The translations under genes were made by a program, and so were the position numbers. DNA of 64,000 nt. Source: Myroides guanonis (GTDB taxonomy: Bacteria; Bacteroidota; Bacteroidia; Flavobacteriales; Flavobacteriaceae). Location: NCBI RefSeq assembly GCF_900114085.1, contig NZ_FORU01000017.1:1-64000 (forward strand), written 5' to 3'. A model generated the notes under the pieces. The model was not told the origin of the DNA. It was given only the letters and a program-made list of their open reading frames with translations, and did not search any database. Of this stretch, positions 1 through 64,000 are shown in pieces (the stretch's first letter is position 1; each line of letters begins with the position of its first letter).

Positions 1-249
1 GCTGTAGCCGAGAGGGTCAATGGAATCATAAAAGGTGAATTTGATTTAAATTATTCAAATCTGGGATATCAAAAAACAAAACAGATACTAAAGGATAACA
101 TAGAGGCATATAATAGTCTTAGACCACATAATAGTTGTGACAATTTAACCCCGAACCAAGCTCATTTAGAAAAGGGTTTTTTAACCAAGAGATGGAAGAA
201 CTATTACAAGATAAAACAACTAAAAAAAGAAGATGTACAGCAATCTTAG
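1..249 (+). CDS. IS3-family transposase (OrfB), C-terminal end, partial
   Basis: The window opens inside a reading frame that runs from base 1 to a TAG at 247-249, giving 82 residues. The frame starts AVAERVNGIIKGEF and includes NSLRPH followed by LTPNQAH. These are the hallmarks of the rve integrase core of IS3-family transposases: the last catalytic Glu with a Lys seven residues later (E-R-V-N-G-I-I-K), then the Y-N-x-x-R-P-H motif. The start and the first two catalytic Asp residues lie outside the window, so whether the element is intact cannot be judged. The family call is firm; the subgroup is not. Confidence 0.85.
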   Translation, partial: AVAERVNGIIKGEFDLNYSNLGYQKTKQILKDNIEAYNSLRPHNSCDNLTPNQAHLEKGFLTKRWKNYYKIKQLKKEDVQQS

Positions 250-264
250 GACTACTAAATTACA

Positions 265-303
265 TGTACAGTTATAAGCAGGATTAATAACAATAACTGT
301 ACA
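265..303. repeat. 11-bp perfect inverted repeat near the IS end
   Basis: TGTACAGTTAT (265-275) and ATAACTGTACA (293-303) are exact reverse complements separated by 17 nt. They sit between the transposase stop codon and the IS terminus. The hairpin could limit read-through or be a transposase-binding feature. It has no T-run, so it is not a standard terminator. Confidence 0.6.
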
Positions 304-339
304 GCTATACTAGGACGAGACACCTCCATATATTTCATA

Positions 340-383
340 GACTTTGAGTGGACCTTGAGTGGACTTTAAGTGGACTTTGAGTG
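340..383. repeat. Four tandem copies of an 11-bp unit
   Basis: Four consecutive units follow the IS end: GACTTTGAGTG, GACCTTGAGTG, GACTTTAAGTG and GACTTTGAGTG. The second and third each differ from the first by one base. The unit length is close to one DNA helical turn. No gene overlaps it, and the function is unknown. Confidence 0.8.
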
Positions 384-1516
384 GACATTACGCACTTTAT
401 CCTTATCTAATCCTAATGTTTGATATGAAAAAAAATGGGTAAAAATCAATTCATCTGTTCCATTTTGTAAGTTTTTGTCAGACACATTTTCAGATTTTAT
501 ATGTAAATACTTTTTTCGTTTTATTCTAAAACAAAATTATAGCGGACAACAAATCGCGTTTTGAAATGTGGTTAAAATGACTACTTCTGACCACTTTTAC
601 TCTATCAAAACCTATTAGAAAACCGAAAACAAAGGTTTTAAATATTCTTAATTTGCCCCCCCTAGGGTGTTGCTTAGGTCATGTTCAGGTTTCATTGAAA
701 AAAAAGGCGTTTTACTGAAGCTGACTAGAAGGAAGCCAACAGCTAACCAACAGAAAAACTCACTTTGAGACTTCTTTTTACCATTTTATTTTAGAAATCT
801 GAGATACTTCGGATAACTAAAATATATCACACCTACAATAAAACTTAAAAGTTCAAACTCCTAATGCATCAACAATTTCAACACTCTATAACTCTCTACA
901 AAACAAGTAATTAATTATGTAGCTTGAAGCTGTTTTCTCGATAATCGCCAATCGAATTTGCTGGATCATTCGTGTTTATAGGTTGTTTTTCTCAGCTTCG
1001 TTTTAGGTCAAGGCGCCTTAAACCCCATCTTGATAAATCTTCACTGAATATTTATTATTCTCCTGGTCCTAAAATAATTGACACTATCCCATTGAATGAT
1101 ATATAGATTTTTAAAACGTGAATGCTGAAACATGAAGACTATATCTGAATATTTTCCTGTTAACAATAACTCGATTAGCAGCACGAATTTTTCTAACTAA
1201 CAAAGTAAAAAGTAGTTAGACTATATGAAATTTAAATATTGAAAGAAAATTCGAAAGGGTTAATACTCCCTTCAAAATCTAAAGAATCGTTTAATTCTAT
1301 AAATCACAGTCCAGACAATTTAGATTGTGCTTCGAGGTCACAATTACAAAATAAACCAACGAATTCACAAACCAACAAAATAATTTTAATCATTAAAATC
1401 CGTAGATTTGTTATGGATCTAAGTCTCTATTTAAAATACACATCTATAAAACAGTGTGTTAAATATTTTCAGATGCTATTCTTACAAACAAATAGTACTA
1501 ACTAACTTTATAGATC
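384..1516. other. About 1.1 kb with no supported gene
   Basis: This stretch is very AT-rich and has stops in all frames. It contains a C7 run near 657-663 followed by CTAGGG. The only frame above 60 codons (1239-1505) would need a TTG start and has an uneven, low-complexity composition. It may be decayed insertion-sequence flank, but I recognise no relic with confidence. Confidence 0.5.
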
Positions 1517-1867
1517 ATGAACCAACAAAGAATTTATAAAATCCTTTTTTCAAGCGTATATCCTCTATATATAGCAAAAGCAGAAAAAAAAGGAAGAACT
1601 AAAGAAGAAGTAGATATTGTCATTAAATGGCTAACAGGTTATGATCAAAAAGGACTCGAAAAACAAATAGAAGAAAAAAGTGATTTCGAAACTTTTTTTA
1701 AGAACGCACCATTACTAAATCCAAATAGCGACAAGATAACAGGGGTTATTTGTGGATATAGGGTGGAAAATATCGAAGATGATTTGATAAGAAAAGCACG
1801 ATATATGGATAAGCTAATAGATGAATTAGCTAAAGGAAAAGCTATGGATAAAATACTACGAAAATAA
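1517..1867 (+). CDS. DUF2200 family protein
   Basis: A 116-residue soluble protein. Its sequence matches the DUF2200 family as I know it: the N-terminal [16 protein letters not shown] block, the IKWLTGYD segment, [21 protein letters not shown], and the C-terminal [16 protein letters not shown]. The length fits the family, usually about 110-120 residues. The biochemical role of DUF2200 is not established. The ATG at 1517 directly precedes the conserved part. The gene is isolated: an empty region lies upstream and a bidirectional terminator lies immediately downstream. Family assignment is firm; function is unknown. Confidence 0.85.
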
Positions 1868-1868
1868 A

Positions 1869-1901
1869 AAAGAGATTATAACAGTGTGTTATAACCTCTT
1901 T
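1869..1901. terminator. Bidirectional terminator between DUF2200 and transketolase
   Basis: AAAGAGATTATAAC (1869-1882) pairs with GTTATAACCTCTTT (1888-1901) around a 5-nt loop, with one mismatch. The hairpin is flanked by A- and T-rich sequence. It separates the convergent genes ending at 1867 (+) and 1923 (-). Confidence 0.75.
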
Positions 1902-1922
1902 CATATATAAATAGAAAACGAA

Positions 1923-2882
1923 TTATTTTCTAGCAATAACTTTTTCAGCCTTAGCTATAATAGCCTCTGCATTCAAACCGTATTTTTCCATTAATTCAGC
2001 AGGAGTACCGGATTCTCCGAAAGTATCTTCAACTGCTACGAATTCTTGCGGTAATGGATTGTGAAGAGCTAAAACTCTTGAAACACTTTCACCCAATCCA
2101 CCTAAGAAATTATGCTCTTCAGCAGTAACTATACAACCTGTTTTACCAACAGATTTTAAAATAGCCTCTTCATCCAAAGGTTTAATAGTATGAATATTGA
2201 TTACCTCAGCAGAAATACCTTTAGCCTCTAGAGCCTCAGCAGCCTGAAGTGCTTCCCAAACCAAATGCCCAGTAGCAACGATTGTTACATCGGTACCTTC
2301 CGTAAGCATTACCGCTTTTCCAATTTTAAACTCTCCATTTTCAGGAGTAAAATTAGGAACAACCGGACGACCAAATCTCAAGTAAACAGGTCCTTCAAAA
2401 TCAGCAATAGCCAATGTTGCAGCCTTAGTTTGATTGTAGTCACAAGTATTGATTACAGTCATTCCTGGCAACATTTTCATTAAACCTAAATCTTCTAAAA
2501 TCTGATGTGTAGCACCATCTTCACCTAGTGTTAAACCAGCATGAGAAGCACATATTTTTACGTTTTTCTCTGAATAAGCAACAGACTGTCTAATTTGATC
2601 ATAAACCCTTCCAGTTGAAAAGTTAGCAAAAGTTCCAGTAAAAGGAATTTTACCACCAATCGTAAGACCAGCTGCAATTCCAATCATATTAGCCTCTGCA
2701 ATTCCAATTTGGAAAAAACGCTCTGGATGATTCTTTTTAAAGTCATCCATTTTTAAAGAACCTATTAAGTCTGCACATAGTGCAACAACATTCTCATTTT
2801 TTTGTCCTAATTCAGTTAAACCAGCACCAAATCCCGAACGTGTATCTTTACTACCTGTATTGATATATTTTTTCATTGTCAT
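1923..2882 (-). CDS. Transketolase, C-terminal subunit
   Basis: This 319-residue protein is the pyrimidine-binding plus C-terminal half of transketolase, a ThDP enzyme of the pentose phosphate pathway that moves two-carbon units between sugar phosphates. The IAEANM motif (Glu near residue 63) carries the Glu that activates the cofactor. The typical SHAGLTLGEDGATHQ loop follows near residue 113. The C-terminal transketolase domain covers about residues 190-315. The gene starts 16 nt after the stop codon of the N-terminal half, so the two form one enzyme encoded as a split pair, common in Bacteroidota. ATG codons at 2882 and 2876 (M3) are both possible starts. Confidence 0.92.
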   Translation of the reverse strand: MTMKKYINTGSKDTRSGFGAGLTELGQKNENVVALCADLIGSLKMDDFKKNHPERFFQIGIAEANMIGIAAGLTIGGKIPFTGTFANFSTGRVYDQIRQSVAYSEKNVKICASHAGLTLGEDGATHQILEDLGLMKMLPGMTVINTCDYNQTKAATLAIADFEGPVYLRFGRPVVPNFTPENGEFKIGKAVMLTEGTDVTIVATGHLVWEALQAAEALEAKGISAEVINIHTIKPLDEEAILKSVGKTGCIVTAEEHNFLGGLGESVSRVLALHNPLPQEFVAVEDTFGESGTPAELMEKYGLNAEAIIAKAEKVIARK

Positions 2883-2898
2883 TTTCGTTTAAAAAGGA

Positions 2899-3747
2899 TT
2901 AATAATCACCTAAGGTTTCGGCGTTTTGATTCAAAGCTTCCTCTAATTGAGCATCACTAGGAGCTTTACCATGCCAAGCATGAGTTCCCATCATATAATC
3001 AACACCATTCCCCATTTCAGTATGTAATAAAATACAAACTGGTTTTCCTTTTCCTGTTTTCGATTTTGCCTCTGTTAAACCATTAACAACCGATTCTATA
3101 TCATTTCCTTTTTCAATGTCTAAAACATCCCAACCAAAAGCTTCAAACTTGGCTTTGATTGATCCCATGTGTAAAACTTCATCTGTTGAACCATCTATTT
3201 GCTTTCCATTTAAATCAACAGTAGCAATAAGATTATCTACTTTCTTAGCAGATGCATACATCATAGCTTCCCAGTTTTGTCCTTCTTGTAATTCACCATC
3301 ACCAAGTAAAACATAAACCAAATGCGAATCCTTATTTAATTTTTTAGCCTGTGCTGCACCCAATGCTACAGATAACCCTTGTCCTAATGACCCAGAAGCC
3401 ATACGTATACCTGGTAAATGGTCATGAGTTGTAGGATGTCCTTGCAAACGAGTGTTGATTTTTCTAAAAGTTGCCAATTCGCTTACCGGGAAATACCCAC
3501 TTCTAGCTAAAACACTGTAAAAAACGGGAGAAATATGGCCATTAGACAAAAAGAAGATATCTTCATTCAATCCGTCCATTTCAAAACTCTCTTTACGCTC
3601 CATAATGTTCTGATACAAAGCCACAAAAAACTCAGCGCAACCTAGAGAACCTCCTGGATGACCTGAATTTACTGCATGTACCATTCTAAGGATATCCCTT
3701 CTTACTTGCGTTGTTAAATCTGTTAATTGTTGTGTGTTTGGTTTCAT
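2899..3747 (-). CDS. Transketolase, N-terminal subunit
   Basis: This is the ThDP pyrophosphate-binding half of a split transketolase. It shows the SGHPGGSLG motif and the cofactor motif GDGE followed about 26 residues later by DLNG. The frame can be extended to 3771, but I place the start at the ATG at 3747 (MKPNTQQ). The eight extra residues are atypical, and the promoter -7 box lies just upstream. It is co-transcribed with the C-terminal subunit downstream. Together they supply the non-oxidative pentose phosphate branch. Function is firm; the start is likely. Confidence 0.9.
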   Translation of the reverse strand: MKPNTQQLTDLTTQVRRDILRMVHAVNSGHPGGSLGCAEFFVALYQNIMERKESFEMDGLNEDIFFLSNGHISPVFYSVLARSGYFPVSELATFRKINTRLQGHPTTHDHLPGIRMASGSLGQGLSVALGAAQAKKLNKDSHLVYVLLGDGELQEGQNWEAMMYASAKKVDNLIATVDLNGKQIDGSTDEVLHMGSIKAKFEAFGWDVLDIEKGNDIESVVNGLTEAKSKTGKGKPVCILLHTEMGNGVDYMMGTHAWHGKAPSDAQLEEALNQNAETLGDY

Positions 3748-3775
3748 TGTTATTTTAATAGAATGATTCAAGTAG

Positions 3776-3783
3776 CAAATATA
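3776..3783 (-). promoter_or_regulatory. Predicted -7 box for the transketolase operon
   Basis: On the minus strand this reads TATATTTG, an exact match to the Bacteroidota TAnnTTTG element. It lies 28 nt before the chosen start codon. I saw no clear -33 element at the usual spacing. Confidence 0.5.
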
Positions 3784-3911
3784 ATGAGATTATTACATCT
3801 TACTCTAAATAATATAAGAGTTTTACCCCTGCTTCGTTTAGCACTCCAGATATCATTCTTAGATATTATTTTAATTCCAAAAACAGCCATGCCTACGTTG
3901 CATTTTTACCG

Positions 3912-3919
3912 TATTTTTG
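3912..3919 (+). promoter_or_regulatory. Predicted -7 box for the MFS-ABC pair
   Basis: TATTTTTG matches TAnnTTTG exactly and sits 25 nt before the ATG at 3945. A -33 TTG at standard spacing is not obvious. Confidence 0.45.
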
Positions 3920-3944
3920 CATTATCCCTTAATCCTTTTTCAGA

Positions 3945-5150
3945 ATGAACAAACTTTGGCAATCCTACTTAGATTCCTATAGAGGACTATCCCAACCAAC
4001 TTGGATATTAGCTCTTGTGATGCTTATCAATAGAAGCGGAGCTATGGTAATCCCCTTCCTTGGTGTTTATATGACCTCTAAACTTGGTTTCGAATTAAAA
4101 GAAGCTGGGATAGCACTTAGTTGTTTTGGTGTTGGAGCTATTATGGGATCTCTTTGCGGAGGTTGGCTTACAGATAAAATAGGTCATTACCTCACACAAA
4201 GTATAAGTCTATTTCTATCTGTTCCAGTATTCTTTATGCTCCCCCTCTTTACAAGTTTCGAGTCGCTATGCGCCGCCATTATTGTATTGAGTTTCATAAC
4301 CGAAATTTTTAGACCAGCGAATAGTGCATCCGTGTCTTATTACGCTAAGCCAGAAAACCTAACACGTGCTTTCTCTTTAAATCGAATGGCATTAAACCTA
4401 GGATTTTCAATAGGACCAGCATTAGGTGGTTTCTTAGCAGGTTATTCTTATAGCTTGTTATTCTACGTAAATGGAACGATGGTTGGTCTAGCGGGAATTG
4501 TTTTTCTGTTCTATTTCAGAGGTAAAAAAGGAAATGATGCTTTACTAACAAATCAAGCTACTGTAAAAACACAACAACCAGCAAACAAATCGGCTTACAG
4601 AGATGTAAAGTATATATTCTTCACGCTTTTCTTGACTATTTACGCTACGTGCTTTTTTCAATTGTTCAACTCATTACCGATTTTTTACAAACAAGTACAT
4701 TTATTAAACGAAATCAACATCGGTTATATATTAGCCTTTAGCGGTTTAATAGTATTTGGACTTGAAATGATCGTAGTCCATTTAGCAGAAGCCAATTTAA
4801 CCATACGTCAAAACATGGTCTTTGGAACAGCACTCTGTGGTGCAGCCTTTGTTGTCTTAATAGCCCCTTTAGGTGTCCCTATACTCTACGTCTCTATGTT
4901 TTTGCTATGTATCTCAGAAATTCTAGTAATGCCCTTTTCATCTACCATCGGAGTCAACCGTTCTAGTAGTGAAAACAGAGGGTCTTATATGGCTTTAAAT
5001 GCATTAGCCTTTTCAATTGCTCATGTTTTCTCGCCTCTTTTCAGTACTACAATAGCAGAAAACTATGGATTCAATACACTTTGGATAGTTACGGGTGTAT
5101 TAATAGCATTGGCTTCTTTAGGCTTTTTTGTATTGATGAAAAAAATGTAA
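3945..5150 (+). CDS. MFS transporter, drug/metabolite efflux type
   Basis: A 401-residue membrane protein with about twelve hydrophobic segments. The MFS motif A appears as GGWLTDKIG near residue 73, in the loop between segments 2 and 3. A second signature-like region (LNLGFSIGPALGGFLAG, about residue 150) resembles motif C of proton-driven antiporters such as the MdtH group, which suggests export. The substrate cannot be read. The next gene, an ABC ATPase, starts 30 nt downstream on the same strand, so they are probably co-transcribed although they belong to different transporter classes. Family is firm; substrate and direction are inferred. Confidence 0.85.
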   Translation: MNKLWQSYLDSYRGLSQPTWILALVMLINRSGAMVIPFLGVYMTSKLGFELKEAGIALSCFGVGAIMGSLCGGWLTDKIGHYLTQSISLFLSVPVFFMLPLFTSFESLCAAIIVLSFITEIFRPANSASVSYYAKPENLTRAFSLNRMALNLGFSIGPALGGFLAGYSYSLLFYVNGTMVGLAGIVFLFYFRGKKGNDALLTNQATVKTQQPANKSAYRDVKYIFFTLFLTIYATCFFQLFNSLPIFYKQVHLLNEINIGYILAFSGLIVFGLEMIVVHLAEANLTIRQNMVFGTALCGAAFVVLIAPLGVPILYVSMFLLCISEILVMPFSSTIGVNRSSSENRGSYMALNALAFSIAHVFSPLFSTTIAENYGFNTLWIVTGVLIALASLGFFVLMKKM

Positions 5151-5180
5151 TTTTAGAACTCTATTAGAAATTTAAATAAA

Positions 5181-5966
5181 ATGTCAATCCCAATTCTAGA
5201 AACAAAAGATTTAAAAATAGGTTACCGACACAAAAACCAGGAAAAAATAGTTTTAGAAAATTTAAATCTACAACTAAATAAAGGTCGTCTAATCTCACTT
5301 ATTGGTATTAATGGAATTGGAAAATCAACGTTATTAAGAACCTTATCTGGAGCGCAATCAGTCTTGAGTGGTACTATAAATCTACAACAAGAAGCCTTAA
5401 ACACTTATTCCAAAGAAGATATATCCAAAGAAATAAGTGTTGTGTTTACAGAAAAAATTAGCCAAAGCCATTTAAAAGTTCGAGAATTGGTTGCACTTGG
5501 AAGAATACCTTACACCAATTGGATAGGAACACTAACCCCAAAAGACTGGGATATAGTTGAGGAAGCTATAGAACTTACTGAAATAAAAAAACTCGAAGAC
5601 CAAGCTATAAATTCGCTGAGTGATGGTCAAATGCAAAAAGTATTGATTGCAAGAGCGATTGCTCAGGACACTCCAATAATCATATTAGATGAACCCTCCA
5701 CTCATTTAGACTTATATCATAAAATAAGTCTATTTCGTTTACTAAAAAAACTGTGTATTGAAAAAGACAAGTCCATACTATTTTCAACGCATGATATGGA
5801 TTTAGCCTTACAAATAAGTGACGAAATCATAGCATTAACACACGATTACACTATACAAGGCACTACACAAAACTTGATAGACCAAAACATTTTCAACAAC
5901 TTCTTTCAAGACGAGCATATCGTATTCGAACCAACCGAACGCAGATTTAAAATTACACTTCCTTAA
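5181..5966 (+). CDS. ABC transporter ATP-binding protein, FecE/FhuC-like
   Basis: A 261-residue cytoplasmic ATPase. It has a Walker A (GINGIGKST, near residue 42), a Q-loop region, a signature LSDGQMQK in place of LSGGQ, a Walker B (IIILDEPSTHLD) and a switch His (STHDMDLA). The spacing and the LDEPSTHLD form resemble ATPases of iron-siderophore, haem and cobalamin importers. No permease or binding protein is encoded nearby, so it is an orphan whose partner must lie elsewhere. Its 3' end overlaps the convergent CDF gene by 14 bp. Superfamily is firm; substrate class is tentative. Confidence 0.8.
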   Translation: MSIPILETKDLKIGYRHKNQEKIVLENLNLQLNKGRLISLIGINGIGKSTLLRTLSGAQSVLSGTINLQQEALNTYSKEDISKEISVVFTEKISQSHLKVRELVALGRIPYTNWIGTLTPKDWDIVEEAIELTEIKKLEDQAINSLSDGQMQKVLIARAIAQDTPIIILDEPSTHLDLYHKISLFRLLKKLCIEKDKSILFSTHDMDLALQISDEIIALTHDYTIQGTTQNLIDQNIFNNFFQDEHIVFEPTERRFKITLP

Positions 5967-6960
5967 ATTCGTCCGTACAATTATGACGTTTATTTTTAGA
6001 GATATTTTCAATATTCCAAACCACTTGCTTTTCGAATGGATGTTGGCGAACAGGACAATCAGTTTTAGAACAAATAGCACAAGAAAACTCCTTACAATCA
6101 TCCATATGAACAAAGAGCTCTAATTCACTGCCAAATCCCTCATTAATCGCCTTCTCAAGCGCTTCCACCTCGTGATGTCCTTCAACAATTGTAAAATACC
6201 ACGGCAAAGTTAGATGACAATCAAAATGCAAAACACTCCCATACTTAATAATTCGAAGATTGTGTAAATCGATCCAATTATCACGGCGAATCTCTTGTAG
6301 ATTAGCCACCACCTCTAGGAGTAAGCGTTCATCAGATTCATCCATAATTCCAGAAATAGCACGACGCACTATTTTATATCCAGTTACAATAATTATACCT
6401 GCAAACAATAAAGCGACAGCACTATCCAACCATTGATAACCTGTAAAAAACAACAATACCAATCCAATGATAATACCAATAGTCGAATAAGTATCAGATT
6501 GCAAATGCTTACCACTGGCAATTAATGCCAACGAATTATTCTTAGTTCCCTTTTGAACAGCATATCGCCCCAATATATAATTTACAACAGCTGTAATTGA
6601 AATTAAAACAATACCATAATCCAATTGCTGAATTTCAGAAGGCAATGAAAGGTTTTTAATAGCCTCATAGATAATCACCAAGCCAGCAACAATAATCAGA
6701 GCCCCCTCTAAAGAAGCAGATATAAATTCGACTTTTCCATGTCCATAAGGATGGTTCCTATCTCTAGGTAAACTAGAAAGATATAAACTATATAGACCAA
6801 CAAAACCACTAATAACATTAATAACACTTTCTAAAGCATCCGTTAATATAGCAATGGAATTGGTGAGATACCATGCAACTATCTTGACAAGGAATAATAA
6901 AACTCCAACAGTCGCTACAATTTTCTGAAACTGATAATTCTCTCTAGCCTTGCTATTCAT
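5953..6960 (-). CDS. Cation diffusion facilitator metal exporter
   Basis: A 335-residue CDF transporter with six predicted membrane segments. The metal-site pattern of FieF-type proteins is partly kept: LTDALES gives Asp41 and Ser45 (E. coli FieF has Asp at both), and HLQSD gives His152 and Asp156. HPYGHGKVE follows segment 2. A cytoplasmic domain covers about residues 205-285. The protein then continues with a Cys cluster, C289-x4-C294-x2-C297-x4-C302, beyond the usual end of short CDF proteins. The likely role is H+-coupled export of Zn, Fe or Mn. It is followed closely upstream by the RluE-like gene (9-nt gap), so the two are co-transcribed. Confidence 0.88.
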   Translation of the reverse strand: MNSKARENYQFQKIVATVGVLLFLVKIVAWYLTNSIAILTDALESVINVISGFVGLYSLYLSSLPRDRNHPYGHGKVEFISASLEGALIIVAGLVIIYEAIKNLSLPSEIQQLDYGIVLISITAVVNYILGRYAVQKGTKNNSLALIASGKHLQSDTYSTIGIIIGLVLLFFTGYQWLDSAVALLFAGIIIVTGYKIVRRAISGIMDESDERLLLEVVANLQEIRRDNWIDLHNLRIIKYGSVLHFDCHLTLPWYFTIVEGHHEVEALEKAINEGFGSELELFVHMDDCKEFSCAICSKTDCPVRQHPFEKQVVWNIENISKNKRHNCTDEFKEV

Positions 6961-6969
6961 ACATCCTTT

Positions 6970-7590
6970 TTAATACAATTCAATTTCTCTTACTTCTCCA
7001 ACCTTTAGCTCCTTAATACTGTGTATTCCAATTCGAACACGCACCAATCTTAAAGTAGGAAAGCCAACTTTAGCAGTCATCTTTCGAACTTGTCTAAACT
7101 TACCTTCCGTCAAAACAATTCGAACCCAGCTTGTAGGTCCATGCCGTTCATCTCGAATTCGCTTCCCCTCTCCAATCCAATCAGGGAGACTTGTCAAAAT
7201 TGAAGCCTCACAAGGTTTCGTTTTATAGATAGTCCCTTTAACACCAATTTCTACTCCATTACAAAGTTCTTCAATAGCTTCTTGAGTTACAATTCCGTCC
7301 AATTGAACATAATATTCCTTTTCATAATGAGCACTTCGAACCACTTCACTTGCCCATCCGTTAGTCGTTAAAAGTAATACTCCTTCAGAATCCTCATCTA
7401 AACGCCCTATCGCCATAGTTCCCTCTGGGAAATCGAATAATTCACCTAGCTTCTTTTTAGCGCGTTTTTTCTCATATATAAACTGACTAATATAACCGTG
7501 CGGTTTATACAAAATAAAGTGTCTTCCTTCTAGTGCAAATACAGGCTCAATACTTTCGTTACTCAAATTCATTAGGTAGTAAAATTTCAC
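6970..7590 (-). CDS. Pseudouridine synthase, RluE/RsuA family
   Basis: A 206-residue RNA-modifying enzyme of the RsuA/RluE family, which isomerises a specific uridine in rRNA. The catalytic segment GRLDEDSEGLLLLT-like (here GRLDEDSEGVLLLT) places the nucleophilic Asp at about residue 65. The motif KPHGY and the C-terminal FRQVRKM are also present. There is no N-terminal S4 domain, as in RluE, which modifies 23S rRNA. The start at 7590 may be slightly long; an internal Met (MNLSNE) is an alternative. It is translated together with the downstream CDF gene. Confidence 0.85.
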   Translation of the reverse strand: MKFYYLMNLSNESIEPVFALEGRHFILYKPHGYISQFIYEKKRAKKKLGELFDFPEGTMAIGRLDEDSEGVLLLTTNGWASEVVRSAHYEKEYYVQLDGIVTQEAIEELCNGVEIGVKGTIYKTKPCEASILTSLPDWIGEGKRIRDERHGPTSWVRIVLTEGKFRQVRKMTAKVGFPTLRLVRVRIGIHSIKELKVGEVREIELY

Positions 7591-7689
7591 ACAAAGTTAC
7601 TAAATCTCGCACAGTCCATACCCTATATAAAGTCACTATTTATCAACTAACCTAGCATCTATAAAAACAGTCACAATTAGAAATAAAAA

Positions 7690-7711
7690 AACCGCTTCTT
7701 TCGAAACGGTT
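7690..7711 (-). terminator. Terminator of the tilS-dsbD-DUF2911 operon
   Basis: AACCGCTTC (7690-7698) pairs with GAAACGGTT (7703-7711), with one mismatch. On the minus strand it is followed by a T-rich run (complement of 7681-7690). It lies 14 bases after the DUF2911 stop codon. Confidence 0.7.
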
Positions 7712-7724
7712 CTTATAATATCAA

Positions 7725-8573
7725 TTAAATGGACCACTCTAATATGGCATCCTTATTCATTTTAATATAATCTAAATTATTAGCTTTCTCTGCCATTTCT
7801 AGCGATTTTTTAGCTGTCTCAATAGCACCTTTCTTATCCCCCATCTTAGCCTGAATTTGAGATTTCAATCTAGTAAAATAAAAAGGAGCAGAAGCACCTT
7901 CTTTTTCAATAGCAGCATCAATCCATTTTAAAGCCTTAGAAAGTTCTTTATTAATTAAAAAATAATACTGAGAAGCTGCGTAATAATCAACCGCTTTAGG
8001 TCCCGAAAAAGTTTGTTCTATACTAGCCAATGCCAATTTCTCAGACGGCACACCTATATGAATAGGAACAATTGTTTTTTCCCAAATCAATTCCATATCA
8101 ACACCATCAATATCAACATTGTTAAGCGCAATAGTAAAGGTCTCATATTTTCGATCAGAAGAAACAGATTTTACATCAGTTCTCAATGCAACCTTTGACT
8201 CATCAAACTTTTCTGGTAAACCCCAGTTATTAGTATCAGAATAAAATATCACCTCCCAAGAAGTCGCTTTTGGAATTGTATACAAAGCATACTTTCCTTT
8301 TTTAAGTTCTTTTCCCGCAATAGTTACATCGTCTGCGAAAGTAACTGTAGTATTCATATTAGCTCCAGTTCTCCACATTCTTCCGTAAGGAACTAAATCC
8401 CCAAATACAGAACGTCCACGCATACTTGGTCTTGAATAGTCAATAGTGATATTCGTTAAGCCAACTACTTCTTCAATCTTAGACTTCGAACTCGTTGGAG
8501 GTGTTTTAACCTGAGCATCCATAGTAGCTATGGAAAACAAAACGAGTGCACTACAAATTACTTTCTTAAACAT
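7725..8573 (-). CDS. DUF2911 domain protein, exported
   Basis: A 282-residue protein with a signal peptide (about residues 1-20, cleavage after MDAQ). The DUF2911 domain follows, recognisable by DYSRPSMRGR, LVPYGRMWRTGAN and the GKKYALYTIP-like segment, covering about residues 25-170. The C-terminal 110 residues are helical and TPR-like (AIETAKKSLEMA). The molecular role of DUF2911 is unknown. It starts 6 nt after the dsbD stop codon and is the last gene of that operon, which hints at an envelope function. Confidence 0.85.
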   Translation of the reverse strand: MFKKVICSALVLFSIATMDAQVKTPPTSSKSKIEEVVGLTNITIDYSRPSMRGRSVFGDLVPYGRMWRTGANMNTTVTFADDVTIAGKELKKGKYALYTIPKATSWEVIFYSDTNNWGLPEKFDESKVALRTDVKSVSSDRKYETFTIALNNVDIDGVDMELIWEKTIVPIHIGVPSEKLALASIEQTFSGPKAVDYYAASQYYFLINKELSKALKWIDAAIEKEGASAPFYFTRLKSQIQAKMGDKKGAIETAKKSLEMAEKANNLDYIKMNKDAILEWSI

Positions 8574-8579
8574 AACTAA

Positions 8580-10565
8580 TTATTTTTTATGGTTATCAAT
8601 TCCTTCTTGCAACCATTGTTTATACGAATCAATATCTGGTGTATAACCAATTGGTGCATTCATTTGTGTTTCAGATTCATCTAAAACAATATAGTAAGGT
8701 TGTGCGTTTGCTTGATAATGAGTAATCTGAAAGTCACTCCATTTATTACCAACAGATTTCACCTTTTTACCTGTAGTTTCTGAAATATATTGCTCATTTT
8801 CAAGCAATTCTTTCTTGTCATCCACATACAATGAAATTAAAACAAATTCATTTTTCAACATGGCTAAAACAGCTGGATCAGACCAAACATAATCCTCCAT
8901 TTTACGACAATTCACACAAGCATAGCCAGTAAAATCCAAAAGAATAGGTTTATTAACCGATTTGGCATAAGCCACCCCTTTTTCATAATCCTTAAATGCA
9001 ATAATATCATGAGGTCCTAATTCGGCACCATCAGCCAAAATCTCAGTACTAGTCGAACCACCTCCTTTAGAATTTCCAACTCCATAAGGACTTTCACTAT
9101 AAGTCATTGGAGGAGGGAAACCAGAAATAATTTTCAAAGGTGCTCCCCATAGTCCAGGAATCATATAGATGGTAAAAGTTAACACCAACAATCCCATTCC
9201 CAATCGACCAACAGAAATATGTTCTAACGGACTATCATGTGGTAATCTAATTTTACCGAATAAGTAAAATGCCCAAGCTCCAAAAACAGCAATCCATATA
9301 GCTAAGAATATCTCACGCTCTAAATAATGTGTTTGTAAAACTAAGTCAGCATTTGATAAAAATTTAAAAGCAAGAGCCAACTCTAAGAAACCTAGAGAAA
9401 CTTTTACTGTATTTAACCATCCTCCAGATTTAGGCATCGTATTTAACCATCCAGGGAACATAGCAAACAACATAAAAGGTAAAGCTAAAGCAGTTGAGAA
9501 ACCTAACATTCCAACAATAGGTGCAATTCCACCCTTAGAAGCCGCTTCAACTAGTAAAGTTCCAACAATTGGACCAGTACAAGAAAATGACACAATAGCT
9601 AAAGCTAATGCCATGAATAAAATTCCAACAATTCCACCTCTATCTGCTTGTGAATCCACTTTATTAGCCCATGAATTAGGTAACATAATTTCAAAAGCAC
9701 CTAAGAATGAAACTGCAAATATTACCAACAAAAGGAAGAATATAACATTAAACCAAACATTGGTTGACAAAGCATTTAAAGAGTCTGCTCCAAAAACAGC
9801 GGTTACAATTGTACCTAAAACAACATAAATAAGAATAATAGAGAATCCATATATAATAGCATTCTTTATTCCCTTAGCTCTTGTTTTACTTTGTTTTGTA
9901 AAAAAGCTCACAGTCATCGGAATCATTGGGAACACACAAGGTGTTAACAAAGCTGCAAATCCCGAAAGAAAAGCAATAAAAAAGATAGTAACTAACCCTC
10001 TTTGCTCTTCTTTTTTAGGCGCAACTGTCTTAGCTACTGCTCCATCCTTATCTGCAATCGTAGCTTGACTATCTGTTACAGCTGCTTCCTCAAAGTTTTG
10101 AACCTCCTTAGATGTCAAACTTTTGATATCAAACTCAAACAAATTACTTTGGCTAATACATACATCTTTACAAACCTGATAACCCAATTCCATTTGAATT
10201 GTTTTTACATCTGGATTTAAAATCTTTATTTCTTGAATTAATTGGACAGGACCAACGAAATAAGTTTCATCAACTTCAAAAACATCGTTGTATTGAGTAG
10301 CAGTTTCACTTTCCTTTGCTGCTCCAACTAACTCATAATTTCCTTCAATATTATTATAAATAAACTCCGTAGGAAGTGGTCCTCCTTCAGCTGTATACTG
10401 AGAGTACATATGCCAATCGTCTTCTACAATACCGTCTAATGTTATAACAAATTCAGTATCTGACTTTTTCTCGATTTTCGATTTCCACTTTGCAGGGTTC
10501 ATAATTTGCGCTTGCATCGATACCATAGTAGTAAAGAAGAGTAGCAAATAGGCTAATTTTTTCAT
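8580..10565 (-). CDS. dsbD: Thiol:disulfide interchange protein, DsbD family
   Basis: A 661-residue protein that carries electrons from cytoplasmic thioredoxin across the inner membrane to periplasmic thiols. A signal peptide (1-20) precedes an N-terminal domain with a Cys pair (C132, C136). Eight membrane segments lie in about residues 190-480, with the two membrane cysteines in LLTPCVFPM (C210) and FSCTGP (C329). A C-terminal thioredoxin-like domain carries CVNC (550-553). All redox pairs expected of DsbD are present. It overlaps tilS by 4 bp upstream and is followed by DUF2911. In this context it may support thiol maintenance for c-type cytochromes. Confidence 0.92.
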   Translation of the reverse strand: MKKLAYLLLFFTTMVSMQAQIMNPAKWKSKIEKKSDTEFVITLDGIVEDDWHMYSQYTAEGGPLPTEFIYNNIEGNYELVGAAKESETATQYNDVFEVDETYFVGPVQLIQEIKILNPDVKTIQMELGYQVCKDVCISQSNLFEFDIKSLTSKEVQNFEEAAVTDSQATIADKDGAVAKTVAPKKEEQRGLVTIFFIAFLSGFAALLTPCVFPMIPMTVSFFTKQSKTRAKGIKNAIIYGFSIILIYVVLGTIVTAVFGADSLNALSTNVWFNVIFFLLLVIFAVSFLGAFEIMLPNSWANKVDSQADRGGIVGILFMALALAIVSFSCTGPIVGTLLVEAASKGGIAPIVGMLGFSTALALPFMLFAMFPGWLNTMPKSGGWLNTVKVSLGFLELALAFKFLSNADLVLQTHYLEREIFLAIWIAVFGAWAFYLFGKIRLPHDSPLEHISVGRLGMGLLVLTFTIYMIPGLWGAPLKIISGFPPPMTYSESPYGVGNSKGGGSTSTEILADGAELGPHDIIAFKDYEKGVAYAKSVNKPILLDFTGYACVNCRKMEDYVWSDPAVLAMLKNEFVLISLYVDDKKELLENEQYISETTGKKVKSVGNKWSDFQITHYQANAQPYYIVLDESETQMNAPIGYTPDIDSYKQWLQEGIDNHKK

Positions 10566-11878
10566 TGGTTTAATTTAATTTTTAAGATTTTGGTTGTTGT
10601 ATTAGTTATTTTAAATCGTTCATCCATTCGGCTTCCGACAATCCAAACAATTTGATTCTCGGAGCACAATAGCCATGTATTCTCTTTTTCTATCTGGGAG
10701 TACTTTTCATCCTTAAAATACTTGCTCAGTTTTTTCTTTCCATGCATTCCAATAGGATAAAAAACATCTCCTGATTTCCATTTTCTAAGTGTAAGTGGAA
10801 AAACCAACTTTTCACTATCTACAAAAATCACATTGGGCTGTTTACCTAATTCCATTGAAGACTCAACTTCCTTAAACTCTAGACCTATCGGTAAATTAAC
10901 AGATTGTAAATTGTCAACAGTGAATACTGATTCATCTGTGTTTATACTTGATTTTGGAGCTAAAATAAGAAATTCTCTGTTCTTGAGTAACACAAACTCT
11001 ATTCCAAAAATCATCTTACCCGTTTCACCATCAATCAAAGCATCTATATCCTTCCAAGCTTTAAAGCCATAGGGTTTAAGCCAAGTATGTAAATAAGCAC
11101 GAAAGTTAGGTATTTCTTTCAACCTCACAATAGAAAAGTGAGACTCTTTTCCAACCACACAAACTACCTCTTTAAAATATAATGAAGAGGCATCTTTTGC
11201 CATCTCTGAGGTTTCCTCTAAATAATGAAGTGTATTCTGAAAAGACTGTGAAAAACTAGTATTCAAAGACTTAAGGATAGGCAAGACATCTTTCCGAATT
11301 TTATTTCGTACATATTTAGTCTCAGCATTGGTTCTATCCTCTCGCCAAGCAATACTCTCAACGCTTGCATAGCGTTCTATTTCCTCCCTTGTGAAAGGTA
11401 GAAGTGGTCGTAGTATTTTATTGTTTTTTTCAGGAATACCGAGTAATCCTTCGATCCCTGTACCTCTAGTAAAATTAATAAGAAATGTTTCCATTGCATC
11501 ATCTAAGTGATGAGCTGTCAGAACATAATCTAAAGACTTTTCGTTTAGTAAATCATTAAACCATTGGTAACGCAACTCACGAGCAGCAATTTGAATAGAA
11601 ACTTTCTTAGTTAAAGCATAGTCTTCGGTATCAAATTCTTGCACAAAACAAGTTATTCCATGTTTATAACAGAAAGTCTCTACAAACTCTTGGTCCCCAT
11701 TACTGTCTTCACCTCTTAAATGAAAATTACAATGTGCAACTTGTATATTGAGATTTGAAGCATGGCATAGATGTAACAAAACCATACTATCAATACCCCC
11801 ACTAACAGCGACCAATAATTTACTATCCTGAAATTCAAGGAATTCACCTTGAATATGTTTTAAAAATGCCGCTTTCAT
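10562..11878 (-). CDS. tilS: tRNA(Ile)-lysidine synthase
   Basis: A 438-residue ATP-dependent enzyme that converts C34 of the tRNA-Ile CAU anticodon to lysidine, so that it reads AUA. The N-terminal PP-loop motif SGGIDS is at residues 26-31, followed by HLRGEDSNGD and the TAHHLDDAMET segment characteristic of TilS. The C-terminal TilS domain (about residues 360-435) includes RKWKSGD and the KKLSKYFKD segment. The start is just upstream of the core and leaves a short helical lead. The stop overlaps the dsbD start (ATGA), indicating translational coupling. Confidence 0.93.
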   Translation of the reverse strand: MKAAFLKHIQGEFLEFQDSKLLVAVSGGIDSMVLLHLCHASNLNIQVAHCNFHLRGEDSNGDQEFVETFCYKHGITCFVQEFDTEDYALTKKVSIQIAARELRYQWFNDLLNEKSLDYVLTAHHLDDAMETFLINFTRGTGIEGLLGIPEKNNKILRPLLPFTREEIERYASVESIAWREDRTNAETKYVRNKIRKDVLPILKSLNTSFSQSFQNTLHYLEETSEMAKDASSLYFKEVVCVVGKESHFSIVRLKEIPNFRAYLHTWLKPYGFKAWKDIDALIDGETGKMIFGIEFVLLKNREFLILAPKSSINTDESVFTVDNLQSVNLPIGLEFKEVESSMELGKQPNVIFVDSEKLVFPLTLRKWKSGDVFYPIGMHGKKKLSKYFKDEKYSQIEKENTWLLCSENQIVWIVGSRMDERFKITNTTTKILKIKLNQ

Positions 11879-12034
11879 TTAATTCTACTAAAAGACAGCA
11901 AATTACTCTTTTTTATTTGCACAACAAAAACAGTTATTTATAAAATGCGAAGTACCTTATTACTTTAACGCATAAATTAACAACTTCTTAAAAAAACACT
12001 ATTATAACATCTAAAGCCTTATAAAAAAGAGTCG

Positions 12035-13075
12035 TTACTCCAATTCTATATGAGAAGCAGTTGCATAACTTCTCCATTTATCAATGGTTTGTTGTAAGTC
12101 AGCAGGTATTTCTGAATTAAAGCGCATGAATTCTTTAGTAGTTGGATGCTCGAAGCCCAATGTTTTAGCATGTAGAGCTTGACGAGGTAACATTTGAAAA
12201 CAGTTGTCTACAAATTGCTTATACTTAGTAAAAGTAGTTCCCTTCAAAATTAAATTCCCTCCATAGCGCTCATCATTAAACAATGTATGTCCTATAGACT
12301 TCATATGAACACGAATCTGATGAGTACGTCCTGTTTCTAATCTACAAGACACAAGAGTTACATATCCTAAGCGCTCTAATACTTTATAATGCGTAACTGC
12401 CCATTTCCCTTTAGTCTCATCGTCATAGGTCGCCATTTGCATTCTATTTTTAACATGTCTACCTATATAGCTCTCAATAATCCCCTCCTCTTCAACAACA
12501 TTTCCCCAAACCAATGCAACATATTCTCGTTCCGTAGTTTTTTCAGCAAACTGTCGTTGTAATTCAGCCATAGCCCATTCGGTCTTAGCGACAACTAACA
12601 ATCCACTAGTATCTTTATCTATACGATGTACTAATCCAGGACGTTCACTACTATTTAGAGGTAGATTCTCAAAATGATATGCCAATGCGTTCACTAAAGT
12701 ACCTGTATAATTACCATGTCCAGGATGAACTACAAGTCCAGGTTCTTTATTTATAACCAACAGCGTATCATCTTCATATACAATATTAAGTGGAATATTT
12801 TCTGGAATAATCTTATTCTCAAAAGGTGGTTCTTCCATCAAAACACGTACTATATCAGATGCCTTTACTTTGTGATTTGACTTAACTGGAATCTCATTAA
12901 CAAAGATATTCCCATTGCTAGCTGCCTGCTGTATTTTATTTCGAGTTGCATTCTCAATCAAGTTCATTAAAAACTTATCCACTCGCAAAGGAGCTTGTCC
13001 CTTACCTGCTTCAAATCTAAAATGTTCAAATAAACCTTCTTCAATATCTTCATTAAAACTCATAGTTTCTTTCAT
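12035..13075 (-). CDS. rluD: 23S rRNA pseudouridine synthase, RluD family
   Basis: A 346-residue enzyme with an N-terminal S4 RNA-binding domain (about 31-80) and a pseudouridine synthase domain (about 95-320). The catalytic motif HRIDKDTSGLLVVAKT places the nucleophilic Asp at residue 153. The segments VVHPGHG and CRLETGRTHQIRVH are typical of the RluA/RluC/RluD group; S4 plus overall length favour RluD. It follows the PASTA gene by 10 nt in one operon, an arrangement common in flavobacteria. The ddl-coaD operon is divergent. Confidence 0.88.
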   Translation of the reverse strand: MKETMSFNEDIEEGLFEHFRFEAGKGQAPLRVDKFLMNLIENATRNKIQQAASNGNIFVNEIPVKSNHKVKASDIVRVLMEEPPFENKIIPENIPLNIVYEDDTLLVINKEPGLVVHPGHGNYTGTLVNALAYHFENLPLNSSERPGLVHRIDKDTSGLLVVAKTEWAMAELQRQFAEKTTEREYVALVWGNVVEEEGIIESYIGRHVKNRMQMATYDDETKGKWAVTHYKVLERLGYVTLVSCRLETGRTHQIRVHMKSIGHTLFNDERYGGNLILKGTTFTKYKQFVDNCFQMLPRQALHAKTLGFEHPTTKEFMRFNSEIPADLQQTIDKWRSYATASHIELE

Positions 13076-13085
13076 TTAACTAAAT

Positions 13086-13679
13086 TTATTCTATTTCTGG
13101 AGCTTGGTCCAACTCTTCAGATGACAAAGCTGCTTTACCATCTCCTAAAACAAAGTCAATGCGCGAATCTTTTGTAATTCTATCACCTGCCTTTACTTTA
13201 TTCCCATTCATTGAAACCCCTAACACCACATCTTTACCTATAAATGTAGTATAAGATTTCGTGCCTTCTTTCAATCCTAGTGCCTTAATAGTAGCTAATG
13301 CCTGTCTATAAGTAAGCTGTTCCAAAGACGGCATTATAACTTTACCATACCCAGAAGCATTAATTTTTACATATATTTTTCTCTCTTCTTTTACTTTACT
13401 TCCCGCAGATGGATCTTGCTCTAAAATAGTTAAAGGTGGAATATCTTTAGAATACTCTAAAGTATCCAATACCACCATACGCAGATTCGCTTTCTCCAAA
13501 ACCTGTAAAGCTTGATCACTATCTAACTTTCTCAAATCGGGTACTGTAATTTCATATCCGTGTTTTGTTGTAATATCCAACCACTTTAAAGCACCAAAAG
13601 CTCCTATGACTAGCAGAACAATCGCAGCAATTAGGGATATAAAAAATGCTTTACTTTTAAAAAACATAAATAGTCTCAT
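13086..13679 (-). CDS. PASTA-domain membrane protein
   Basis: A 197-residue protein with a short cytoplasmic start, one membrane segment (about 12-32) and two extracytoplasmic PASTA domains (about 40-110 and 113-178). The typical P-x-L and DPxAGxKVxE-like repeats are visible (LEQDPSAGSKVKEER). PASTA domains bind peptidoglycan fragments. No kinase or transpeptidase domain is attached. Its placement between rluD and the divergent ddl gene fits a cell-wall role, but the exact job is unknown. Confidence 0.85.
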   Translation of the reverse strand: MRLFMFFKSKAFFISLIAAIVLLVIGAFGALKWLDITTKHGYEITVPDLRKLDSDQALQVLEKANLRMVVLDTLEYSKDIPPLTILEQDPSAGSKVKEERKIYVKINASGYGKVIMPSLEQLTYRQALATIKALGLKEGTKSYTTFIGKDVVLGVSMNGNKVKAGDRITKDSRIDFVLGDGKAALSSEELDQAPEIE

Positions 13680-13722
13680 CTCATATAGAATTTAGACAAA
13701 GATATAAAATAGAAAAGGTTTT

Positions 13723-13749
13723 TTGTTTCTATCTTTTATTATAAATTTG
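13723..13749 (+). promoter_or_regulatory. Predicted promoter of ddl-coaD
   Basis: TTG (13723-13725), a 16-nt spacer and TAAATTTG (13742-13749) match the Bacteroidota -33/-7 pattern. It would leave a leader of about 150 nt before the ddl ATG at 13905. Confidence 0.45.
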
Positions 13750-13904
13750 TTTGAAGCATTACTACAGACAACACCTTTATAACAAGGCTTTGATTTTGGA
13801 GTACTTTGACAAGAAAGGCTATTGGACATCAAGCTTATAGGTTTAAATATTCGCTATTCCAAAGCAAAACACATTGTTTATTTACGATTAAAACCGCGAA
13901 TTAT

Positions 13905-14888
13905 ATGAAACAGGTTGCAATAATTATGGGAGGTTATTCTAGCGAAGTAGAAATTTCTTTAATAAGTGGACAAGTAGTTTACGACACCCTTGATAAAACT
14001 AAATACAATCCATATAAAATCCATATTCTTAAAGACAAATGGGTATATGTTGACGAAAACAACAATGAATACCCTATTGATAAAAACGACTTTTCTGTAG
14101 AAGTTCAAGGTAAAAAAATCACGTTTGACGTAGTCTTTAACGCTATTCATGGAACTCCAGGAGAAGATGGTTTAATGCAAGCTTATTTATCATTATTACA
14201 CATACCTCAATCTTCGTGTGGTTATTACCAAGCTGCGTTAACAATGAACAAACGCGATATGCTATCTGTTTTAAAACCTTATGGAATAAAAACAGCTATA
14301 TCATACTATCTCAATCAAGGAGATGAAATAATAACAGAAGATATTATTCAAAGAGTAGGACTTCCTTGTTTTGTAAAACCAAACAAATCGGGATCTAGTT
14401 TTGGTATCTCCAAAGTAAAAGATTCTGACGAATTACTAAAAGCAATAGAAACAGCTTATAAGGAAGACGACGAAATCTTAATTGAAAGCTTTTTAGATGG
14501 AACAGAGGTTTCTGTTGGTGTTATCAATTATAAAGGTGACATTTTAGTATTACCTATAACCGAAATAGTATCAGAAAACGACTTTTTTGATTATGAAGCT
14601 AAATATCTAGGTAAATCACAGGAAATTACACCTGCTAGAATATCAGAAGAAATGGCTGATAAAATAAGCGCTATAGCAAAACGCATTTACACCATACTCA
14701 AAATGGAAGGGTTTTCAAGAAGTGAATTTATTATAGTAGGAGAAACTCCGTTTTTGTTAGAAATGAACACTGTTCCCGGTCTTACAAGAGAAAGCATACT
14801 ACCTCAACAAGCAAAAGAAGCTAATATTTCATTACCTGATTTATTCGAAAACGCCTTAGAATTAGCATTAAATAAACCAGTAAGATAA
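13905..14888 (+). CDS. ddl: D-alanine--D-alanine ligase
   Basis: A 327-residue ATP-grasp enzyme that makes the D-Ala-D-Ala dipeptide for peptidoglycan. An N-terminal segment (VAIIMGGYSSEVEISLISG) is followed by the HGTPGEDG motif, the ATP-grasp CFVKPNKSGSSFGI and the C-terminal metal site LEMNTVPGLT. The frame is open back to 13806, but the extra 33 residues do not resemble Ddl and are poor in structure. The ATG at 13905 immediately precedes the conserved start, so I use it. coaD begins directly after its stop codon. Confidence 0.93.
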   Translation: MKQVAIIMGGYSSEVEISLISGQVVYDTLDKTKYNPYKIHILKDKWVYVDENNNEYPIDKNDFSVEVQGKKITFDVVFNAIHGTPGEDGLMQAYLSLLHIPQSSCGYYQAALTMNKRDMLSVLKPYGIKTAISYYLNQGDEIITEDIIQRVGLPCFVKPNKSGSSFGISKVKDSDELLKAIETAYKEDDEILIESFLDGTEVSVGVINYKGDILVLPITEIVSENDFFDYEAKYLGKSQEITPARISEEMADKISAIAKRIYTILKMEGFSRSEFIIVGETPFLLEMNTVPGLTRESILPQQAKEANISLPDLFENALELALNKPVR

Positions 14889-15344
14889 ATGAGAAGAGCT
14901 GTATTTCCAGGGTCCTTCGACCCTATAACCAACGGTCATTACGACATCATTCTTAGATCGCTTCCATTATTCGATGAAATAATTGTTGCAATAGGTATTA
15001 ATGCAGATAAAAAATATATGTTTCCTTTAGAGACACGTAAAAAGTTTATTGAAGATGCGTTTAAAGACGAACCAAAAATCCGAGTTGCAACCTACACTGG
15101 TCTAACAACAGATTTTTGTATAGAAAATGATGCTGAATTTATATTAAGAGGACTTAGAAACCCAGCTGACTTTGAATTCGAAAAAGCCATTGCTCATACC
15201 AACCGCTTATTAACCAAAATTGAAACTGTTTTTCTCTTAACCGCTGCCAGCACTTCCTTTATTAGTTCTAGCATCGTGAGAGATGTAATTCGAAATAAAG
15301 GAGACTATACTCAACTCGTTCCTGAATCAGTTCGAACCAAATAA
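14889..15344 (+). CDS. coaD: Phosphopantetheine adenylyltransferase
   Basis: A 151-residue nucleotidyltransferase catalysing the penultimate step of coenzyme A synthesis, AMP transfer to 4'-phosphopantetheine. The GSFDPITNGHYD motif is present near residue 8, RGLRNPADFEFE near residue 90, and the ISSSIVRD motif near residue 128. The length is typical. The ATG directly follows the ddl stop codon (TAAATG), so the pair is translationally coupled. A strong bidirectional terminator follows. Confidence 0.95.
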   Translation: MRRAVFPGSFDPITNGHYDIILRSLPLFDEIIVAIGINADKKYMFPLETRKKFIEDAFKDEPKIRVATYTGLTTDFCIENDAEFILRGLRNPADFEFEKAIAHTNRLLTKIETVFLLTAASTSFISSSIVRDVIRNKGDYTQLVPESVRTK

Positions 15345-15351
15345 AACAATA

Positions 15352-15389
15352 AAAAACGCCTCTTCATTTATGGATGAAGAGGCGTTTTT
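15352..15389. terminator. Bidirectional terminator between coaD and ecotin
   Basis: A perfect 16-bp stem (15352-15367 with 15374-15389) has a 6-nt loop, with A-run and T-run flanks. It serves coaD (+) and the ecotin gene (-). Confidence 0.9.
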
Positions 15390-15410
15390 ACATTATAAAA
15401 CCAATTACTA

Positions 15411-15902
15411 CTATTTTCTATTTCTTACTTCCAAAGCTTTATATTCCTCTCCATCTGTTTTATAGATAGAATATGTAACATCATACCCTTCTGGAACATA
15501 AATAACTATAGGCATTTTACCATTGTAACGAGTTAATTGTGGCAATGCAGTAACAAAAAGATTTCTTTTCTCGGAATCTGGACATGCCATCATAGTAGAA
15601 GTAACCTCTCCTTTAGTTTCGAAAGTATAATAAGTATACCCCCAACCACTTAAATCTTTTTCCTCTAAAGTTCCCATTAGATTAAAATAGTTACAACCAT
15701 CTACTTCCATCCACTTTCCAACTTTAAACTCTATTTTCTTACTAGAGTCTAAATCAGAATGAGGAACTTCAATCACTACTTGTTTATATCCATTTTCTGG
15801 TTTAGGAAAAATAGACACATCTACTTTAGTTATGGTCTGTGCCATAACACCTGAAATTGTTCCCATAAATAAAACTGCTAATGCTAAAACTTTCTTCATC
15901 AT
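15411..15902 (-). CDS. eco: Ecotin, periplasmic serine protease inhibitor
   Basis: A 163-residue exported protein (signal peptide about 1-22, ending VMAQ). It matches ecotin across its length: EVDGCN (Cys70), LEGWGY-like LSGWGYTYY, and the reactive loop STMMACPD, where Met104 corresponds to the P1 residue of E. coli ecotin (Met84) and Cys107 to its disulfide partner. RYNGKMPIVIYVPE near the end is also an ecotin block. Ecotin is a dimeric inhibitor of trypsin-like proteases. The gene stands alone with its own terminator. Identification is strong; the natural target is unknown. Confidence 0.9.
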   Translation of the reverse strand: MMKKVLALAVLFMGTISGVMAQTITKVDVSIFPKPENGYKQVVIEVPHSDLDSSKKIEFKVGKWMEVDGCNYFNLMGTLEEKDLSGWGYTYYTFETKGEVTSTMMACPDSEKRNLFVTALPQLTRYNGKMPIVIYVPEGYDVTYSIYKTDGEEYKALEVRNRK

Positions 15903-15980
15903 TTTCTTTTTTTAATTTTTCTAAAACAATCCTAAACAAGCTTCGTGCCAAAGCTTAATGGTTTAAATAATCTTATAGAT

Positions 15981-16553
15981 TTAAGGCTGCATTTCTAACT
16001 TCGTAGCACCACATCTCAGCATCATATTTCCAAATAAAGGATTTAGCAACTCCTCTTCATCACTTAACCACATCCCCCCTTTATTTTCATTATACATAGG
16101 ACAGTATTGTTCATAAACCACGCGGTCAGAACCTACTATATTTATAAATTGTTTAACTTGATGACTCAAAGGCTCAAAGTGCGCTCTTTGCTCCTTTAAA
16201 TCCTCTTTAAGCATTCCTTCTGCTTCCCTCTTCATTTCTTTCACAAGGGCACTTGCTTCTGCATTCTCCGATTTAAAAGCATCCAACTCCCTCAAAAGGT
16301 TCACTGTTTCTTTTTTAGCCTCTATTGCATCATCTTCTTGTAATGCCTCTTTTATATCAAAATAACTATCTAAAATACCACTACTAGCTACTGAGTGAAC
16401 CAATGAAACTATTTCATGCTTAGTTTCTTTCGCTTGTTTTTGTACTTGCTCTGTTGCAACTTGAGGAGTTTCTTCTAATGCTTTATTATTATTATCCTTG
16501 CAGGAAACCAATCCAAAAGCAGCTATAACTGCTACAATCATTACTTTTTTCAT
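15981..16553 (-). CDS. DUF3347 lipoprotein
   Basis: A 190-residue lipoprotein (lipobox LVSC, Cys18). A charged linker with coiled-coil tendency leads to a DUF3347 domain. The domain signature is visible at the end: YCPM (150-153), GGMWLS, NPLFGNMMLRCG (Cys181). DUF3347 is often found attached to CusB-like or HMA-type copper proteins in Bacteroidota. Here it stands alone, and the YCPM/CG cysteines could bind metal. That role is inference. Cell location is probably the periplasmic face of a membrane. Confidence 0.75.
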   Translation of the reverse strand: MKKVMIVAVIAAFGLVSCKDNNNKALEETPQVATEQVQKQAKETKHEIVSLVHSVASSGILDSYFDIKEALQEDDAIEAKKETVNLLRELDAFKSENAEASALVKEMKREAEGMLKEDLKEQRAHFEPLSHQVKQFINIVGSDRVVYEQYCPMYNENKGGMWLSDEEELLNPLFGNMMLRCGATKLEMQP

Positions 16554-16739
16554 ATCTATAAAATTTAAATATTTTTAGTTTAACAGAACCTCCCTTTCCA
16601 TCTAAAAGCGATAAGTCATGTATTTAAAAGTAATAAAAAAAATCAAGTAATCTTTTATCAATCAACAAAATGATAAAGCCCCTACAATAATCTTATGTTA
16701 ACTCCACCATATCCGTAGCTCTAATACATCAAAAAAAAA

Positions 16740-16763
16740 GGTTATTCATTTTATTGAATAACC
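16740..16763 (-). terminator. Terminator downstream of the lipocalin-like gene
   Basis: GGTTATTCA (16740-16748) pairs with TGAATAACC (16755-16763) around a 6-nt loop. A-run and T-run flanks allow action in both directions. It follows the lipocalin-like gene on the minus strand. Confidence 0.8.
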
Positions 16764-16804
16764 ACTTTTTTTTTGATATATTTTAATTCTTTGGTGCTAT
16801 AATA

Positions 16805-17290
16805 TTACTTAACTTTCTTAAACACTTGTCTAATAGTCACGACGTTTAACTCATAATCTTCAGCTTCATCCCTAGTCATAGGTCTATCAACTAGAAGAGT
16901 ATTATCACTTAATTCTTTAATCGTAAATACAGCTTCAACGTTAAGAGCTCCCTCTACAAAACCTAATTTCAATTTATCACCTTCTACTTTCCAAGTCCCA
17001 TCTTCAACTTCAGACTTACAATCACTTGCCACTTCGCTATAATTATAATAAGTATCCTGATAAAAACCACCTACTAAAAATTCAGATACATCCAATGGAC
17101 ATGCTCCATTATCATACATATCTGTTTCCACAACATTACCTTTAGCATCAAGCGCTAACTCTTCCATGATAGTCCACTTACCTACCAACTTATTATTCCC
17201 CTTATCAGATGAATTATCATCGCTCCCACAAGAAATAACACCTAATGCCATTACAGCAACCCCTAAAAAGGACAAAAACTTTCTTTTCAT
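16805..17290 (-). CDS. Lipocalin-like lipoprotein
   Basis: A 161-residue lipoprotein (lipobox GVISC, Cys21). The CGSDDNSSD segment after the Cys is Asp/Ser-rich, like the export signals of surface lipoproteins in Bacteroidota. The body starts with LVGKWTIME, typical of the lipocalin-like family, and has further beta strands with GTWKVEGDKLKL and a final VFKKVK strand. Four cysteines are present. No ligand can be inferred. It is a single gene with its own terminator. Confidence 0.7.
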   Translation of the reverse strand: MKRKFLSFLGVAVMALGVISCGSDDNSSDKGNNKLVGKWTIMEELALDAKGNVVETDMYDNGACPLDVSEFLVGGFYQDTYYNYSEVASDCKSEVEDGTWKVEGDKLKLGFVEGALNVEAVFTIKELSDNTLLVDRPMTRDEAEDYELNVVTIRQVFKKVK

Positions 17291-17470
17291 AACTTTAGTT
17301 TTAACATTGCAATATTAATCACAAATAATTCAACTAGCAAATAAAAACACACAATCAACCACGAAGCCACTCAATTAATCATAAAAATGAAATTTCAATA
17401 AACAATATTTAACAAAAAAAGCCATAACAATAAAAACTATTATGACCTTTTTACAATTCATTCAATACAA

Positions 17471-18070
17471 CTACAACACTCCCGATTCTTCAATTAGTAA
17501 TCGAATATTTTCATAGGAATTTTCCAAAACCTCAGGTATTTGCTCTTTATTCAACCATACCACCTTTTCAATACCTTCTTCTAACTGCCCCACCATTTCT
17601 CCATCGAAATCAGTTACCATTTCAAACCAATGGGTTATTTTTAACTTATACTTTCCATTGCGCTTAAAAATATGATAGGTCTTTTGGAGTTTACGTTCAA
17701 TTTTCAGACCCGTAACCCCAGTTTCTTCTTCTACTTCGCGAATAGCTGTATCCTCAATAATCTCATCCCTCTCAATACCTCCTTTAGGTAAATCCCATTT
17801 TCCGTTTCTAAAAATAAACAAGACCTCTCCTTTCGAATTATAAACCAATCCACCCCCAGCTTTTTGCACAGGAATCTTTTCTTTTATCTTTTTTAATATC
17901 TCTTTTTCATTCGGATGGTACAAAAAAGCCTTTTGGATTTTATTTTGAAAGTATTTAATGATAATTTTGTCGATATCGACACTATCTAATAAAAACAATT
18001 GAAAGTCGGTTTCCTTTTCAATTTTATTCGTTAGAAACAGAGGTTTGTCGTTTACAAAAACTTTATACAT
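17471..18070 (-). CDS. Nudix hydrolase
   Basis: A 199-residue protein. An N-terminal region of about 65 residues precedes a Nudix domain. The Nudix box spans about residues 97-119 (GGIERDEIIEDTAIREVEEETG), matching G-x5-E-x7-REUxEExGU. It should hydrolyse a nucleoside-diphosphate-linked compound; the substrate cannot be predicted. The gene is divergent from pyrE, and its first codons overlap the predicted pyrE promoter, so the two genes may interfere. Confidence 0.85.
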   Translation of the reverse strand: MYKVFVNDKPLFLTNKIEKETDFQLFLLDSVDIDKIIIKYFQNKIQKAFLYHPNEKEILKKIKEKIPVQKAGGGLVYNSKGEVLFIFRNGKWDLPKGGIERDEIIEDTAIREVEEETGVTGLKIERKLQKTYHIFKRNGKYKLKITHWFEMVTDFDGEMVGQLEEGIEKVVWLNKEQIPEVLENSYENIRLLIEESGVL

Positions 18071-18073
18071 TTG
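18045..18073 (+). promoter_or_regulatory. Predicted pyrE promoter, apparently leaderless
   Basis: TTG (18045-18047), an 18-nt spacer and TACATTTG (18066-18073) match the Bacteroidota consensus exactly. The pyrE ATG is at 18078, only 4 nt after the -7 box, so transcription should start at or next to the A of the start codon. The promoter lies across the first codons of the divergent Nudix gene. Confidence 0.6.
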
Positions 18074-18077
18074 TATT

Positions 18078-18719
18078 ATGATTTTTAATAAAGAAACAGC
18101 ACAAAAAACGGCTGAATTGCTTTTACAAATTAACGCAATTAAATTAAATCCAAAAAATCCTTTTACTTGGGCATCGGGTTGGAAATCTCCAATCTATTGT
18201 GACAATAGGATTACGCTTTCCTATCCAGAAATTCGTCGATTTATTCAAGAAGAATTTGCAGTTAACATTATCGAGAAATACGGTAAACCAGATGTAATCG
18301 CAGGTGTGGCAACAGGAGCAATTGGAATTGGTCTTTTAGTTGCAGAAGCTATGAATTTACCTTTTGTATATGTACGTCCAGAACCTAAAAAACACGGAAG
18401 ACAAAACCAAATAGAAGGTCAATTAGACGCTGGAAAGAAAGTAATTGTAATTGAAGACTTAATCAGCACGGGTAAAAGTAGTTTACAAGCTGTTGAAGCC
18501 CTTAAAGAACAAGGAGCTGAAGTAATTGGAATGGCTGCGATTTTTACCTATGGTTTTGACATAGCTACTGAAAACTTTAAAAATGCTGGAGTAGAATTAA
18601 TGACTTTAAGCAATTACCCTACTCTTCTAGAAAGTGCAGTGTCAAAAAAATACATTTCAGATTCAGATTTAGAAACGCTACAAGAATGGCGTGAGAATCC
18701 ATCTGTATGGAATCAATAA
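18078..18719 (+). CDS. pyrE: Orotate phosphoribosyltransferase
   Basis: A 213-residue enzyme joining orotate and PRPP to orotidine monophosphate in pyrimidine synthesis. The PRPP motif VIVIEDLISTGKSS is near residue 120; ASGWKSPIYCDNR near residue 33 and the RPEPKKHGRQNQIEG loop are typical. An upstream extension to 18045 is open but lies inside the promoter, so I take the ATG at 18078. The SRPBCC gene follows by 19 nt, an association seen in flavobacteria. Confidence 0.93.
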   Translation: MIFNKETAQKTAELLLQINAIKLNPKNPFTWASGWKSPIYCDNRITLSYPEIRRFIQEEFAVNIIEKYGKPDVIAGVATGAIGIGLLVAEAMNLPFVYVRPEPKKHGRQNQIEGQLDAGKKVIVIEDLISTGKSSLQAVEALKEQGAEVIGMAAIFTYGFDIATENFKNAGVELMTLSNYPTLLESAVSKKYISDSDLETLQEWRENPSVWNQ

Positions 18720-18738
18720 CCTTTTAAAAGTAAAAAAT

Positions 18739-19131
18739 ATGAAATTAGAAAGTTCTAAAATACAAGTAGCAAAATCTGCTAATTATATGTTCGAAGCACT
18801 TACAGATGTAAAAAACTTTGAAAAACTAATGCCAGATTCAATTGCAAAATTTGAAGTAATTGATGAGAATTCGTTTGTATTTGCTTTAAAAGGAATGCCT
18901 GAAATTAAACTGATACAAAAAGAACAAGTAGCACCTACTAAAGTTGTTTTAGGCGCAGCTAGTGATAAGCTTCCGTTTACACTTATTGGCGACATCAATC
19001 CTATTGATGACACTAACTCTGAAATACAATTACATTTTGAAGGAAACTTCAATCCTATGATGGCTATGATGGTAAAAGGTCCAATTGGAAACTTCATTCA
19101 AGCTTTAGCAGGAAATATGAATAAACTATAA
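18739..19131 (+). CDS. SRPBCC (START/Bet v1-like) protein
   Basis: A 130-residue small cytoplasmic protein with the SRPBCC helix-grip fold pattern: N-terminal strand SSKIQVAKSANYMFEALTD, strands FVFALKG and EIQLHFEG, and a C-terminal helix GPIGNFIQALAGNM. Such proteins bind hydrophobic ligands. The start at 18739 (MKLESSK) is chosen over the longer frame that overlaps pyrE. It is co-transcribed with pyrE and ends at a strong terminator. Ligand and role are unknown. Confidence 0.75.
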   Translation: MKLESSKIQVAKSANYMFEALTDVKNFEKLMPDSIAKFEVIDENSFVFALKGMPEIKLIQKEQVAPTKVVLGAASDKLPFTLIGDINPIDDTNSEIQLHFEGNFNPMMAMMVKGPIGNFIQALAGNMNKL

Positions 19132-19145
19132 TAGAATCCTATAAT

Positions 19146-19178
19146 AAAAAAGGCTATCTCAAACAGATAGCCTTTTTT
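19146..19178. terminator. Bidirectional terminator between pyrE operon and clpS
   Basis: A perfect 14-bp stem (19146-19159 with 19165-19178) has a 5-nt loop and flanking A and T runs. Confidence 0.9.
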
Positions 19179-19208
19179 ATTATATAAAGATTTACAATTC
19201 TTACGAAT

Positions 19209-19484
19209 CTACATAATTTCAGCACTTAAACCTCTGTCTAACAATTTTGAGCACATAGGTTTTAGTTTTTCATACTCACCCGTTTTCACCGTACATTTCC
19301 CAGTATAATGAACCAACATAGCACATTGCTCTGCTTGCTCATTCGTATGATCACACACCTCTATTAAAGTATCAATAACATGATCAAAAGTATTTACATC
19401 ATCATTATAAAGGATAATTTCACTTTGACCACTAATTAATTCCGATATATCTAACTCTTCTAAAACTTTTTCCTGCGTACTCAT
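19209..19484 (-). CDS. clpS: ATP-dependent Clp protease adaptor
   Basis: A 91-residue adaptor that delivers N-degron proteins to the Clp protease. It has the ClpS core: the IILYNDDVNTFDHVIDTL motif and the helix with TNEQAEQCAMLVHYTGKC, then AEIM at the end. The short acidic N-terminus is as expected. clpA is not adjacent, whereas prmA lies 16 nt upstream; the two are likely one transcript. Confidence 0.93.
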   Translation of the reverse strand: MSTQEKVLEELDISELISGQSEIILYNDDVNTFDHVIDTLIEVCDHTNEQAEQCAMLVHYTGKCTVKTGEYEKLKPMCSKLLDRGLSAEIM

Positions 19485-19500
19485 TTTCCTTGTTTTTTTA

Positions 19501-20340
19501 CTATGCTTTTATAAACTTCAAAGATAACCAATTATTTTTTTCTAATTGATTTACATATGATAAGCCCTGAGCCTCAGCAGCTTTTTGGATATGTAAAAAA
19601 TCTTCGACATAAAACCCACTAAAATAAATCTCACCACCGCTTTTTAAGCAATCTCCATAAGACTTCATATCTTTAATTAGTATGTTTCTGTTAATATTTG
19701 CAAGAATAACATCATACTTAGGCTCTTTGGAAAGCATATTTGCGTCTCCTTCAAACACTTGTATGTTAAGACAATTGTTTCGCTCTGCATTTTCGACAGA
19801 ATTTAAATAACACCAATTATCAATATCAATAGCATCTACACTTGATGCTCCTCTCATAGACGCAAGGATAGCTAATATAGCAGTACCACACCCCATATCC
19901 AACACCACCTTATCTTTCATCTCATTTTGCAATATATGACGAGTCATCATAAAAGTAGTCTCATGATGCCCTGTCCCAAAGCTCATCTTTGGCTCAATAA
20001 CTATATCATATTCTGCATCTGTCTTTTCATGAAAAGGAGCTCGAATAAAGCATACGCCATCAACATCAATTGGACTAAAGTTTTTCTCCCACTCTTCATT
20101 CCAATTAATCTGTTCAATTTCTTCTTTTCTATAAGTAACTATAAAATGCTCTGATTGAAGCAATTGAATATCCTCCAAAATATCAGCACTCCACAATTCT
20201 TTTTGAACAAAAGCACTAACACCTGTTTCCGTTTCTTGAAAACTTTCAAAAGCCTTCTCTCCCAATTCGGCAATTAATATTTCTGTTCCTAATTCTCTTG
20301 GCTCTACATTAAAATGATAGGCTATATATGATAAATTCAT
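19501..20340 (-). CDS. prmA: Ribosomal protein L11 methyltransferase
   Basis: A 279-residue class I SAM methyltransferase that trimethylates L11. The SAM motif VVLDMGCGTAILAILA is near residue 148, preceded by MSFGTGHHETT, the PrmA-specific loop. ILANINRNIL (about 208-217) is the NxN-type motif. The N-terminal substrate-recognition domain covers about residues 1-60. It is upstream of clpS in one operon and divergent from the porin gene. Confidence 0.93.
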   Translation of the reverse strand: MNLSYIAYHFNVEPRELGTEILIAELGEKAFESFQETETGVSAFVQKELWSADILEDIQLLQSEHFIVTYRKEEIEQINWNEEWEKNFSPIDVDGVCFIRAPFHEKTDAEYDIVIEPKMSFGTGHHETTFMMTRHILQNEMKDKVVLDMGCGTAILAILASMRGASSVDAIDIDNWCYLNSVENAERNNCLNIQVFEGDANMLSKEPKYDVILANINRNILIKDMKSYGDCLKSGGEIYFSGFYVEDFLHIQKAAEAQGLSYVNQLEKNNWLSLKFIKA

Positions 20341-20353
20341 AATTTTGTTTTAT

Positions 20354-20367
20354 TCTTAACGTTAAGA
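20354..20367. promoter_or_regulatory. 14-bp perfect palindrome in the prmA/porin intergenic region
   Basis: TCTTAACGTTAAGA reads the same on both strands. It lies 13 nt before the prmA start and about 57 nt before the porin -7 box. It could be an operator for a dimeric regulator. No matching regulator can be named. Confidence 0.4.
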
Positions 20368-20424
20368 TAACATTCTAGAGAAGTTCTAATAACCCACTCT
20401 ATTCATGAACTGCAAAAATAAGAT

Positions 20425-20432
20425 TAGTTTTG
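20425..20432 (+). promoter_or_regulatory. Predicted -7 box of the porin gene
   Basis: TAGTTTTG is an exact TAnnTTTG match, 21 nt before the ATG at 20454. Confidence 0.5.
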
Positions 20433-20453
20433 CACTTTTCAACACAGATATAA

Positions 20454-21680
20454 ATGAAAAACATTTTTTTAGCATTACTCTTCCTCGTTGCAGGAACATC
20501 ACAAGCTCAAATTTTTAAAGCTTCTGAAAAAGAGAACGATTTAAAACTAGCCTCACTTCCTTACTACAGTTATGGGAAAGGATTAGGGATGACATCAGCA
20601 GACAGCATCTTTCAATTAAACATTCGATTCAGAATGCAAAATAGAGTAACCGTTTATGGAGAAGATGGAGAAGACACTAAATATGATGCTCACATACGTC
20701 GTTTAAGATTGCGTTTAGACGGATACGTAGGGAACCCACATTTTCTATATGTATTGCAACTTTCTTTTGCCCCTGGAGATGTAGGAGCAGTTGAAGAAGG
20801 TAAAAACCTAAATATTATTCGTGACGCAGCTTTAATATACCAACCCAATAAACATTGGAGTTTCACTTTTGGACAAACGAAACTACCAGGAAACAGACAG
20901 CGAATCAATTCTTCGGGAGCTTTGCAATTAACCGATCGTTCAATAAACAATGCAAAATTTAATATTGACCGAGACTTCGGAGTACAAGCTTATTATTTAC
21001 ATGAATTTAAAGACAAATTCTCCTACAACATCAAAACTGCGGTAAGTAGTGGTCAAGGAAGAAACTGGACTGGTAAAGCAACTGACAGCTATGCTCTTAC
21101 AGGTAGAGTAGAATTATTTCCTATGGGTACATTCTCTAAAGGTGGAGCCTACTATGAAGGAGACTTAGCAAGAGAAAGCAGCTTAAAAACAATGTTCTCA
21201 GCTACTTATTATCACAATAATAATGCGAAACAAAGTCAAGGGCAATTGGGAGACCAACTTTACCAAGATAAAAACTTCGATGGTCTATTGGTTGACTTCA
21301 TAGGTAAATACAATGGTTGGGCAGCTATGGCTTCATACATGAATCGCATGAGTGATGACCCTATCGCTTATCAAAACCCAAACGACATTAATTCAGACTT
21401 TAATTATGTTTTCGCTGGTAGCGGGATGGATTATCAATTAAGTTACATTTTCCCAAGTAATTACGAGGTTATAGGAAGGTTTTCAAATCAAAGAATGAAT
21501 GACAAACTTTTTGAAAAAAATCTACCTAACACAAATCAATATAGCATAGGAGTTACTAAGTATTTTTGGGAGCACACATTTAAGATTCAATCAGAATTAA
21601 CCTTTGATGAACTTCAATTCCACAACGGCGCAACTAAAAACAATTGGTACTTTAGAATGCAATTCGAAATCGGAATTTAA
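20454..21680 (+). CDS. Porin, phosphate-selective OprO/OprP family
   Basis: A 408-residue outer-membrane beta-barrel protein with a signal peptide (about 1-19, ending SQAQ). Alternating strands run throughout, including LNIRFRMQNRVT and HIRRLRLRLDGYVGN. The conserved early barrel block with LRLDGYVGNPHFLYVLQL and FTFGQTKLPGNRQR matches the OprO/OprP-like porin group as I know it. It ends in an aromatic/hydrophobic strand (WYFRMQFEIGI). The specific solute is not readable. The first small lipoprotein gene follows by 32 nt. Confidence 0.85.
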   Translation: MKNIFLALLFLVAGTSQAQIFKASEKENDLKLASLPYYSYGKGLGMTSADSIFQLNIRFRMQNRVTVYGEDGEDTKYDAHIRRLRLRLDGYVGNPHFLYVLQLSFAPGDVGAVEEGKNLNIIRDAALIYQPNKHWSFTFGQTKLPGNRQRINSSGALQLTDRSINNAKFNIDRDFGVQAYYLHEFKDKFSYNIKTAVSSGQGRNWTGKATDSYALTGRVELFPMGTFSKGGAYYEGDLARESSLKTMFSATYYHNNNAKQSQGQLGDQLYQDKNFDGLLVDFIGKYNGWAAMASYMNRMSDDPIAYQNPNDINSDFNYVFAGSGMDYQLSYIFPSNYEVIGRFSNQRMNDKLFEKNLPNTNQYSIGVTKYFWEHTFKIQSELTFDELQFHNGATKNNWYFRMQFEIGI

Positions 21681-21712
21681 TATTTTCATTATATTTAATA
21701 AAAATTACTATT

Positions 21713-22192
21713 ATGAAAAAAACAATTCTTTTAAGCGCATTGCTAACATTAACGTTGGTTTCTTGCAAAGAAAACACACCAAAGGCAACTGTTGAAACAG
21801 AAGAGCAACCGACAATTGAGAAAACTAATTCAGAATCTTCAGAGGTTGAGGAATATAAAATATACACTCAAGATAAAATTGATGAGATGAATAAAATAAT
21901 TGGTGAAGAAAAAATCACAGACCATAACGCCATTTTCGAACGTTTTTTCCCAAAAGACAATGAAGCAGAAGGAAATTACAGTTATCAAAAAAGAATTGTA
22001 ATTGAAGACAACAAACACATTGTTATGGAGATTATTGAAGATGGAGTAATGGATGATTCTATTCAAGCAATAAGAACCTTTATGTCTATTGATAAAAGTA
22101 AAGCTACTCCAGTAATTACTGAAGTAAAACAAAGCTTTAAATGTAAACTAAACCGTGGCCAACAAGAATGGTCTGCAGCCTTTTGTATGTAA
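21713..22192 (+). CDS. Small lipoprotein, paralogue A
   Basis: A 159-residue lipoprotein (lipobox LVSC, Cys18). A Glu/Thr-rich linker (about 20-48) leads to an acidic alpha/beta domain. It ends with a distinctive motif: FKC, then RGQQEWSAAFC, so two Cys bracket a Trp-Ser segment. It is a clear paralogue of the lipoprotein at 22692-23177, sharing the EDxMxxDS segment and the C-terminal Cys-W-S-A-Cys block. I do not recognise the family. It lies 32 nt after the porin and ends at a strong terminator, so it may be part of the porin transcript. Confidence 0.75.
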   Translation: MKKTILLSALLTLTLVSCKENTPKATVETEEQPTIEKTNSESSEVEEYKIYTQDKIDEMNKIIGEEKITDHNAIFERFFPKDNEAEGNYSYQKRIVIEDNKHIVMEIIEDGVMDDSIQAIRTFMSIDKSKATPVITEVKQSFKCKLNRGQQEWSAAFCM

Positions 22193-22208
22193 TTAGATTG
22201 AATATCAT

Positions 22209-22249
22209 AAAAACAAGAAACCCTCCGATTTGGAGGGTTTCTTGTTTTT
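22209..22249 (+). terminator. Strong terminator after lipoprotein A
   Basis: A perfect 18-bp stem (22209-22226 with 22232-22249) has a 5-nt loop and ends in a T-run. Confidence 0.92.
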
Positions 22250-22357
22250 AGTCAATTTCAGCAATCTGTCTAATAATCCAATGAAGTCTTTTTAATATTT
22301 ACTCAAGCTAGAACAGCACTCCCAAAAAACTTTGAAGTGAAATTTACTGAATTGTAC

Positions 22358-22545
22358 TTAAAACTGATACCCAATATGCAAATTATATGCTACATCATTT
22401 TCATTCTCTAAATACCCAGCATGCTTAGCAAAAACATATTGATAACCAGTAGAAATAAAAAATGACTACTCAAACTCCAACATAATTAATGTCAATAAAA
22501 AGCGACACCTTCATTAAAAGTCACAAATCGAACCATACTTAACTC
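22358..22545 (-). pseudogene. Decayed outer-membrane beta-barrel C-terminus
   Basis: Read on the minus strand, one frame gives SFFISTGYQYVFAKHAGY followed by an acidic turn and AYNLHIGYQF, then TAA at 22360-22358. The alternating aromatic pattern and the terminal Phe are the classic end of an outer-membrane barrel. An in-frame TAG lies directly upstream, and further barrel-like fragments (RFVTFNEGVAF, LFIDINYVGV) continue in other frames. This suggests a gene broken by nonsense and frameshift changes. No intact start is visible. The relic lies between two paralogous lipoproteins. Confidence 0.45.
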
Positions 22546-22691
22546 TTAATTAAAAAATAAATCAAATGCAAAAACTAAATAATCGAAACAAAACTAATTT
22601 TATAGTTAAAAAATAAACTTTATCAATAAAAAACACTAGTTTAATTAAAAAAGATTCACTACATTTAATCGATATTAAAAAACAAGATGTT

Positions 22692-23177
22692 ATGATTAAG
22701 AATTTTTTAACCTTTAGCTTTTTAGTAAGTTTCCTTGTAATTTCCTGTACGGACAAGAAAACAACTACATCCGAAAACATAAACTCGGACTCTTTATCAA
22801 TGGAAATAGACACTCCTAATGAAGAAATAGAGGAATATCGCACTATGGATTCTAAAACTTTAGAAAACATCAATGCTACTATTGCTCGTAAGAATTTAAA
22901 TACTCCACAAGCAATTCTGAATGCTTACGCCCCTAAAGACACTACCAATAAGGATGAAGACTATGTATACGAGGTAACGAAAATGAAGTCAGACGAGAAT
23001 GCAACCCTTTTATTATTGGTGGAAGATAATATGCAAAACGATTCTTTAAAAGCGCGCAAAGTATTAATGCGAGTAGAATATAAAGACAACAAACTAAAAG
23101 TTATTCAGATTAAGGAAAGTTATCAATGTTGGGAATGGCGCGGACATCAAGATTGGAGTGCCGTAGTATGCCAATAG
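22692..23177 (+). CDS. Small lipoprotein, paralogue B
   Basis: A 161-residue lipoprotein (lipobox VISC, Cys19). It parallels the gene at 21713-22192: acidic linker, EEIEEYR versus EVEEYK, VEDNMQNDS versus IEDGVMDDS, and the ending YQC...RGHQDWSAVVC versus FKC...RGQQEWSAAFC. The two differ widely elsewhere, so this is an old duplication. The family is unknown to me. It ends at its own bidirectional terminator. A weak -7-like box (TACATTTA) is upstream. Confidence 0.75.
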   Translation: MIKNFLTFSFLVSFLVISCTDKKTTTSENINSDSLSMEIDTPNEEIEEYRTMDSKTLENINATIARKNLNTPQAILNAYAPKDTTNKDEDYVYEVTKMKSDENATLLLLVEDNMQNDSLKARKVLMRVEYKDNKLKVIQIKESYQCWEWRGHQDWSAVVCQ

Positions 23178-23233
23178 CTATCTTATTCTGAAAACTATAA
23201 AAATATTTGAAATAGAAATTGTGTTTTATAAGT

Positions 23234-23269
23234 AAAGAGAGGTTAATCAAAACGACTAACCTCTCTTTT
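23234..23269. terminator. Bidirectional terminator after lipoprotein B
   Basis: AAAGAGAGGTTA (23234-23245) pairs with TAACCTCTCTTT (23256-23267), followed by T residues. It is shared with the convergent small gene ending at 23271. Confidence 0.85.
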
Positions 23270-23270
23270 T

Positions 23271-23501
23271 TTATTCCTGCTCTTTCGGAGCATCTTCAAT
23301 TTTTCCGATATTCATATTTGGAAACTTTTTCTTGATTGAATTTAATGTGAATTCATTAATTTCATTCATTGCTTCCGGACTTGGTAATTTCAAATGATCT
23401 GCATTGTGTTTCATCAATTCTTCTAATAGAATTTGAGTTCTTAACAATTGAAAGTTCAAATCAATAATTTGACCTGCTACGTCGATATCCCCTAACTTCA
23501 T
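23271..23501 (-). CDS. Small conserved-looking protein, unknown
   Basis: A 76-residue soluble protein with no signal peptide. Its first part is amphipathic and helical (QIIDLNFQLLRTQILLEELMKHN), followed by an SPEAMNEIN helix and a charged tail with a Pro-Lys-Glu end. It lies 79 nt downstream of lysA on the same strand, after a gap with no clear terminator, so it may be the last gene of the lysC-lysA transcript. I do not recognise the family. Coding quality and the terminator at its end support a real gene. Confidence 0.6.
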   Translation of the reverse strand: MKLGDIDVAGQIIDLNFQLLRTQILLEELMKHNADHLKLPSPEAMNEINEFTLNSIKKKFPNMNIGKIEDAPKEQE

Positions 23502-23579
23502 TTTATTTCTTTTTATTATTTATATTTTTCAAGTGTCCCAAAAATAACGAAGTATTTCGAATTAAATATTAATTCTACT

Positions 23580-24734
23580 TTATTCTTTGAAATAAAAAGT
23601 CAATTCTTCACGAAGATTATATCTAGAAGACATCACCTCTCCATAAGCCCCAGCAGTTCTAATTGCCATAAGACTCCCTCTTTTTAACTCAGGTAATAAA
23701 ACTTCTTTACCAAAACAATCACTACTTTCACAAATAGGCCCTACGACATCATAAGAAACCATATTATCAGACTCCCTTTCATCCAAACATTCTATCTTAT
23801 GAAAAGCCTGATACAAAGCTGGACGCAATAACTCGGTCATTCCAGCATCAAGTATTGCAAAGTTTTTCTTCAATCCATTTTTGATATACAAAACACGACT
23901 CAACAAACTACCACAAGAAGCTACTAAAGACCTACCCAATTCAAAATGGATTTCTTGATGTTCTTTAGGTTCTAAAAACTGATTGAATATAGCGAAAAAA
24001 GCCTCAAATTCAGCTATTGCCTCCTCATCTGCCTTTTCATAATTAACACCTAATCCCCCTCCTAAATTCAATACTGGCACCTCTACACCTCTTTCATAAA
24101 ACCATTCGTTCCATTCGTTCACTTTTAAACATAAACGTCTAAAAACACTCAAATCCATAATCTGAGAACCTACGTGAAAATGCAATCCTTTAAAATTTAA
24201 ATATTCATTCTCCTTTATGATTTCCAAACAACGATCCAACTCATGAGATAAAACTCCGAACTTATTCTCATCTAATCCAGTTGTTATATAATGATGAGTC
24301 TTTGCATCTACATTAGGATTAATTCTTAAAGCAATAGAAGCTGGCAACTTAAGAACCAATGCCCACTCACCTATTACCTCTAACTCTTGGACAGACTCAA
24401 CATTAAAAGCAAATATCTGATGCTTCAATGCTGTCTGAATTTCCTTGTCAGTCTTACCTACTCCTGCAAAAACAATTTCATTCGTTTTAAATCCACTTCT
24501 AACTGCTAAATCTATTTCTTGTCCACTAACACAATCCGCTCCTAAACCAAGTTTTTGAATCTCTTCTAAAATTCTTGGATTGTTATTTGCCTTGATAGCG
24601 TAGTGAATTTTATAACCATATTTTTTAGACTCGTTCAAAGCCACTGAGATATTCTTTCTCAATAAAGGCAAATCATATACATATGCTGGTGTTGAAAGCT
24701 TTTCTAAAGCTTTTATATTTTCTATTGTAAACAT
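23580..24734 (-). CDS. lysA: Diaminopimelate decarboxylase
   Basis: A 384-residue PLP enzyme making L-lysine from meso-diaminopimelate. The PLP Lys is in HYAIKANNN (Lys48), the HVGSQ motif and GGGLGVNYE follow, and the substrate-binding GPICESSD is near residue 340. The start is set at the ATG at 24734 (MFTIENIK). A longer frame to 24788 overlaps lysC and adds an unrelated 18 residues. It is the second gene of the operon after lysC (16-nt gap), and the likely target of the leader attenuator upstream of lysC. Confidence 0.93.
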   Translation of the reverse strand: MFTIENIKALEKLSTPAYVYDLPLLRKNISVALNESKKYGYKIHYAIKANNNPRILEEIQKLGLGADCVSGQEIDLAVRSGFKTNEIVFAGVGKTDKEIQTALKHQIFAFNVESVQELEVIGEWALVLKLPASIALRINPNVDAKTHHYITTGLDENKFGVLSHELDRCLEIIKENEYLNFKGLHFHVGSQIMDLSVFRRLCLKVNEWNEWFYERGVEVPVLNLGGGLGVNYEKADEEAIAEFEAFFAIFNQFLEPKEHQEIHFELGRSLVASCGSLLSRVLYIKNGLKKNFAILDAGMTELLRPALYQAFHKIECLDERESDNMVSYDVVGPICESSDCFGKEVLLPELKRGSLMAIRTAGAYGEVMSSRYNLREELTFYFKE

Positions 24735-24750
24735 CGATTGACTAATTCTA

Positions 24751-26070
24751 TTAAAAAATTCTATTATGTAGAGAGCGCAATGTCTCAATTTTATGTTGTT
24801 CTGGAACTAATATAGACAAGTTATGTTCACTTCCTCCATACGAAATCATTCGAACCGGAATGTGTTTAACAGCCTCCGTAACTATAGTTGCATGTCCATG
24901 AGTTTTGGTTTTAAAATCTCCGACTACACAAATTATACTATGATTTGAATCTACATCAACATTTCCAAAATGCTCCAACTCTCTAACAATCTCTTCTAAG
25001 TGTATCGTTTCATCAATAGTTAAAGACACCGCTACTTCTGAAGTGGTAATCATATCTATTGGAACCTTATATCGTTCAAACACCTCAAATACTCGTCTTA
25101 AAAAACCATAAGCCAACAACATTCGAGAAGAGTGTATACGTATAGCAGTAATTCCATCTTTGGCAGCTATAGCAACTATTTTCCCGTCACTTTGAGTGCT
25201 CTCAGAAATCAATGTACCCTTAGCATCTGGAAGCAAAGTATCTAACAAACGAACTGGAACATTAAATTTCTTTGCAGGAAACACACTCTGAGGGTGCAAG
25301 ATTTTTGCTCCAAAATAAGCCAATTCCGCAGCCTCGTCAAAACTTAGTTGTTCTATTGCTTTTGTATTACTTACACAGCGCGGATCATTATTGTGAAAAC
25401 CATCAATATCGGTCCAAATTTGTATCTCATCTGCTAGAAGTACAGCCCCTATCAACGAAGCAGTATAATCAGAACCTCCCCTTCTTAAATTATCAACTTC
25501 CCCAAAATTATTTCGACAAATATACCCTTGAGTAATAAATAATGTATCAGAACTGTATTGCTTCATAATACCCCCCAATTTCGAAGTCATATATTCATAA
25601 TCAGGTTCCTGATCAGCATCAAGTCTCATAAAATCTAAAGCAGGTAACAACACAGATGATATAGCCTGCTCTTTTAAATAATAATGAAAAAGTGCCGTTG
25701 ATAACAACTCACCTTGTGCTAAAACAATACGTTCCTCTACTTGAGTAAACAAGTCATTAGCTAACCCCTCCAATAATTTAAAATGATGATCTATCAAATT
25801 TTGCCCATCATTCAATCCTTCCACTGACACGAAAAGCTCTGATACAAAAACCTGATACTTTTCATAAAGATTTTGGACTTGAGTAATCGCTAATTCTTTG
25901 TCTCCTTTCAAATAGTTCTTAGCAATTTGCTCTAAACTATTAGTAGTTCCTGAAACTGCAGACAACACAATGATGTGCTTCTCACTCGGTTGTGATTCAA
26001 TAATAGAAAACAACTTTTTCATTCTTTCTGGACTTCCCACGGATGTCCCACCAAATTTTAATACTTTCAT
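24751..26070 (-). CDS. lysC: Aspartokinase, monofunctional
   Basis: A 439-residue enzyme phosphorylating aspartate, the first step towards lysine, threonine and methionine. KFGGTSVGSPERM is at the N-terminus, LRRGGSDYTASLIG near residue 194, and two ACT-like regulatory segments make up about residues 300-439 (IRIHSSRMLLAYGF and SIICVVGDF). There is no fused homoserine dehydrogenase. Its pairing with lysA and the Lys-rich leader peptide point to a lysine-dedicated, lysine-controlled isoenzyme. The start ATG at 26070 begins the conserved motif directly. Confidence 0.93.
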   Translation of the reverse strand: MKVLKFGGTSVGSPERMKKLFSIIESQPSEKHIIVLSAVSGTTNSLEQIAKNYLKGDKELAITQVQNLYEKYQVFVSELFVSVEGLNDGQNLIDHHFKLLEGLANDLFTQVEERIVLAQGELLSTALFHYYLKEQAISSVLLPALDFMRLDADQEPDYEYMTSKLGGIMKQYSSDTLFITQGYICRNNFGEVDNLRRGGSDYTASLIGAVLLADEIQIWTDIDGFHNNDPRCVSNTKAIEQLSFDEAAELAYFGAKILHPQSVFPAKKFNVPVRLLDTLLPDAKGTLISESTQSDGKIVAIAAKDGITAIRIHSSRMLLAYGFLRRVFEVFERYKVPIDMITTSEVAVSLTIDETIHLEEIVRELEHFGNVDVDSNHSIICVVGDFKTKTHGHATIVTEAVKHIPVRMISYGGSEHNLSILVPEQHKIETLRSLHNRIF

Positions 26071-26102
26071 AGGTTACTTTTAGGTCGTGTTAAAACAAAA
26101 AA

Positions 26103-26123
26103 GGCTTGTCGTGATGACAAGCC
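26103..26123 (-). terminator. Attenuator terminator in the lysC leader
   Basis: On the minus strand GGCTTGTC-ATCAC-GACAAGCC forms an 8-bp stem with a 5-nt loop, followed by a T6 run. It lies 33 nt before the lysC ATG and after the leader peptide. No gene on this strand lies upstream for it to terminate, so it acts on the lysC leader itself. Confidence 0.75.
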
Positions 26124-26140
26124 TTTTTTTATGATTTTCT

Positions 26141-26197
26141 CAAATAAGGATATTGCTCACGACGTCGGACGTAAGTACTGTTTCTTTACCTTATTTG
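26141..26197 (-). promoter_or_regulatory. Mutually exclusive pairing segments of the lysC attenuator
   Basis: Two exact complements can be read. CAAATAAGG (minus strand, 26197-26189), covering a Lys codon, pairs 9 bp with CCTTATTTG (26149-26141). GTCGTGA (26163-26157), which contains the leader stop codon, pairs 7 bp with TCACGAC (26114-26108) in the loop and 3' arm of the terminator. The first pairing hides the second segment in its loop; the second would break the terminator. Confidence 0.6.
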
Positions 26198-26213
26198 TTT
26201 TTATTTGATACAT
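26157..26213 (-). CDS. Predicted lysine leader peptide
   Basis: An 18-codon frame, MYQIKTNKVKKQYLRPTS, begins at ATG 26213 about 12 nt after the expected transcription start and ends at TGA 26157-26159. It has four Lys codons (positions 5, 8, 10, 11), three of them within four codons. The stop codon lies inside the GTCGTGA antiterminator segment. A ribosome stalled at the Lys codons would free that segment; a ribosome finishing the peptide would cover it. This geometry is that of amino-acid attenuators such as those of his, trp and thr operons in enterobacteria. Confidence 0.6.
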   Translation of the reverse strand: MYQIKTNKVKKQYLRPTS

Positions 26214-26231
26214 TTTATTCTATTTCGAATG

Positions 26232-26261
26232 CAAATATAGTTTTATATTAGAAACTACCAA
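26232..26261 (-). promoter_or_regulatory. Predicted lysC-lysA promoter
   Basis: On the minus strand TTG (26261-26259), a 19-nt spacer and TATATTTG (26239-26232) match the Bacteroidota consensus. The start should fall near 26226-26228, giving a leader of roughly 155 nt. Confidence 0.65.
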
Positions 26262-26410
26262 TTAGTTTCCATTTATTTTATCACTTTTTTTTATAACACA
26301 TCTATAAACACCATTTCATCAAATGATTTTAACAACGAAATAGCAGTACTCTATAAAAATCAAACTCGTTTTTTTTTAGAATAATCCCTACATTAGCAAA
26401 AAAGATTCTT

Positions 26411-28000
26411 ATGCCTTCAGACTGTGTAACCTTTCAAAATTCTGGTTATTTTTCTAAAATAATAATTGACTATCTCAATCGAGAAAAGGTTTTACAACCT
26501 TTATACAATCGTTTTCCAAATTTAGAATCCTTCAAACAACAAATTGAAGAAAAACAATCTAATTTCAATAATGAAACGAGACACATACTTGTAGAAACAC
26601 TTAAAAGTCAATACCATAAATTAAAGTATGCAGAAAATTCTTTAGCCAATATTGAATTACTTAAAGAGAATAATACATTTACAATTACAACTGGACATCA
26701 GTTGAATTTATTCACGGGACCATTGTATTTTTTATATAAAATAATTTCTACAATTAAATTATGTCAGCAACTTAAAAAACAATACCCCGAATTTAATTTT
26801 GTCCCAATTTATTGGATGGCTACAGAAGACCATGACTTTGAAGAAATTAACCATTTTCATCTAGAAAATAAAGTAATACATTGGAATCAAGAGGGAAATG
26901 GTCCAGTTGGAAGAAGAACTACAGAAGGATTAGACCAAGTTTACGAAGCATTTGCAGCACATATTGGGATCGGAAAAAATGCAGAACAACTCAAAAACTG
27001 GTTCAAAGAAGCCTATTTAAATCACGACAATCTAAGTGATGCAACCCGCTATCTAGCTCACCAATTATTCAATTCTTATGGATTAGTAATCCTAGATGCA
27101 GATAATCATTCTCTTAAAGAGTTATTCATTCCGCATTTAAAACATGAATTGATCAAAAAAGACGCTATAATAGATACTCAAAAAAGTTTTTCAATACTTA
27201 AAGACTACACTATACAAGTAAATCCACGAGAAATAAACTTATTCTATATTAGTGATTCACTGCGAGAGCGTATAACCTTTGAAGAAAATCAATATCGTGT
27301 AAATAACACCAGTATCACTTTTAGTGAAAATGAAATAATAGAAGAACTTAAAAACTATCCTGAAAAGTTCAGTCCGAACGTAATTCTTAGACCATTATAC
27401 CAAGAAGTAATCCTACCTAACCTATCCTATATTGGAGGCGGTGGTGAATTGGCATATTGGCTCGAACTAAAAGAAGTTTTTAAAACGCACCAAATCACCT
27501 TTCCAATATTATTATTGAGAAACTCAGTGCTATTAGCTACACAAAAACAAGAACAAAAACGTTTAAAAATGAACGTTACTTGGAGTGAACTATTTCTGAA
27601 AAAAGAAATACTTATCAATCAGAAGACGTTGGAATTATCAAAACTCACTTTTAATTTTGGCACACAAAGAGTCTTTCTTGAACGTCAATTTGAAGCGTTG
27701 GAGTCTCTTGCATATAAAACAGACAAATCTTTTGTAGGAGCAGTAAAAGCTCAGAAAACAAAACAACTTAACGGTTTAAATCATTTAGAAAAAAGACTCT
27801 TAAAAGCAGAAAAAAAATCACATCAAGACACACTTATGAGACTGGCGTTACTCCAAAGTGAACTTTTTCCAAACGGAAGCTTACAAGAACGCACTCTGAA
27901 TTTCTCGGAATTCTACAAAGAGTACGGAAGCGATATGATTGAGAAATTACTATTAAAGTTAGAACCGCTAGACCATAAATTCGATATTCTAGTTCTTTAA
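26411..28000 (+). CDS. bshC: Bacillithiol synthase, cysteine-adding enzyme
   Basis: A 529-residue protein that joins cysteine to glucosaminyl-malate in bacillithiol synthesis. The BshC pattern is clear: GHQLNLFTGPLYFLYKI near residue 97, the YWMATEDHDFEEINH segment near residue 136, LRPLYQEVILPNLSYIGGGGELAYW near residue 325, and a C-terminal helical coiled-coil arm (about 425-490). The length is usual. Bacillithiol genes bshA and bshB are not in the window. The preceding region carries the divergent lysC leader. Confidence 0.92.
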   Translation: MPSDCVTFQNSGYFSKIIIDYLNREKVLQPLYNRFPNLESFKQQIEEKQSNFNNETRHILVETLKSQYHKLKYAENSLANIELLKENNTFTITTGHQLNLFTGPLYFLYKIISTIKLCQQLKKQYPEFNFVPIYWMATEDHDFEEINHFHLENKVIHWNQEGNGPVGRRTTEGLDQVYEAFAAHIGIGKNAEQLKNWFKEAYLNHDNLSDATRYLAHQLFNSYGLVILDADNHSLKELFIPHLKHELIKKDAIIDTQKSFSILKDYTIQVNPREINLFYISDSLRERITFEENQYRVNNTSITFSENEIIEELKNYPEKFSPNVILRPLYQEVILPNLSYIGGGGELAYWLELKEVFKTHQITFPILLLRNSVLLATQKQEQKRLKMNVTWSELFLKKEILINQKTLELSKLTFNFGTQRVFLERQFEALESLAYKTDKSFVGAVKAQKTKQLNGLNHLEKRLLKAEKKSHQDTLMRLALLQSELFPNGSLQERTLNFSEFYKEYGSDMIEKLLLKLEPLDHKFDILVL

Positions 28001-28146
28001 ACTTCGGTTTTTTTCACGACCTAGGTTAAAGAATACATATCGCGTTAAGCGCCTTTATTTATAAAATTTCGAACAATCAAGCGTTCAAACATCTTCATAA
28101 GGGTTCTTTTTTGTTATATTTACAATAAACAATAAAAAGAACTCCT

Positions 28147-29019
28147 ATGAATTTTACAGCAAAAATGCTTCGTGACGACGCACTGGCAGACAAAGTGATT
28201 GTAGTTACAGGAGGAGGTAGTGGCTTGGGAAAATCCATGTCTACCTACTTTCTTGAACTAGGTGCTAAAGTAGTAATCACATCAAGAGATATTGAAAAAC
28301 TAACTGCAACTGCAAAAGAATTAGAAGAAAAAACCGGAGGAAGCTGTTTACCAATAGCCTGCGATGTAAGACACTATGATCAAGTAGAAGCAATGCTAGA
28401 CCAAACCATAAAAACATTTGGTCAAGTTGATGTACTTCTCAATAATGCCGCAGGAAATTTCATTTCCCCAACAGAAAGACTATCTTCAAACGCATTTGAC
28501 ACCATTATTGATATTGTTCTAAAAGGAACAAAAAACTGCACTTTAGCATTTGGTAAATATTGGATAGCAAACAATCAAAAGAACAAAACAGTTCTAAATA
28601 TAACAACAACTTATGCATGGACTGGTTCTGGATATGTAGTACCGTCTGCCACAGCAAAAGCAGGGGTTTTAGCAATGACACGAAGTTTAGCCGTAGAATG
28701 GGCTAAATACGGAATCCGCTTTAACGCCATCGCCCCAGGTCCGTTTCCAACTAAAGGAGCATGGGATAGATTACTACCAGGCGACCTAAAAGACAAATTC
28801 GATTTAACCAAAAAAATCCCTCTACGCCGCGTTGGAGAACATCAAGAGTTAGCAAATTTAGCAGCTTATCTAGTCTCTGACTTCTCTTCCTTTATAAATG
28901 GAGAAGTAGTTACTATTGATGGAGGTGAATGGCTACAAGGCGCCGGAGAATTTAATATGCTAGAACAAATACCTTCTGAAATGTGGGATATGCTTGAAGC
29001 TCAAAACAAAAAAAAATAA
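28147..29019 (+). CDS. SDR oxidoreductase, 2,4-dienoyl-CoA reductase type
   Basis: A 290-residue NADP-dependent reductase. The nucleotide motif TGGGSGLGKS is at residues 21-30 and NNAAGN at 99-104. The classical YxxxK is absent: position -4 from the active Lys171 is a Ser. Instead Tyr156 lies 15 residues before Lys171, the spacing of 2,4-dienoyl-CoA reductases (Tyr199/Lys214 in human DECR1). NAIAPGPFPTKGA and FINGEVVTIDGGEW follow. It probably acts in breakdown of unsaturated fatty acyl-CoAs. It is a single gene with its own terminator. Confidence 0.82.
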   Translation: MNFTAKMLRDDALADKVIVVTGGGSGLGKSMSTYFLELGAKVVITSRDIEKLTATAKELEEKTGGSCLPIACDVRHYDQVEAMLDQTIKTFGQVDVLLNNAAGNFISPTERLSSNAFDTIIDIVLKGTKNCTLAFGKYWIANNQKNKTVLNITTTYAWTGSGYVVPSATAKAGVLAMTRSLAVEWAKYGIRFNAIAPGPFPTKGAWDRLLPGDLKDKFDLTKKIPLRRVGEHQELANLAAYLVSDFSSFINGEVVTIDGGEWLQGAGEFNMLEQIPSEMWDMLEAQNKKK

Positions 29020-29029
29020 CCATTCCCTT

Positions 29030-29070
29030 AAAAAATCACAACATTTCAAAAGACTGTTGTGATTTTTTTT
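29030..29070 (+). terminator. Terminator after the SDR gene
   Basis: AAAAAATCACAACA (29030-29043) pairs with TGTTGTGATTTTTT (29055-29068), with further T residues. Confidence 0.85.
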
Positions 29071-29198
29071 AATACATTCTGTTTTTTCAACAAACAACAC
29101 ATTGACACCACAAAAGAATCAACTATTTTTGAGACAAATTTAACAACTCAACCACTACCAAGTTCACTTAATAAATCCATTTGGAGTCTCAACCATTT

Positions 29199-30734
29199 AT
29201 GCCTAAAAAAACAATATTTTACACTGCTAGCTTATTCACTCTAGTCCTGATTCCAAATTTATTTTTTCTATATTACATAAATGAATTCAGAACTACACTT
29301 CTTTGTAGTAACCTAGCTTTATTTTTTATTATCCTCTTCTTAAACAGATTTAAACACACGAAATTTCTCGCTGTAGTAGCTTTATTATTCTTTGTAATAA
29401 ATAATAGCTTTGCCATATTTAGCAGTTTTTATTTTAGAGATTTATTTAATGTGACATTAGCATTAAGCATGCTAACAACTAACACTAGCGAAGCTTGGGA
29501 AATGGCGCAAGAATATGTAGGAGCTCTTTTTTTAGCTTTTTTCTATTTCATTGCATTATACCATTGTATTAAATACAAATTTTTCAAGACCTTAGATTAC
29601 CCTATTCTTATTATTGGATTCATTTTTGCAATAGCACTTCCTATGCGTCATTTATACAAAGAATACAAACATACAGGTATTGACTATCGACTAATAAACA
29701 GCTCAAAACTATCAAACTACTTAAAAAACACACCGTTTTTTTCATTAGCCCCTTTTATTGAAGCTAAGGACTTCCTAGATCAAACAATACAATTCAAAAA
29801 CCAGACCTTTGACTATCCCCCTTTTAAAACAAAACCGAATAACATAGAAAATATTATTGTCGTTATAGGAGAATCCGCTCGTAGAGATGCCTTAAGTTTA
29901 TATGGAAATATAACAAAAACCACACCTCTGATTGACAAACGTATAAATCAACTTTATATTTATGACCAAGCAGTTTCACCGGCTGCATTTACAAATGCCT
30001 CAATAAGCCTATTACTTTCAAAACAAATACCAAACAAAAACTTTAGTATAGAAAAAAATCTAGACAATATTATTTCATTAGCCAATCAGACAAACATATG
30101 GGAAACCTATTGGCTTTCAACACAAGAAAACATCAGCATGTATGTTAATATGTTCTCAATGATTAACAATCAAGCAAAGAATAAAAACTGGATTTCAAAT
30201 GCAATTTACGACGAAGCAATTATATCTGAATACGAAAAAGCATTGACAGATAATCATAAAAAAAGATTGATATTCATCCACCTACAAGGAAGTCATCCAG
30301 TTTGTTCAAAACGCTATCCAGATGGTTTCAAACTATTCGCAGACAATAGCACCACTATAAATGAATACAACAACAGCATATACTATACTGATTTCGTCAT
30401 AGATAAATTAATACAGAAATTAGAAAGCACCTCCAGTATGCTTATTTACGTTTCCGACCATGGACTATCAAATATTGGAACAAAAATGGTTCACGCAACA
30501 AATAAAAAAGGAGTTGAAGTACCATTCTTTATTTGGTATAGTGATTTTGTAAGTCAAGATTTTAAGAAAAAAGGACGAGATTCCACTCCTATTTCAACCA
30601 CAAACTTGTATAATATTTTAATGGAATATTTGGGAATAGAAGGAATTAAATACAAAGACAGAAATTCCAAATTAGAAGTATTGACATCTGAGTTCACAAT
30701 TCTTCAATATAAAGACATGGAAGATGGTCAATAG
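29199..30734 (+). CDS. Sulfatase-fold membrane transferase (EptA/CptA-like)
   Basis: A 511-residue inner-membrane protein. About five membrane segments occupy the first 160 residues, followed by a periplasmic alkaline phosphatase/sulfatase domain. Visible metal-site motifs are IVVIGESARRDALSLYG, SPAAFTNASISLLLS (with the candidate nucleophilic Thr), QGSHP and YVSDHGLSN with GVEVPFFIWYS. These are the blocks of phosphoethanolamine transferases, which move phosphoethanolamine onto lipid A or glycans. The start is the ATG at 29199; a TTG six codons earlier is less likely. No partner genes are adjacent, so the acceptor is unknown. Confidence 0.82.
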   Translation: MPKKTIFYTASLFTLVLIPNLFFLYYINEFRTTLLCSNLALFFIILFLNRFKHTKFLAVVALLFFVINNSFAIFSSFYFRDLFNVTLALSMLTTNTSEAWEMAQEYVGALFLAFFYFIALYHCIKYKFFKTLDYPILIIGFIFAIALPMRHLYKEYKHTGIDYRLINSSKLSNYLKNTPFFSLAPFIEAKDFLDQTIQFKNQTFDYPPFKTKPNNIENIIVVIGESARRDALSLYGNITKTTPLIDKRINQLYIYDQAVSPAAFTNASISLLLSKQIPNKNFSIEKNLDNIISLANQTNIWETYWLSTQENISMYVNMFSMINNQAKNKNWISNAIYDEAIISEYEKALTDNHKKRLIFIHLQGSHPVCSKRYPDGFKLFADNSTTINEYNNSIYYTDFVIDKLIQKLESTSSMLIYVSDHGLSNIGTKMVHATNKKGVEVPFFIWYSDFVSQDFKKKGRDSTPISTTNLYNILMEYLGIEGIKYKDRNSKLEVLTSEFTILQYKDMEDGQ

Positions 30735-30909
30735 ATTTGCACTTAGACCTTTGGTCAACTAAATTCATTCTTAAATTAAGAATAAGCAGACTAATTCCTT
30801 TCATATAACCAATTATGAATCAATGCGGTCGTCAAATTGTTGATAAATTAGGTTTTCTATACTCAATAATAATTGTATTTTTACCTCTCAAAATATTCTT
30901 ACACACAAA

Positions 30910-31674
30910 ATGGGTAAAATCATTGCAGTTGCCAATCAAAAGGGAGGCGTTGGAAAAACAACAACATCAGTAAATCTTGCTGCATCATTAGGTGCTTTGG
31001 AAAAAAAAGTATTATTAATAGATGCGGATCCCCAAGCCAATGCGTCTTCGGGTTTAGGTATTGACGTTGATAATGTTGTAATTGGCACTTATGAGATTTT
31101 AGAACACAGTAATACACCAAAAGAAGCAATCGTAGAATGTTCTGCTCCGAATGTTTCTATTATCCCTGCTCACATAGACTTAGTCGCAATTGAAATTGAG
31201 TTAGTGGATAAAGAGAACAGAGAGTATATGCTAAAGCAATCATTGGCATCTATAAAAGATGAATATGATTATATTATAATTGACTGTGCTCCTTCTTTGG
31301 GATTATTAACTTTAAATGCCTTGACAGCTGCAGACTCTGTCATTATACCAATCCAATGCGAATACTTTGCCTTAGAAGGATTAGGCAAGCTTTTAAATAC
31401 AATCAAAAGCGTTCAAAAAATTCACAATCCCGATTTAGATATAGAAGGTTTATTGTTAACGATGTATGATTCTCGACTAAGACTATCTAATCAAGTAGTA
31501 GAAGAAGTTCAAAAACACTTTAACAATATGGTTTTCAATACCATCATTCAAAGGAATGTTAAACTGAGTGAAGCACCAAGTTTTGGTGAAAGCATTATAA
31601 ATTATGATGCCACTAGTAAAGGAGCTTCTAACTATTTAAACCTAGCTGAAGAAATCATTCAAAAAAATAAATAA
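30910..31674 (+). CDS. parA: Chromosome partitioning ATPase ParA
   Basis: A 254-residue deviant Walker ATPase. The motif KGGVGKTTT is at residues 11-19, then LLIDADPQANASSGLG and IIDCAPSLGLLTLNAL. It is the chromosomal Soj/ParA type, with no N-terminal DNA-binding extension. ParB follows by 18 nt. They should drive origin segregation. I saw no parS-type palindrome nearby, so the origin may be elsewhere. The 175-nt upstream region ends with a near -7 box (TATTTTTA). Confidence 0.93.
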   Translation: MGKIIAVANQKGGVGKTTTSVNLAASLGALEKKVLLIDADPQANASSGLGIDVDNVVIGTYEILEHSNTPKEAIVECSAPNVSIIPAHIDLVAIEIELVDKENREYMLKQSLASIKDEYDYIIIDCAPSLGLLTLNALTAADSVIIPIQCEYFALEGLGKLLNTIKSVQKIHNPDLDIEGLLLTMYDSRLRLSNQVVEEVQKHFNNMVFNTIIQRNVKLSEAPSFGESIINYDATSKGASNYLNLAEEIIQKNK

Positions 31675-31692
31675 TCCAAGTTACAAGATATC

Positions 31693-32592
31693 ATGGCAAA
31701 AGCGATTAAAAAACAAGCTTTGGGGAGAGGATTATCCGCATTATTAAAAGACCCAGAAAACGATATAAAATCAATTGAAGATACTAATGCAGATAAAGTA
31801 GTTGGTAATATTATAGAATTGGATTTAGATGCGATTGAAATCAATCCATTTCAACCAAGAACTAACTTCAATGAAGAATCTTTAAGTGAATTAGCCACTA
31901 GTATACATGAGCTTGGAGTAATTCAACCTATTACAGTTAGAAAGACAGAGTTTAATAAATATCAATTGATATCAGGAGAACGACGTTTAAGAGCTTCTAA
32001 ATTGTTAGGTCTCGAAACAATTCCAGCTTATATTCGTATAGCAAATGACAACGATTCATTGGTTATGGCGTTGGTTGAAAACATTCAACGTCACGACTTA
32101 GACCCTATTGAAATTGCTTTATCATATCAACGCTTAATTGATGAAATTCAATTAACACAAGAACAAATGAGCGAGCGAGTAGGGAAGAAACGCTCAACCA
32201 TTGCTAACTATTTACGTTTATTGCGTTTAGACCCAATAATTCAAACAGGTATTCGAGATGGTTTTATTACCATGGGACACGGTCGTGCAATTATCAACGT
32301 TGATGATTTAGACATACAGATCGATATTTATCATGCAATAATAAGCGAAAATCTATCTGTTCGAGAAACAGAAGCACTAGTTAAAAGATATCAAGAACAA
32401 CAAAAGGGAATCGTATCTGAAGAACCTAAAAAAACGAGTTACGAAATTCCGGCTACTTATAAAAACACAGCTGCGAACTTCTTTGGAGCTAAAGTAGATA
32501 TTAAAGTTGCAGCAAATGGAAAAGGAAAATTATCAATTCCATTTCACTCAGAGGAAGACCTAAATCGTATCATGAAACTCCTTGAAGCCTAG
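31693..32592 (+). CDS. parB: Chromosome partitioning protein ParB
   Basis: A 299-residue CTP-dependent DNA-binding clamp. It begins with the common ALGRGLSALL segment, then the ParB/Srx domain with NPFQPRTNF, GERRLRASKLLG and VENIQRHDLDPIE, and a helix-turn-helix region (TQEQMSERVGKKRSTIANYLRLLRL). The C-terminal dimerisation domain covers about residues 250-299. The stop codon overlaps the GTG start of the next gene by one base. Confidence 0.93.
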   Translation: MAKAIKKQALGRGLSALLKDPENDIKSIEDTNADKVVGNIIELDLDAIEINPFQPRTNFNEESLSELATSIHELGVIQPITVRKTEFNKYQLISGERRLRASKLLGLETIPAYIRIANDNDSLVMALVENIQRHDLDPIEIALSYQRLIDEIQLTQEQMSERVGKKRSTIANYLRLLRLDPIIQTGIRDGFITMGHGRAIINVDDLDIQIDIYHAIISENLSVRETEALVKRYQEQQKGIVSEEPKKTSYEIPATYKNTAANFFGAKVDIKVAANGKGKLSIPFHSEEDLNRIMKLLEA

Positions 32593-33173
32593 TGAAGCGA
32601 ATTACCATCATAGCATTAATTATTCTTTGTATCTCATCCAAGGGTTGGACACAAGAATCAACAGAAGTTGTAGAGGCATCAACCCTTGTTAACAACATTT
32701 CTTCTGACTATAAGCCTATGGATCCATTAGCTCCGTCAAGAGCAGCATTTTATTCTGCAATCGTGCCAGGATTAGGACAAATTTTCAATAAAAAATACTG
32801 GAAGCTCCCATTAGTATACGCAGCTGTAGGTACTCCAATATATTTCTACGTTGACAACGACAGTAAATATAGAGACTATAGAAACGAATATAAAAAGCGT
32901 TTACGAGGTATTTATGATACTGAAGACCCTGTCTTTGGTAAACTTGACAACGACCGAGTTATTCAAGGACAACAATTTTATCAGAGGAATAGAGATTTAT
33001 CATTAGTAGTTGCCATTGGTTTCTATATATTAAATGTAGTAGATGCAAACATAGATGCGCATTTAATGCAATTCAATGTAAACGATAAATTAACTATTCA
33101 ACCCGCTATGGAATATAATCCACGCGACCTTAATCAATACCAATACGCTATTAATATACAATATAGCTTTTAA
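32592..33173 (+). CDS. DUF5683 membrane protein
   Basis: A 193-residue protein with a signal-like N-terminus ending about KGWTQ. The DUF5683 core follows, PSRAAFYSAIVPGLGQIFNKKYWKLPLVYAAVGTP, with two hydrophobic segments, then a second hydrophobic stretch LVVAIGFYILNVVDANIDAHL. It ends in beta-like NIQYSF with a terminal Phe. The family regularly follows parB in Bacteroidota; its function is unknown. The start is a GTG overlapping the parB stop (TAGTG), indicating translational coupling. Confidence 0.85.
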   Translation: MKRITIIALIILCISSKGWTQESTEVVEASTLVNNISSDYKPMDPLAPSRAAFYSAIVPGLGQIFNKKYWKLPLVYAAVGTPIYFYVDNDSKYRDYRNEYKKRLRGIYDTEDPVFGKLDNDRVIQGQQFYQRNRDLSLVVAIGFYILNVVDANIDAHLMQFNVNDKLTIQPAMEYNPRDLNQYQYAINIQYSF

Positions 33174-33183
33174 TATCAACTCT

Positions 33184-33888
33184 ATGAAAATAGCACTTTT
33201 AGGTTATGGGAAAATGGGCCGTATTATCGAAGAAAAAGCGATACAAAGAGGTCATGAAATCATTTACAAAAAAGAAAGTGAAGGCACTTTTGAAGGATTA
33301 GAAAAAGCAGATGTCGCTATTGACTTCAGTGTTCCTAGTGCTGCTGTTACTAATATCAAAGCATGTTTAGACTTAAATATCCCAGTAATTTCTGGAACTA
33401 CAGGTTGGCTTGAAGAATATGAGAATATTGTAAAGGAGTGCAAAGAAAAACAAGGAGCTTTTCTATATGGTTCGAATTTTAGTTTAGGTGTGAACATTTT
33501 TTTTGAACTTAATGCACACTTAGCTAGAATTATGGCTAACTTTAATGATTACAATGTTTCTATGGAGGAAATTCATCATACTCAGAAGCTAGATGCCCCT
33601 AGTGGTACAGCTATTACTCTAGCTCAAGGCGTTATTGAAAACTCTGAATACACTTCCTGGACTTTAGATAAAGCAAAAGAAAAGGAGATCTCCATTACAG
33701 CGATTCGTCAAGACAGTGTTCCTGGAACACATAGTGTTTTTTACGACTCACCTATTGATCAAATTGAAATAAAACACACCGCTCATAGCAGAGACGGTTT
33801 TGCATTAGGTGCTGTAATAGCAGCTGAATGGATTATCGGGAAAAAAGGTGTTTTTTCAATGAAAGATGTTTTAAATCTGAATAAATAA
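33184..33888 (+). CDS. dapB: 4-hydroxy-tetrahydrodipicolinate reductase
   Basis: A 234-residue NAD(P)H enzyme of the diaminopimelate/lysine pathway. GYGKMGR near residue 7 is the nucleotide loop, VISGTTGW near residue 70, and the catalytic HHTQKLDAPSGTA near residue 132 carries the His pair and Lys of DapB. The N-terminal region is shortened relative to E. coli, common in this phylum. It lies within the parAB-lepB run and is not linked to lysC-lysA. Confidence 0.93.
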   Translation: MKIALLGYGKMGRIIEEKAIQRGHEIIYKKESEGTFEGLEKADVAIDFSVPSAAVTNIKACLDLNIPVISGTTGWLEEYENIVKECKEKQGAFLYGSNFSLGVNIFFELNAHLARIMANFNDYNVSMEEIHHTQKLDAPSGTAITLAQGVIENSEYTSWTLDKAKEKEISITAIRQDSVPGTHSVFYDSPIDQIEIKHTAHSRDGFALGAVIAAEWIIGKKGVFSMKDVLNLNK

Positions 33889-33923
33889 CATACTATAATC
33901 AACCCTATCTAAACTTTAAAGAT

Positions 33924-35480
33924 ATGACATTAGTTCAATGGTTTATTTTCTTCCTATTGTTGCAAGTGATTCACTATGCAGGAACATGGAAGCTATACAT
34001 TAAAGCAGGACGCAAAGCTTGGGAAGCTGCCGTACCAGTTTATAATGCTATTATTTTAATGAAAATTATCAATCGACCTAGATGGTGGGTAATATTGTTA
34101 TTCATTCCTGTAGTAAACCTAATCATGTTTCCTGTTGTATGGGTTGAAACATTGAGAAGTTTTGGAAAAAACAAGACTATAGATACGGTATTAGGGGTGC
34201 TTACTCTAGGGCTATATATCTATTACGTAAACTATACTCAAAATGTAACTTATATTCAGAATCGAAACTTACACCCAACAACCTCATCAGGCGAAATGGT
34301 TAGTTCTATTCTATTTGCTGTAGTTGTAGCTACGTTAATACATACCTATGTTGTACAGCCTTTTACAATCCCTTCTTCTTCTTTAGAAAAAACATTACTA
34401 GTAGGAGACTTTCTTTTTGTCAGTAAAGCACATTATGGCGCGCGAACACCAATGACTCCCCTAGCCTTGCCAATGGTACACGATACAATTCCATTTGTTG
34501 GAAAAAAATCATACCTAAGCAAACCACAAATCCCTTATTTCAGAATACCAGGCTTTCAAAAAATAAAACACAATGACATTGTTGTTTTCAATTGGCCAAC
34601 TGATACCGTTTACAAATTTAGAGATACATCTGGAAGACGTGCAGACAAACCGATTGACAAAAAAACAAACTACGTTAAGAGAGCTGTTGGTTTACCAGGT
34701 GATCAATTCGAAGTTCGAAATGGAATTGTTTATATTGACGGACAAGTTTTAAAACTAAATGATAGAGCTAGAATTCAATATGCTCATAAAGCTATTACAG
34801 ATGGAACTCAGATAGATCCAAACTTTATCATTAAGGACTTACAAGTTACAGATCCAGCAGGATATATAGATGCAAACACACTGTTCTTTCAATCATTAAG
34901 CTTAGAAGGAGCAGAAAAACTAAGGCAACTTTCAAACGTAAAATCAGTTGAAAGAGTAATAGAAACACAACCAGACTTCCGTATTTTCCCACACAATCAA
35001 CCGTGGACAGAAGACAATATGGGACCTATAAAGATTCCTCACAAAGGAGAAGTAATTGAACTAAACAAAGAGAATCTTGCTCTTTATCAGATGTTGATTA
35101 CTGATTACGAAAAGAACACATTACAAGTTAAAGGAGACGACATTTTTATCAATGGACAACAAACCAACACTTATACTGTTCAACAAGACTATTATTTCAT
35201 GATGGGAGACAACCGTCATAATTCGGAGGACAGTAGATTTTGGGGCTTTGTTCCAAATGATCATATAGTAGGTAAACCCGTTTTTATTTGGATGAGTTTG
35301 GACGCTAATATTCCATGGTCAAAAGCTTTTGACAAAATTAGATGGGATCGCATGTTTACTACGGTAAATGGTGATGGTAAACAAATTTCTTATTTTCCTT
35401 ATTTTATAATTGCAGTAATTGCCTTTTCTGGTTTCAATTTCTATCGCAAACGAAAAGCTAAGAAAAATTCTAAATTTTAA
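33924..35480 (+). CDS. lepB: Signal peptidase I with N-terminal DUF5684 region
   Basis: A 518-residue inner-membrane protease that removes signal peptides. An N-terminal membrane module (about 1-115) resembles DUF5684 (AGRKAWEAAVPVYNAIILMKI). The peptidase follows: the nucleophile Ser is in TIPSSSLEKTL (in place of the SMxPT motif), the base Lys in YVKRAVGLPGD, and the final box GDNRHNSEDSRFWGFVP. A long insertion of about 150 residues separates the Lys box and the final box, as in other Bacteroidota enzymes. A last membrane segment ends the protein. Confidence 0.9.
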   Translation: MTLVQWFIFFLLLQVIHYAGTWKLYIKAGRKAWEAAVPVYNAIILMKIINRPRWWVILLFIPVVNLIMFPVVWVETLRSFGKNKTIDTVLGVLTLGLYIYYVNYTQNVTYIQNRNLHPTTSSGEMVSSILFAVVVATLIHTYVVQPFTIPSSSLEKTLLVGDFLFVSKAHYGARTPMTPLALPMVHDTIPFVGKKSYLSKPQIPYFRIPGFQKIKHNDIVVFNWPTDTVYKFRDTSGRRADKPIDKKTNYVKRAVGLPGDQFEVRNGIVYIDGQVLKLNDRARIQYAHKAITDGTQIDPNFIIKDLQVTDPAGYIDANTLFFQSLSLEGAEKLRQLSNVKSVERVIETQPDFRIFPHNQPWTEDNMGPIKIPHKGEVIELNKENLALYQMLITDYEKNTLQVKGDDIFINGQQTNTYTVQQDYYFMMGDNRHNSEDSRFWGFVPNDHIVGKPVFIWMSLDANIPWSKAFDKIRWDRMFTTVNGDGKQISYFPYFIIAVIAFSGFNFYRKRKAKKNSKF

Positions 35481-35494
35481 TTTAATTGTCGGAC

Positions 35495-36115
35495 ATGGAT
35501 AACATCCTCCTACACCCAACTTATTTTCCTTCAATAAGTCAATTTGTTGCTATGCTACAAGCAGACACCATTACATTTGAAGTAGAAGATAATTTTCAAA
35601 AACAAACCAATAGAAATAGAATGTATATCGCGAGTGCGAATGGAATACAAAGGCTGAACATTCCTATAAAGCATTCAAAAGAAACACATCAAAAGTTTAA
35701 AGACCTGCGCATAGACCAAGTATTTGGATGGCAAAAACAACATTTCAAATCATTAGAAGCAGCTTATAGAACTTCACCGTTCTTCGAATATTTTGAACAT
35801 GATATACATCCTATATTTGAAAAGAAATATGATTTCATGATGGATCTTAACTTTGAAATACATGAAATATTAGTAGATTGTCTGGGAATAAAACTCCCAT
35901 ATGCTAAAACAGCTGAATACATAGTTGAGGACTCAAATCTAGTCGATTTAAGACGTTTAGTTGATGGAAAGAAGGACATACAAGAGTTCGAACCATATAC
36001 GCAAGTATTCGGCGAAAAACACGGTTTTGCTTCGAATCTTAGTATATTAGACTTGCTATTCAACGAAGGAAGAAGTGCAGTAGATTATTTAAAAAGACAA
36101 CAGCTTAGCAAATAA
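35495..36115 (+). CDS. WbqC family protein
   Basis: A 206-residue cytoplasmic protein of the WbqC family, recognised by LHPTYFPSISQF at the N-terminus, ANGIQRLNIPIKH and QVFGWQKQHFKSLEAAYRTSPFFEYF. WbqC-like proteins are linked to O-antigen or glycan loci, but the reaction is unproven. The frame is open three codons upstream from a TTG; the ATG at 35495 matches the family start. It ends the parAB-lepB run at a strong terminator. Confidence 0.85.
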   Translation: MDNILLHPTYFPSISQFVAMLQADTITFEVEDNFQKQTNRNRMYIASANGIQRLNIPIKHSKETHQKFKDLRIDQVFGWQKQHFKSLEAAYRTSPFFEYFEHDIHPIFEKKYDFMMDLNFEIHEILVDCLGIKLPYAKTAEYIVEDSNLVDLRRLVDGKKDIQEFEPYTQVFGEKHGFASNLSILDLLFNEGRSAVDYLKRQQLSK

Positions 36116-36129
36116 ATCTTCAATAAAGT

Positions 36130-36170
36130 AAAACAAAAAAGGGACGAATTATCGTCCCTTTTTTGTTTTT
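36130..36170. terminator. Bidirectional terminator between wbqC-like gene and cco operon
   Basis: GGGACGA (36141-36147) and TCGTCCC (36152-36158) form the core stem, extended by A/T pairs on both sides, with a T-run each way. It ends both convergent transcription units. Confidence 0.88.
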
Positions 36171-36864
36171 AACAATCTGCTTCAGGTTGAATAAATAACT
36201 GTAAATTATGAGGAGAAACAAATGGAATATCTAAACCAAGCCCTCTCATAATAAATAACATTCCAATTATCGCTATCACAAAAGGATATACCTTTAATAT
36301 TTTCGATCTAAAAGATTCCGAGATTAAGTCTTTTACATAAATCATTAAACTCATTAGCGGCACAGTTCCCAAACCAAACAAAGCCATATATAATCCTGCT
36401 AGAACAACATCTTGAGTGGCAAGAGCGGCAAATAGAGCAACATATACCATTCCACATGGTAAAAATCCATTAAAGAAACCAATTAAGTATAAAGAGAGAA
36501 AGCCTTTCTTTTTAAATTGATTTCCAAGTGCCTTTTTTAACTTATTAAGTAGTTTATAAAGAGGCATCAAAAAATTTATTTGCCCTAATTTATTTTGAGG
36601 AATCAACACAAATAAAATCATCATTATACCTACGACAATAGACAATTGTTGCTGAATTCCTGCTAGATAAAGTCCTTTTCCAAATAATCCAAATACCATT
36701 CCCAGAATACTATAACTCGTAATTCTCCCTAAATGATAAGCAACTATCTGGACACTTTTCTCTATTCGATTCTCTCTTGAAACTGGTAACATTATAGCAA
36801 TAGGACCACACATTCCAATACAATGTAGACTGCTAATAATTCCAAAAACAAAAGCACTAATCAA
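36169..36864 (-). CDS. TauE/SafE-like membrane protein of the cbb3 locus
   Basis: A 231-residue protein with about six membrane segments. The N-terminal HCIGMCGPIA motif and the later NGFLPCGMVYVALFAA are typical of the heavy-metal/DsbD-like transmembrane family that follows ccoGH in many cbb3 clusters. The conserved Cys and Met residues suggest copper handling for the oxidase. The stop is at the terminator; it begins 10 nt after the FixH/CcoH gene. It is the last gene of the cco operon. Confidence 0.8.
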   Translation of the reverse strand: MISAFVFGIISSLHCIGMCGPIAIMLPVSRENRIEKSVQIVAYHLGRITSYSILGMVFGLFGKGLYLAGIQQQLSIVVGIMMILFVLIPQNKLGQINFLMPLYKLLNKLKKALGNQFKKKGFLSLYLIGFFNGFLPCGMVYVALFAALATQDVVLAGLYMALFGLGTVPLMSLMIYVKDLISESFRSKILKVYPFVIAIIGMLFIMRGLGLDIPFVSPHNLQLFIQPEADC

Positions 36865-36874
36865 AATAGACGTT

Positions 36875-37321
36875 TTACAAAGTCAGTTTACTAGTACTCC
36901 TAAATGAAGTACCATCATGATACCATTCAACAGTAATATCCCAACGACCGTCCACCAATTCTGCATTAGGTATGAGCAAACTAGAAGAAGACAATGAAAT
37001 AGGAAGTTCAAAGTCAAGCTTTTGGCTAGACGGTCTATATAGGAATATTGTGCCTGTTATTTTTTTATAATCAAATTCTTTAGGAAACGTAATGGAAATA
37101 TCCTTACCTATAGTTTCTATTTTAACGGGATTTATCAATACTTGAGAATTTTTCTCTCTCTTGTACTTTCCATCAACTTCAACTTCTTGCTGATAATAAT
37201 CCTCAGTTACTAATTCATTATCGTAGCGATCATCCATCTGAACACGCACAACATATTGCAAAATAAAAATCATGAATGCTCCAATGACAATAGTAATTCC
37301 AGTTCCCCAATTGAATTTCAT
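36875..37321 (-). CDS. ccoH: FixH/CcoH family assembly protein
   Basis: A 148-residue protein with one N-terminal membrane anchor (about 8-26) and an extracytoplasmic domain containing YYQQEVEVDGKY and a C-terminal DGRWDITVEWYHDG, characteristic of FixH/CcoH. It assists stability or maturation of cbb3 oxidase. It lies 11 nt after ccoG in the same operon. The symbol is by homology and position. Confidence 0.82.
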   Translation of the reverse strand: MKFNWGTGITIVIGAFMIFILQYVVRVQMDDRYDNELVTEDYYQQEVEVDGKYKREKNSQVLINPVKIETIGKDISITFPKEFDYKKITGTIFLYRPSSQKLDFELPISLSSSSLLIPNAELVDGRWDITVEWYHDGTSFRSTSKLTL

Positions 37322-37332
37322 ATTCTTTATAT

Positions 37333-38751
37333 TTAATTAAAACTACGCGGACCTAAAAAATTGGTCGAAGTGTGCTGAATCAATCGTTCCCCATCATAAA
37401 CCCCAATTCTAATTTTGGTTTTATGCCCCTCTAAAAAAGCAGGATGAATTTCAATAAAGAGAGTTCCTTCTGCGTAACTTTCTTTAGGAACTTTAATAGT
37501 AGATTGTCCTACCAAAATTATTTCCCCTTTAATATTTTCCAATTTAAAATAAAGATCGTCATAATCTTTAATCGTTTTATTTACAACCTTGTACGTAAAC
37601 ACATTACTAATATTTTCTCCCTTATGTTCAAAACTCTGTCCAGGAAGTCTCAATATAGTTGCCTCTACATCAGTTCTTAAAAACAACAATCCTGCCAAAA
37701 TTCCAATAAGAATTGTTAATACTGCTATATACCCTTTAAGTCTCGGAGTCAGTTTAAATTTCTCTTTCTTCACAATCCCGTCCTCAGAAGCATACCGAAT
37801 AAGTCCTCTAGGATATCCTACACTATCCATAATGTGATCACACTCATCTATACACGCAGTGCAATTCACACACTCTAATTGAGTACCATTTCTAATGTCA
37901 ATCCCCGTCGGACACACGTTCACACATTGACGACAATCAATACAATCACCAAACCCTTCCGTTTTTCTATCTACATTCTTTTTAAATTTTGCGCGTCCAT
38001 TTTCTCCTTCTCCTCGAACATAATCGTAAGCAACTACTATCGATTTACTATCTAACAATACTCCTTGTAAACGACCATAAGGACAAGCAATTATACAGAC
38101 CTGTTCTCTGAACCACGTAAACACAAAATAGAAAACTGAGGTAAATATCAACAATCCAATTAGAGTATCTACATTTGTAAGAGGTCCTTCATAAATGAGA
38201 TTCAATACAGCATCACTTCCAATAATATAAGCCAAAAAGACATTCGCTATTAAAAATGAGACCAAAAAGAAAATAAACCATTTCGTTAAACGCTTTCTAA
38301 TTTTCTCTCCATTCCATTTCTGCTTGTCCAAACGCATTTGTGCTCCCCTATCTCCATCTATCCAAAATTCAATACGTCTAAAAACCATTTCCATAAATAT
38401 TGTTTGAGGACAAATCCATCCACAAAATATTCGTCCAAAAGAAACGGTAAACAACGTTACAAAAACGACCCCTATTATAAGAGAAATTACAATTAGATAA
38501 AAGTCTTGAGGCCAAAAAGGAAAACCGAAAATATTAAATTTTCTATCAACAACGTTAAACAACAAAAATTGATTACCGTTAACCTTAATAAATGGTGCCG
38601 AAAAAAGCATTGCGATTAGTAAGTAACTTACAATTTTACGCCATTTAAAATAACGACCAGAAGGTTTCTTTGGGTAAACCCAAACTCTTTTTCCTTCCTC
38701 ATTTACGGTTCCTATAGAGTCTCTAAAACTTTCATCTGGTAACTTTGCCAT
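37333..38751 (-). CDS. ccoG: Cytochrome c oxidase accessory protein CcoG
   Basis: A 472-residue membrane iron-sulfur protein, proposed copper reductase for cbb3 assembly. Several membrane segments surround a CGWICPQT motif. CIIACPYGR is followed by a double 4Fe-4S ferredoxin domain: CIDCRQCVNVCP and CVNCTACIDECD. A C-terminal Ig-like domain covers about residues 365-470. All cluster cysteines are present. It begins 74 nt downstream of ccoP, the largest gap within the operon, which contains an inverted repeat. Confidence 0.92.
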   Translation of the reverse strand: MAKLPDESFRDSIGTVNEEGKRVWVYPKKPSGRYFKWRKIVSYLLIAMLFSAPFIKVNGNQFLLFNVVDRKFNIFGFPFWPQDFYLIVISLIIGVVFVTLFTVSFGRIFCGWICPQTIFMEMVFRRIEFWIDGDRGAQMRLDKQKWNGEKIRKRLTKWFIFFLVSFLIANVFLAYIIGSDAVLNLIYEGPLTNVDTLIGLLIFTSVFYFVFTWFREQVCIIACPYGRLQGVLLDSKSIVVAYDYVRGEGENGRAKFKKNVDRKTEGFGDCIDCRQCVNVCPTGIDIRNGTQLECVNCTACIDECDHIMDSVGYPRGLIRYASEDGIVKKEKFKLTPRLKGYIAVLTILIGILAGLLFLRTDVEATILRLPGQSFEHKGENISNVFTYKVVNKTIKDYDDLYFKLENIKGEIILVGQSTIKVPKESYAEGTLFIEIHPAFLEGHKTKIRIGVYDGERLIQHTSTNFLGPRSFN

Positions 38752-38771
38752 TTTCCTGCATTTTTAAAAAC

Positions 38772-38806
38772 ATACTGAACCAAATAAAATCAGTTCAGTT
38801 CAGTAT
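38772..38806. repeat. Inverted repeat in the ccoP-ccoG gap
   Basis: ATACTGAAC (38772-38780) and GTTCAGTAT (38798-38806) are exact complements separated by 17 nt. A CAGTT direct repeat lies inside (38791-38800). Without a T-run it is more likely an mRNA processing or stability hairpin than a terminator. Confidence 0.5.
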
Positions 38807-38825
38807 ACTTATTCTTATTACACTT

Positions 38826-39764
38826 CTAGTTTACAGCATTTTCATCAACTGGTTCTATAGCGTCTGTAGGCTCTTCACCAGCAACAGCCTCTTCTTTCCA
38901 AAAATCTCCTTCTGCTTCTTTAGCATCTGGGGGATTCGTTCCATGAAGAGTCTTAATATAACTAGCAACACGTGCTATATCTGTAGGGTTCAAATCTGAT
39001 TTCCATGGAATCATTCCCTTTCCAGCTCGCCCACCCTCACTTATTGTATGAAAGATATCTTTTATGTCACCACCTAAAATCCAATAATCATCGGTTAAGT
39101 TTGGTCCAATTGCTCCACCACCATCAGGTTTATGGCAAACAGCACATTTCATGTCAAAAATATCCTTTCCTTTTGCTAGGTCTCCTGCCTCTGTTAACAT
39201 TACTACATTATCAACTGTAAGTAAATCTGGAGCATTCTTTTTGTATTCTTCTACTGCCTCACGAGCTGCTATCATTGATTTCTCATATTCTTCAATTTGG
39301 TTATCACCATCAAAAACATGGAAACGCAACATATAAATTACTGCAAAAACTATAGAAGCATAGAATAAACCCACCCACCAAGGTGGTAACTCATTATCTA
39401 ACTCTTTAATACCATCATAATCGTGGTCCAGTAAAAGTTCTTTCTCTTCTGAAATAGCTCTGGTTCTAGTTAATTTTTGCATCAACTTTTTGAGTGCTGG
39501 TGAATCGAAAATAGACCTACTTTCTAGGCGTTCTTTCTCTAGCCTTTCCTCCTCTGTCATTAGGCGATTCATTATCCTATTTGTAGCTGCCGATACAACT
39601 TCGATAGTTATAATAATAAACAATGCCAGTAATAAAAACCCAAATACTATAGGTTGATCAATAAATGCTGGTTTATCCGTTGACCCTGCTATAGATTCAA
39701 GAACGAAATAAACAATCGCTAAGAGCAGAGGTACCCTTACGTAAACGGGAAAATACTTTTTCAT
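38826..39764 (-). CDS. ccoP: cbb3 oxidase subunit CcoP, single haem c
   Basis: A 312-residue membrane-anchored cytochrome c. Two N-terminal membrane segments precede a charged stretch. The CcoP N-terminal motif DNELPPWWVGLFY is near residue 124, and one haem site CAVCH is near residue 210 with a downstream Met ligand in GMIPW. Typical proteobacterial CcoP has two CxxCH sites; this one has only one. An acidic tail follows. It overlaps ccoQ by 4 bp. It should receive or pass electrons to the CcoNO core. Confidence 0.92.
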   Translation of the reverse strand: MKKYFPVYVRVPLLLAIVYFVLESIAGSTDKPAFIDQPIVFGFLLLALFIIITIEVVSAATNRIMNRLMTEEERLEKERLESRSIFDSPALKKLMQKLTRTRAISEEKELLLDHDYDGIKELDNELPPWWVGLFYASIVFAVIYMLRFHVFDGDNQIEEYEKSMIAAREAVEEYKKNAPDLLTVDNVVMLTEAGDLAKGKDIFDMKCAVCHKPDGGGAIGPNLTDDYWILGGDIKDIFHTISEGGRAGKGMIPWKSDLNPTDIARVASYIKTLHGTNPPDAKEAEGDFWKEEAVAGEEPTDAIEPVDENAVN

Positions 39765-39967
39765 AACGTATCTAGTTTTGAATCCTTTTTAGGTTGTTCT
39801 TCATCCATAAAAGGTAAATTACTCAATTTCTCAATTGTCTCTTTTTTATAGGTAAATACCCAAAAGAATAAGCCTACAAAAAATATAAAGAATATCAGGA
39901 GTGAAATGATTGGAAATATCTCAATTCCTGCAATAGTTTCCATATTGTGTTTAATGAATTTTAACAT
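39761..39967 (-). CDS. ccoQ: CcoQ/FixQ-like small membrane subunit
   Basis: A 68-residue protein with one membrane segment (about 16-38, ending FFWVFTYKKE) and a short charged tail. Size, topology and position between ccoNO and ccoP identify it as CcoQ/FixQ, which stabilises the cbb3 complex. Sequence similarity itself is weak, as usual for this subunit. It overlaps ccoP by 4 bp. Confidence 0.78.
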   Translation of the reverse strand: MLKFIKHNMETIAGIEIFPIISLLIFFIFFVGLFFWVFTYKKETIEKLSNLPFMDEEQPKKDSKLDTL

Positions 39968-39979
39968 AGCTTTCCTGTA

Positions 39980-42163
39980 TTACTCATTTGTTTTTACACG
40001 GATATCTGTCCCTAATCGTTGCATATAAGCAATCAATGCAGTGATTTCACGTTGACTCATTGGAACAAACTCCTCTCCTTTTACTTGAGCATTTTTCTTG
40101 CTTTCCTCATAACTCTTCACAAAGTCAGGATCATTTTCAAGATTCTTCTCTATCTGCTCTGATTGAATTTTAATGCTTTCCCTTGCATTTGCAATATCTT
40201 CTTCCGTATAAGGCACCCCTAAAGTAGCCATTACACGCATTTTCTTCTCTATATGAGTATAATCCATTTTCTTGTTGTCAAACAACCACTTATACCCAGG
40301 CATAATTGAATTTGGAGAAGTACTTTGCGGGTCATACATATGATTGAAATGCCAATTATCTGAATATTTTCCACCTACTCTAAATAAATCTGGTCCTGTT
40401 CGTTTAGACCCCCATAAGAATGGATGATCATATACATACTCTCCAGATTTAGAATACTCTCCATAACGCTCAACTTCCGATCTAAATGGTCTAATCATTT
40501 GAGAGTGACACCCTACACAACCTTCACGAATGTATAGATCCCTTCCTTCCAACTCCAATGGAGTATAAGGTTTTACACTCGTAATTGTCGGTATATTAGA
40601 TTTCACAAAAATGGTTGGTAATATTTGAACTATACCTCCTATTAAGATTGCGATAGTAGTCAAAATAGTGAATTGAACTGGTTTTCTTTCTAACCATGAA
40701 TGCCATCCTTCTCCTCTTAAACGCTTCGGACTAATTCTCTCCAGATCTGCTGCTTCCGCTAACTCATCTTCAACAGGTTTACCTGCTTTCATAGTTGCTA
40801 AAACATTATAAATCAAAGCAAATAACCCAATAATATATAAAGTACCTCCAATAGCTCTCATCCAATACATTGGCATAATAGCTGTTACAGTTTCAAGGAA
40901 GTTTCCGTATTTCAAAGTTCCATCTGGGTTAAAATCCTTCCACATTAAGTGTTGATTAAATCCAGCAACATATAATGGAATAGCGTATAAAGCAATACCT
41001 AAGGTTCCAATCCAAAAGTGGAAATTAGCTAATGCTTTGGAATACAATTGTGTTTTTGTCATTCTTGGAATCAACCAATACACCATCCCAAAAGTCATAA
41101 ATCCATTCCAAGCCAATGCTCCAACGTGAACGTGTGCAATAATCCAGTCCGTATAGTGTGCAATAGCATTGACATTTTTCAAAGAAAGCATTGGACCTTC
41201 AAAAGTCGCCATACCATAACCCGTTATCGCTACAACAAAGAACTTCAATACTGGATCTACACGAACCTTATCCCATGCCCCACGTAGTGTTAATAAACCA
41301 TTAATCATCCCACCCCATGAAGGTGCTAATAACATTACAGAGAATACAACACCTAGATTTTGTGCCCATTCTGGTAATGCTGTATATAATAAATGATGAG
41401 GACCAGCCCAGATATATAAGAAGATAAGAGACCAAAAATGTATAATAGATAAACGGTAAGAATATACAGGTCTATTAGCAGCTTTCGGTAAAAAGTAATA
41501 CATCAATCCCAAAAACGGAGTTGTTAGAAAAAATGCCACAGCATTATGCCCATACCACCATTGAACTAGTGCATCTTGAACACCAGCATACGCTGAATAC
41601 GATTTTAAACCATGAACAGGCAACTCTAAACTATTAAATATATGAAGCACTGCCACTGTTACAAAAGTCGCCAAATAGAACCAAATAGCCACATATATAT
41701 GACGTTCTCTTCTTTTGACAATAGTCATAATCATATTAATACCAAAAACTACCCAAATAACCGCAATTGCAATATCTATTGGCCATTCTAGCTCTGCATA
41801 TTCTTTAGAACTCGTAAATCCTAAAGGTAATGTTATCACCGCAGCGATAATTATCAATTGCCATCCCCAAAAGTGAATAGCGCTTAAAACATCACTATAC
41901 ATACGAGCTTTTAGTAAGCGTTGCATAGAATAGTAAATACCTGCAAAAATTGCATTACCCACAAACGCAAATATTACAGCGTTTGTATGTAGAGGACGTA
42001 ATCTCCCAAAACTCAACCAAGAAATACCATCGGTTAGATTCGGAAAAATAAACATCACTGCTAAAAGCAATCCTACAATCATTCCAATAGCACCAAACAA
42101 AATTGAAGCGAAGAGGAATTTTTTTACAATTTTGTTGTCGTAGTAAAATTGTTGCACTTCCAT
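39980..42163 (-). CDS. ccoN: cbb3 oxidase CcoN-CcoO fusion
   Basis: A 727-residue fusion of the catalytic subunit CcoN and the cytochrome c subunit CcoO, reducing oxygen to water. The CcoN part (about 1-470) has twelve or more membrane segments with haem/copper His motifs such as WWYGHNAVAFFLT, GPHHLLYTALPEWAQ and DWIIAHVHVGALAWNG. The CcoO part includes REGCVGCHSQMIRPF (haem c) and SIMPGYKWLF (Met ligand). The fused form is usual in Bacteroidota. It starts 6 nt after ccoS. Confidence 0.95.
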   Translation of the reverse strand: MEVQQFYYDNKIVKKFLFASILFGAIGMIVGLLLAVMFIFPNLTDGISWLSFGRLRPLHTNAVIFAFVGNAIFAGIYYSMQRLLKARMYSDVLSAIHFWGWQLIIIAAVITLPLGFTSSKEYAELEWPIDIAIAVIWVVFGINMIMTIVKRRERHIYVAIWFYLATFVTVAVLHIFNSLELPVHGLKSYSAYAGVQDALVQWWYGHNAVAFFLTTPFLGLMYYFLPKAANRPVYSYRLSIIHFWSLIFLYIWAGPHHLLYTALPEWAQNLGVVFSVMLLAPSWGGMINGLLTLRGAWDKVRVDPVLKFFVVAITGYGMATFEGPMLSLKNVNAIAHYTDWIIAHVHVGALAWNGFMTFGMVYWLIPRMTKTQLYSKALANFHFWIGTLGIALYAIPLYVAGFNQHLMWKDFNPDGTLKYGNFLETVTAIMPMYWMRAIGGTLYIIGLFALIYNVLATMKAGKPVEDELAEAADLERISPKRLRGEGWHSWLERKPVQFTILTTIAILIGGIVQILPTIFVKSNIPTITSVKPYTPLELEGRDLYIREGCVGCHSQMIRPFRSEVERYGEYSKSGEYVYDHPFLWGSKRTGPDLFRVGGKYSDNWHFNHMYDPQSTSPNSIMPGYKWLFDNKKMDYTHIEKKMRVMATLGVPYTEEDIANARESIKIQSEQIEKNLENDPDFVKSYEESKKNAQVKGEEFVPMSQREITALIAYMQRLGTDIRVKTNE

Positions 42164-42169
42164 AGTAGT

Positions 42170-42376
42170 CTATATTTGATTTTCTTTTTTATTTTTTTTC
42201 TCACTAACCGACCCTTTTTCCTCTCCATTAACCTTCAACTCATCATCAAAAAGAATTCTTACAGAAGGTGTATAATCATCGTCAAACTGCCCTGCTTTAA
42301 CCGACCTTATAAATAGGAATAAAAACACAGCAGCAACAAAAACACTAATGCTAATTAACAAATATATTATACTCAT
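42170..42376 (-). CDS. ccoS: cbb3 oxidase maturation protein CcoS
   Basis: A 68-residue protein. One N-terminal membrane segment (SIIYLLISISVFVAAVFLFLFI) is followed by AGQFDDDYTPSVRILFDDE, the CcoS signature with the acidic DD-x-Y-P type motif. It helps cofactor insertion into the oxidase. It is the first gene of the operon after a predicted promoter. An AGGAGGG sequence directly abuts the ATG; its spacing looks too short for a normal Shine-Dalgarno site. Confidence 0.88.
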   Translation of the reverse strand: MSIIYLLISISVFVAAVFLFLFIRSVKAGQFDDDYTPSVRILFDDELKVNGEEKGSVSEKKNKKENQI

Positions 42377-42396
42377 ACCCTCCTATTAATTATTTA

Positions 42397-42404
42397 CAAA
42401 TCTA
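42397..42404 (-). promoter_or_regulatory. Predicted -7 box of the ccoS-ccoNO operon
   Basis: Minus-strand TAGATTTG matches TAnnTTTG exactly, 20 nt before the ccoS ATG. The centre of the upstream palindrome is 36.5 nt from the last base of this box. Confidence 0.55.
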
Positions 42405-42420
42405 CTTTAACCGACTCATA

Positions 42421-42446
42421 TAAGACATGATAAATATCATGTCTTA
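42421..42446. promoter_or_regulatory. Predicted Fnr-type operator of the cco operon
   Basis: TAAGACATGAT-AAAT-ATCATGTCTTA is a perfect 11-bp inverted repeat with a 4-nt spacer. Its core TGAT-N4-ATCA matches the Fnr/Crp-type half-site rule. Its centre (42433.5) is near -41.5 from the predicted start, the position of class II activation. It lacks a T-run on the minus strand, so a terminator role for ccoI is less likely. Confidence 0.55.
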
Positions 42447-42466
42447 AAAATATATTATAAAAATCA

Positions 42467-44848
42467 TCAAAGATTTTTACGACCATAATAGTTACTCATA
42501 ATCGTAACAAAACTTATAATAGTTACTGTACTAATAGGCATTAAAATGGCAGCAACAAGAGGTGATAAATGATTGCTAATCGCAAAAGATATCCCCACCA
42601 CATTATAAGTCAATGCCATTATATAACTCCTTTTAATAATACCAATCGCACTTTTAGAATATTTCAAAAAAGCAGGAATCTTACTAAATTTCTTTGCATC
42701 TAAAATCGCATCACTTGCCGGTGTGAAAACATTTATATTTTCAGACACTGAAACTCCGACATTACTTTGAGCCAATGCTCCTGCATCATTCAACCCATCA
42801 CCAATCATCATGACATTCTTACCTTGTTGTTGGAGCTTTTCAATGTAACGTAATTTCTCATCGGGTTTTTGATTAAACACAAGAGTTGTTGATTCAGGAA
42901 GTAATTCCCTTAAAACCGCTTCTTCTCCATCATTATCTCCAGACAAAACAATCAATCCATATCCCAACTCATCTAAATTACGAAAAATTTTACTTAAATT
43001 GTTGCGATAATTATTACTAAACACAAATTTACCTTTCAATACATCACCAATACCTACATAAACAGCTGTTTCATTAACTAAATTTACATTAACAACATTT
43101 AAAAATTGGGAAGAACCTAAATTATATTTCTGATTATTCACGATACCAGTCACCCCCGATCCCTTTATCTCTTCAAATAACGTAGGTTTTTCAACCTTAC
43201 TAACCGGTAAAAATTCATACAACCTTCTACTTAAGGGATGATTGGACCCTCTTACAATATTCTTAATAGCATTTTTCTCTTCGATATTTAAATCTGCTCC
43301 TTCATAATAGATTCCAGCTGCTGCGCTACTCGTAATCGTACCTGTCTTATCAAAAACAAGTGTATCTACTTTTGCCATCTGCTCTACAACTATTGTATTC
43401 TTTACATAGAACTTTTTTCTCCCCATTATTCTTATAACATTACCCATAGTAAAAGGTGCTGAAAGTGCCAATGCACACGGGCATGCCACGATTAAAATTG
43501 CAGTAAAAACATTAAAAGCAACAGCGTAATCGATAAACATCCAGTAAACCAAAGCCAATACAGATATTATTAAAAGTACTGGAGTAAAATAATGACTAAT
43601 AGAATCGGTAATAGTTTTATATTTAAAATCTACCTTTTTTTGAAAAACATCATTGCTCCACAACTGGGTAAGATAACTTTGTGACACCGTTTTCACAGTT
43701 TCAATTTCTATAACTTCTCCTACTTGCTTACCTCCTGCAAAAAGTTTGTCACCTGATTTTTTTTCTACAGGTACTGCTTCACCAGTAACAAAACTGTAGT
43801 CCACGAAAGCTTTTGCCGAAATTAAAATAGAATCGACAGGAATTAATTCCTCATTTCTAATCAACAATCTATCTCCTTTAACAACATCATACACTTGAAC
43901 TGGTTTCTCTCCTCCATCTGCTTCAATTCGGGTAACTGCAATCGGAAAATAAGATTTATAATCTCTTTCAAATGAAAGAAAATTATAAGTTCGCTGTTGA
44001 AACAACTTTCCTAATAACATAAAGAACACTAACATACACATACTGTCAAAAAAACCTTGTCCATGACTAAAGACGATATCATAAACACTTCTTATAAACA
44101 TGACAATAATACCAAGTGACATTGGAATATCAATTGTGTAATTTCCAGTCTTTAAACCATTCCATGCCGCAATATGATAAGGAGAAGCAGAATAAAAAAA
44201 GACAGGAAGAGACATTAAAAGAATTAACCATCTAAAAAAATCACGATACTCTATAATCCATAAATCCTCAATATTAAAATACTCAGGAAAAGAAAGCATC
44301 ATTACATTTCCGAAACTAAAAAACGCTACTCCAATTTTATAAATCAAACTGCGATCTATATTCTTGGGTTTCTCTTCATAATTCTTTAAACTAATATAAG
44401 GTGCATATCCAATAGAATCCAAAAGCTCTACTAACTGTTTTAAATTAACTTGGCTAGGATTAAACGTTATACTAACCTTTTTCTCTGGAAAATTAACCAA
44501 GGATCGATAAACCCCTAAACTAAGTTTATTCAAATTTTCAAGAATCCATATACAAGAACTACAATGGATGTGTGGAATATATAATGTAGCAATTGCTATT
44601 TCAGATTCTTTAAAATCCAAAAGCTTATCAACTATTTCCTCTTTTTCTAAAAAATCATACTTTCTCGTTACAGGATTTGGAGTTGCACCAGGTGCCGTTT
44701 CAAAATCATAATATGAAATCAAATCATTTTCGCTAAAAATCTCATATACCGTCTTACATCCATTGCAACAAAACTGCTTATTATCGAATTGAATTCTATT
44801 AAAACTAGTTACTTCGTTTCCACAGTGATAACATTTTTTACTTTCCAT
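42467..44848 (-). CDS. ccoI: Copper-translocating P-type ATPase of the cbb3 locus
   Basis: A 793-residue P1B-type ATPase that delivers copper for oxidase assembly. The N-terminus has a Cys-rich finger (CYHC...CCNGC, about 6-35) and an HMA-like domain with HCSSCIW. Membrane and catalytic motifs follow in order: TGEAVPV, ACPCALALSAPF, DKTGT, the GSNHPLSRR segment, and GDGLNDAGAL. I use the ATG at 44848 (MESKKCYHC); the open frame extends 159 codons upstream but runs antisense through the fnr gene and is not family-like. It has its own promoter and Fnr-type box, and stands 90 bp upstream of ccoS. Confidence 0.92.
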   Translation of the reverse strand: MESKKCYHCGNEVTSFNRIQFDNKQFCCNGCKTVYEIFSENDLISYYDFETAPGATPNPVTRKYDFLEKEEIVDKLLDFKESEIAIATLYIPHIHCSSCIWILENLNKLSLGVYRSLVNFPEKKVSITFNPSQVNLKQLVELLDSIGYAPYISLKNYEEKPKNIDRSLIYKIGVAFFSFGNVMMLSFPEYFNIEDLWIIEYRDFFRWLILLMSLPVFFYSASPYHIAAWNGLKTGNYTIDIPMSLGIIVMFIRSVYDIVFSHGQGFFDSMCMLVFFMLLGKLFQQRTYNFLSFERDYKSYFPIAVTRIEADGGEKPVQVYDVVKGDRLLIRNEELIPVDSILISAKAFVDYSFVTGEAVPVEKKSGDKLFAGGKQVGEVIEIETVKTVSQSYLTQLWSNDVFQKKVDFKYKTITDSISHYFTPVLLIISVLALVYWMFIDYAVAFNVFTAILIVACPCALALSAPFTMGNVIRIMGRKKFYVKNTIVVEQMAKVDTLVFDKTGTITSSAAAGIYYEGADLNIEEKNAIKNIVRGSNHPLSRRLYEFLPVSKVEKPTLFEEIKGSGVTGIVNNQKYNLGSSQFLNVVNVNLVNETAVYVGIGDVLKGKFVFSNNYRNNLSKIFRNLDELGYGLIVLSGDNDGEEAVLRELLPESTTLVFNQKPDEKLRYIEKLQQQGKNVMMIGDGLNDAGALAQSNVGVSVSENINVFTPASDAILDAKKFSKIPAFLKYSKSAIGIIKRSYIMALTYNVVGISFAISNHLSPLVAAILMPISTVTIISFVTIMSNYYGRKNL

Positions 44849-44870
44849 GTTTGCTCCTTTATACCTATTG

Positions 44871-44878
44871 CAAATATC
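44871..44878 (-). promoter_or_regulatory. Predicted -7 box of ccoI
   Basis: Minus-strand GATATTTG differs from TAnnTTTG at the first base only. It lies 22 nt before the ccoI ATG. Its distance to the upstream Fnr-type box equals that of the ccoS promoter. Confidence 0.45.
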
Positions 44879-44901
44879 TAGATTTACATTGTTATAATAT
44901 A

Positions 44902-44913
44902 TGACATTTATCA
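44902..44913. promoter_or_regulatory. Predicted Fnr-type operator between ccoI and fnr
   Basis: TGAC-ATTT-ATCA fits TGAY-N4-RTCA. Its centre (44907.5) is 36.5 nt upstream of the last base of the ccoI -7 box. For the divergent regulator gene it would overlap the promoter from upstream, so it could also give autoregulation. Confidence 0.5.
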
Positions 44914-44923
44914 TTAAAAACCT

Positions 44924-44931
44924 TATATTTG
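44924..44931 (+). promoter_or_regulatory. Predicted -7 box of the Fnr-like gene
   Basis: TATATTTG is an exact TAnnTTTG match, 32 nt before the ATG at 44964. Confidence 0.5.
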
Positions 44932-44963
44932 TGGCAATTACACCTAACAACACAAAAGTCACT

Positions 44964-45671
44964 ATGAGTAGATGTGAACAATGTATAATACGAGAATTTA
45001 GTTCTTTAAAAGCTTTAACAAGAGATGAATTAGCTTTAATCTCAGACACAAAGAATGCTTTTACAGTAGAAAAAGGACAAGTATTATTCAATGAAGGAGA
45101 AAATTTAAATGGAGTTTTTTGTATTAAAGAAGGAATCTGCAAACTCAGCAAATTAAGTTCAGGAGGAAAAGACTCCATATTAAAATTAGCGGGCAAAGGT
45201 GAACTTTTAGGGCAACGATCCATGATCAATGAAGAATCTTCTAATTTAACAGCTGTTGCAATAGAAGATATGTTGGTATGTTTTATCCCTAAAAAAGAGG
45301 TTATGCAGCATTTCAACGACAACAATCAATTCTCTCTCTTAGTAACAAAAGATATCTGTAACCATCTTAAAGATGCAGATATGGTTATTGCTAATCACAC
45401 ACACAGAACCGTAAAGGAACGTTTGGCATTACTCCTATTAAATCTAGAAGAATTAGGAGGTAAAGACCCTGAAACTGGAGTTTTAAATATTGTATTATCT
45501 AGAGAAGACATGGCTAATATGTTAGGAACTGCAACAGAAAGCTGTATTCGATTACTGTCTGAATTAAAAAAAGACGATATCATATTTGTATCAGGAAAAA
45601 AAATAATTCTGAAGAATCACAAGGCTCTAAGAAATATTGCAGAACATTGCAATCATAACAATCTAAAATAA
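44964..45671 (+). CDS. Crp/Fnr family transcription regulator
   Basis: A 235-residue regulator. A CEQC pair is at residues 4-7, followed by a cyclic-nucleotide-binding-like domain (about 20-140, VLFNEGENLNGVFCIKEG) and a winged helix. The recognition helix contains TESCIRLLSEL: the Glu and Arg of the Fnr ExxSR motif are kept, with Ile for Ser, consistent with TGA-type half-sites. Cys residues at the N-terminus and in GVFC, GIC and VCF could hold an Fe-S cluster or respond to redox, but they do not copy the E. coli Fnr spacing. It is divergent from ccoI. Confidence 0.87.
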   Translation: MSRCEQCIIREFSSLKALTRDELALISDTKNAFTVEKGQVLFNEGENLNGVFCIKEGICKLSKLSSGGKDSILKLAGKGELLGQRSMINEESSNLTAVAIEDMLVCFIPKKEVMQHFNDNNQFSLLVTKDICNHLKDADMVIANHTHRTVKERLALLLLNLEELGGKDPETGVLNIVLSREDMANMLGTATESCIRLLSELKKDDIIFVSGKKIILKNHKALRNIAEHCNHNNLK

Positions 45672-45716
45672 CACCTTACTGTTGAGTAGATAAATAAAAT
45701 AATGTATTTTCGCATT

Positions 45717-46733
45717 ATGATGAATTCGACAACTATTAAGGAATTAAAAGACCTATTATCTTCTCCAAAAAAGATAATTATTATACCACATAGAAACCCA
45801 GACGGAGATGCCATAGGCTCTTCTTTAGGTTTATACCACGTTTTAACAAACCAAGGACATAGCGCCCAGGTTATTTCTCCAAACGATCTTCCAAATTTTT
45901 TAAATTGGATGCCAGGAGTTGAAACAATAAAAATATACGAAAAATCGGAACAAGAGTCACAAAAACTCTTATCTGAAGCTGACATAATCTTCACACTTGA
46001 TTTCAATATTCTATTAAGAACAGGTGACAGGATGGAATCTTTTTTAGAAAAGTTACCACAAGACTTCGTAATGATTGATCATCATCAAATGCCAGGAGAC
46101 TACGCGAAATTCACTTTCTCAGATCCACAGTATGGCTCAACATGTGAGTTGATGTATGTCGTATTAAATTTATTAATGCTAGCTCCTTACATTGATACTA
46201 ATGCGGCTACCTGTATTTATACTGGAATAGTAACCGATTCTGGTTCATTTAAATTCCCTAAAACAACAGCGCAAACTCACCGCATAGTTGCTGAATTATT
46301 AGACAAAGGAGTGAAAAATGCAGATATTCACAATTACCTATTCGACCACAACAGTTTTAACAAGTTGCAATTGATGGGGAAAGCATTACAGAATATTGTA
46401 TTAATGCCTAAACAACATACTTCTTACTTATTTCTAACTGAAGAAGATTTATACAAATACAATCATCAAAAAGGAGATACAGAAGGGCTAGTAAATTACG
46501 GTCTTTCTATTGACGGAATACATTTAACCGCTTTCTTCATTGAAAGAAAAGAAGAGGGTATTATAAAAATATCTTTCCGCTCTCAAGGAGATGTAGACGT
46601 AAATCAATTTGCAAGAAAGTATTTTGAAGGTGGAGGACACATTAATGCTGCAGGTGGAAAATCTCACTTAAGTCTTGAAGAGACAATTGCTAGATTTAAA
46701 AAGATTGTAGAAAATGAAAAAATCATTGCTTAA
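45717..46733 (+). CDS. DHH-family phosphoesterase, NrnA-like
   Basis: A protein of about 338 residues with the DHH/DHHA1 architecture. IPHRNPDGDAIGSSLG is near residue 27, the DFN metal segment near residue 95, the DHH motif (MIDHHQMPGDYA) near residue 119, a GIVTDSGSFKFP segment, and the C-terminal GGGHINAAGG of DHHA1. NrnA-type proteins degrade nano-RNA and dephosphorylate pAp. Start codons at 45717 or 45720 are preferred to 45702 because a near -7 box (TATTTTCG) lies 4 nt upstream. gldI follows immediately. Confidence 0.87.
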   Translation: MMNSTTIKELKDLLSSPKKIIIIPHRNPDGDAIGSSLGLYHVLTNQGHSAQVISPNDLPNFLNWMPGVETIKIYEKSEQESQKLLSEADIIFTLDFNILLRTGDRMESFLEKLPQDFVMIDHHQMPGDYAKFTFSDPQYGSTCELMYVVLNLLMLAPYIDTNAATCIYTGIVTDSGSFKFPKTTAQTHRIVAELLDKGVKNADIHNYLFDHNSFNKLQLMGKALQNIVLMPKQHTSYLFLTEEDLYKYNHQKGDTEGLVNYGLSIDGIHLTAFFIERKEEGIIKISFRSQGDVDVNQFARKYFEGGGHINAAGGKSHLSLEETIARFKKIVENEKIIA

Positions 46734-46734
46734 C

Positions 46735-47286
46735 ATGAAGACAATAAATTTCTATTTCGTTATTAGCTCGATATGCTTACTCACTCTGTTCTCATGCAAG
46801 GAACCAGAAGCAAGACTACCTATTTCTAAGTCTAAGAGTGCTCAGATAAATAAATCAATAGCATTGAATAAAGCTTTAATTGAAGATGAGGAAAGTCTGA
46901 TTAAAGAATACATAGCAAAAGACACAACAAATCAATATCTAAACTCTTCAAATGGTTTTTGGTATTCATACAAGGAAAGACATCTAGAAGATACTTATCA
47001 TCCAAAACCAGGTGATTTAGTAACATTTACTTATAGTGTCTCTGACTTACAAGACAAGATAATATATACAGAATCCGAAATAGGAGTCTTAAAATATCTA
47101 GTAGACCAAGAAGACCAACTAAAAGGTATACGACACGCTGTTAAACTATTAAAAAAAGGAGAGAAAGCCTCTTTTATCTTTCCTTCACATCTAGCATATG
47201 GATATATAGGTGATAAAAATAAGATTGGAAAAAACCAACCAATTATTATGACTATTGCCCTAACATCCATTGAAATCAAAAACTAA
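46735..47286 (+). CDS. gldI: Gliding motility lipoprotein GldI, FKBP-type
   Basis: A 183-residue lipoprotein (lipobox LFSC) with a helical linker and a C-terminal FKBP-type peptidyl-prolyl isomerase domain ([12 protein letters not shown] to LTSIEI, with HLAYGYIG). This matches GldI of flavobacterial gliding and type IX secretion. Many active-site aromatic residues of FKBPs are present only in part. The start ATG at 46735 follows the upstream stop by one base; an overlapping frame start at 46714 lies inside the preceding gene. The next gene is another isomerase. Confidence 0.85.
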
Positions 47287-47296
47287 AAACTATAAA

Positions 47297-48373
47297 ATGA
47301 AAAAAATGACCAGTTTAATTTTAAGTATGGTGGCACTCATAAGTGCCTGCACTTCACCTAAAAGCGATTTGCCAGATGGTTTATATGCAAATATAAAAAC
47401 CAACAAAGGAGAAATTCTATTACAATTAGAATATGAAAAAACTCCAGTAACAGTAGCAAACTTTGTATCACTAGCAGAAGGAAACAATCCTTTTGTAGAT
47501 GGTAAACACAAAGGAAAACCTTACTATGATGGATTGAAATTCCACAGAGTTATCAAAGATTTCATGATACAAGGAGGGGATCCAGACGGAACAGGTGCTG
47601 GAGGTCCAGGTTACGTTTTTAAAGACGAATTTGACCAGTCACTAACCCACAATAAGCCAGGAGTTCTATCTATGGCAAATAGCGGTCCAACAACTAATGG
47701 AAGTCAGTTTTTTATTACACATAAAGAAACACCTTGGTTAGATAATATGCACACTATTTTCGGACACACTATCAAAGGACAAGAAATCGTTGATTCAATT
47801 GCTCAAGATGATGTTATGGAAAAAGTATCCATTATCCGAGTTGGAAAAGACGCTAAGAAATTCGATGCTGTAAAAATATTTAAAAACTATTTTGAACAAG
47901 AAGCAAAAGATAAAAAAGATGCTGAACAAAATCTTGAAAAAGCACAAAAAAAATACAACGACCTTTTTAGTGAACTAAAAACTAAAGCTACCAAAACAGC
48001 TTCTGGACTATCTTATTATATTACAGAAAAAGGAACTGACAAAAAACCTGTTCACGGACAAGACATCAAAGTTGACTACTCTGGATTCTTTGAAAATGGA
48101 AAACTTTTCGATTCAAGCAGTGCAGAACTATCTAAGGAATTCAACGTATTCAACCAACAAAGAGCCAACGCAAATCAATATATTCCAATTCCATTTAAAT
48201 ATGGAAGTAAACAAGGTTTAATCCCAGGATTTATTGAAGGTATTGAGCAAATGAACATTGGTGACAAAGCCCTTATTTTTATCCCAGCGCATTTAGCCTA
48301 TGGAGAAAGAGGAGCAGGAAATGTAATACCACCTAATACAGACTTAGTTTTCGAACTACATATAACAGAATAA
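47297..48373 (+). CDS. Cyclophilin-FKBP fusion lipoprotein
   Basis: A 358-residue lipoprotein (signal and lipobox ending LISAC) with two peptidyl-prolyl isomerase domains. A cyclophilin domain covers about residues 28-195 ([28 protein letters not shown]). A charged helical linker (about 205-230) leads to an FKBP domain (about 240-358, [29 protein letters not shown]). Both catalytic cores look intact. It is probably a periplasmic or outer-membrane folding factor. It is 10 nt after gldI, so co-expression with the gliding machinery is likely. Confidence 0.88.
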
Positions 48374-48403
48374 AAAGCAACTACAATAATTCTTTTATAT
48401 TTG

Positions 48404-48439
48404 AATCACCTTAGAACAACTCTAAGGTGATTTTTTTTA
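48404..48439 (+). terminator. Terminator of the nrnA-gldI-PPIase operon
   Basis: AATCACCTTAGA (48404-48415) pairs perfectly with TCTAAGGTGATT (48421-48432), followed by T residues. Confidence 0.88.
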
Positions 48440-48563
48440 CATTTTCGCTTTTTGTGACTCTGCTATTTACCCTACTACCTGCTAACCCATTCGATAAAAC
48501 AATCTATTACACTGTTTATTGACACTCTGATCTATTTTTAAAGAAACCTACAAGCTCAACAAA

Positions 48564-48744
48564 TCATTTCGAGTCACGACCAGCAATGATTCGTCTCGTT
48601 CCTAAAGTGAGATTACGATTCAAGTTCTTTATAACTTACAAGATATTACTCTTTTTCTTCATTATACTTCTTAATCCCCAACCCGTCATTGTGAGCCACA
48701 ACCCACAATCTCTTAGTCTCATTTCTAAAATAAAAATATGAATC
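48564..48744. repeat. Degenerate direct repeat of about 58 bp, two copies
   Basis: Copy 1 (48564-48621) begins TCATTTCGAGTCACGACC; copy 2 (48686-48744) begins TCATTGTGAGCCACAACC. By hand alignment about 39 of 58 positions agree with one gap. The TCATT-GAG-CAC start resembles interspersed intergenic repeats of the GTCATTGCGAG type found in many bacteria. The surrounding 350 bp has no supported gene. Confidence 0.5.
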
Positions 48745-48792
48745 AAATATTTAATGATTGATAAAATATAACCTACAAAAATGAAAAGCATT

Positions 48793-48832
48793 AAAAAACC
48801 GTCTTGAAGCAATTGCTTCAAGACGGTTTTTT
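48793..48832 (-). terminator. Strong terminator of secA
   Basis: A perfect 18-bp stem (48793-48810 with 48815-48832) has an AATT loop and T-runs both ways. It lies 26 nt after the secA stop codon. Confidence 0.93.
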
Positions 48833-48858
48833 AAAAATTTTATAGTAAACTAAAGAAA

Positions 48859-51800
48859 CTATTTTTCTGTTTCCATAATCACCCATTCACCAGATTCTAA
48901 TAAAGATTCTGCTTTTTTAAATTTCATAGTTTGAGTTTCTCCTGTAGCAAAATTTTTAATCACTACATTATCATTTCTATTGATTTTCGGAGCATCTCTA
49001 ACAACAGGCTCATGAACTTCTGTAGCTACTGAAACTGATTGCCCAGCTTGTCTGTTTCGTTCAGCAATTTCATCCATATTTAAAACCTCCTCTTTAGAAA
49101 CTTCATAATTATCATTATGAACCTCTACTGCAGGTGCTTCTTGAACAGGTTGATTTTGAACCGGAAGATCTGCTTTAGTCAAAAATGAAATAACATCTTG
49201 ATTAATTTCAGCTAGAGTTGTTCTAAACAATTCAAACGCTTCAAATTTATAAATCAATAGTGGATCTTTTTGCTCATGCACCGCCAATTGAACAGACTGT
49301 TTTAACTCGTCCATTTTTCTAAGATGCTTCTTCCAAGCTTCATCCAAAATAGCTAGTGTGATGTTCTTCTCAAAATCATCTATTAACGTAGCTCCTTCAG
49401 AGTTATATGCTTTTTCAAGATTAGTAACAATGTTAATCGTTTTGATTCCGTCTGTAAAAGGAACTACAATACGCTCAAACTGACTACTATTATTCTCATA
49501 TACATTTTTAATTACTTTAAATGCCTCTAAAGCAGAACGTTCTCCTTTTTCTTGATATGCTTTATATGCCAGACCATAAGCTTTATCTGTTAAAGTACGT
49601 ACATCTCCTCTAGAAAATTCATCTTCCGAAATAGGAGCTGTCATTCCAAAATAACGTATAAAATCAAAATCAAAGTTTTTATAGTCAGAAGCAGCTTTAT
49701 TAGTTTCCACTATACGCTCAATAAAATCATACATCATATTCGCGATATCCACTTTTAGTCTATCTCCGAATAAAGCATGTTTTCTTCTCTTATAAATCAC
49801 CTCTCTTTGAGCATTCATAACATCATCATATTCCAATAGACGTTTACGAACTCCAAAGTTATTTTCTTCTACTTTCTTTTGAGCCCTTTCAATAGATTTA
49901 GTCATCATAGAATGTTGAATAACTTCGCCATCTTTCAAACCAATTCTATCCATAACTTTAGCTACTCTTTCAGAACCAAACAAACGCATTAAGTTATCTT
50001 CCAAAGAAACATAGAACTGTGAACTTCCAGGATCCCCTTGACGACCAGCACGTCCACGCAACTGACGGTCTACACGTCTTGAATCATGTCTTTCTGTTCC
50101 GATAATAGCCAAACCTCCCGCATCTTTCACTTCTTTTGAAAGCTTAATATCCGTTCCACGACCAGCCATATTTGTTGCAATTGTTACCACACCAGGCTTA
50201 CCTGCTTCTTCAACAATTTGCGCTTCTTGCTTATGTAATTTCGCATTCAACACATTGTGTTCAATACCTCTCATTTTCAATGATCTACTCAACAACTCAG
50301 ATATTTCAACTGAAGTCGTACCAATCAATACGGGTCTACCTGCTTGTGAAAGTTCAACAACATCATCAATAACCGCTTTGAATTTTTCACGTACAGTACG
50401 ATAAATCAAATCTTCCTTATCTTGACGTAGAATTGGACGGTTAGTTGGAATTTCAACAACGTCTAATTTGTAGATTTCCCACAACTCACCAGCTTCAGTA
50501 ACTGCCGTTCCCGTCATACCGGAAAGCTTGTTATACATTCTAAAGTAGTTTTGCAAAGTGATAGTAGCAAACGTTTGAGTAGCCGCCTCTATTTTCACAT
50601 TCTCTTTAGCTTCAATAGCCTGGTGTAAACCATCTGAATAACGACGTCCATCCATGATACGTCCTGTTTGCTCATCGACAATCAAAATCTTGTTATCGAT
50701 TACAACATATTCAGTATCTTTTTCGAAAAGTGCGTATGCCTTCAATAATTGATTTAAAGAGTGAATACGTTCACTTTTTATTCCAAAATCTTGGAACAAA
50801 CGTTCTTTTGCTTCCGCTTCTTCTTCTTTAGAAAGTTTCTGCGCTTCAATTTTTGTTATTTCAGTTCCGATATCTGGTAAAACAAAGAAGTTTTCATCTG
50901 TATCTGTAGATAAGTACTTAATACCATTATCTGTTAACTGTACTTGATTGTTTTTTTCTTCAATTACAAAATAAAGAGCTTCATCTACTTTATGCATCTC
51001 GCGATTATTATCTTGCATATAGTGATTCTCTGTTTTTTGCAACAACTGTCTTACACCATCTTCACTCAAGAATTTGATTAAAGCTTTGTTCTTAGGTAGG
51101 CTTCGGTAAGCTCTTAGCAATAAGAATCCACCTTCTTTTGTATTACCTTCTTTAATTAGTTTCTTAGCTTCTGCCAAAAAACCATTCGCTAATTTTCTTT
51201 GGATTTCAATAAGATTACTAACCTTAGGTTTCAATTCATTGAATTCATGTCTATCACCGTCTGGAACAGGTCCGGAAATAATCAAAGGAGTACGCGCATC
51301 ATCTACTAATACAGAGTCTACCTCATCGACGATAGCATAGTTATGTTTTCTTTGTACCAACTCTTCTGGAGAGTGAGCCATATTATCTCTTAAATAATCA
51401 AAACCGAACTCATTATTTGTTCCATAAGTAATATCTGCCAAATAAGCATTTCTTCTCCCTGGAGAGTTAGGTTGATGATTATCAATACAATCAACTGTCA
51501 TTCCATGGAACTCAAAAATAGGAGCTTTCCATGTACTATCACGCTTAGCAAGATAGTCATTCACCGTTACCAAGTGAACACCGTTTCCTGTCAAAGCATT
51601 TAAATATAAAGGTAGCGTAGCAACTAATGTTTTCCCCTCCCCTGTTTGCATCTCTGCAATCTTACCTTGATGCAATACCATACCACCAATCAACTGAACG
51701 TCGTAGTGGATCATATCCCAGGTAACTTGCTTTCCTGCTGCAGACCAAGTATTATCCCAATATGCTTTATCACCCTCAATATTAACATAAGGTTTAAGAG

Positions 51801-52224
51801 CTGCGAACTCAGCATCTTTTTCCGAAGCTGTCACCTCTACTCTTTCATTATCCTTGAAACGTTTCGCAGTTTCTTTAACAACAGCAAAAGCCTCTGGCAA
51901 CAAATCCATTAAACATTTTTCAGAAAGCTCATAAGCTTCTTTCTCTAATGTATCAATATCTGAGTAAATAGCCTCTTTTCTATCGATGTCTTGAGTTTTC
52001 TCAATTTCTTCACGATAAGAAGCGATTTTCGAATCTTTTTCAGCTCTAGATTCTTTTATTTTTTCTTTAAAGTAGATGGTTTTTGCGCGCAATTCATCGT
52101 TCGATAAACCCGAAAAAGCCTGCTCATACGATATTATTTTCTCTACTATTGGCTGTAGCATTTTGACATCTCGCTGAGATTTATCACCCACAAAAGCTTT
52201 TAGTATAGTGTTTATGAAATTCAT
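48859..52224 (-). CDS. secA: Preprotein translocase ATPase SecA
   Basis: A 1121-residue motor driving proteins through SecYEG. Walker A is MQTGEGKTL near residue 191; DEVDSVLVDDARTPLIISG is the DEAD-type motif; GRGTDIKL and GRAGRQGDPG belong to the second nucleotide-binding domain; TQTFATITLQNYFRMYNKLSGMTGTA is conserved. It is longer than E. coli SecA through insertions of the Bacteroidota type. The C-terminal CxC-x8-CH zinc motif is absent; the protein ends with a short conserved tail instead. Confidence 0.95.
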   Translation of the reverse strand: MNFINTILKAFVGDKSQRDVKMLQPIVEKIISYEQAFSGLSNDELRAKTIYFKEKIKESRAEKDSKIASYREEIEKTQDIDRKEAIYSDIDTLEKEAYELSEKCLMDLLPEAFAVVKETAKRFKDNERVEVTASEKDAEFAALKPYVNIEGDKAYWDNTWSAAGKQVTWDMIHYDVQLIGGMVLHQGKIAEMQTGEGKTLVATLPLYLNALTGNGVHLVTVNDYLAKRDSTWKAPIFEFHGMTVDCIDNHQPNSPGRRNAYLADITYGTNNEFGFDYLRDNMAHSPEELVQRKHNYAIVDEVDSVLVDDARTPLIISGPVPDGDRHEFNELKPKVSNLIEIQRKLANGFLAEAKKLIKEGNTKEGGFLLLRAYRSLPKNKALIKFLSEDGVRQLLQKTENHYMQDNNREMHKVDEALYFVIEEKNNQVQLTDNGIKYLSTDTDENFFVLPDIGTEITKIEAQKLSKEEEAEAKERLFQDFGIKSERIHSLNQLLKAYALFEKDTEYVVIDNKILIVDEQTGRIMDGRRYSDGLHQAIEAKENVKIEAATQTFATITLQNYFRMYNKLSGMTGTAVTEAGELWEIYKLDVVEIPTNRPILRQDKEDLIYRTVREKFKAVIDDVVELSQAGRPVLIGTTSVEISELLSRSLKMRGIEHNVLNAKLHKQEAQIVEEAGKPGVVTIATNMAGRGTDIKLSKEVKDAGGLAIIGTERHDSRRVDRQLRGRAGRQGDPGSSQFYVSLEDNLMRLFGSERVAKVMDRIGLKDGEVIQHSMMTKSIERAQKKVEENNFGVRKRLLEYDDVMNAQREVIYKRRKHALFGDRLKVDIANMMYDFIERIVETNKAASDYKNFDFDFIRYFGMTAPISEDEFSRGDVRTLTDKAYGLAYKAYQEKGERSALEAFKVIKNVYENNSSQFERIVVPFTDGIKTINIVTNLEKAYNSEGATLIDDFEKNITLAILDEAWKKHLRKMDELKQSVQLAVHEQKDPLLIYKFEAFELFRTTLAEINQDVISFLTKADLPVQNQPVQEAPAVEVHNDNYEVSKEEVLNMDEIAERNRQAGQSVSVATEVHEPVVRDAPKINRNDNVVIKNFATGETQTMKFKKAESLLESGEWVIMETEK

Positions 52225-52259
52225 AAATATATAGTTTATAATTTTTTTTTATAGAAAAA

Positions 52260-52267
52260 CAAATGTA
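52260..52267 (-). promoter_or_regulatory. Predicted -7 box of secA
   Basis: Minus-strand TACATTTG matches TAnnTTTG exactly, 35 nt before the secA ATG and just downstream of the preceding terminator. Confidence 0.5.
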
Positions 52268-52274
52268 AACAAAA

Positions 52275-52298
52275 AAAAAGCCCCCTAAGAGACTTTTT
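52275..52298 (-). terminator. Terminator of the DUF2795 gene
   Basis: On the minus strand AAAAAGTC pairs with GGCTTTTT (one G-T pair) around an 8-nt loop, followed by a long T-run. Confidence 0.7.
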
Positions 52299-52313
52299 CT
52301 TTATTTATTATTC

Positions 52314-52535
52314 TTAATATTCATCCTCATTCCAAAGATAATCTTCGTCTGTAGGATAGTCTGGCCAAATTTCCTCCATTGATTCGTAGATCTCTCCTTC
52401 ATCTTCGATCGACTGAAGGTTTTCAACTACTTCAAGTGGAGCTCCTGTTCTAATTGCATAGTCAATAAGTTCATCTTTGGTAGCAGGCCATGGAGCATCA
52501 CTTAAATAGGATGCTAATTCTAATGTCCAATACAT
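52314..52535 (-). CDS. DUF2795 family small acidic protein
   Basis: A 73-residue acidic protein. The N-terminal half (WTLELASYLSDAPWPATKDELIDYAIRTGAPLEVVENLQ) is the DUF2795 pattern of a small helical domain; the tail is very acidic with several Tyr and Trp. Family function is unknown. The gene has its own -7 box and terminator and stands between the cobalamin enzyme and secA. Confidence 0.85.
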   Translation of the reverse strand: MYWTLELASYLSDAPWPATKDELIDYAIRTGAPLEVVENLQSIEDEGEIYESMEEIWPDYPTDEDYLWNEDEY

Positions 52536-52559
52536 CTTTTATCGATTTTAATTTAATTG

Positions 52560-52567
52560 CAAAAATA
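52560..52567 (-). promoter_or_regulatory. Predicted -7 box of the DUF2795 gene
   Basis: Minus-strand TATTTTTG matches TAnnTTTG, 24 nt before the start codon. Confidence 0.45.
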
Positions 52568-52674
52568 ATTTTAATATTGAAATAATCAAGTATTTTATGT
52601 TTTATTTACAAAATTCTCTAAGAACGTTGTAGTAGAGAGGTGTATTTGGAGCAAATTCCTTTAGATTTTCTAAT

Positions 52675-53247
52675 CTATAACTTTTTAGGAATCCACTTCA
52701 CTTCGTCTGCTTTGAGGTCTAAAGACAACTTCCGTGCCAACACAAAGAGATAATCTGACAGTCTATTCAAATATTTAAGAACATGCTCATCTGTAGGCTC
52801 TTGCTCATTTAGAGCAACAGAGAGACGTTCTGCTCTACGACAGACACAACGTGCAATATGACAGAATGACACCGTTGTATGACCTCCTGGCAAGACAAAA
52901 TGAGTCATTGGAGGCAAAAAAGTCTCCATAGTGTCAATTTCATTTTCTAAGAACTCAATATCCTCCATCTCGATTTTCGGAATATTAAGTCTTTCTTTTC
53001 CATTTTTAAGAATCATTTTTTCAGGATCCGTAGCCAAAATAGCACCAAGCGTGAACAAATGATCTTGAATCTTAATCAAAACCTCTTTATACTGCGAATC
53101 TATCTCTTGATCTCTAATCAATCCTATATGAGAATTCAACTCATCAACCGTTCCGTAACTTTCAATTCGAATATGATGTTTAGGTACTCTTGTCCCTCCA
53201 AATAATGCAGTAGAGCCCTTATCTCCAGTTTTCGTATATACTTTCAT
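52675..53247 (-). CDS. Cob(I)alamin adenosyltransferase, PduO type
   Basis: A 190-residue trimeric enzyme that transfers the adenosyl group of ATP to cob(I)alamin. The ATP-binding N-terminus KVYTKTGDKGSTALFGGTRVPK is present, YGTVDELNSHIGL follows, and the helical core carries FVLPGGHTTVSFCHIARCVCRRAER, typical of PduO. No B12 synthesis genes are nearby, so salvage of imported cobalamin is likely. It is followed upstream by an ABC ATPase gene 64 bp away; a shared transcript is possible. Confidence 0.92.
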   Translation of the reverse strand: MKVYTKTGDKGSTALFGGTRVPKHHIRIESYGTVDELNSHIGLIRDQEIDSQYKEVLIKIQDHLFTLGAILATDPEKMILKNGKERLNIPKIEMEDIEFLENEIDTMETFLPPMTHFVLPGGHTTVSFCHIARCVCRRAERLSVALNEQEPTDEHVLKYLNRLSDYLFVLARKLSLDLKADEVKWIPKKL

Positions 53248-53311
53248 TTTTTAAATCTTTATTATATTTTAAAAAGCGTCTCACACAAAATCAGAAACAC
53301 TGATTTCAATT

Positions 53312-54001
53312 TTATTTTATTCTCTCATCACTTTCGATAACCCCATCTCTCAACCGAATAATACGATGAGCATGAGCTGCAATATCTTCTTCATGTGTAA
53401 CTAATATCACCGTATTCCCATTGGCATGAATTTCATCGAAAAGATTCATGATTTCAACAGAAGTTTTGGAATCCAAGTTTCCCGTTGGCTCATCAGCTAA
53501 TATAATAGAAGGTTTATTTACCAATGCTCTTGCAACTGCCACACGTTGACGTTGCCCTCCTGACAATTGATTTGGATGATGATCCATTCTATCTCCTAAG
53601 CCAACTTGTTTCAACACTTCCGTAGCCCTCTCATTGCGCTCCGTCTTATTGAACCCAGCATACACCATTGGCAAAGCTACATTGTCCAAAGCAGTCGTTC
53701 TAGGCAATAAATTAAATGTTTGAAAAACAAAACCTATTTCCCTATTGCGAATAGTAGCTAACTCATCATCCTCCATCTTACTAACATCTTTCCCATTCAA
53801 GATATACGTTCCTGAAGTTGGAGTATCCAAACAACCCAGCAAATTCATCAAAGTAGACTTTCCAGATCCAGAAGGTCCCATCAAAGCAACATAATCCCCT
53901 TTGTCGATTTGCAAATCCACTCCCTTTAAAACATATACTGTTTCAGAGCCCAATGGAAAGTTTCTTTTAATGTCCTTAATATCAATTATAGTCTGTTTCA
54001 T
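53312..54001 (-). CDS. ABC transporter ATP-binding protein, LolD/MacB type
   Basis: A 229-residue ATPase. It has a Walker A (GPSGSGKST), the Q-loop segment [18 protein letters not shown], the signature [15 protein letters not shown], a Walker B ([12 protein letters not shown]) and the switch [11 protein letters not shown]. The NLDSKT and LPMVYAG forms match MacB/LolD-like ATPases, which pair with FtsX-like permeases for lipoprotein or peptide movement. No permease is adjacent. Family is firm; partner is unknown. Confidence 0.87.
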
Positions 54002-54182
54002 AAATAGTTTGCTATTGGTTCAAATAAACAAAAAATGTTTTAATTATTAGTAGCCCTAATCCTTTAAAAGTTACAGTCCAAACCAACTTAACCTCTATTC
54101 CTTTTTTTATTCCTCAAAAACATTTGAATTTCAAGAAATAAAACTTTAGTAAAAGAATAAAAATATAAAAGTACTCTAGGAC

Positions 54183-54698
54183 TTATAGCCTAATAAGAAA
54201 ATGTTGTTTTAATTGTTCTTTTCTAACAAACGCAAGTCCAAAAAAATAAAAATCCACACTTAAAGAAACAGTATCACTATCGACTATTATCTCCCACAAC
54301 TTTTTGGTAGAATTTAAACGCGCCCTTTTATCCATTAAAACAAACGCATCGTTCTTCATCTTTGAAAGACAAGACACCAATACCTTTTTATTTAGCTGAG
54401 TATTTTCATCTATAAAAAAAACATCAACCTTATCGCAATTCTCAGAATCCCAAGGTACATAATTTGAATTAGCCAAAAACGTATAAGTTTTTTCTTTTGG
54501 GGAAGAGGACATTATTAGTTTAGGCTGGAAATAGCTTAGAACACGTTCTACAAAAACATCCTTCCTTTTTTTATCATTCCATAGTCGATTTCGAGAATAT
54601 AGCCCTTTGGTAATTAGTGAAAATAAAAAAGGAGAATGCACACCATGTTCATTCGTGGATTTCAATAAAAAGCGTATATAATCAATCATACCTATCAT
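54183..54698 (-). CDS. Methyltransferase-like protein lacking the SAM loop
   Basis: A protein of about 171 residues. The N-terminal FLLKSTNEHGVHSPFLFSLITKGLY and the C-terminal SLSVDFYFFGLAFVRKEQLKQHFLIRL match, from memory, a flavobacterial family annotated as class I SAM-dependent methyltransferase, usually about 60 residues longer. The middle part that should hold the glycine-rich SAM motif is missing or replaced by MSSSPKEKTYTF. VDVFFIDENTQ still resembles the later FIDGNH strand. The frame is intact, so it may be a non-catalytic remnant still expressed. The start could also be 54728 or 54689. Confidence 0.6.
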   Translation of the reverse strand: MIGMIDYIRFLLKSTNEHGVHSPFLFSLITKGLYSRNRLWNDKKRKDVFVERVLSYFQPKLIMSSSPKEKTYTFLANSNYVPWDSENCDKVDVFFIDENTQLNKKVLVSCLSKMKNDAFVLMDKRARLNSTKKLWEIIVDSDTVSLSVDFYFFGLAFVRKEQLKQHFLIRL

Positions 54699-54850
54699 TT
54701 TGCTATTTTGAAAAACACAAAAATACATTCTTTAAACCAAAACGACGAAAACAATTTCATTATACAATATTTTATTCAATTACAAAAACCTATATACGAA
54801 ACAGTTAGATACTATAAACGAAGTTATCTTATATTTTCAATCATATAGTT

Positions 54851-54880
54851 TTGTATTTTAATAATATCGTTTTATATTTG
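54851..54880 (+). promoter_or_regulatory. Predicted promoter of the tRNA-Arg pair
   Basis: TTG (54851-54853), 19 nt, then TATATTTG (54873-54880) match the consensus exactly. The first tRNA begins 17 nt downstream of the -7 box. Confidence 0.65.
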
Positions 54881-54897
54881 CACTCGCATTAAGCAAC

Positions 54898-54971
54898 GGC
54901 GATGTGGCGCAACTGAATAGCGCATCTGATTACGGCTCAGAAGGTTGCAGGTTTGAATCCTGCCATCGTCA
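54898..54971 (+). tRNA. tRNA-Arg (anticodon ACG), copy 1
   Basis: A 74-nt cloverleaf. The acceptor GGCGATG pairs with CATCGTC (one G-T pair). The anticodon stem TCTGA/TCAGA holds the loop TTACGGC, giving anticodon ACG. The T arm carries the GGTTTGAATCC segment. The discriminator is A, and CCA is not encoded. Confidence 0.95.
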
Positions 54972-55011
54972 CAACAGTTCGAATTTACTGTAAAAAAATT
55001 CAAAATTTATC

Positions 55012-55085
55012 GGCGATGTGGCGCAACTGAATAGCGCATCTGATTACGGCTCAGAAGGTTGCAGGTTTGAATCCTGCCATCGTCA
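55012..55085 (+). tRNA. tRNA-Arg (anticodon ACG), copy 2
   Basis: Identical over all 74 nt to the copy at 54898-54971 and separated from it by 40 nt. Both sit between one promoter and one terminator, so they should be co-transcribed. Confidence 0.95.
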
Positions 55086-55086
55086 C

Positions 55087-55119
55087 AAAAAAGCTCTAAC
55101 GAAAGTTAGGGCTTTTTTT
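55087..55119 (+). terminator. Terminator of the tRNA-Arg operon
   Basis: AAAAAAGCTCTAAC (55087-55100) pairs with GTTAGGGCTTTTTT (from 55105) around GAAA, with one G-T pair and a T-run. Confidence 0.88.
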
Positions 55120-55573
55120 ATTCACTATTGCGAACCAAGTTCACTTGAGTGAGCAAACTAGGGATTAGTTGCAAAAGTCAAGGGATAAGCAAAACAATAG
55201 TCTTCCATATCTATTGTGGCAGATATTTCTAATTTTAGAAACAATCATTTTTCTTATTTGAGTCCATAACGATTCATATTCCTTTTCAAAACCAGTAGCA
55301 GATCCCTATAGGAAACACAAGCCTTCTGCCCTAATAGCTAAGTTGCCTGAACAACATTCCTCCCGTAATAACATGGACATACCTCGCTCAAATCTCTCTC
55401 AAGATTCGCCCCTATTACGGTCAAGAGTAGAAGCATCTATGCTTCATCCCTACAGTAGCTCAGAAGAAAGGTATAATAAAAGCTTAATTATTATAGAAGA
55501 AATCCTTTTCAATATTCATCTAAAGGGAATTCTAACAGAAAACAACTACAAGAGTTATATACTAAGCAGAATC
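55120..55573. other. About 450 bp without a supported gene
   Basis: This region lies between the tRNA terminator and the MFS stop codon. Part of it (about 55300-55460) looks less AT-rich than its surroundings. It contains ACAATAG/CTATTGT (55194-55217) and CCGTAATA/TATTACGG inverted repeats. On the minus strand a frame at 55362-55210, with one in-frame TAG, has a natural-looking composition (GFEKEYESLWTQIRKM) but no family I recognise. It may be a gene relic or a structured RNA. Confidence 0.4.
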
Positions 55574-56791
55574 CTAACTTTTACCCAACCTCATAAGTGC
55601 AGGAGTGAAAAACGATGCAATTCCCACGGAGGAAATCAATAATCCTAGAATGATAAAAGTCTGCGTAATTCCTACATAATCTGCAATAAACCCCGTACAA
55701 AGCAATCCAACGACAGAAGGAATAACCACAGAGCTGTAATACAGTGAGAAAACACGTCCTAACATATTTGGTTGAATTTCTTCTTGAATAATAGTAGTAA
55801 AACTAGCATTATACAACGATGCTGCCATTCCTCCCAAAGCAGTTAATATTACAAAGAAAACAAAATGCTCAGAACCCAATAATCCAGACCACGCAAACGT
55901 AATCCCTATAATAATATGCATACTATTTATTATTATGATTTTATGGATATTGGGTTTCCAAATACCCAAAAGACCACCACCAAACAACATCCCAACTCCC
56001 CAGATAATCTCAATGACACTCATCTCAAATTTATCGCCATGAAAATGATTTATAGTAAGTAGAGGAAACAACACTGCCACTGGCATAATACAAAACATCG
56101 CAATAACAGAATACAAGAAAAGATAAGAAAGCCCCTTATTACCTATTATTACATTAAATCCGATTTTCATATCACCATAAACCTGCTTAAAACTAGCTTT
56201 CGATTTATCGAGATTTTCTGGATTAGGAATATGAATAAAAAGCAAAGCAGTAATAGCAAAAACAGCTCCAATAATATCGAGTAACAACACATTTCCAATT
56301 GACAAAAGTCCAATTGCCAAAGCACCCAAAGCAGGACCAGCAATACTCGAAACCGACTGAATTATCTGATTAATTCCCGCAATACGCAACAATTCTTCTT
56401 TAGGAGCCAACAAGGGAATTGCAGCCTGCATTGCAGGCATATGAAACGCGGAACCTACTGAACGCAATCCCAACATAACATATATCAATAAAAGACTTTC
56501 ATTACCCATATAAAAGCTAATCGACATAACTAGAGTGCAAACAGCCACAAAACTATCTGCAAAAATCATGGTCTTTTTTCGATCCCAACGGTCAATATAA
56601 ACACCTGCAAAAGGGCCTATCAAAGCCTGAGGTAATAACCCTGCAATTGCAGCAAATGCCAAAACTTCAGCTGAGCCTGTTTCAAGACTCAGCCAAATAA
56701 TAATTGCAAAATTCACAGCAGAGCTACTAATCAATGATAAAAACTGACCAACCCATAAAATGGTGAATTTCCTTTTCCAATTCGCTTGCAT
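55574..56791 (-). CDS. MFS transporter, enterobactin-exporter/MefA-like
   Basis: A 405-residue membrane protein with about twelve segments. It starts ANWKRKFTILWVGQFLSLISSSAVNFAIIIW, typical of the MFS_3 group. The motif A-like loop reads AGVYIDRWDRKKTMI (about residues 62-76), and SVGSAFHMPAMQAAIPLLAP follows. This group exports macrolides, siderophores or other compounds. The neighbouring MocR-type regulator is on the same strand 197 bp upstream and may control it. Substrate is unknown. Confidence 0.87.
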   Translation of the reverse strand: MQANWKRKFTILWVGQFLSLISSSAVNFAIIIWLSLETGSAEVLAFAAIAGLLPQALIGPFAGVYIDRWDRKKTMIFADSFVAVCTLVMSISFYMGNESLLLIYVMLGLRSVGSAFHMPAMQAAIPLLAPKEELLRIAGINQIIQSVSSIAGPALGALAIGLLSIGNVLLLDIIGAVFAITALLFIHIPNPENLDKSKASFKQVYGDMKIGFNVIIGNKGLSYLFLYSVIAMFCIMPVAVLFPLLTINHFHGDKFEMSVIEIIWGVGMLFGGGLLGIWKPNIHKIIIINSMHIIIGITFAWSGLLGSEHFVFFVILTALGGMAASLYNASFTTIIQEEIQPNMLGRVFSLYYSSVVIPSVVGLLCTGFIADYVGITQTFIILGLLISSVGIASFFTPALMRLGKS

Positions 56792-56988
56792 AAAACAGTT
56801 GTTTATTAAGACACAAAAATACGAAATGCAAGTTGTAAAATTAGACGAACCTATCTTAGAGATTATAATTATTGATTAAATATTTTAAAATATATTATAC
56901 ATTCAATATCAAATGAGTAAGCTATATAAAAAACCAATAGTTTGAGATGACTACTTTATAAACATAAAGATCTTTGTTACTCAACCAA

Positions 56989-58467
56989 CTATCTTAAAAC
57001 TTTTTTAACCACTTCCACACTTTCCCTCATTTCCTCTTCATTTAAATGTCCAAATCCCAATCGCATAGCAGTTACGGACCTACTTTGATATAATAACGTG
57101 CGAGGAATAAAAAGTTGATTCTTTTGACACATTGCAGCTAACTTCATCAAGTTTATTGAACTATCCCATTCCGTCCAAATAGCTAAACCACCAGTTGGTA
57201 TTTTAAAATCTACATAATCCCCCAATTCATTTTTGAGCAAAGAGGCAAACTCATCTCTTCTCTGCTGGTATATTTTCAAAGATTTTTTCAAATGACGATG
57301 TATCTCCCCTTCTTCAATCATTTCTCCCAATACTTGCTCCATCAAAACGTCTCCTTGCCTATCGATAATTCCCAAGTATTTCCGCATTTCTCGCATCACA
57401 TTCTCAGGTGCTACCACGAAACCTGTTCTAAATCCCGGTGCTAATGATTTTCCAAACGACCCTACATAAATTACCATACCCTCCGTATCGCTACTAGCTA
57501 ATGGTAAAACAGCACTCTTATCATAGTGAAAATCATAATCGTAATCATCTTCCAAAATCACAAATCCATATTCACTTGACAACGCCAATAAATCTATTCT
57601 CCGTTGAGCCGATAAAGTAACGGTTGTTGGATAATGGTGATGTGGGGTCAAATACAACATTCGAATAGGTTGTTTCATGCACAAAGTCCGAACAGCTTCT
57701 ACATCAATACCTTCATCATCTATGGGTACCTGAAAAATTCTAGCTCCCGATTTCTGAAAAATCATGTTTACGGAGAAATAGCTCAAAGACGCAACAACAA
57801 CACTGTCTAAAGGTCTCAACAATATCTGCGATATGATATACACACTCATCTCTGTACTACGCGTAATCAATAAATTGTTTTTTGAGATATGAAGTCCTCT
57901 TGATAAGTTTAGATAATTGGAAAGATTTTCTTTGAAATACTCACTCCCCTCTTGATTGTAATAGCCGAACTTCTTTTGATTGTTTTTTCGTTTTATATTG
58001 GAACTATACACCCTTGAAAGTTGATCCATTTGATTTAACCTCACATCTGGAGTTCCATCGTTAAAGATTAGTTCACAGTTTGCGTAATCAAACGGGTTGT
58101 CTAGCAAATTTGTCTTTTCAAAACTATATCCTGTTTCCTTTGGGTATTGAGCCAATTGGTTATTAGAAATTGGGGAGAACCTATTTTTCTTACTCTTTTT
58201 CTCACTTAGAACAAAAGTTCCCTTATTGGGAATTACTTCCACCCACCCTTGCGCATCTAATTCGTCATAAGCTGCGACAATTGTTTTGCGATGTTCCCCT
58301 AAAATAGAAGCCATCGAACGAGTGCCAGGTAACTTGGTACCTGAAATTAGAAAACCTCTTTGAATAGCATTGATTAGCTGATTTGCTATCTGCATATACC
58401 TAGAACTGGAAGATTCTAGATCTATTTTTACAAAACTCTGATAAGGAACTTGAACCGGACTACTCAT
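56989..58467 (-). CDS. MocR/PdxR-type GntR-aminotransferase regulator
   Basis: A 492-residue fusion regulator. A GntR-type winged helix (about 18-85: RYMQIANQLINAIQRG, LPGTRSMASILGEHRKTIVAAYDEL) joins a linker and an aminotransferase class I domain (about 125-490). The PLP Lys lies in YVGSFGKSLAPGFRTGF, and the cofactor Asp in ILEDDYDYDFHYD. MocR proteins sense PLP or amino compounds and regulate neighbouring genes. Candidates here are the divergent bioB gene and the downstream MFS gene. No vitamin B6 genes are visible, so PdxR in the strict sense is unproven. Confidence 0.88.
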   Translation of the reverse strand: MSSPVQVPYQSFVKIDLESSSSRYMQIANQLINAIQRGFLISGTKLPGTRSMASILGEHRKTIVAAYDELDAQGWVEVIPNKGTFVLSEKKSKKNRFSPISNNQLAQYPKETGYSFEKTNLLDNPFDYANCELIFNDGTPDVRLNQMDQLSRVYSSNIKRKNNQKKFGYYNQEGSEYFKENLSNYLNLSRGLHISKNNLLITRSTEMSVYIISQILLRPLDSVVVASLSYFSVNMIFQKSGARIFQVPIDDEGIDVEAVRTLCMKQPIRMLYLTPHHHYPTTVTLSAQRRIDLLALSSEYGFVILEDDYDYDFHYDKSAVLPLASSDTEGMVIYVGSFGKSLAPGFRTGFVVAPENVMREMRKYLGIIDRQGDVLMEQVLGEMIEEGEIHRHLKKSLKIYQQRRDEFASLLKNELGDYVDFKIPTGGLAIWTEWDSSINLMKLAAMCQKNQLFIPRTLLYQSRSVTAMRLGFGHLNEEEMRESVEVVKKVLR

Positions 58468-58523
58468 AATCTAAAAAGTGGCACCATTTTATTGTCCGGC
58501 AAGATACTACTTTTGACCTTATC

Positions 58524-58538
58524 TAAAACAATGTTTTA
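58524..58538. promoter_or_regulatory. Palindrome in the mocR/bioB intergenic region
   Basis: TAAAACA-A-TGTTTTA is a perfect 7-bp inverted repeat around one base, 46 nt before the bioB ATG. It may be an operator. It does not resemble the usual BirA site. Confidence 0.35.
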
Positions 58539-58583
58539 AAGACAACTTAAAACAGAAATCTGAAATAAACTATTAAAAAATCA

Positions 58584-59576
58584 ATGGAATTAAACAAAAG
58601 CCTTCGCAACGATTGGACAAAAGAAGAAGTTCAAAACATATACAACCAACCTTTACTAGAATTACTATATCAAGCAGCTACTGTACACAGAGAATGGCAT
58701 AATCCAAAGGAAGTCCAAGTTTGTACACTGTTATCAGTAAAAACAGGTGGATGTCCAGAAGATTGTTCTTATTGTGGTCAGGCGGCTAGATACCAAACCG
58801 ATATTAAAGTTCAAGCACTATTGCCTACAGAAACCGTAATATCTCACGCTATAAAAGCAAAAGAAAATGGTTCTACTAGATTTTGTATGGCAGCTGCATG
58901 GAGAGAAGTGAGAAACAACCGAGATTTTGACCGCATTATTGATATGGTAAAAGGAGTTAACGAACTAGGTCTAGAAGTTTGTTGTACATTGGGAATGCTT
59001 ACAGAAGAACAAGCTATCAGACTTCAAGAAGCTGGTCTTTATGCTTACAATCACAACTTAGACACTTCAGAAGAATATTACGATAAAATTATTTCTACTA
59101 GAAATTTTGACAATAGAATCAACACCATTCAACATGTTCGAAAAGCGGGAATTAGCGTGTGCTCCGGTGGAATAATTGGACTAGGAGAAACTACTGCCGA
59201 CAGAGTTTCTATGCTTCTTACTCTTTCAACCATGCCTCAACACCCAGAGTCAGTTCCCGTAAACGCTCTTGCGCGTGTTCAAGGAACTCCTCTAGAAGAA
59301 TTGCCAAAGGTTCCAATATGGGATATGGTTAGAATGATTGCAACAGCACGTATTTTAATGCCTGCTTCTACAGTACGTTTAAGTGCTGGACGTATCGAAA
59401 TGTCAGAAACCGAACAAGCTTGGTGCTTTATGGCAGGTGCAAACTCTATATTCACTGGTGAGGAAAAAACACTTCTTGTCACTCCAAATCCAGGTGTTAA
59501 TGAAGATTTACAAATGTTATCAAATCTAGGTTTAGAGCCTAAGAAAAAAGAATTTGCTACTAGTTGCAGCAATTAA
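58584..59576 (+). CDS. bioB: Biotin synthase
   Basis: A 330-residue radical-SAM enzyme inserting sulfur into dethiobiotin. The CxxxCxxC site is in [16 protein letters not shown], with [16 protein letters not shown], the CCTLGM segment (second cluster ligand), [13 protein letters not shown] and SAGRIEMS following in the usual order. All cluster ligands are present. The other bio genes are not in the window. It is divergent from a MocR regulator and ends at a strong terminator. Confidence 0.95.
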
Positions 59577-59602
59577 TACATCTTACTATACAATTCATTT
59601 TT

Positions 59603-59638
59603 AAGGTTGTTAGCTCTTAGGAGATAACAACCTTTTTT
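59603..59638 (+). terminator. Terminator of bioB
   Basis: AAGGTTGTTA (59603-59612) pairs with TAACAACCTT (59625-59634). An inner CTC/GAG pairing and a T-run follow the standard form. Confidence 0.88.
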
Positions 59639-59655
59639 GATTCTCTTCTCTATTG

Positions 59656-59663
59656 TATATTTG
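59656..59663 (+). promoter_or_regulatory. Predicted -7 box of the DUF6642-like gene
   Basis: TATATTTG matches TAnnTTTG exactly. A TTG at 59637-59639, 16 nt upstream, could be the -33 element. The ATG is at 59682. Confidence 0.55.
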
Positions 59664-59681
59664 TATCTTTAAATTACCACA

Positions 59682-60248
59682 ATGTATTTACCCAACGAAA
59701 AATCCAAATTATTTTGTTTGGAAAGTCTTCCAGACATTACCTTAGAAAGTTCCAGTAAAACCATACCCTATTTAGAGCAATTGGCTATAAAATACGGCTT
59801 AACCAATGTGTATAAAAGCTGTGAATGTATAGATACTTTTGAATCTAGTTTGGATGTTTTACTATATGAAGACCGCAACTTTCAAGACTACGAACTGTTA
59901 TATTTCGTTTTTAAAGGAGCCGATGATTATATTAGTCTTGATAGATACACCTATACTTTACAGGAAATAGCAGAGCGATTTGAAGGAAAACTAACAGACA
60001 AAATACTCCATTTTTCCAATCAAAAAGCCTTGAATTTAGACGAAGAAGAAAGTCAATATTTTTTAGATGTAACAGGAGCTAAAGCATTATCTGGTTACAC
60101 TAATATCCATGGAATTTCTAGCACTCCTTTAGACATGAACTTTTTTGGACTCTATGACTCCGATATGGATATTAGAGAACTTGTTGAAACCTTGTTTGAA
60201 AAGAACTACAAAGCATGTACTGAATTGGGTTTTCATTTGTACTACTAG
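59682..60248 (+). CDS. DUF6642-like protein
   Basis: A 188-residue soluble protein. KLFCLESLPD at the start, LLYFVFKGADDYISL, KILHFSNQKALNLD and FLDVTGAKALSGYT resemble the DUF6642 family as I remember it, in which the corresponding blocks often read YFAFHG and HFGSC, like the His-Cys dyad of caspase/CHAT-type proteases. Here the His is Lys (FKG) and no Cys is present in the HFSNQ block. If the comparison is right, this copy lacks catalytic residues. The gene is isolated and has its own promoter. Family call moderate; function unknown. Confidence 0.55.
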   Translation: MYLPNEKSKLFCLESLPDITLESSSKTIPYLEQLAIKYGLTNVYKSCECIDTFESSLDVLLYEDRNFQDYELLYFVFKGADDYISLDRYTYTLQEIAERFEGKLTDKILHFSNQKALNLDEEESQYFLDVTGAKALSGYTNIHGISSTPLDMNFFGLYDSDMDIRELVETLFEKNYKACTELGFHLYY

Positions 60249-60308
60249 GTTATTTTGGAATACTAACCTGTATGCCTTATATTTGAAAACACACCTAATT
60301 ATGTGATT

Positions 60309-60878
60309 ATGTATAAATCAATATTTACAGCAATTCTAGGCTTTTGCTTTACTTTTACATCATTTGCTCAAGACAGCAATAACAACCCACAACAGTTTTT
60401 AGACAATTTAGCCAAGCATTGTGGTAATGCTTATTTAGGAAAAATAACAAGCACACCTGCGCCTGCTGATTTTGATGGAAAAGAATTAATAATGCATGTT
60501 ATTTCGTGTGAAGAAGGACAAGTAAAAATTCCTTTTTACGTAGGAGATGATTTGTCGCGCACATGGATTTTTACTATAAAAGATAATCGCATAGAGTTAA
60601 AGCACGACCATAGACTAGAAAACGGTTCTCCAGACAAGGATACTTTTTACGGAGGAACAACAAATAATACAGGTTTTACAGACTTTCAAGTATTTCCAGC
60701 TGATCAGGAAACTACTGATTTAATCCCTGCTGCTGCTGCTAATGTATGGTGGGTTACTATTTCTGACACAACTTACACTTACAATTTAAAACGCATTGGA
60801 AGAGACGGAGAATTTAATGTAAGTTTTGATTTATCAAAACCGATAAAAACCGATAAAAAACCTTGGGGTACTAAGTAA
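60309..60878 (+). CDS. Exported protein of unknown function
   Basis: A 189-residue protein with a signal peptide (about 1-21, ending TSFAQ). The mature part has LAKHCGNAYLGK, the MHVISCEEGQ segment (two Cys that could form a disulfide), IPFYVGDDLSRTWIFT, LKHDHRLENG and VWWVTISDTTYTYNL. These blocks recall an uncharacterised periplasmic family found in several phyla. No catalytic signature is evident. The ATG at 60309 is preferred to a GTG two codons earlier. It converges on the GNAT gene. Confidence 0.7.
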   Translation: MYKSIFTAILGFCFTFTSFAQDSNNNPQQFLDNLAKHCGNAYLGKITSTPAPADFDGKELIMHVISCEEGQVKIPFYVGDDLSRTWIFTIKDNRIELKHDHRLENGSPDKDTFYGGTTNNTGFTDFQVFPADQETTDLIPAAAANVWWVTISDTTYTYNLKRIGRDGEFNVSFDLSKPIKTDKKPWGTK

Positions 60879-60904
60879 GAATACAGCAACACTATGTTAG
60901 TGTA

Positions 60905-61441
60905 TTATTCAAAGAAAGCAGTTGGATAGATTACCATCCCATTGACTCCTGACAACCCATTATTACATAGCTCAAGTGCCATACTGTTTTCAGATGGCAC
61001 TTCAAAGGGCATAGAGATTCCAAAAGAATCAGCCTGCTTATATCCAAACTTTGGATAATAATCTGCGTGACCTAAAACAATAACAGATTTATAACCTAGT
61101 TCCCTTGCTTTATCATGAGAAGCTCTTATTAAAGCACTTCCTATTCCTTGATTTTGATAATCAGGCAATACAGCAACTGGAGCCAATGCTAAAGATTTAT
61201 TCATAAGTTGTGTTACCTCATCAAGAATATCAATCTCCGTAAGCAAAACATATCCAATAATCTCACCATCCACCTCGGCAACTAAGGACAATTCTGGAAC
61301 AAAAGAATCGGCATTTCGGAGTTTATCTACCAAAAAATGCTCTTGATGATCACTCATTTCTTCATTTTCGAAAGCCTTTTGAATCACATCAAAAACAACG
61401 GGATAATCCTTTACATCTTCTTTTCTAATAATTACATCCAT
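60905..61441 (-). CDS. GNAT family N-acetyltransferase
   Basis: A 178-residue acetyltransferase of the YhbS-like group. The acetyl-CoA motif LAPVAVLPDYQNQGIGSALI (Q-x-x-G-I-G) is near residue 85, and GHADYYPKFGYKQA follows. It should transfer acetyl groups from acetyl-CoA to an unidentified amine. The start at 61441 (MDVIIRKED) is preferred; four more codons are open upstream. Single gene. Confidence 0.87.
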   Translation of the reverse strand: MDVIIRKEDVKDYPVVFDVIQKAFENEEMSDHQEHFLVDKLRNADSFVPELSLVAEVDGEIIGYVLLTEIDILDEVTQLMNKSLALAPVAVLPDYQNQGIGSALIRASHDKARELGYKSVIVLGHADYYPKFGYKQADSFGISMPFEVPSENSMALELCNNGLSGVNGMVIYPTAFFE

Positions 61442-61508
61442 CTTAAACAGCACTTAAAATTCTTACTCTCAAAACAGTTAAGCAAACCCGAAACTGAATT
61501 ATTTATTA

Positions 61509-63170
61509 TTAAAACTGAAAATATATAAACGGTTGTGGTCCAGCTGAAGCAGTAGCATATACTATCCACATCACAAATCCAAGAACACACGCCTTAACAA
61601 ACATAGGCATTATATTAAATAAATCATGAACACCAGTCATCCATTTCTTAGGGATAAAGTGCCAAACCAAACCTATTAAAATCAATAGGAAAGCATTTTT
61701 ATACCCTTCTATAATCACCAACCATTGTTCAAAATCAAGTTCTAATTTTCCAATATTATTAATCATCTCCAAAGCTAAATCAAAAGAGCGCGCTCGGAAA
61801 AATATCCAACAAAAGGTAACAAAGTGAAAAGTGATTAAAATAGAAATAACCTTCCAAACAAAATTTGGCTTTGTTCCTTTGGCACGAGGAAACAACTCTA
61901 TAACAATCTTATGAATAGCTAGACCAATACCATGTAAAGCCCCCCAAACGATAAATCTCAAACTAGCTCCATGCCATAATCCACCTAACAACATGGTCGT
62001 TAGTAAATTTGAATTTGTAAACAAGTTCTTCTTTTTGTCTTTACTCAACAAAATAGTCAAGATGAAAACTACAAAAGAACTAACAGCAATAGTTAATGGA
62101 ATAACACTTTCCTTTAGATAATATCCTCCCCAAACCAAAACTCCTAGAAAGAACAAACTAGGAAACAAAAAACCTCCAAATGTTCCCTTTCTATTTCCTC
62201 CAACAGATATATAAAGAAAATCCTTTAACCAAGTTGAAAGTGAAATATGCCAACGTCTCCAAAACTCAGTAATAGAAGTAGATTGATAAGGAACATCAAA
62301 GTTAATTGGTAAACGATAACCTAATAACAAAGCAATTCCTATTGCCATATCTGAATACCCAGAAAAATCACAATAGATCTGAATAGCATAACCATAAGAA
62401 GCCATTAAGTTTTCAAAAGCACTATAACTATTAGGAGCATCGAAAACTCGATCCACAAAATTTATAGATATATAATCTGAGATTACGGCTTTTTTCAACA
62501 ATCCCCCAATAATCAACAAAAGCGCCTCATTTACATTTTCTTTAGAAACGTGTATTTTTCTATAAATCTGCGGTAAGAAATCTTTTGCTCTAACAATAGG
62601 CCCAGCAACTAATTGCGGGAAAAATGAGATAAAGAATAGATAATCTAAAAAGCTTTTAGTCGGTTCAATTTCCTTTCTATAAATCTCTATAATATAACTT
62701 ATGGATTGAAACGTAAAGAAAGAAATACCAACAGGTAATATGATATTGTTTAAATGAAAATCATTACCCGATACGAAATTTACCCCGTCTAGGACAAAGT
62801 TGGTGTATTTAAAATAACCAAGCATTCCCAAATTGACAATAATGCTTATAGTCAACAAAGTCCGCTTCTTAACAACATGAGTCGTTTTATAGATAATATC
62901 CGCTAGATAATAATCTAATAAGGACGAACCAATAAGCAGTAAGAAGAAAATACCACTTGATTTATAATAGAAAAATAATGAGAATATCACTACGTATAGC
63001 AAACGCAAACGGAATGTCTTTCTCATTAAAATATACACCAGATAAAAAACCAAAAACATCCCTAAAAACAAAGCCGAATTAAAGAGTAATGGCTCTTTAG
63101 GATTATAGGTAAACCAGTTAGTTATATCCTCTAAAGTAATTTGTGGAAGAGTAAAGTTTCTAAAGCTCAT
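61509..63170 (-). CDS. MBOAT family O-acyltransferase, AlgI-like
   Basis: A 553-residue inner-membrane protein with about ten to twelve membrane segments. Signature blocks are FWRRWHISLSTWLKDFLYI, FDVPYQSTSITEFW, CDFSGYSDMAIGIALLLGY and GLWHGASLRFIVWGALHG with the active-site His. AlgI-type proteins move acyl groups across the membrane for O-acetylation of polysaccharide. It overlaps the end of the SGNH gene by 11 bp, so the two are coupled, as in AlgI/AlgX-type systems. Confidence 0.9.
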   Translation of the reverse strand: MSFRNFTLPQITLEDITNWFTYNPKEPLLFNSALFLGMFLVFYLVYILMRKTFRLRLLYVVIFSLFFYYKSSGIFFLLLIGSSLLDYYLADIIYKTTHVVKKRTLLTISIIVNLGMLGYFKYTNFVLDGVNFVSGNDFHLNNIILPVGISFFTFQSISYIIEIYRKEIEPTKSFLDYLFFISFFPQLVAGPIVRAKDFLPQIYRKIHVSKENVNEALLLIIGGLLKKAVISDYISINFVDRVFDAPNSYSAFENLMASYGYAIQIYCDFSGYSDMAIGIALLLGYRLPINFDVPYQSTSITEFWRRWHISLSTWLKDFLYISVGGNRKGTFGGFLFPSLFFLGVLVWGGYYLKESVIPLTIAVSSFVVFILTILLSKDKKKNLFTNSNLLTTMLLGGLWHGASLRFIVWGALHGIGLAIHKIVIELFPRAKGTKPNFVWKVISILITFHFVTFCWIFFRARSFDLALEMINNIGKLELDFEQWLVIIEGYKNAFLLILIGLVWHFIPKKWMTGVHDLFNIMPMFVKACVLGFVMWIVYATASAGPQPFIYFQF

Positions 63171-64000
63171 CTTTAGCGCTTAAATTGGTTGATTTATAAG
63201 TAGTGTAAGAATTAATCAATGCTTCATATAGCAAATTCCCAGTGTATTCATAACCCGATTTGGAATAATGAACAAAGTCTCTAGATAACAAACCTGAACT
63301 ATAATTATCTTCAACTCTTTCATTTCCTCCCATAATATGGAAAGCATCCCATATTGCATAATTCGAAAAAGAGGCTTTCTCCTTCATAGAATCAGCATAT
63401 CCTTCCGCATAAGTATTTGGTTGTTTCTTTGGCAATAAAGAAGGAGTTGGTGTTGTTAAAATAAACTCGACATTAGGCATTAACTTTCTAATGCTTTGCA
63501 CAAACAAATCCACCTGATTTTGAAAATCTGCTGGCTGCATCTTGTCAAATGCTTCATTTGTTCCCATTGAAAGTACAATAACATCTGGTTCCAATCCCTT
63601 TAACTGCTCAAAAAACAGAGGATATTTATTGTAATCCGAGAAACGAGCTCCATTTACACCAATACTGTGGTACAAAACACCTGGTTTCTCATTTTCTATA
63701 GACAAACCATTAAGACTATAGGAAGCGCTTTCTGTATGTGGAATCAAATAAATTCTATCCAACTCTTTCGCAGATGTATATTGAAAATATCCATTATTAG
63801 CTTCTAATTGAATAGGCGTAAATTCCGATTTCTGAATTGGTTTAGAAACTCGTTCTTGAGTAGGTATTTTCAAAACCTTATCAATACGTATCAGATTCGT
63901 CGTTAAGTTATTTGCTCTCTTTAATTCGTTTACCCCAATTTTATACTTTCGAGCAATCGTAGAAAGAGATTCTCCATGTTTTATCTTATGCGTAATCTTC
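63160..64000 (-). CDS. LysM-SGNH hydrolase-like protein, N-terminally cut by the window
   Basis: The frame is open through base 64000, so the start lies beyond the window. The visible part begins with a LysM domain (KIKHGESLSTIARKYKIGVNELKRANNL, 63990-63900 region). A beta-rich linker follows, then an SGNH/GDSL-type domain with HSIGVNGARFSDY (Gly block), VLSMGTNEAFD (Asn block) and DFVHYSKSGY (Asp-His block). The Ser block (GDS) is not visible and is probably encoded upstream. With the MBOAT gene it likely forms a pair for O-acetylation of cell-wall or secreted glycan. Confidence 0.82.
   Translation of the reverse strand, partial: KITHKIKHGESLSTIARKYKIGVNELKRANNLTTNLIRIDKVLKIPTQERVSKPIQKSEFTPIQLEANNGYFQYTSAKELDRIYLIPHTESASYSLNGLSIENEKPGVLYHSIGVNGARFSDYNKYPLFFEQLKGLEPDVIVLSMGTNEAFDKMQPADFQNQVDLFVQSIRKLMPNVEFILTTPTPSLLPKKQPNTYAEGYADSMKEKASFSNYAIWDAFHIMGGNERVEDNYSSGLLSRDFVHYSKSGYEYTGNLLYEALINSYTTYKSTNLSAKDEL

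Follow-up and report, generated by a model that had tools for sequence, protein, structure and literature searches.

A predicted lysine-codon leader attenuator preceding lysC in Myroides guanonis and other Flavobacteriales

Results

The lysC-lysA locus

The window analysed here, i.e., the whole stretch of 64,000 nt from Myroides guanonis (contig NZ_FORU01000017.1), carries a leader region on the minus strand between the divergently placed bshC and lysC-lysA genes. All elements listed in the initial annotation of this DNA lie on that strand, from 26261 to 26097. For the lysC product, the top-scoring model was PRK09084 (lysine-sensitive aspartokinase 3), with a score below that model's cut-off. 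The genes and features of the locus are the following:

23580-24734 (-): lysA, diaminopimelate decarboxylase, 16 nt 3' of lysC (TIGR01048 above cut-off)
24751-26070 (-): lysC, aspartokinase of 439 aa, lysine-sensitive aspartokinase III-like (NCBIfam TIGR00657 above cut-off)
26097-26129 (-): intrinsic terminator AAAAAAGGCTTGTC-ATCAC-GACAAGCCTTTTTT, segments 3 and 4 (fold; compensatory changes)
26108-26125 (-): segment 3 AAGGCTTGTCATCACGAC, terminator 5' arm and loop, predicted partner of segment 2 (fold; loop motif)
26141-26149 (-): P1 3' arm CCTTATTTG, its CCTT common to the antiterminator (fold; covariation)
26146-26163 (-): segment 2 GTCGTGAGCAATATCCTT, antiterminator with segment 3 (predicted partial-transcript fold, 47/47 leaders)
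26156-26161 (-): P2 3' arm CGTGAG, overlapping the leader stop (fold, alignment)
26157-26213 (-): leader peptide ORF MYQIKTNKVKKQYLRPTS and stop, 18 codons (sequence; conserved Lys codons)
26170-26175 (-): P2 5' arm CTTACG, segment 1, from the third base of codon 13 through codon 15 (33/33 paired)
26190-26192, 26184-26186, 26181-26183 (-): sensor Lys codons 8, 10, and 11 (Lys -11, -9, -8 in 11/11 orthology-found leaders)
26189-26197 (-): P1 5' arm CAAATAAGG, part of segment 1, within the ORF (fold; covariation)
26232-26261 (-): promoter of Bacteroidetes type, TTG 26259-26261, spacer of 19 nt, TATATTTG 26232-26239 (sequence)

Three aspartokinases were found in the genome, on contigs C14, C17, and C26: the product of this lysC, another, monofunctional protein of 417 aa (28% identity), and one within an 813-codon open frame, probably as a homoserine dehydrogenase fusion. 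No leader copy beyond that of lysC was detected in this genome; the weaker leader-model matches that were inspected were gene-end terminators or hairpins without a Lys or Trp leader ORF, and a second match to the sequence pattern falls within a coding gene. Elsewhere in the window, neighbouring genes at 21713-22192 and 22692-23177 (plus strand) encode predicted lipoproteins of 159 and 161 aa, the latter without NCBIfam match, whose C-terminal ends are alike (..Q.WSA..C.), a tandem duplication being likely. Tandem tRNA genes with equal Rfam scores were also present at 54898-54971 and 55012-55085 (plus strand).

Leader peptide, sensor codons and distribution

The consensus promoter claimed initially was found as TTG, 19 nt, and TATATTTG, and this last element did not vary across nine leaders of the genus. 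By its consensus it is of Bacteroidetes type, and a transcription start site of the leader is presumed. The leader ORF (26213-26157) agrees with its first description, having 18 codons with Lys at codons 5, 8, 10, and 11, and its stop codon (26157-26159) lies inside segment 2. Since four Lys in 17 residues are by themselves only mildly unusual in an AT-rich genome (~0.04 by a binomial with 8% Lys assumed, the measured share being 6.9%), the case was built on comparison.

The GTDB genus (121 genomes) was searched via lysC with the motif not assumed; this lysC occurred in nine genomes (62-72% identity or identical), and the leader preceded it in 9/9, with 18-19 codons, an end of the form ..KK.(x)(x)LR..S before the stop, and a terminator downstream. 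In the family sample (397 genomes), 135 other lysC genes were obtained at E <= 1e-90; among the 29 closest, which were inspected, the leader was present in three (G209, G142, and G370), one contig was cut off, and the remaining genes had upstream DNA unrelated to the leader. A leader on every lysC of the family was consequently rejected, the inspected lysC genes of 50-53% identity having other upstream regions. Moreover, eight of 50 Weeksellaceae genomes carried this LysC, and the same eight carried the leader.

Across the 11 leaders found by lysC orthology, Lys was present at -11, -9, and -8 from the stop in 11/11, with AAA and AAG interchanging at these positions, and residues -10, -7, and -6 varied. 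The proposal of Lys-codon sensing is upheld for codons 8, 10, and 11 but not for Lys 5, which is not conserved. A GTDB-wide scan of 84,980 species genomes with the pattern AARAARN6TTRCGYN6TCGTGAG, which fixes beforehand Lys -9, Lys -8, and parts of P2 (positions judged on the orthology-found set only), returned 60 loci, comprising 45 full leaders and 15 chance matches. Lys -11, left free by the pattern, was found in 47/47 leaders. Furthermore, AAG was over-used in the Lys leaders (45/47 at -9 and 35/47 at -11) against a share of 21-31% in coding genes of leader-bearing organisms, where AAA is preferred; this bias has possibly been selected for tRNA-charging sensitivity, or for P1 pairing. By sequence, a short ORF whose codons specify the amino acid made by the downstream pathway is thus present, as in known attenuators, and its translation is predicted.

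The 45 full leaders all belonged to Flavobacteriales or to Bacteroidetes MAGs, with hosts including Myroides, Paenimyroides, some Flavobacterium, Chryseobacterium, and Elizabethkingia. Where downstream DNA was sufficient, lysC was the next gene in 42/42; the 15 chance matches had lysC near in 0/15, and none had a leader peptide of the Lys type. Its conservation and its tie to a single gene set the leader apart from a chance occurrence. A general link to lysA was rejected, lysA being 3' of lysC only in the Myroides-like group, Avrilella, and some MAGs. A match to the fluoride riboswitch RF01734 (L146:2413-2474, minus strand) was also observed in the 8-kb locus that carries the lysC leader of Myroides sp. 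NP-2.

Hairpins, antiterminator and terminator

The initial annotation had called for folding the leader and for checking whether related lysC leaders keep the Lys codons and the pairings. The 157-nt leader folded at -32.7 kcal/mol (z = -4.76 vs shuffled sequences), and the comparison was favourable, with covariation in P1. This 9-bp pairing of CAAATAAGG with CCTTATTTG, found as claimed, joins codons of the ORF to a stretch 3' of the stop. Its arms differ by cluster (UCUAAC/GUUAGA, AUAUC/GAUAU, UUGGAUU/AAUCCAA, and GUUAUAA/UUAUAAU), and over 11 clusters the cognate arms had a mean of -10.35 kcal/mol vs -7.58 kcal/mol for swapped partners (permutation p = 0.00035; outer arm, p = 0.00015). Three diverged members have a weak P1. 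Nested in P1, a hairpin unnoticed before, P2 (CUUACG/CGUGAG), was paired in 33/33 aligned leaders, its variation being one-sided only (A-U to G-U in three leaders).

An intrinsic terminator stands between the leader ORF and the first gene. It was indeed where it had been described, with a stem of 14 bp (26116-26129 with 26097-26110) and not of 8 bp, a loop ATCAC, and a U run. In its lower part five pairs have compensatory changes (33 leaders); the top GUC:GAC and the loop are constant. Terminator function requires no fixed loop sequence. The loop motif TC[AG][CT]GA, complementary to the stop region, was present in 49/49 leaders vs 0/136 other terminator-like hairpins drawn from the same DNA, where the one apparent loop match (L090) was itself a Lys leader.

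The antiterminator core pairs GTCGTGA (26157-26163), which holds the TGA stop, with TCACGAC (26108-26114), in agreement with the earlier proposal; the predicted pairing is longer than the 7 bp then stated, with extra pairs GCAA/UUGU and CCUU/AAGG in the window, and involves the terminator 5' arm besides the loop. When the RNA 3' of a ribosome at Lys 11, made to mid-terminator, was folded, an antiterminator with GUCGUGA:UCACGAC was predicted in 47/47 leaders, and CCUU-type bases paired with the terminator 5' arm in the window and in the other printed examples. No column covariation was found for the 2:3 antiterminator, whose core is nearly invariant, and swap tests were not significant (p = 0.12 and p = 0.21); both are silent because the core does not vary. 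Diverged members of the wider family retain the antiterminator in other letters (GUGAUGA:UCAUCAC in L059, GUGAGA:UCUCAC in L256, and CGUAAUC:GAUUACG in L251). The folds accordingly model 1:2 and 2:3 as mutually exclusive pairings, with 2:3 excluding the terminator, as an attenuator would have.

At equilibrium, most leaders, including that of the window, favour the full terminator over the antiterminator (-18.3 for the terminator alone vs -15.2 for the antiterminator partial transcript). Therefore, antitermination would have to be kinetic, and the outcome is the expected one because such a device works by order of synthesis.

Discussion

Proposed mechanism and alternatives

We propose, at a probability of about 0.88, that the element is a ribosome-mediated transcription attenuator of the classical type, sensing charged Lys-tRNA before lysC-lysA. 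The parts predicted from the sequence, namely a promoter, a Lys-codon ORF, the exclusive pairings 1:2, 2:3, and 3:4, and a terminator, are all conserved. The ribosome-stalling attenuation suggested initially is supported, since part order, Lys codons, antiterminator, and terminator are conserved across two Flavobacteriales families. From these parts we infer that the leader is translated, that the ribosome stalls at codons 10-11, that antitermination is kinetic, and that the element responds to lysine.

When lysine is short, the ribosome would wait at Lys codons 10-11, covering the 5' arms of P1 and P2. The ribosome footprint is ~15 nt; with Lys 11 in the A site, the front of the ribosome would reach about codon 14-15, over the P2 5' arm. 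Segment 2 (GUCGUGAGCA...CCUU), thus freed, would pair with nascent segment 3 (AAGG...UUGUCAUCACGAC), so that the terminator would come too late and lysC-lysA would be transcribed. With ample lysine, a ribosome at the stop would cover segment 2 and the terminator would form, and with no translation P1 and P2 would hide segment 2 and transcription would end. By these positions, a ribosome at the sensors is predicted to mask segment 1, and one at the stop segment 2. One step differs from the initial model, in which opening of the first hairpin frees GTCGTGA: P1 lacks this sequence, which would be masked directly by P2, with P1 hiding the CCUU part of segment 2.

It is improbable that the hairpins and terminator are real and the Lys codons a by-product of P1, the leader then sensing general translation or its Leu-Arg-Ser end. 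Part of the Lys stretch (AAGGGAAAG) does sit in P1, paired with CUUUCC, P2 dictates how the peptide ends, and LR..S before the stop is conserved in Trp leaders as well. However, Lys -11, -9, and -8 are kept with AAA/AAG interchange, with residue -10 being G, V, S, A, D, E, or Q, and L129 and L119 retain Lys despite a poor P1. Moreover, in Trp leaders built on the same layout, Trp codons occupy the register of the Lys codons, and codon identity tracks the downstream gene in every case inspected.

That the main product is a small RNA or a trans-acting leader peptide, with lysC control secondary, appears very improbable: a terminated RNA of ~130 nt is predicted, and trans action is known for leader peptides such as peTrpL of Sinorhizobium (PMC7298713), but the element stands directly before lysC in 42/42 and follows lysC into another family with different neighbours. 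We see next to no chance of a disguised lysine riboswitch or T-box, although such elements govern lysine genes in Firmicutes and Gammaproteobacteria (PMC2258182, PMC1262725). A scan of the whole window at Rfam gathering thresholds found neither, with only two tRNAs matching and no match to the T-box model, and the leader has only ~130 nt, filled by the ORF. The lysine riboswitch RF00168 was not detected above the cut-off in 60 relatives, with four control genomes scoring positive, in accordance with the initial view of the attenuator as an alternative to this riboswitch.

Origin of the leader-lysC unit and its meaning

A branch with 100/100 support separated the 42 leader-bearing proteins from the others in a tree of 70 aspartokinases, and the proteins of Chryseobacterium and Elizabethkingia adjoined Paenimyroides inside the Flavobacteriaceae part. 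In these two genera lysA is not 3' of lysC, and the neighbouring genes vary. The tree suggests that the leader-lysC unit was transferred between families. There is an even chance, in our estimate, that a trp-type leader was copied before lysC, Lys codons replacing its Trp codons with the register unchanged, and that the cassette then entered Weeksellaceae; under this recoding, hairpins, stop position, and terminator would have been kept. If true, the Lys leader would be the first attenuator of the leader-peptide type to sense lysine, and an example of a natural codon swap in such a sensor.

Textbook leader-peptide attenuators control his, trp, thr, leu, ilv, and phe, and lysine is ascribed to the L-box riboswitch and to T-boxes. 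The literature describes riboswitches in the case of lysine and leader peptides in that of his, thr, phe, trp, leu, ilv, and cys (PMC1262725, PMC2965389, PMC2258182, PMC8632094), with lysine listed among riboswitch-controlled pathways and his, thr, and phe among attenuator-controlled ones (PMC1262725). No earlier description of a lysine leader peptide was found in the literature, subscription journals being outside the scope of the search. In this context, the kind of sensor is known for other amino acids, and it is the lysine version for which no earlier description was found. A group without detectable L-box but with a conserved Lys-codon leader fills a gap in the lysine regulation of Bacteroidetes, and the leader parts suggest a portable transcription switch for these bacteria. 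Furthermore, the Lys and Trp leaders form a natural pair for asking whether a change of sensor codons alone switches specificity; the pair is useful as a test because both are built on one chassis and co-occur in several genomes.

Comparison with known systems

The putative Lys leader and the Bacteroid-trp leaders of Rfam (RF01692; motif table of Weinberg et al., 2010, PMC2864571) are sisters. Both have a common promoter position, an ORF of ~18 codons ending in ..LR..S before the stop, a CUUACG/CGUGAG hairpin over the stop, and a terminator with an AUCAC-like loop; Bacteroid-trp has Trp codons and trpE/trpB, whereas the Lys leader has Lys at -9 and -8 and lysC. Indeed, the stop-codon hairpin, the common terminator sequence, and the peptide end of RF01692 were all recognised in the alignment; in place of Trp codons and a tryptophan gene downstream, there are Lys codons and lysC. 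The window scored 36.4 bits against a threshold of 49 and falls outside the family, as did 15/15 further Lys-leader loci, and 2/2 Trp leaders passed (66 bits). A model built on nine Lys leaders (R1) had matches in 331/397 family genomes, and the top matches inspected were mostly tryptophan leaders, e.g., MNTIKINTWWWNNLRQTS and stop, before the anthranilate synthase gene trpE. In Myroides-like genomes, Trp leaders precede trpB and not trpE (L219, L220, L221, and L222, in G071, G019, G057, and G075, respectively), co-occurring with the Lys leader; both kinds were found together in four genomes. In register, WWW lies at -10 to -8 from the stop and Lys-Lys at -9 and -8. A trpB search of the genome of the window, run without positive control, gave no match.

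Met-rich short ORFs with a terminator, MNLIIVNMLMPMMWKNPQGSLCL and MILNNSIMCAMMCNFYAEVAIV, were also observed at L224:1501-1660 (plus strand) and L253 (G489:C114:42210-42363, minus strand), ~210 nt 5' of an O-acetylhomoserine sulfhydrylase gene and with a promoter of the same kind as the Lys leader; they are candidate Met (or Met/Cys) leader attenuators.

In Flavobacterium psychrophilum, from the same family of bacteria, leader-peptide attenuation with the same proposed mechanism has been reported before amino-acid operons, in a main text that names neither lysC nor a lysine leader (PMC9723704). The lysine riboswitch (L box, RF00168) shares with the putative Lys leader the control of lysC via transcription termination, and acts in this way on other lysine genes too, but senses free lysine through an aptamer of ~180 nt, and no such aptamer is present at the Lys leader. 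Finally, the his, thr, trp, and phe attenuators of Proteobacteria resemble the Lys leader in having end-product codons, 1:2, 2:3, and 3:4 pairings, and a terminator before the first gene, whereas the Lys leader has no sequence relation to them, would sense lysine, and has a Bacteroidetes promoter.
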